Source: a bacterium
GTDB taxonomy: Bacteria; UBP15; UBA6099
Assembly (NCBI GenBank): GCA_029564595.1
Contig: JAKQPS010000122.1
Location: 1-10,357, forward strand
Length of the DNA: 10,357 bases
Direction of reading: 5' to 3'
In this document: positions 1 through 10,357 of the stretch, piece by piece
Layout of the letters: every line of letters begins with the position of its first letter
Position numbering within the stretch: position 1 is the first letter of the stretch
Translations under genes and position numbers: made by a program
The notes under the pieces: model-generated
Database searches by the model: none
Seen by the model: only the letters and a program-made list of their open reading frames with translations
Told to the model about the DNA's origin: nothing

Positions 1-1091
1 GCTGTGCCAGCGCTGAGACATGTGTCTATCGTCAACGCATTGTCGTCATCGCAATCTGAGTTATTCAAACATGCAATCGTTGTATGCGAGCAAGCGGCTT
101 CAACAGTTCCGGCGGCTACACATTCGTCAATTGTGTATGCATCATCATCATCGCAGTCAGCGTCTGTGTTGCAGGCTGCAGCTATATTCTCGCACGCCGA
201 TTGCGGCGTGCCCGGATTCAAACATACATCTATCGTTAACGGATCCCAATCATTGCAATCAGCGTCAGTGTTGCAGGCTACCGCCGTGTTCTCGCACACC
301 GACTGCGGCGTTCCCGGATTCAAACACACATCTATCGTCAGAGGAATCCAGTCATTGCAATCCGCGTCAGTGTTGCAGGCTACCGCCGTGTTCTCACACA
401 CCGATTGCGGCGTGCCCGGATTCAAACACACATCTATCGTCAGCGGAATCCAGTCATTGCAATCCGCGTCAGTGTTGCACTCAACCTCCGTGTTCTCACA
501 CGCCGATTGTGCCGTGCCCGGATTCAAACATACATCTATCGTTAAAGGGTCCCAATCATTGCAGTCTGCGTCTGTGTTGCATTCAACCGCCGTGTTCTCA
601 CACACCGATTGCGGCGTGCCGGGATTCAGACACACATCTATCGTTAACGGATCCCAGTCATTGCAGTCCGCGTCTGTGTTGCATGCTACCTCTGTGTTCT
701 CGCACACCGATTGCGGCGTGCCCGGATTCAGACATACATCTATCGTTAAAGGGTCCCTGTCATTGCAGTCTGCGTTTGTGTTGCACTCAATCGCCGTGTT
801 CTCGCACACCGACTGCGGCGTTTCGGGATTCAGACATACATCTATCGTTAAAGGGTCCCAGTCATTGCAGTCTGCGTTTGTGTTGCACTCAACCGCCGTG
901 TTCTCGCACGCCGATTGCGGCGTGCCGGGATTCAAACACACGTCTATCGTCAGCGGAATCCAGTCATTGCAATCCGCGTCATTGATACATTCAATTCCGT
1001 TATGGACGCAGACAGCCCCCGCCGTTCCGGGGTTCAGGCAAACATCCTCCGTGCGGACATCCGCGTCGTCGCAATCTGCGTCGCTCGAACA
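1..1091 (-). repeat. Array of at least eleven 102-bp (34-residue) Cys/Asp-rich coding repeats
   Basis: The first Cys codon of successive units ends at plus-strand positions 1091, 989, 887, 785, 683, 581, 479, 377, 275, 173 and 71. The period is exactly 102 bp with no slippage; the last unit is cut by the window edge. The consensus unit has Cys at 1, 7, 18 and 28, reads CNTDADCNDWDPLTIDVC at its start, and then NPGTPQSVCENTAVE. The acidic cluster (Asp 4, 6, 9, 11, 16) could bind calcium and the Cys could form disulfides; both are inference. The middle units (about 173-989) are nearly identical in DNA, while the outer units (1091, 71) have diverged, as expected if the array grows by unequal crossing-over in the middle. 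Confidence 0.93.
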
Positions 1092-2606
1092 TTCAGGAAT
1101 CACATAGTTTATGGTCAATGAAGTGATGGCGGAGTGTCCGGCAACATCCTGCGCGGACACCACAAACGCGTTCAATCCTTCGTCCAGAGTCGCGCCCGCA
1201 AATGTCCATGTCCCGCCCAAAAGCGTCGCCGCCTCTCCGTTAACCTCAACGGCGGAAACACCGCTTACTGCGTCAGACGCCGAACCAGAAATAGTTATCA
1301 CGGGCGCGACCACCACTTGCCCGTCCGCGTGACTTGTCACGCTCACAACAGGCGGCGCAGTGTCCAGTGTAAACGAAACGCTCTTTTGCACAGCCGCATT
1401 ATTACTTGTGTCCTTGCAATCTACTGTCGCTGAATGTGTTCCGTCGGCGGGCGACAGCGGACATATCACAGAGAACGGAGTGACTGCACATCCTGCGGTC
1501 ACATCCGTCCCGTTCAGTTTCACGACTACTGTCGCTGTGGCGACCGCCTCGTCGTCTTCAAGCTCGGCGCTCAACACAACAGGCGCCGCGTCGAGCAGCG
1601 CCCCGGCTGTCGGCTCCTCAATCGTTATCACCGGCTTGCTTGTGTCCGGCGCGTCGAAATTAATGATTAGTATATAGTTAGCAACATGACCCGCCGCGTC
1701 TTCAGCCGTCACCGCTATGGCGTTCGCTCCCTCGTCCAGCGACACGCCCGGCATCGTCCACGTTCCGCCTGAAATCGTAGCCGCCTCTCCGTTCACTTCG
1801 ACCGACGCCACGCCGCTCGTCGCATCGCTCGCAGTTCCTGAAACAGTTATCGTGGGAGTTGTCACAACCTGACCATTTTCATGGCTAGTGACAGCCAGCG
1901 CAGGCGGCGTCGTATCAACAACGAAACTAACGCTCGCGCGCGGCGCGACGTTTCCGCTTGTGTCCGCGCAATCAATCGTCGCCGTATGCGCTCCGTCAGC
2001 CGGAGAAAGCGAACAGAATACCGACAAAGCGGACACATCGCACTGAGCGGTTATTTCCGCGCCGTCCAGCTTAACAACCACCGTATCAAGATCAACAGCC
2101 ACATCGTCAATTAGCGACGCTGACAAAACCACTGAAGCAACGGAAAACAACTCTCCAACGTCAGGGGATATAACGTCGATTTCAGGAGGGTCATCGTCGC
2201 TTGAAGAATTATCAACAGTAACATTTATAGAAGTCGCTGAAAAATGACCCGAAGGCGGAGCCGCTGTATAAGCTCTTACGACGATTTCGACAGGGCCGTC
2301 TGAATATCCGTTTGTGTTGAAGAAAAATGAGTAACTGCCCTCGCGGTCATGAATGCGAACGCGTTCCACCTCCGCGCCCGCCGCATACAGTATCAAAGTG
2401 TGCATATTGCCCGCGTCAACGCCGTAATCACATGAAACGGGAATAATGCCAGACACGACTTCGCCCGCTTCCGGCGATTCAATCGATATCCACGGGACGT
2501 GCCATGCCAGAAGCTTGCCCGCTGCCAGAAACATCCCGGCAAGAACAAACGCTCCGACAACGACAACCAGCAATCTCAGAGCCACACGACCTTTTTGTCT
2601 ATTCAT
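1..2606 (-). CDS. Large exported repeat protein, N-terminal 868 residues (partial, runs off left edge)
   Basis: The minus-strand frame from the ATG at 2606-2604 stays open to the window edge, so the C-terminus is missing. GGAGAG sits 6 bases before the ATG. Residues 1-8 are polar and basic (MNRQKGRV), and about 9-33 form one hydrophobic stretch: a signal peptide or uncleaved membrane anchor with no clear lipobox. Residues about 40-133 look like a beta-sandwich domain. Residues about 140-505 are two copies of a two-domain Ig-like module; the second half of each carries VTSHxxGQVV and ends in AxDxAGH, like the bacterial Ig-like domains found in surface proteins and some glycosidases. From residue 506 onward come 34-residue repeats with four Cys and many Asp. 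I infer a cell-surface or secreted structural or adhesive protein; no enzymatic motif is visible. Repeats with this Cys/Asp pattern are familiar from large myxobacterial-type surface proteins. Its exact role is unknown. Confidence 0.88.
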   Translation of the reverse strand, partial: MNRQKGRVALRLLVVVVGAFVLAGMFLAAGKLLAWHVPWISIESPEAGEVVSGIIPVSCDYGVDAGNMHTLILYAAGAEVERVRIHDREGSYSFFFNTNGYSDGPVEIVVRAYTAAPPSGHFSATSINVTVDNSSSDDDPPEIDVISPDVGELFSVASVVLSASLIDDVAVDLDTVVVKLDGAEITAQCDVSALSVFCSLSPADGAHTATIDCADTSGNVAPRASVSFVVDTTPPALAVTSHENGQVVTTPTITVSGTASDATSGVASVEVNGEAATISGGTWTMPGVSLDEGANAIAVTAEDAAGHVANYILIINFDAPDTSKPVITIEEPTAGALLDAAPVVLSAELEDDEAVATATVVVKLNGTDVTAGCAVTPFSVICPLSPADGTHSATVDCKDTSNNAAVQKSVSFTLDTAPPVVSVTSHADGQVVVAPVITISGSASDAVSGVSAVEVNGEAATLLGGTWTFAGATLDEGLNAFVVSAQDVAGHSAITSLTINYVIPECSSDADCDDADVRTEDVCLNPGTAGAVCVHNGIECINDADCNDWIPLTIDVCLNPGTPQSACENTAVECNTNADCNDWDPLTIDVCLNPETPQSVCENTAIECNTNADCNDRDPLTIDVCLNPGTPQSVCENTEVACNTDADCNDWDPLTIDVCLNPGTPQSVCENTAVECNTDADCNDWDPLTIDVCLNPGTAQSACENTEVECNTDADCNDWIPLTIDVCLNPGTPQSVCENTAVACNTDADCNDWIPLTIDVCLNPGTPQSVCENTAVACNTDADCNDWDPLTIDVCLNPGTPQSACENIAAACNTDADCDDDDAYTIDECVAAGTVEAACSHTTIACLNNSDCDDDNALTIDTCLSAGT
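1092..2189 (-). repeat. Tandem duplication of a two-domain Ig-like module, period 552 bp
   Basis: Module 1 (about 1638-2189, residues 140-323) and module 2 (about 1092-1637, residues 324-505) align along their length. Shared landmarks are VVVKLxGxxxTAxC, SPADGxHxATxDC, VTSHxxGQVV, VEVNGEAAT and GGTWT. A 14-base identical stretch at 1228-1241 and 1780-1793 gives the 552-bp (184-residue) period. The first half of each module has a Cys pair within SxFCxLSPADG or SxICPLSPADG plus one Cys before it. The modules are clearly diverged, so this duplication is older than the Cys-repeat expansion. Confidence 0.85.
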
Positions 2607-2769
2607 GGAACTCTCCAATTATATTAAACGACGCAAATATACCCATAACGCGCCTACACATGCCCGATTTACATTCGAGACATCTCGCAACGACGCGTCA
2701 CGAGAAACACCACATATTTACCGACCTTATGTTGTTGCTTATTCGCCTACATTCTTTGATTGCTCGCCG

Positions 2770-2799
2770 ATTTTATCATCCCCAGTTGTCCCATGTCAA
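2770..2799 (-). promoter_or_regulatory. Candidate sigma-70-type promoter for the surface protein gene
   Basis: On the minus strand a perfect TTGACA (plus 2794-2799) is followed after 18 bases by TAAAAT (plus 2770-2775). Transcription would start near 2763, giving a leader of about 155 bases before the ATG at 2606. The leader contains a short dyad (CGAGA and TCTCG, 2676-2687) and the 8-base palindrome GACGCGTC (2692-2699), neither long enough to call a riboswitch or attenuator. Confidence 0.5.
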
Positions 2800-3030
2800 C
2801 CATTATTTATTTATTGCTATCATGTTAATGTCGCGCAGCAACTAATTGCATCTTTACGCTAGCATATCCTTATTATTGATGTTGTTTGAGAATATACTCA
2901 CCCTACTGCAATCGATATTAGTTATTTTGTCACAGTCCTTGTATAAGCTATTCAAGGAAAGCTGGAAAACAAATCGTTCTAGCCGAATAACGACATTGTC
3001 GAGGCTGAACGTTTTTGACACTGCGGAGGT

Positions 3031-3109
3031 TTCATGAATATTGAGGATGCACATTTCTTGTGCAGATGTCAGCAACAATTCATGAATGCATACGACAACC
3101 AATTGTTGC
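3031..3109. promoter_or_regulatory. Cluster of dyad elements upstream of the cas promoter (possible operator)
   Basis: The palindrome TTCATGAA occurs twice, at 3031-3038 and 3079-3086, exactly 48 bases apart; the second copy extends to ATTCATGAAT (3078-3087). Between them is a stem of TGCACA (3048-3053) and TGTGCA (3059-3064) with a 5-base loop. A perfect 9-base inverted repeat, GCAACAATT (3072-3080) and AATTGTTGC (3101-3109), encloses 20 bases. All lie 34 to 112 bases upstream of the candidate -35 at 3143. They could be binding sites for a dimeric regulator; this is inference, as no regulator gene is in the window. Confidence 0.35.
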
Positions 3110-3171
3110 CGTTAAGACCTCGCGCGTATTTCTATATCTGTATTGCACAAATGCTTAAGAATTTAATATAA
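3034..3171 (+). CDS. Doubtful small ORF, 45 residues, just upstream of cas6
   Basis: An ATG at 3034 is preceded by GGAGG (3025-3029) with a 4-base spacer, and the frame runs to a TAA at 3169-3171. The product begins MNIEDAHFLCRCQQQF and ends in AQMLKNLI; it has three Cys and no domain that I recognise. Its ATG overlaps, as ATGA, the stop of another weak frame (TTG at 2846 or ATG at 2879, to 3037) that encodes a hydrophobic stretch followed by a basic, Ser/Arg-rich tail; that frame has no Shine-Dalgarno. The candidate cas6 promoter lies over the last codons. An AT-rich frame of this length is common by chance, so the only real support is the ribosome site and the ATGA overlap. Confidence 0.25.
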   Translation: MNIEDAHFLCRCQQQFMNAYDNQLLPLRPRAYFYICIAQMLKNLI

Positions 3172-3172
3172 T
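3143..3172 (+). promoter_or_regulatory. Candidate sigma-70-type promoter for the cas operon
   Basis: TTGCAC (3143-3148) and a perfect TATAAT (3167-3172) are separated by 18 bases. Transcription would start near 3179, giving a leader of roughly 60 bases before the cas6 ATG at 3238. This is the best-matching promoter between the two divergent genes on the plus strand. Because all downstream cas genes overlap or nearly touch, it would serve the whole operon. Confidence 0.55.
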
Positions 3173-3237
3173 TGGGCGGTCACAAGTTGCAAATAAACTA
3201 GATATTCAACAATAAGCGAATCATTTGGAGGTTATGC

Positions 3238-3873
3238 ATGCCCACTATCGACGTTTCATTCAGGATTGATGGCGAAAAAATGCCTGCGGACCATGGGTAC
3301 CAGACGCTTTCCGCCATATCGCGTCTAGTTCCTAGCATTCACAGCGATTCAACGTGTGGGATATTTCCTGTTAACGGCGTCAACATTGGAAACAGGTTTA
3401 TTTTGTTAAACGAAAGAAGTCGTCTTGTTTTTAGGCTCAGCCACGAAAAGCTTCCCGAGTTGCTGAAGCTCGCCGGAAAAAAGATTCTCATAAGTGAATG
3501 CCAGCTTCGTATCGGCATTCCTGAAGTATTCGCGTTGAAGCCGTCTTCTCATTTAAAAAGCAGACTCGTCACAATAAAAGGATTCATGGAGCCGGAACCA
3601 TTTCTGGAAGCTGCCGTCCGGCAGTTGTCTGAGATGGGAATTAACGGAAAGCCGGCGCTTGCGCTCAGAGCTTCCCAAAGAAGCGCCTCTGCAGAAACTT
3701 CCTGTCAATATATAAGGCGCACCCTGCGCGTTAAAGACAAAGAGATAGTCGGATATGCCATGATCGTCGAAAGCCTCACCGCCGAAGAATCCATCCTGCT
3801 CCAAGAAAAAGGAATCGGCGGCCGCCGCCGGATGGGCTGCGGACTGTTCGTCCCCTATAAGAGGAAACAATAG
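3238..3873 (+). CDS. cas6: Cas6 crRNA-processing endoribonuclease, MYXAN (Cmx6) type
   Basis: Cas6 cuts the CRISPR precursor transcript within each repeat to release crRNA guides, usually staying bound to the 3' handle. The 211-residue product has the Gly-rich loop near the C-terminus, GIGGRRRMGCGLF (192-204), that marks Cas6 RNA-binding proteins. It also has an N-terminal region with HGYQTLSAISRLVP and a second His at 35, and the SRLVTIKGFMEPEPF segment (108-122). This pattern matches the MYXAN Cas6 family and its length is normal. His19 and His35 are candidate catalytic residues; I cannot decide between them. The start is well set: GGAGG (3227-3231) lies 6 bases before the ATG at 3238, while an ATG at 3234 is out of frame. 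It is the first gene of the operon, and its stop TAG shares one base with the GTG of cas3. Confidence 0.92.
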   Translation: MPTIDVSFRIDGEKMPADHGYQTLSAISRLVPSIHSDSTCGIFPVNGVNIGNRFILLNERSRLVFRLSHEKLPELLKLAGKKILISECQLRIGIPEVFALKPSSHLKSRLVTIKGFMEPEPFLEAAVRQLSEMGINGKPALALRASQRSASAETSCQYIRRTLRVKDKEIVGYAMIVESLTAEESILLQEKGIGGRRRMGCGLFVPYKRKQ

Positions 3874-6131
3874 TGAATTTTGACAGAATGCTCGCAAAAA
3901 GCGCAGTAGATACTGCGACAAATGAATCGTCGCTTCTTCAGAATCATCTTGAGGCAGTGACAATTGCAGGTAACAGTATTGTTAGAACAGCCGGGCATAG
4001 AATACTAGAGAACTTATCTTTAGACGTCAACGATTGGATGAAGCGGCTTGAAGTTGCCATCAAGCTCTCTTGCAGAATTCACGATATTGGAAAAGCCAAC
4101 GAATCATTTCAAGCGATGGTTCGAGGGAAAGGTCAAAGCGGACAACAGCCAGTGCGGCATGAGCTTGTTTCATGTTATCTTATTATGAACAATGATGTAG
4201 TCGTCGAATGGCTGAACAATAATCTTTCAGACTTGTTTGTCGAAGATCAAGAGCACATTTGGAATGTGATATTCAGCGCTGTCGCAGGACATCACACAAA
4301 AATGGATTATCCATGGGAGAAAGCCGCTCCCGCTCTTAAACATGGCGGCTTTGGTTTGTCTCTCAAGATACACACATCTCATCCGGATTTTCTTTCTATA
4401 TTTTCAGCGACCGACAAATTCGCTGCGGCCACAGAATTATCTTTGGTCGACAGCAGTGAAAATTCAATATTTGATTGGCAAAACGTATTTGCTTTAAAAA
4501 ACAGGAAATGGAAACAGTTTCTATCTGAGCATCCTGACTGGAGAAGGTTTGCCGCAGCCGCAAAAGCGCTTTTGATGGCCGCAGACGCAGCAGGCAGTTC
4601 CATGTTGCCCGCGAATATTCCAATATCGAAGTGGATTGAGAACGCTCTTGCAGATTGTCTGCTGGCTGACGACCTTCAACAAGTGATAGATGAACGTCTT
4701 GGCGGAATGACTCCGAGACCATTTCAGATCAATGTCGGCGACTCGAAAGCGAAAGTCACTCTCGTAGAAGCGGGTTGCGGTTCAGGAAAAACCATCGGCG
4801 CATACATATGGGCTAAGAGGCACGCGGCAGGAAAGAAGCTTTTTTTCTGTTATCCGACAACCGGAACCGCCACAGAAGGATATCTTGGATATATAGCCCA
4901 ATCGCCGATTGAAGCGGAGCTTATTCACTCGCGGTCCGTTGTAGATCTCGAAGATTTTGCGCAATCTGGAGAAGAAGACTATTTTGAGAAGCCGGTCCGC
5001 ATCGAATCTCTAAAAGCTTGGGACGCTCGCATTGTTATATGCACTATTGATACGGTTTTGTCTCTTGTGAGAAATAATCATCGCGGTCTCTACAGTTCGC
5101 CGGCGCTTCTTTCCTCAGCATTCGTTTTTGATGAAGTCCATTCGCTCGACTATAGAATGTTCGAAGCGTTGGCATCATTCATGAAAGCCCTGCCGAATGC
5201 TTCCTTTCTTTTAATGTCAGCTTCAATCGTGTCTGCGCAAAAACAGCTTATTGAAGCTAGCTTTCCTGACATTGCCATGATATCCGCCCCTGCCGATATT
5301 GAGTCGCTCCCACGATACACAATAGAAAACAAAATCGATCCGGACGCAGCTTTCAACATAGCGGTTGAATATGTAAGAGCTGGAAAAAAAGTCCTTCGTG
5401 TGGCAAACACGGTTGCAGAAGCTCAACGATGGTATGACATGTCCGCGATGAACACGCTAAGAACAATCGTGTATCACAGTCGTTTTAAATACATAGACAG
5501 AAAAAGACAGCATCGAAGCATGATGGAAACCTTTGAAGACGAATCAGGAGTTCTGGCAATAGCGACACAAGTGGCGGAGATGTCTCTTGACTTAGACGCC
5601 GATTTACTCATTACCGATATTGCACCGGCATCGGCGCTCATTCAAAGGCTAGGCCGTCTTAATCGCAGAATAACTCCAGATGCGCCGGGTTCGCCTCGCA
5701 TTGCTGTTGTTTTGCCTGTTGAGAAAGCGGCGCCTTATCAGAACGAAGAATTAGAAGCCGCTCAAGATTGGATATCACGTTTGATTTCTCTTGATCGCGC
5801 TGTTTCGCAGTCTGACCTATCTGTTGCGTTGACGGAGATCGCCGCTCAATCCGAGCCTGTAGATTCATTTCGAACAGAAAATGTTGAGTGGTTGGATTCA
5901 GCATATTTTTCTTTTCCCGGCAACGTCAGGTCTACGGGCATATCTGTTCCTGTCATCATGGAAGAAGATATCCCTGTTTGTCGCAATTCTCGTATCGAAC
6001 TTGAAAAACATACCATTCCTATGAATTACACATCGTTTATGGACAAATGGAATGTTTATAAAAACCGATGGATAGCCCCGAGCGGAGCCATCGAATACAA
6101 CCCGGAAAGGGGAGCAAAATGGCGCAAATAA
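3873..6131 (+). CDS. cas3: Cas3 HD nuclease-helicase
   Basis: Cas3 is recruited by the crRNA-guided complex and unwinds and degrades target DNA. The 752-residue product holds both parts in one chain. The N-terminal HD nuclease shows His25, His70-Asp71 (CRIHDIGK), His96 and His140-His141 (AGHH), with Asp238 a likely further ligand. The superfamily 2 helicase shows Walker A GCGSGKT (301-307), the DEVH box (420-423), motif III SAS (449-451), the segment TQVAEMSLDLDAD (565-577) and motif VI QRLGRLNRR (591-599). All key residues are present, so it should be active. The start is GTG at 3873, in the TAGTG junction with cas6, with GAGG upstream inside cas6, so translation is probably coupled. The stop overlaps the cas8a1 start by 13 bases. 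Length and domain order are usual for Cas3. Confidence 0.96.
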   Translation: MNFDRMLAKSAVDTATNESSLLQNHLEAVTIAGNSIVRTAGHRILENLSLDVNDWMKRLEVAIKLSCRIHDIGKANESFQAMVRGKGQSGQQPVRHELVSCYLIMNNDVVVEWLNNNLSDLFVEDQEHIWNVIFSAVAGHHTKMDYPWEKAAPALKHGGFGLSLKIHTSHPDFLSIFSATDKFAAATELSLVDSSENSIFDWQNVFALKNRKWKQFLSEHPDWRRFAAAAKALLMAADAAGSSMLPANIPISKWIENALADCLLADDLQQVIDERLGGMTPRPFQINVGDSKAKVTLVEAGCGSGKTIGAYIWAKRHAAGKKLFFCYPTTGTATEGYLGYIAQSPIEAELIHSRSVVDLEDFAQSGEEDYFEKPVRIESLKAWDARIVICTIDTVLSLVRNNHRGLYSSPALLSSAFVFDEVHSLDYRMFEALASFMKALPNASFLLMSASIVSAQKQLIEASFPDIAMISAPADIESLPRYTIENKIDPDAAFNIAVEYVRAGKKVLRVANTVAEAQRWYDMSAMNTLRTIVYHSRFKYIDRKRQHRSMMETFEDESGVLAIATQVAEMSLDLDADLLITDIAPASALIQRLGRLNRRITPDAPGSPRIAVVLPVEKAAPYQNEELEAAQDWISRLISLDRAVSQSDLSVALTEIAAQSEPVDSFRTENVEWLDSAYFSFPGNVRSTGISVPVIMEEDIPVCRNSRIELEKHTIPMNYTSFMDKWNVYKNRWIAPSGAIEYNPERGAKWRK

Positions 6132-7693
6132 TGCGACTTGAATTATTCGGTTTAGGTATGTCTCCATTGCACCGCGCGGGACTGGCTGGTCTATACATGA
6201 CGCTGGACGCTTTCTCCAAGAGCGGATTGAGAATACCCGGTCTGGAATGGAGCTTGTCTCCTTCGGGTGTCGCTCTCGAATGGCTCGACGAAAAACCCGG
6301 CTCGGCGTTCAGGAATCTAATATCGAAGTCATTTCAGATTGACGACAATGGCTTTTTTCATTTTCCGGGGCTGGAAACCGAAGGTCCTCTTTCCATTGAA
6401 CATAAGCATCTTCTTTACGACGCTCTAAAACACACTTTTCTTCAATTTGGGCCGAACCGAAAAACTGGAGCAAAAACAGCTTTATCATATCAAATCAACG
6501 ACCAATTCATTCTTGATGAAGGTTTTTCTCCAATTTTATCTTATAGGCATCAGGGTTCTCCAGAAATGTTTTTAAACAACGATCAATTCTGCGATTCAAT
6601 AAAACTTTCAGGTTGGCTTTTTCCGGGAGGAACTGTAAGGCATGTAGGTTCCGGAGCGACAGACCTTGAAGAGCCGACAGACCGAGCATTGTGTCTCTTG
6701 TTTTCTTCTGTCGGATGCTTCTATTTCAAAATTCAGTCAAAAACACAAGGCCGCAAAACGCGCGCGGCTCTTATTGTTCCTATCATCAACGATTTGGAAG
6801 CATACGTTGAAACTCGCCGAGTCATGTATGGTCAGGATGTCTCTTCGCTCACGGCTTCCGGCGCGTCGGACGCGGCGCTTCGGTTTCTTGTAGCTGTCCG
6901 CGCTTCCCGTCTTGCGGGTCGCATTTCGACTCTTACTGAATCAGATATTCAATGTCAGACAGTTTCTTTTGGCATTGTAGGATGGAATGAAAAACAAAAA
7001 GTCAGAACAATGGTTCAGACCGTTGACGTCAAAACGCTTAAGTATCTCGACAACTATGAAATAGCGGCGAGCATCTTTAAGAACAAATGGCAGCGAATAA
7101 AACAAAAGACAAACCGAAAAGGCGAAATTGAGGCTCCATCTCGCGATTTTGTCAAAACCTACGCCGCGCGTGAGATTATCGCCGGCAACATCGCCCGCGG
7201 ATCTCCTTTTTTTCATGGCTTTTCGAATTACATGACAAACAAAGAAACAAGAGAACAATTACTTTACGAAAGAAAGGAGTTGAACGAAATGGTGGAAAAA
7301 GCAGTGTTTGATGAAGAAAACCAGCGAATCCTGATTTCAGCATGTCATGAGGCGTGGCGTCGAAGGCTGGGACAACTCGGCGACCGTTCTCGCTCTGAAA
7401 GCACAGATTTTAATTCGCTTGCCAACCGGGAGTTTGAACGCTGGCGCGTGTCTCTGGCGCGCTGTAAAAACGCCTCCTCTCTCCGCGAAACACTTGTTGA
7501 CTTCTGGTCCAGAACCGGTCCTCTTCCGGCGTTGCAGAACCGCTGGCAGGACATTCTCTCATTGCTGGACGACCCGCAGTGGCGTTTAGCTAAAGACCTC
7601 GCGCTTCTTGCGCTCGCCAGCTACAAACCGGCAAACAAGGAAGAAGAAGCGGCGCTTGCCGGAGATTCAGATCAAAAAGGAGAAGAACTATGA
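6119..7693 (+). CDS. cas8a1: Cas8a1/Cmx1 large subunit of the MYXAN surveillance complex
   Basis: This is the large subunit, expected to recognise the PAM and recruit Cas3. The 524-residue product opens with LELFGLGMSPLHRAGLAGLY, the signature start of the MYXAN Cas8a1 (Cmx1/Csx13) family, followed by GLEWSLSPSGVALEW and the HFPGL segment (81-85). I chose the ATG at 6119 because GGGGAG (6109-6114) lies just before it. The upstream in-frame ATG at 6068 would add 17 residues unlike the family start, and the ATG at 6131 is farther from the Shine-Dalgarno. The C-terminal third (about 391-524) is predicted helical and polar, resembling a fused small subunit, and has its own ribosome site (see the Cas11 entry). 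The gene overlaps cas3 by 13 bases and cas7 by 4 (ATGA). The family is divergent in sequence; the assignment rests on the N-terminal motif and position. Confidence 0.88.
   Translation: MAQIMRLELFGLGMSPLHRAGLAGLYMTLDAFSKSGLRIPGLEWSLSPSGVALEWLDEKPGSAFRNLISKSFQIDDNGFFHFPGLETEGPLSIEHKHLLYDALKHTFLQFGPNRKTGAKTALSYQINDQFILDEGFSPILSYRHQGSPEMFLNNDQFCDSIKLSGWLFPGGTVRHVGSGATDLEEPTDRALCLLFSSVGCFYFKIQSKTQGRKTRAALIVPIINDLEAYVETRRVMYGQDVSSLTASGASDAALRFLVAVRASRLAGRISTLTESDIQCQTVSFGIVGWNEKQKVRTMVQTVDVKTLKYLDNYEIAASIFKNKWQRIKQKTNRKGEIEAPSRDFVKTYAAREIIAGNIARGSPFFHGFSNYMTNKETREQLLYERKELNEMVEKAVFDEENQRILISACHEAWRRRLGQLGDRSRSESTDFNSLANREFERWRVSLARCKNASSLRETLVDFWSRTGPLPALQNRWQDILSLLDDPQWRLAKDLALLALASYKPANKEEEAALAGDSDQKGEEL
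7273..7279 (+). promoter_or_regulatory. Internal Shine-Dalgarno inside cas8a1
   Basis: AAAGGAG lies 9 bases before an in-frame ATG at 7289 that starts residue 391 of Cas8a1. It is as strong as the ribosome sites that start the other cas genes here, and lies in a stretch coding ordinary residues (ERKELNEM). It is the only well-spaced Shine-Dalgarno plus in-frame ATG that I noticed inside this gene. Confidence 0.55.
7289..7693 (+). CDS. Candidate internally translated Cas11 small subunit (C-terminal Cas8a1)
   Basis: Starting at the ATG at 7289, the cas8a1 frame would give a separate protein of 134 residues, beginning MVEKAVFDEENQRI and ending with the Cas8a1 C-terminus. It is mostly charged and helical-looking (AWRRRLGQLGDRSR, REFERWRVSLARC, RETLVDFWSRTG, AKDLALLALASY) with no transmembrane segment. 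Cas11 small subunits are short all-helical proteins that line the belly of Cascade and support the non-target strand. In subtypes I-B, I-C and I-D they are known to be made from an internal start in the large-subunit gene. No separate cas11 is present between cas6 and cas4-cas1, which fits. The evidence here is the Shine-Dalgarno, spacing, size and position; expression is unproven. Confidence 0.5.
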   Translation: MVEKAVFDEENQRILISACHEAWRRRLGQLGDRSRSESTDFNSLANREFERWRVSLARCKNASSLRETLVDFWSRTGPLPALQNRWQDILSLLDDPQWRLAKDLALLALASYKPANKEEEAALAGDSDQKGEEL

Positions 7694-8730
7694 GCAAACA
7701 TCTTTTCGGAATAGTTGTCACGCCTTACGGCCCCGCAGCCAACAATCGCGGCGAAAACGAAGGAAACATCACCACTCTTCAAAAACTTCTCTGGAAAGGA
7801 GAGGTTCACACCACTGTTTCTGCGGAAGCCATCCGTTGGGCTTACCGTTACTTCTGGCAAAAGAAAGGCCTGCCCGTGAACCGCAAGTGGAACGAGGATA
7901 AAGCCGACCACGAATGGCAGGATAAGACTTGGGCCCCATGGACTGACCCGGACGCCTCCGGCAAAGATATGCCCACTTTTATCGACGACGACGTTCTTGG
8001 ATTCATGCTCGCCGAGGGGGCAAAAACTGACGGCAGCGATTCAACCGACGCCTTGAAGAAAGATCTCAAATCCACCGAAGAACAACTCAAAAGCATGTCG
8101 AAAGAGGACAAAAAAGGCGAGGCTGGAAAAGCTCTAGAAGCAAAAGCCAAAGAACTCAAAGCAACAATCAAGGCTCTCTCTAAAGGAGTTTGTGACAAGC
8201 GACGCGGCCCTCTCGAAATATCACGCGCCATTTCTCTTGTCCCCTTCGCCGGCGACATAACTTTCAACGCAAAAAGCGGCGAAAAGACAAACGTCAGCCT
8301 TTACGGCACTGAAGTTCACGCCACCCGCTATCAGTATGGTTTCGCTATCACCCCTGAAAATCTTCGTGAAAAAGCTCGCGCGCTTGATGTCGTAGACGCC
8401 GTGGCTTCCCTTTCTGAAGTGGCAGGCAACCAGAGCCGTTTTCTGTTTGATTTTTCACCCGAGACCATAATCTTCAGATGGACGGATGATTTCGCTCCAA
8501 GATTTCTCTACGGTTTTTCAGAGCTGGATGGAACGGTTTCAATCACGGACGTGATTTCAAAAATCAAGTCGAAAGACATAGACGCATCCGAACTGTTCAT
8601 CGGCGGCCCGGTCGTCGACTCTCTTTCGGAAGGCGACAAAAAAGAGATTGAAAAAGCCGCTTGTTTCGCAGGAGTCAAACAAGCGACTGAAGCATTGAAG
8701 GCTCGTATCAGCGCCGATCTCGGTCTTTAG
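7690..8730 (+). CDS. cas7: Cas7 backbone subunit, DevR/Cst2 family
   Basis: Cas7 forms the helical backbone that holds the crRNA spacer. The 346-residue product begins with HLFGIVVTPYGPAANNRGEN, and carries NITTLQKLLWKGEVHTTVSAEAIRW and later GTEVHATRYQYGFAI (206-220), all hallmarks of the DevR/Cst2 branch of Cas7. RRGPLEISRAISLVPFAGD (171-189) is also typical. Between about residues 111 and 168 sits a Lys/Glu/Ala-rich, probably helical insert; a variable low-complexity linker here is usual in DevR relatives. The ATG at 7690 overlaps the cas8a1 stop as ATGA and has AGGAG 7 bases upstream, so translation is coupled. In Myxococcus xanthus the devR relative belongs to a sporulation-linked CRISPR operon; nothing here indicates such a role, and the complete gene set points to immunity. 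Confidence 0.94.
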   Translation: MSKHLFGIVVTPYGPAANNRGENEGNITTLQKLLWKGEVHTTVSAEAIRWAYRYFWQKKGLPVNRKWNEDKADHEWQDKTWAPWTDPDASGKDMPTFIDDDVLGFMLAEGAKTDGSDSTDALKKDLKSTEEQLKSMSKEDKKGEAGKALEAKAKELKATIKALSKGVCDKRRGPLEISRAISLVPFAGDITFNAKSGEKTNVSLYGTEVHATRYQYGFAITPENLREKARALDVVDAVASLSEVAGNQSRFLFDFSPETIIFRWTDDFAPRFLYGFSELDGTVSITDVISKIKSKDIDASELFIGGPVVDSLSEGDKKEIEKAACFAGVKQATEALKARISADLGL

Positions 8731-8757
8731 CGTTGAGTGGCTGAAAGAGAGGTATAT

Positions 8758-9402
8758 ATGAATATCGCTTCTTTGTTTGTTTCGATTCCAGTCGCGTCAT
8801 TTCGCGCCCCTTTCGCGCGCGAATACTTTGAGACGCTTCCCTGCCCGCCTCCTTCGACCGTCTTCGGAATGCTGTTGTCAATGGTTGGCGAACCTGACAG
8901 GCTTGCTCATGAAGGCGCGGAAATCGCTTTGGCTCTTGTTTCGCGTCCTGAAAAATCCGTTGTTCTTCGCACTTTGTGGCGCGTCAAAGACCGCAAACAA
9001 CAACCCGGCTCCGGCAACAATAGAACTCCCGGATTTCAAGAACTCCTCACAGGCGTAAATCTTTTTGTGTGGGTTCGCTCCGGAGAGAATGAACGCTCCT
9101 CCGCTTCGCTCGCAGACAGAGTTCAAAAAGCGCTTTCCTCCCCCGTTACAGTCAATCGGTTCGGTGGTCTTTCGCTTGGAGAAAGCTCTCATCTTGTTGA
9201 CGAAGTAAGACCGATTAGAAGCGATGACCCGAAAACAGGCTGGGCGCTGGTGGCGGACCCCAGAGGCAGCCTATCAATGCCGATTTGGCCCGACCATGTC
9301 GGCTCCGCTTCCACTCGTTGGGCGTCTTATTTCTTGCGGGAAGAAAACTTCGACGGATTCCCATCTGAGCAAGCATGGACCGTCGTGTCAAGGAGAGCTT
9401 GA
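8758..9402 (+). CDS. cas5: Cas5 subunit, DevS (Cmx5) family
   Basis: Cas5 caps the 5' handle of the crRNA in the surveillance complex next to Cas8. The 214-residue product starts MNIASLFVSIPVASFRAP and has AREYFETLPCPPPSTVFGML, then VVLRTLWRVK, RFGGLSLGESSHLVDEVRP and HVGSASTRW, a set that is characteristic of the MYXAN Cas5/DevS family. I place the start at the ATG at 8758, which has GAGAGG (8747-8752) 5 bases before it. The in-frame GTG at 8737 would add seven residues that the family lacks and would put this ribosome site inside the coding region. It follows cas7 after a 27-base gap and ends 4 bases before the cas4-cas1 start. The length is normal and no key segment appears to be missing. 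Confidence 0.93.
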   Translation: MNIASLFVSIPVASFRAPFAREYFETLPCPPPSTVFGMLLSMVGEPDRLAHEGAEIALALVSRPEKSVVLRTLWRVKDRKQQPGSGNNRTPGFQELLTGVNLFVWVRSGENERSSASLADRVQKALSSPVTVNRFGGLSLGESSHLVDEVRPIRSDDPKTGWALVADPRGSLSMPIWPDHVGSASTRWASYFLREENFDGFPSEQAWTVVSRRA

Positions 9403-9406
9403 ATTA

Positions 9407-10357
9407 GTGGACGCCTCACACGACCCTCAAATACGCGTCATGGCTCTCCATGCGCTTGCGTATTGTGAGCGTTTGTTCTATCTGGAAGAGGTCGAGGAAA
9501 TCCGGCTCGCGGACGCCGATGTGTTCGCGGGCCGTTCCCTCCACCTTGATCTTGCGTTGGAGAACGCTCTCGAAAAATCCGAAGTCGATCTTTCTTGTGA
9601 AACCCTCGGATTGGTCGGCCGCGCCGACATCATTAAAAAATCCAACGGCGAATGGATTCCTTTCGAGCATAAAAAAGGCGCTTCCCGCGCGGTCGACAAC
9701 GCTCATCAAGCTTGGCCGCCGGACTCCCTTCAGGTTGTCGCATACGCCATGCTCCTCGAAACAAAACTCGGACACCCGGTTTCGGAGGGCAGAATCAGAT
9801 ATCACAGAGACAACGTCACGGTCAGGGTCGCTGTCGATTCTGATGCGCGCCAAAGAGTTCTAGCCGCCGCCGCCCGCGCGCGCCTCCTTCGCTCTTCTCC
9901 CAACCGCCCCCCTGTCGCGGACAACGACCGTCTTTGCCTTCATTGCTCTCTTTCTCCCGTGTGCCTCCCTGAGGAAGATAGAATTGCCCGAAACAAGAAC
10001 TGGTCGCCCATTCGTCTGTTCCCTCCAGACAGGGAGGGTCGCGCCATTCACGTCACGTCCCATTCCGCCGTGATTCGCCGCTCCAACGACCAGCTAACCG
10101 TCCAAGTCAAGGATGCGGACGACCTTCATTTCTCTTCGAACGAAATCGACTCGCTCATTCTCCACGGGTATCCGCAGATAACCACGCAGGCGCTCCATCA
10201 CTGCGCATACAACGGGATTCCCGTTCATTGGATATCCGCCGGCGGACGCTACGTCGCCGGACTTCTCGCCGGAGCAGGCTCGGTTCAACGGCGACTCAGA
10301 CAATTCAAAGCCTTATCGTCTCCGGCCATTTGTATTGATCTTTCCAGAAGAACCGCC
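9407..10357 (+). CDS. cas4-cas1: Cas4-Cas1 fusion protein, N-terminal 317 residues (partial, runs off right edge)
   Basis: This is a spacer-acquisition protein in which Cas4 trims and orients prespacers and Cas1 integrates them. The frame from GTG 9407 is open to the last base. The Cas4 part (about 1-195) shows RVMALHALAYCERLFYLE with Cys20, GRADI with Asp73, PFEHKKG (Glu87, Lys89; RecB-type nuclease), DSLQVVAYA with Gln109, and Cys177, Cys180 and Cys186, which with Cys20 would hold a 4Fe-4S cluster. All expected residues are present. From about residue 200 the chain continues without a break into Cas1 (IHVTSHSAVIRR, then SLILHGYPQITTQALHHC and GIPVHWISAGGRYVAGLL), the N-terminal beta domain; the catalytic Glu/His residues lie beyond the edge. 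GTG is chosen since AGGAG (9391-9395) lies 11 bases upstream; the ATG at 9440 would remove conserved residues. Confidence 0.93.
   Translation, partial: MDASHDPQIRVMALHALAYCERLFYLEEVEEIRLADADVFAGRSLHLDLALENALEKSEVDLSCETLGLVGRADIIKKSNGEWIPFEHKKGASRAVDNAHQAWPPDSLQVVAYAMLLETKLGHPVSEGRIRYHRDNVTVRVAVDSDARQRVLAAAARARLLRSSPNRPPVADNDRLCLHCSLSPVCLPEEDRIARNKNWSPIRLFPPDREGRAIHVTSHSAVIRRSNDQLTVQVKDADDLHFSSNEIDSLILHGYPQITTQALHHCAYNGIPVHWISAGGRYVAGLLAGAGSVQRRLRQFKALSSPAICIDLSRRTA

Follow-up and report, generated by a model that had tools for sequence, protein, structure and literature searches.

A stretch of DNA of 10,357 nucleotides (the window), which is a complete contig in a 4.4 Mb genome belonging to a small bacterial phylum, carries a MYXAN-type cas8 gene whose 3' quarter, we conclude with a probability of about 0.94, is a nested cas11 that directs synthesis of a free 134-residue Cas11 besides full-length Cas8. 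Because the end of this gene has a conserved ribosome-binding site and start codon of its own, cas8 very probably also yields Cas11 as a separate small subunit, as expected for this organism from the behavior of its relatives.

The operon was assigned using NCBIfam, PADLOC and Pfam, and its genes, all on the plus strand, follow the order cas6-cas3-cas8-cas7-cas5-cas4/cas1 with no other gene between them: cas6 (Cmx6; 3238-3873; TIGR02807, E 8.5e-59), cas3 encoding an HD nuclease and helicase (3873-6131; TIGR01587, E 1.5e-50; TIGR01596, E 2.4e-15), cas8 (6119-7693), cas7 (Cst2/DevR; 7690-8730; TIGR02585, E 2.9e-31), cas5 (Cmx5/DevS; 8758-9402; TIGR02586, E 1.4e-40) and a cas4/cas1 fusion (9407-10357; PF01930 and PF01867) that is cut by the contig end at 10357. 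Six models characterize it as a type I-B/MYXAN operon, all scoring above their cut-offs (TIGR03485, TIGR03486, TIGR02586, TIGR02807, TIGR02585 and TIGR01587). The cas8 product, the 524-residue large subunit of Cascade, belongs to the MYXAN set of Cas8a1/Cmx1 proteins, named Cas8b in newer nomenclature. It matches both MYXAN models (TIGR03485, E 3e-60; TIGR03486, E 6e-34; curated cut-off exceeded), is called Cas8a/Cas8b by PADLOC, and was matched by phmmer to chain I of PDB entry 8FCJ (E 4e-31). The start of cas5 is probably ATG 8758 rather than GTG 8737, since the Shine-Dalgarno (SD) energy is -8.4 kcal/mol at the former and -2.4 at the latter. No CRISPR array was seen in the 10,357-nucleotide window, whose contig stops within cas4/cas1, and no relatives were found in viral contigs or phages at the sensitivity used.

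An earlier note, made from the sequence alone, had drawn attention to an internal SD, AAAGGAG (7273-7279, plus strand), nine bases ahead of an in-frame ATG (7289-7291) and a predicted product of 134 residues, in an operon lacking a stand-alone cas11. Positions, frame and length were all confirmed: the ATG corresponds to Met391 of Cas8 ((7289-6119)/3 = 390), and the nested frame (7289-7693, plus strand) shares the cas8 stop codon (7691-7693), giving a product identical in sequence to the Cas8 C-terminus. The absence of a stand-alone cas11 also held for this operon, with no further gene between cas6 and the truncated cas4/cas1. Pairing of the internal site with the anti-SD sequence (-8.2 kcal/mol) is comparable to that at the starts of cas6 (-10.0), cas8 (-7.8), cas7 (-8.7) and cas3 (-6.0), and ranks second among 90 in-frame internal ATG, GTG and TTG codons of the five cas genes, the first being ATG 8758. 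The arrangement AAGGAG-N9-ATG occurs once on the two strands of the window, compared with 0.06 occurrences expected from shuffled sequences (11 of 200 shuffles contained one), and synonymous recoding of this cas8 alone produced an SD of such strength in 1.3% of trials. By itself, then, the signal in the window is suggestive; it is conservation across the family that makes the case decisive.

To assess that conservation, MYXAN cas8 homologues were gathered from plasmids, named genomes and sampled genomes, mainly of cyanobacteria; 102 of them cover the site, and a thinned set comprised 60 representatives sharing less than 70% identity. The codon aligned with the window ATG is ATG in 91 homologues, GTG in nine, CTC in one and CTG in one, so that ATG or GTG occupies this column in 100 of 102 sequences, as against 28% for the next-best column of cas8 (33% in the thinned set). 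ATG or GTG together with an SD at or below -4 kcal/mol was found in 91% of the 102 homologues and 88% of the 60 representatives, with the runner-up column reaching 15%; kinship among the homologues means that such sequence counts overstate their independence. The distance from the end of the SD core to the start is usually 9 or 10 bases, and a recognizable core is absent from nine of the 102.

Conservation of both the SD and the start codon exceeds what conservation of the protein requires. In 300 trials that kept the protein unchanged and sampled codons according to the usage of each gene, the mean SD energy expected across the 102 homologues was -5.28, against -6.36 observed (z -7.1), and no trial yielded a value as strong; the thinned set of 60 gave z -5.5. 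When the same recoding was applied across 456 columns (mean z 0.15, standard deviation 1.8), the three lowest values (-8.2, -6.5 and -6.5) all fell at the Cas11 start site, followed by -3.7 for the next column. Overall, the SD excess at the site corresponds to a z of about -6.5 to -7, and the internal start proposed in the earlier note is thus conserved in relatives beyond codon constraint. Individual codons follow the same pattern: valine at the start column is encoded by GTG in nine of nine cases, against 19% across the genes, and glycine four codons upstream of the start is encoded by GGA in 73 of 92 (40% in the genes) and by GGC in none of 92 (18% in the genes). In the window and two congeners the residues RKEL replace the RGGL or RKGL usual for the family, yet the DNA still reads AAGGAG. 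In an 84%-identical gene all five codons of the segment (GAA AGA AAG GAG TTG) are the same as in the window, while codon agreement at same-residue positions is 66% overall. This test of synonymous sites provides evolutionary support for selection of the hidden start across the MYXAN family.

The nested product also has the fold of Cas11, as had been anticipated. AlphaFold modeled residues 391-524 as an all-helical bundle (pLDDT 90.1, with low confidence in the first residues of the free protein), and in the model of full-length Cas8 (pLDDT 90.7) Met391 lies within a short helix (385-394) just ahead of the C-terminal bundle. The top Foldseek matches were chain J of 8FCJ, the Cas11 of a type I-B CRISPR-associated transposon (CAST) system (probability 1.00; TM 0.69/0.83; a modest E of 4.6e-3), the matching part of the Cas8 from that complex, and Cascade of Synechocystis 6714. 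VIA-align returned Z scores of 13.6 to 8FCJ_J, 8.5 to 8H7Q_J and 7.0 to 8H67_O, all three of them type I-B Cascade chains, and 6.5 to chain 9CRO_N of a type I-A Cascade, with the first non-Cascade structure at 4.7; middling Z scores alone are weak proof for helical bundles, and here the sequence points the same way. When the nested proteins were built into a profile, it matched 8FCJ_J with an E of 2e-38, the first residues of the two coinciding, and 8FCJ_I beginning at residue 397; the window ATG therefore lies exactly at the start of the solved 8FCJ Cas11. A profile match to retroviral capsid proteins (E about 0.006), more than 30 orders weaker than the Cas11 matches, was dismissed as chance similarity between helical proteins.

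An alternative explanation for these features is that Met391 and its purine-rich preceding codons are kept for the protein only, the motif ER(K/G)GLxxM being structurally constrained in Cas8 and the SD-like DNA a by-product. The segment is indeed conserved as protein, Met391 and the glycine of column 387 hardly varying, and Met391 is placed in helix 385-394 of the full-length model. A family-wide lack of synonymous excess at the SD would have favored this explanation; the recoding test instead revealed an excess, at a site that is the extreme of all columns. Nor would it account for valine at the start column being always encoded by GTG, for Lys-Glu and Gly-Gly versions of the segment each yielding an SD, or for a relative's Cas11 beginning at the same column in a solved complex, and we regard it as very unlikely.

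Proteolytic clipping of Cas8, rather than internal translation, might also be proposed as the source of free Cas11, given that the product begins just ahead of the helical C-terminal domain, at a position that might be accessible to a protease. Selection at synonymous sites of the SD and start codon needs translation as its explanation, and in Haloferax a change of Met545 to Ala at the internal start left only the signal of the full-length protein (PMC11899642), leaving clipping a negligible likelihood. Alternatively, the internal site could be a relic in this lineage, Cascade functioning either with just Cas8 or with Cas11 supplied from another locus of the genome. Since the contig ends inside cas4/cas1, the absence of cas11 pertains to this operon alone, and Haloferax Cascade still forms without Cas11b (PMC11899642). 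Against decay of the site, the window and two congeners retain an intact SD and ATG, and the five codons described above are unchanged in the 84%-identical gene despite 66% agreement overall, such that we consider a relic highly improbable.

The principle of a nested Cas11 is already published, and the window represents a sound further example of an ordinary kind. The earlier note had suggested, with some reserve, that the MYXAN family lacked any described internal Cas11 start; this was mistaken, as one is reported for the type I-B 'Myxan' locus of Synechocystis sp. PCC 6714, where a ribosome-binding site inside cas8b encodes Cas11 (PMC11096372). Three Cas11b subunits occur per complex in that system, and Cas11 was present in the purified complex (PMC11096372). 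The Synechocystis Cascade (PDB 8H67, 8IP0) resembles the window in that this site lies close to the 3' end of cas8b and in the identity of Cas11b with the C-terminal part of Cas8b, the window product likewise being in frame, and its chains are those matching our model at Z 8.5 (8H7Q_J) and 7.0 (8H67_O). It differs in sequence, with 9-15% identity over the aligned fold, and in that Cas11 was co-expressed from a gene of its own. In the type I-B CAST Cascade (8FCJ and five sister entries), Cas8 is named Type I-MYXAN Cas8a1/Cmx1, and the 138-residue Cas11 equals Cas8 residues 397-534, starting at the column of ATG 7289 (Z 13.6). Its entries contain three Cas11 chains on average (18 chains in six entries). 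This is a Tn7-like transposon system, whereas the window contains an ordinary defense operon with cas3 and cas4/cas1. More broadly, PMC10212523, with reference to McBride et al. 2020, describes internal Cas11 starts as conserved across subtypes I-B, I-C and I-D. In those subtypes (McBride et al. 2020, also cited in PMC11096372) and in Haloferax, the small subunit is encoded in frame inside the large-subunit gene, as in the window, but the large subunits belong to other families, and the SD of the Haloferax site is weak (GGATG). For Haloferax Cas11b, both mutation of the start codon and mapping of peptides support the internal start (PMC11899642).

By analogy with these relatives, a single mRNA would be read from two starts, full-length Cas8 being translated from 6119 and Cas11 from ATG 7289 by ribosomes loading at AAAGGAG (7273-7279). 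The same helical sequence would thus be used twice, within Cas8 as its C-terminal domain and in about three free copies, a number that, like the role of Cas11, is taken from the solved complexes. Full-length Cas8 would recognize the PAM, while the inner belly of Cascade, which holds the displaced non-target DNA strand, would be built from free Cas11 together with the Cas8 C-terminal domain. Annotation of a MYXAN operon lists five effector genes, and a working complex would by this reasoning need a sixth protein hidden in cas8. Transfer of a MYXAN system to another host must then supply Cas11, as found for relatives (PMC13199841, PMC10212523); the foreign host may not use the internal site, since the cryptic start in Thermotoga cas8b1 was inactive in E. 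coli (PMC13199841) and Synechocystis Cas11 was expressed from a separate gene (PMC11096372). We also entertain, as a rather doubtful proposition, that each lineage has tuned how strong its internal start is, through the choice of ATG or GTG and through the length and spacing of the SD, and so sets the Cas8:Cas11 ratio, the GTG starts of a Nostoc-like clade being a possible instance; if true, evolution would have made this ratio a means of controlling how Cascade of the MYXAN family assembles.

Several individual homologues displayed features of their own. The GTG starts of the Nostoc-like clade occur in L007, L016-L019, L032, L033, L035 and L074. The two sequences with neither ATG nor GTG at the start column are L014 and L022 (CTC, CTG), and in L014 an in-frame ATG lies two codons upstream of the column, behind AAAGGAAA. 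Two further cas8 copies are apparently decayed or diverged: L117, with GGG at the Cas11 start position, and L044, whose match contains two stop codons. A copy on a plasmid of Gloeothece verrucosa (L009) keeps the Cas11 start ATG and is probably part of an I-B2 CAST, because it has no annotated cas3 adjoining and a TniQ gene beside it. Elsewhere in the window, the minus strand of positions 1-2450 encodes a large secreted-type protein that is truncated by the contig end; it contains bacterial Ig-like domains (Big_13) as well as about eight cysteine-rich repeats of 34 residues (102-nucleotide period), and long plus-strand frames over this interval are by-products.
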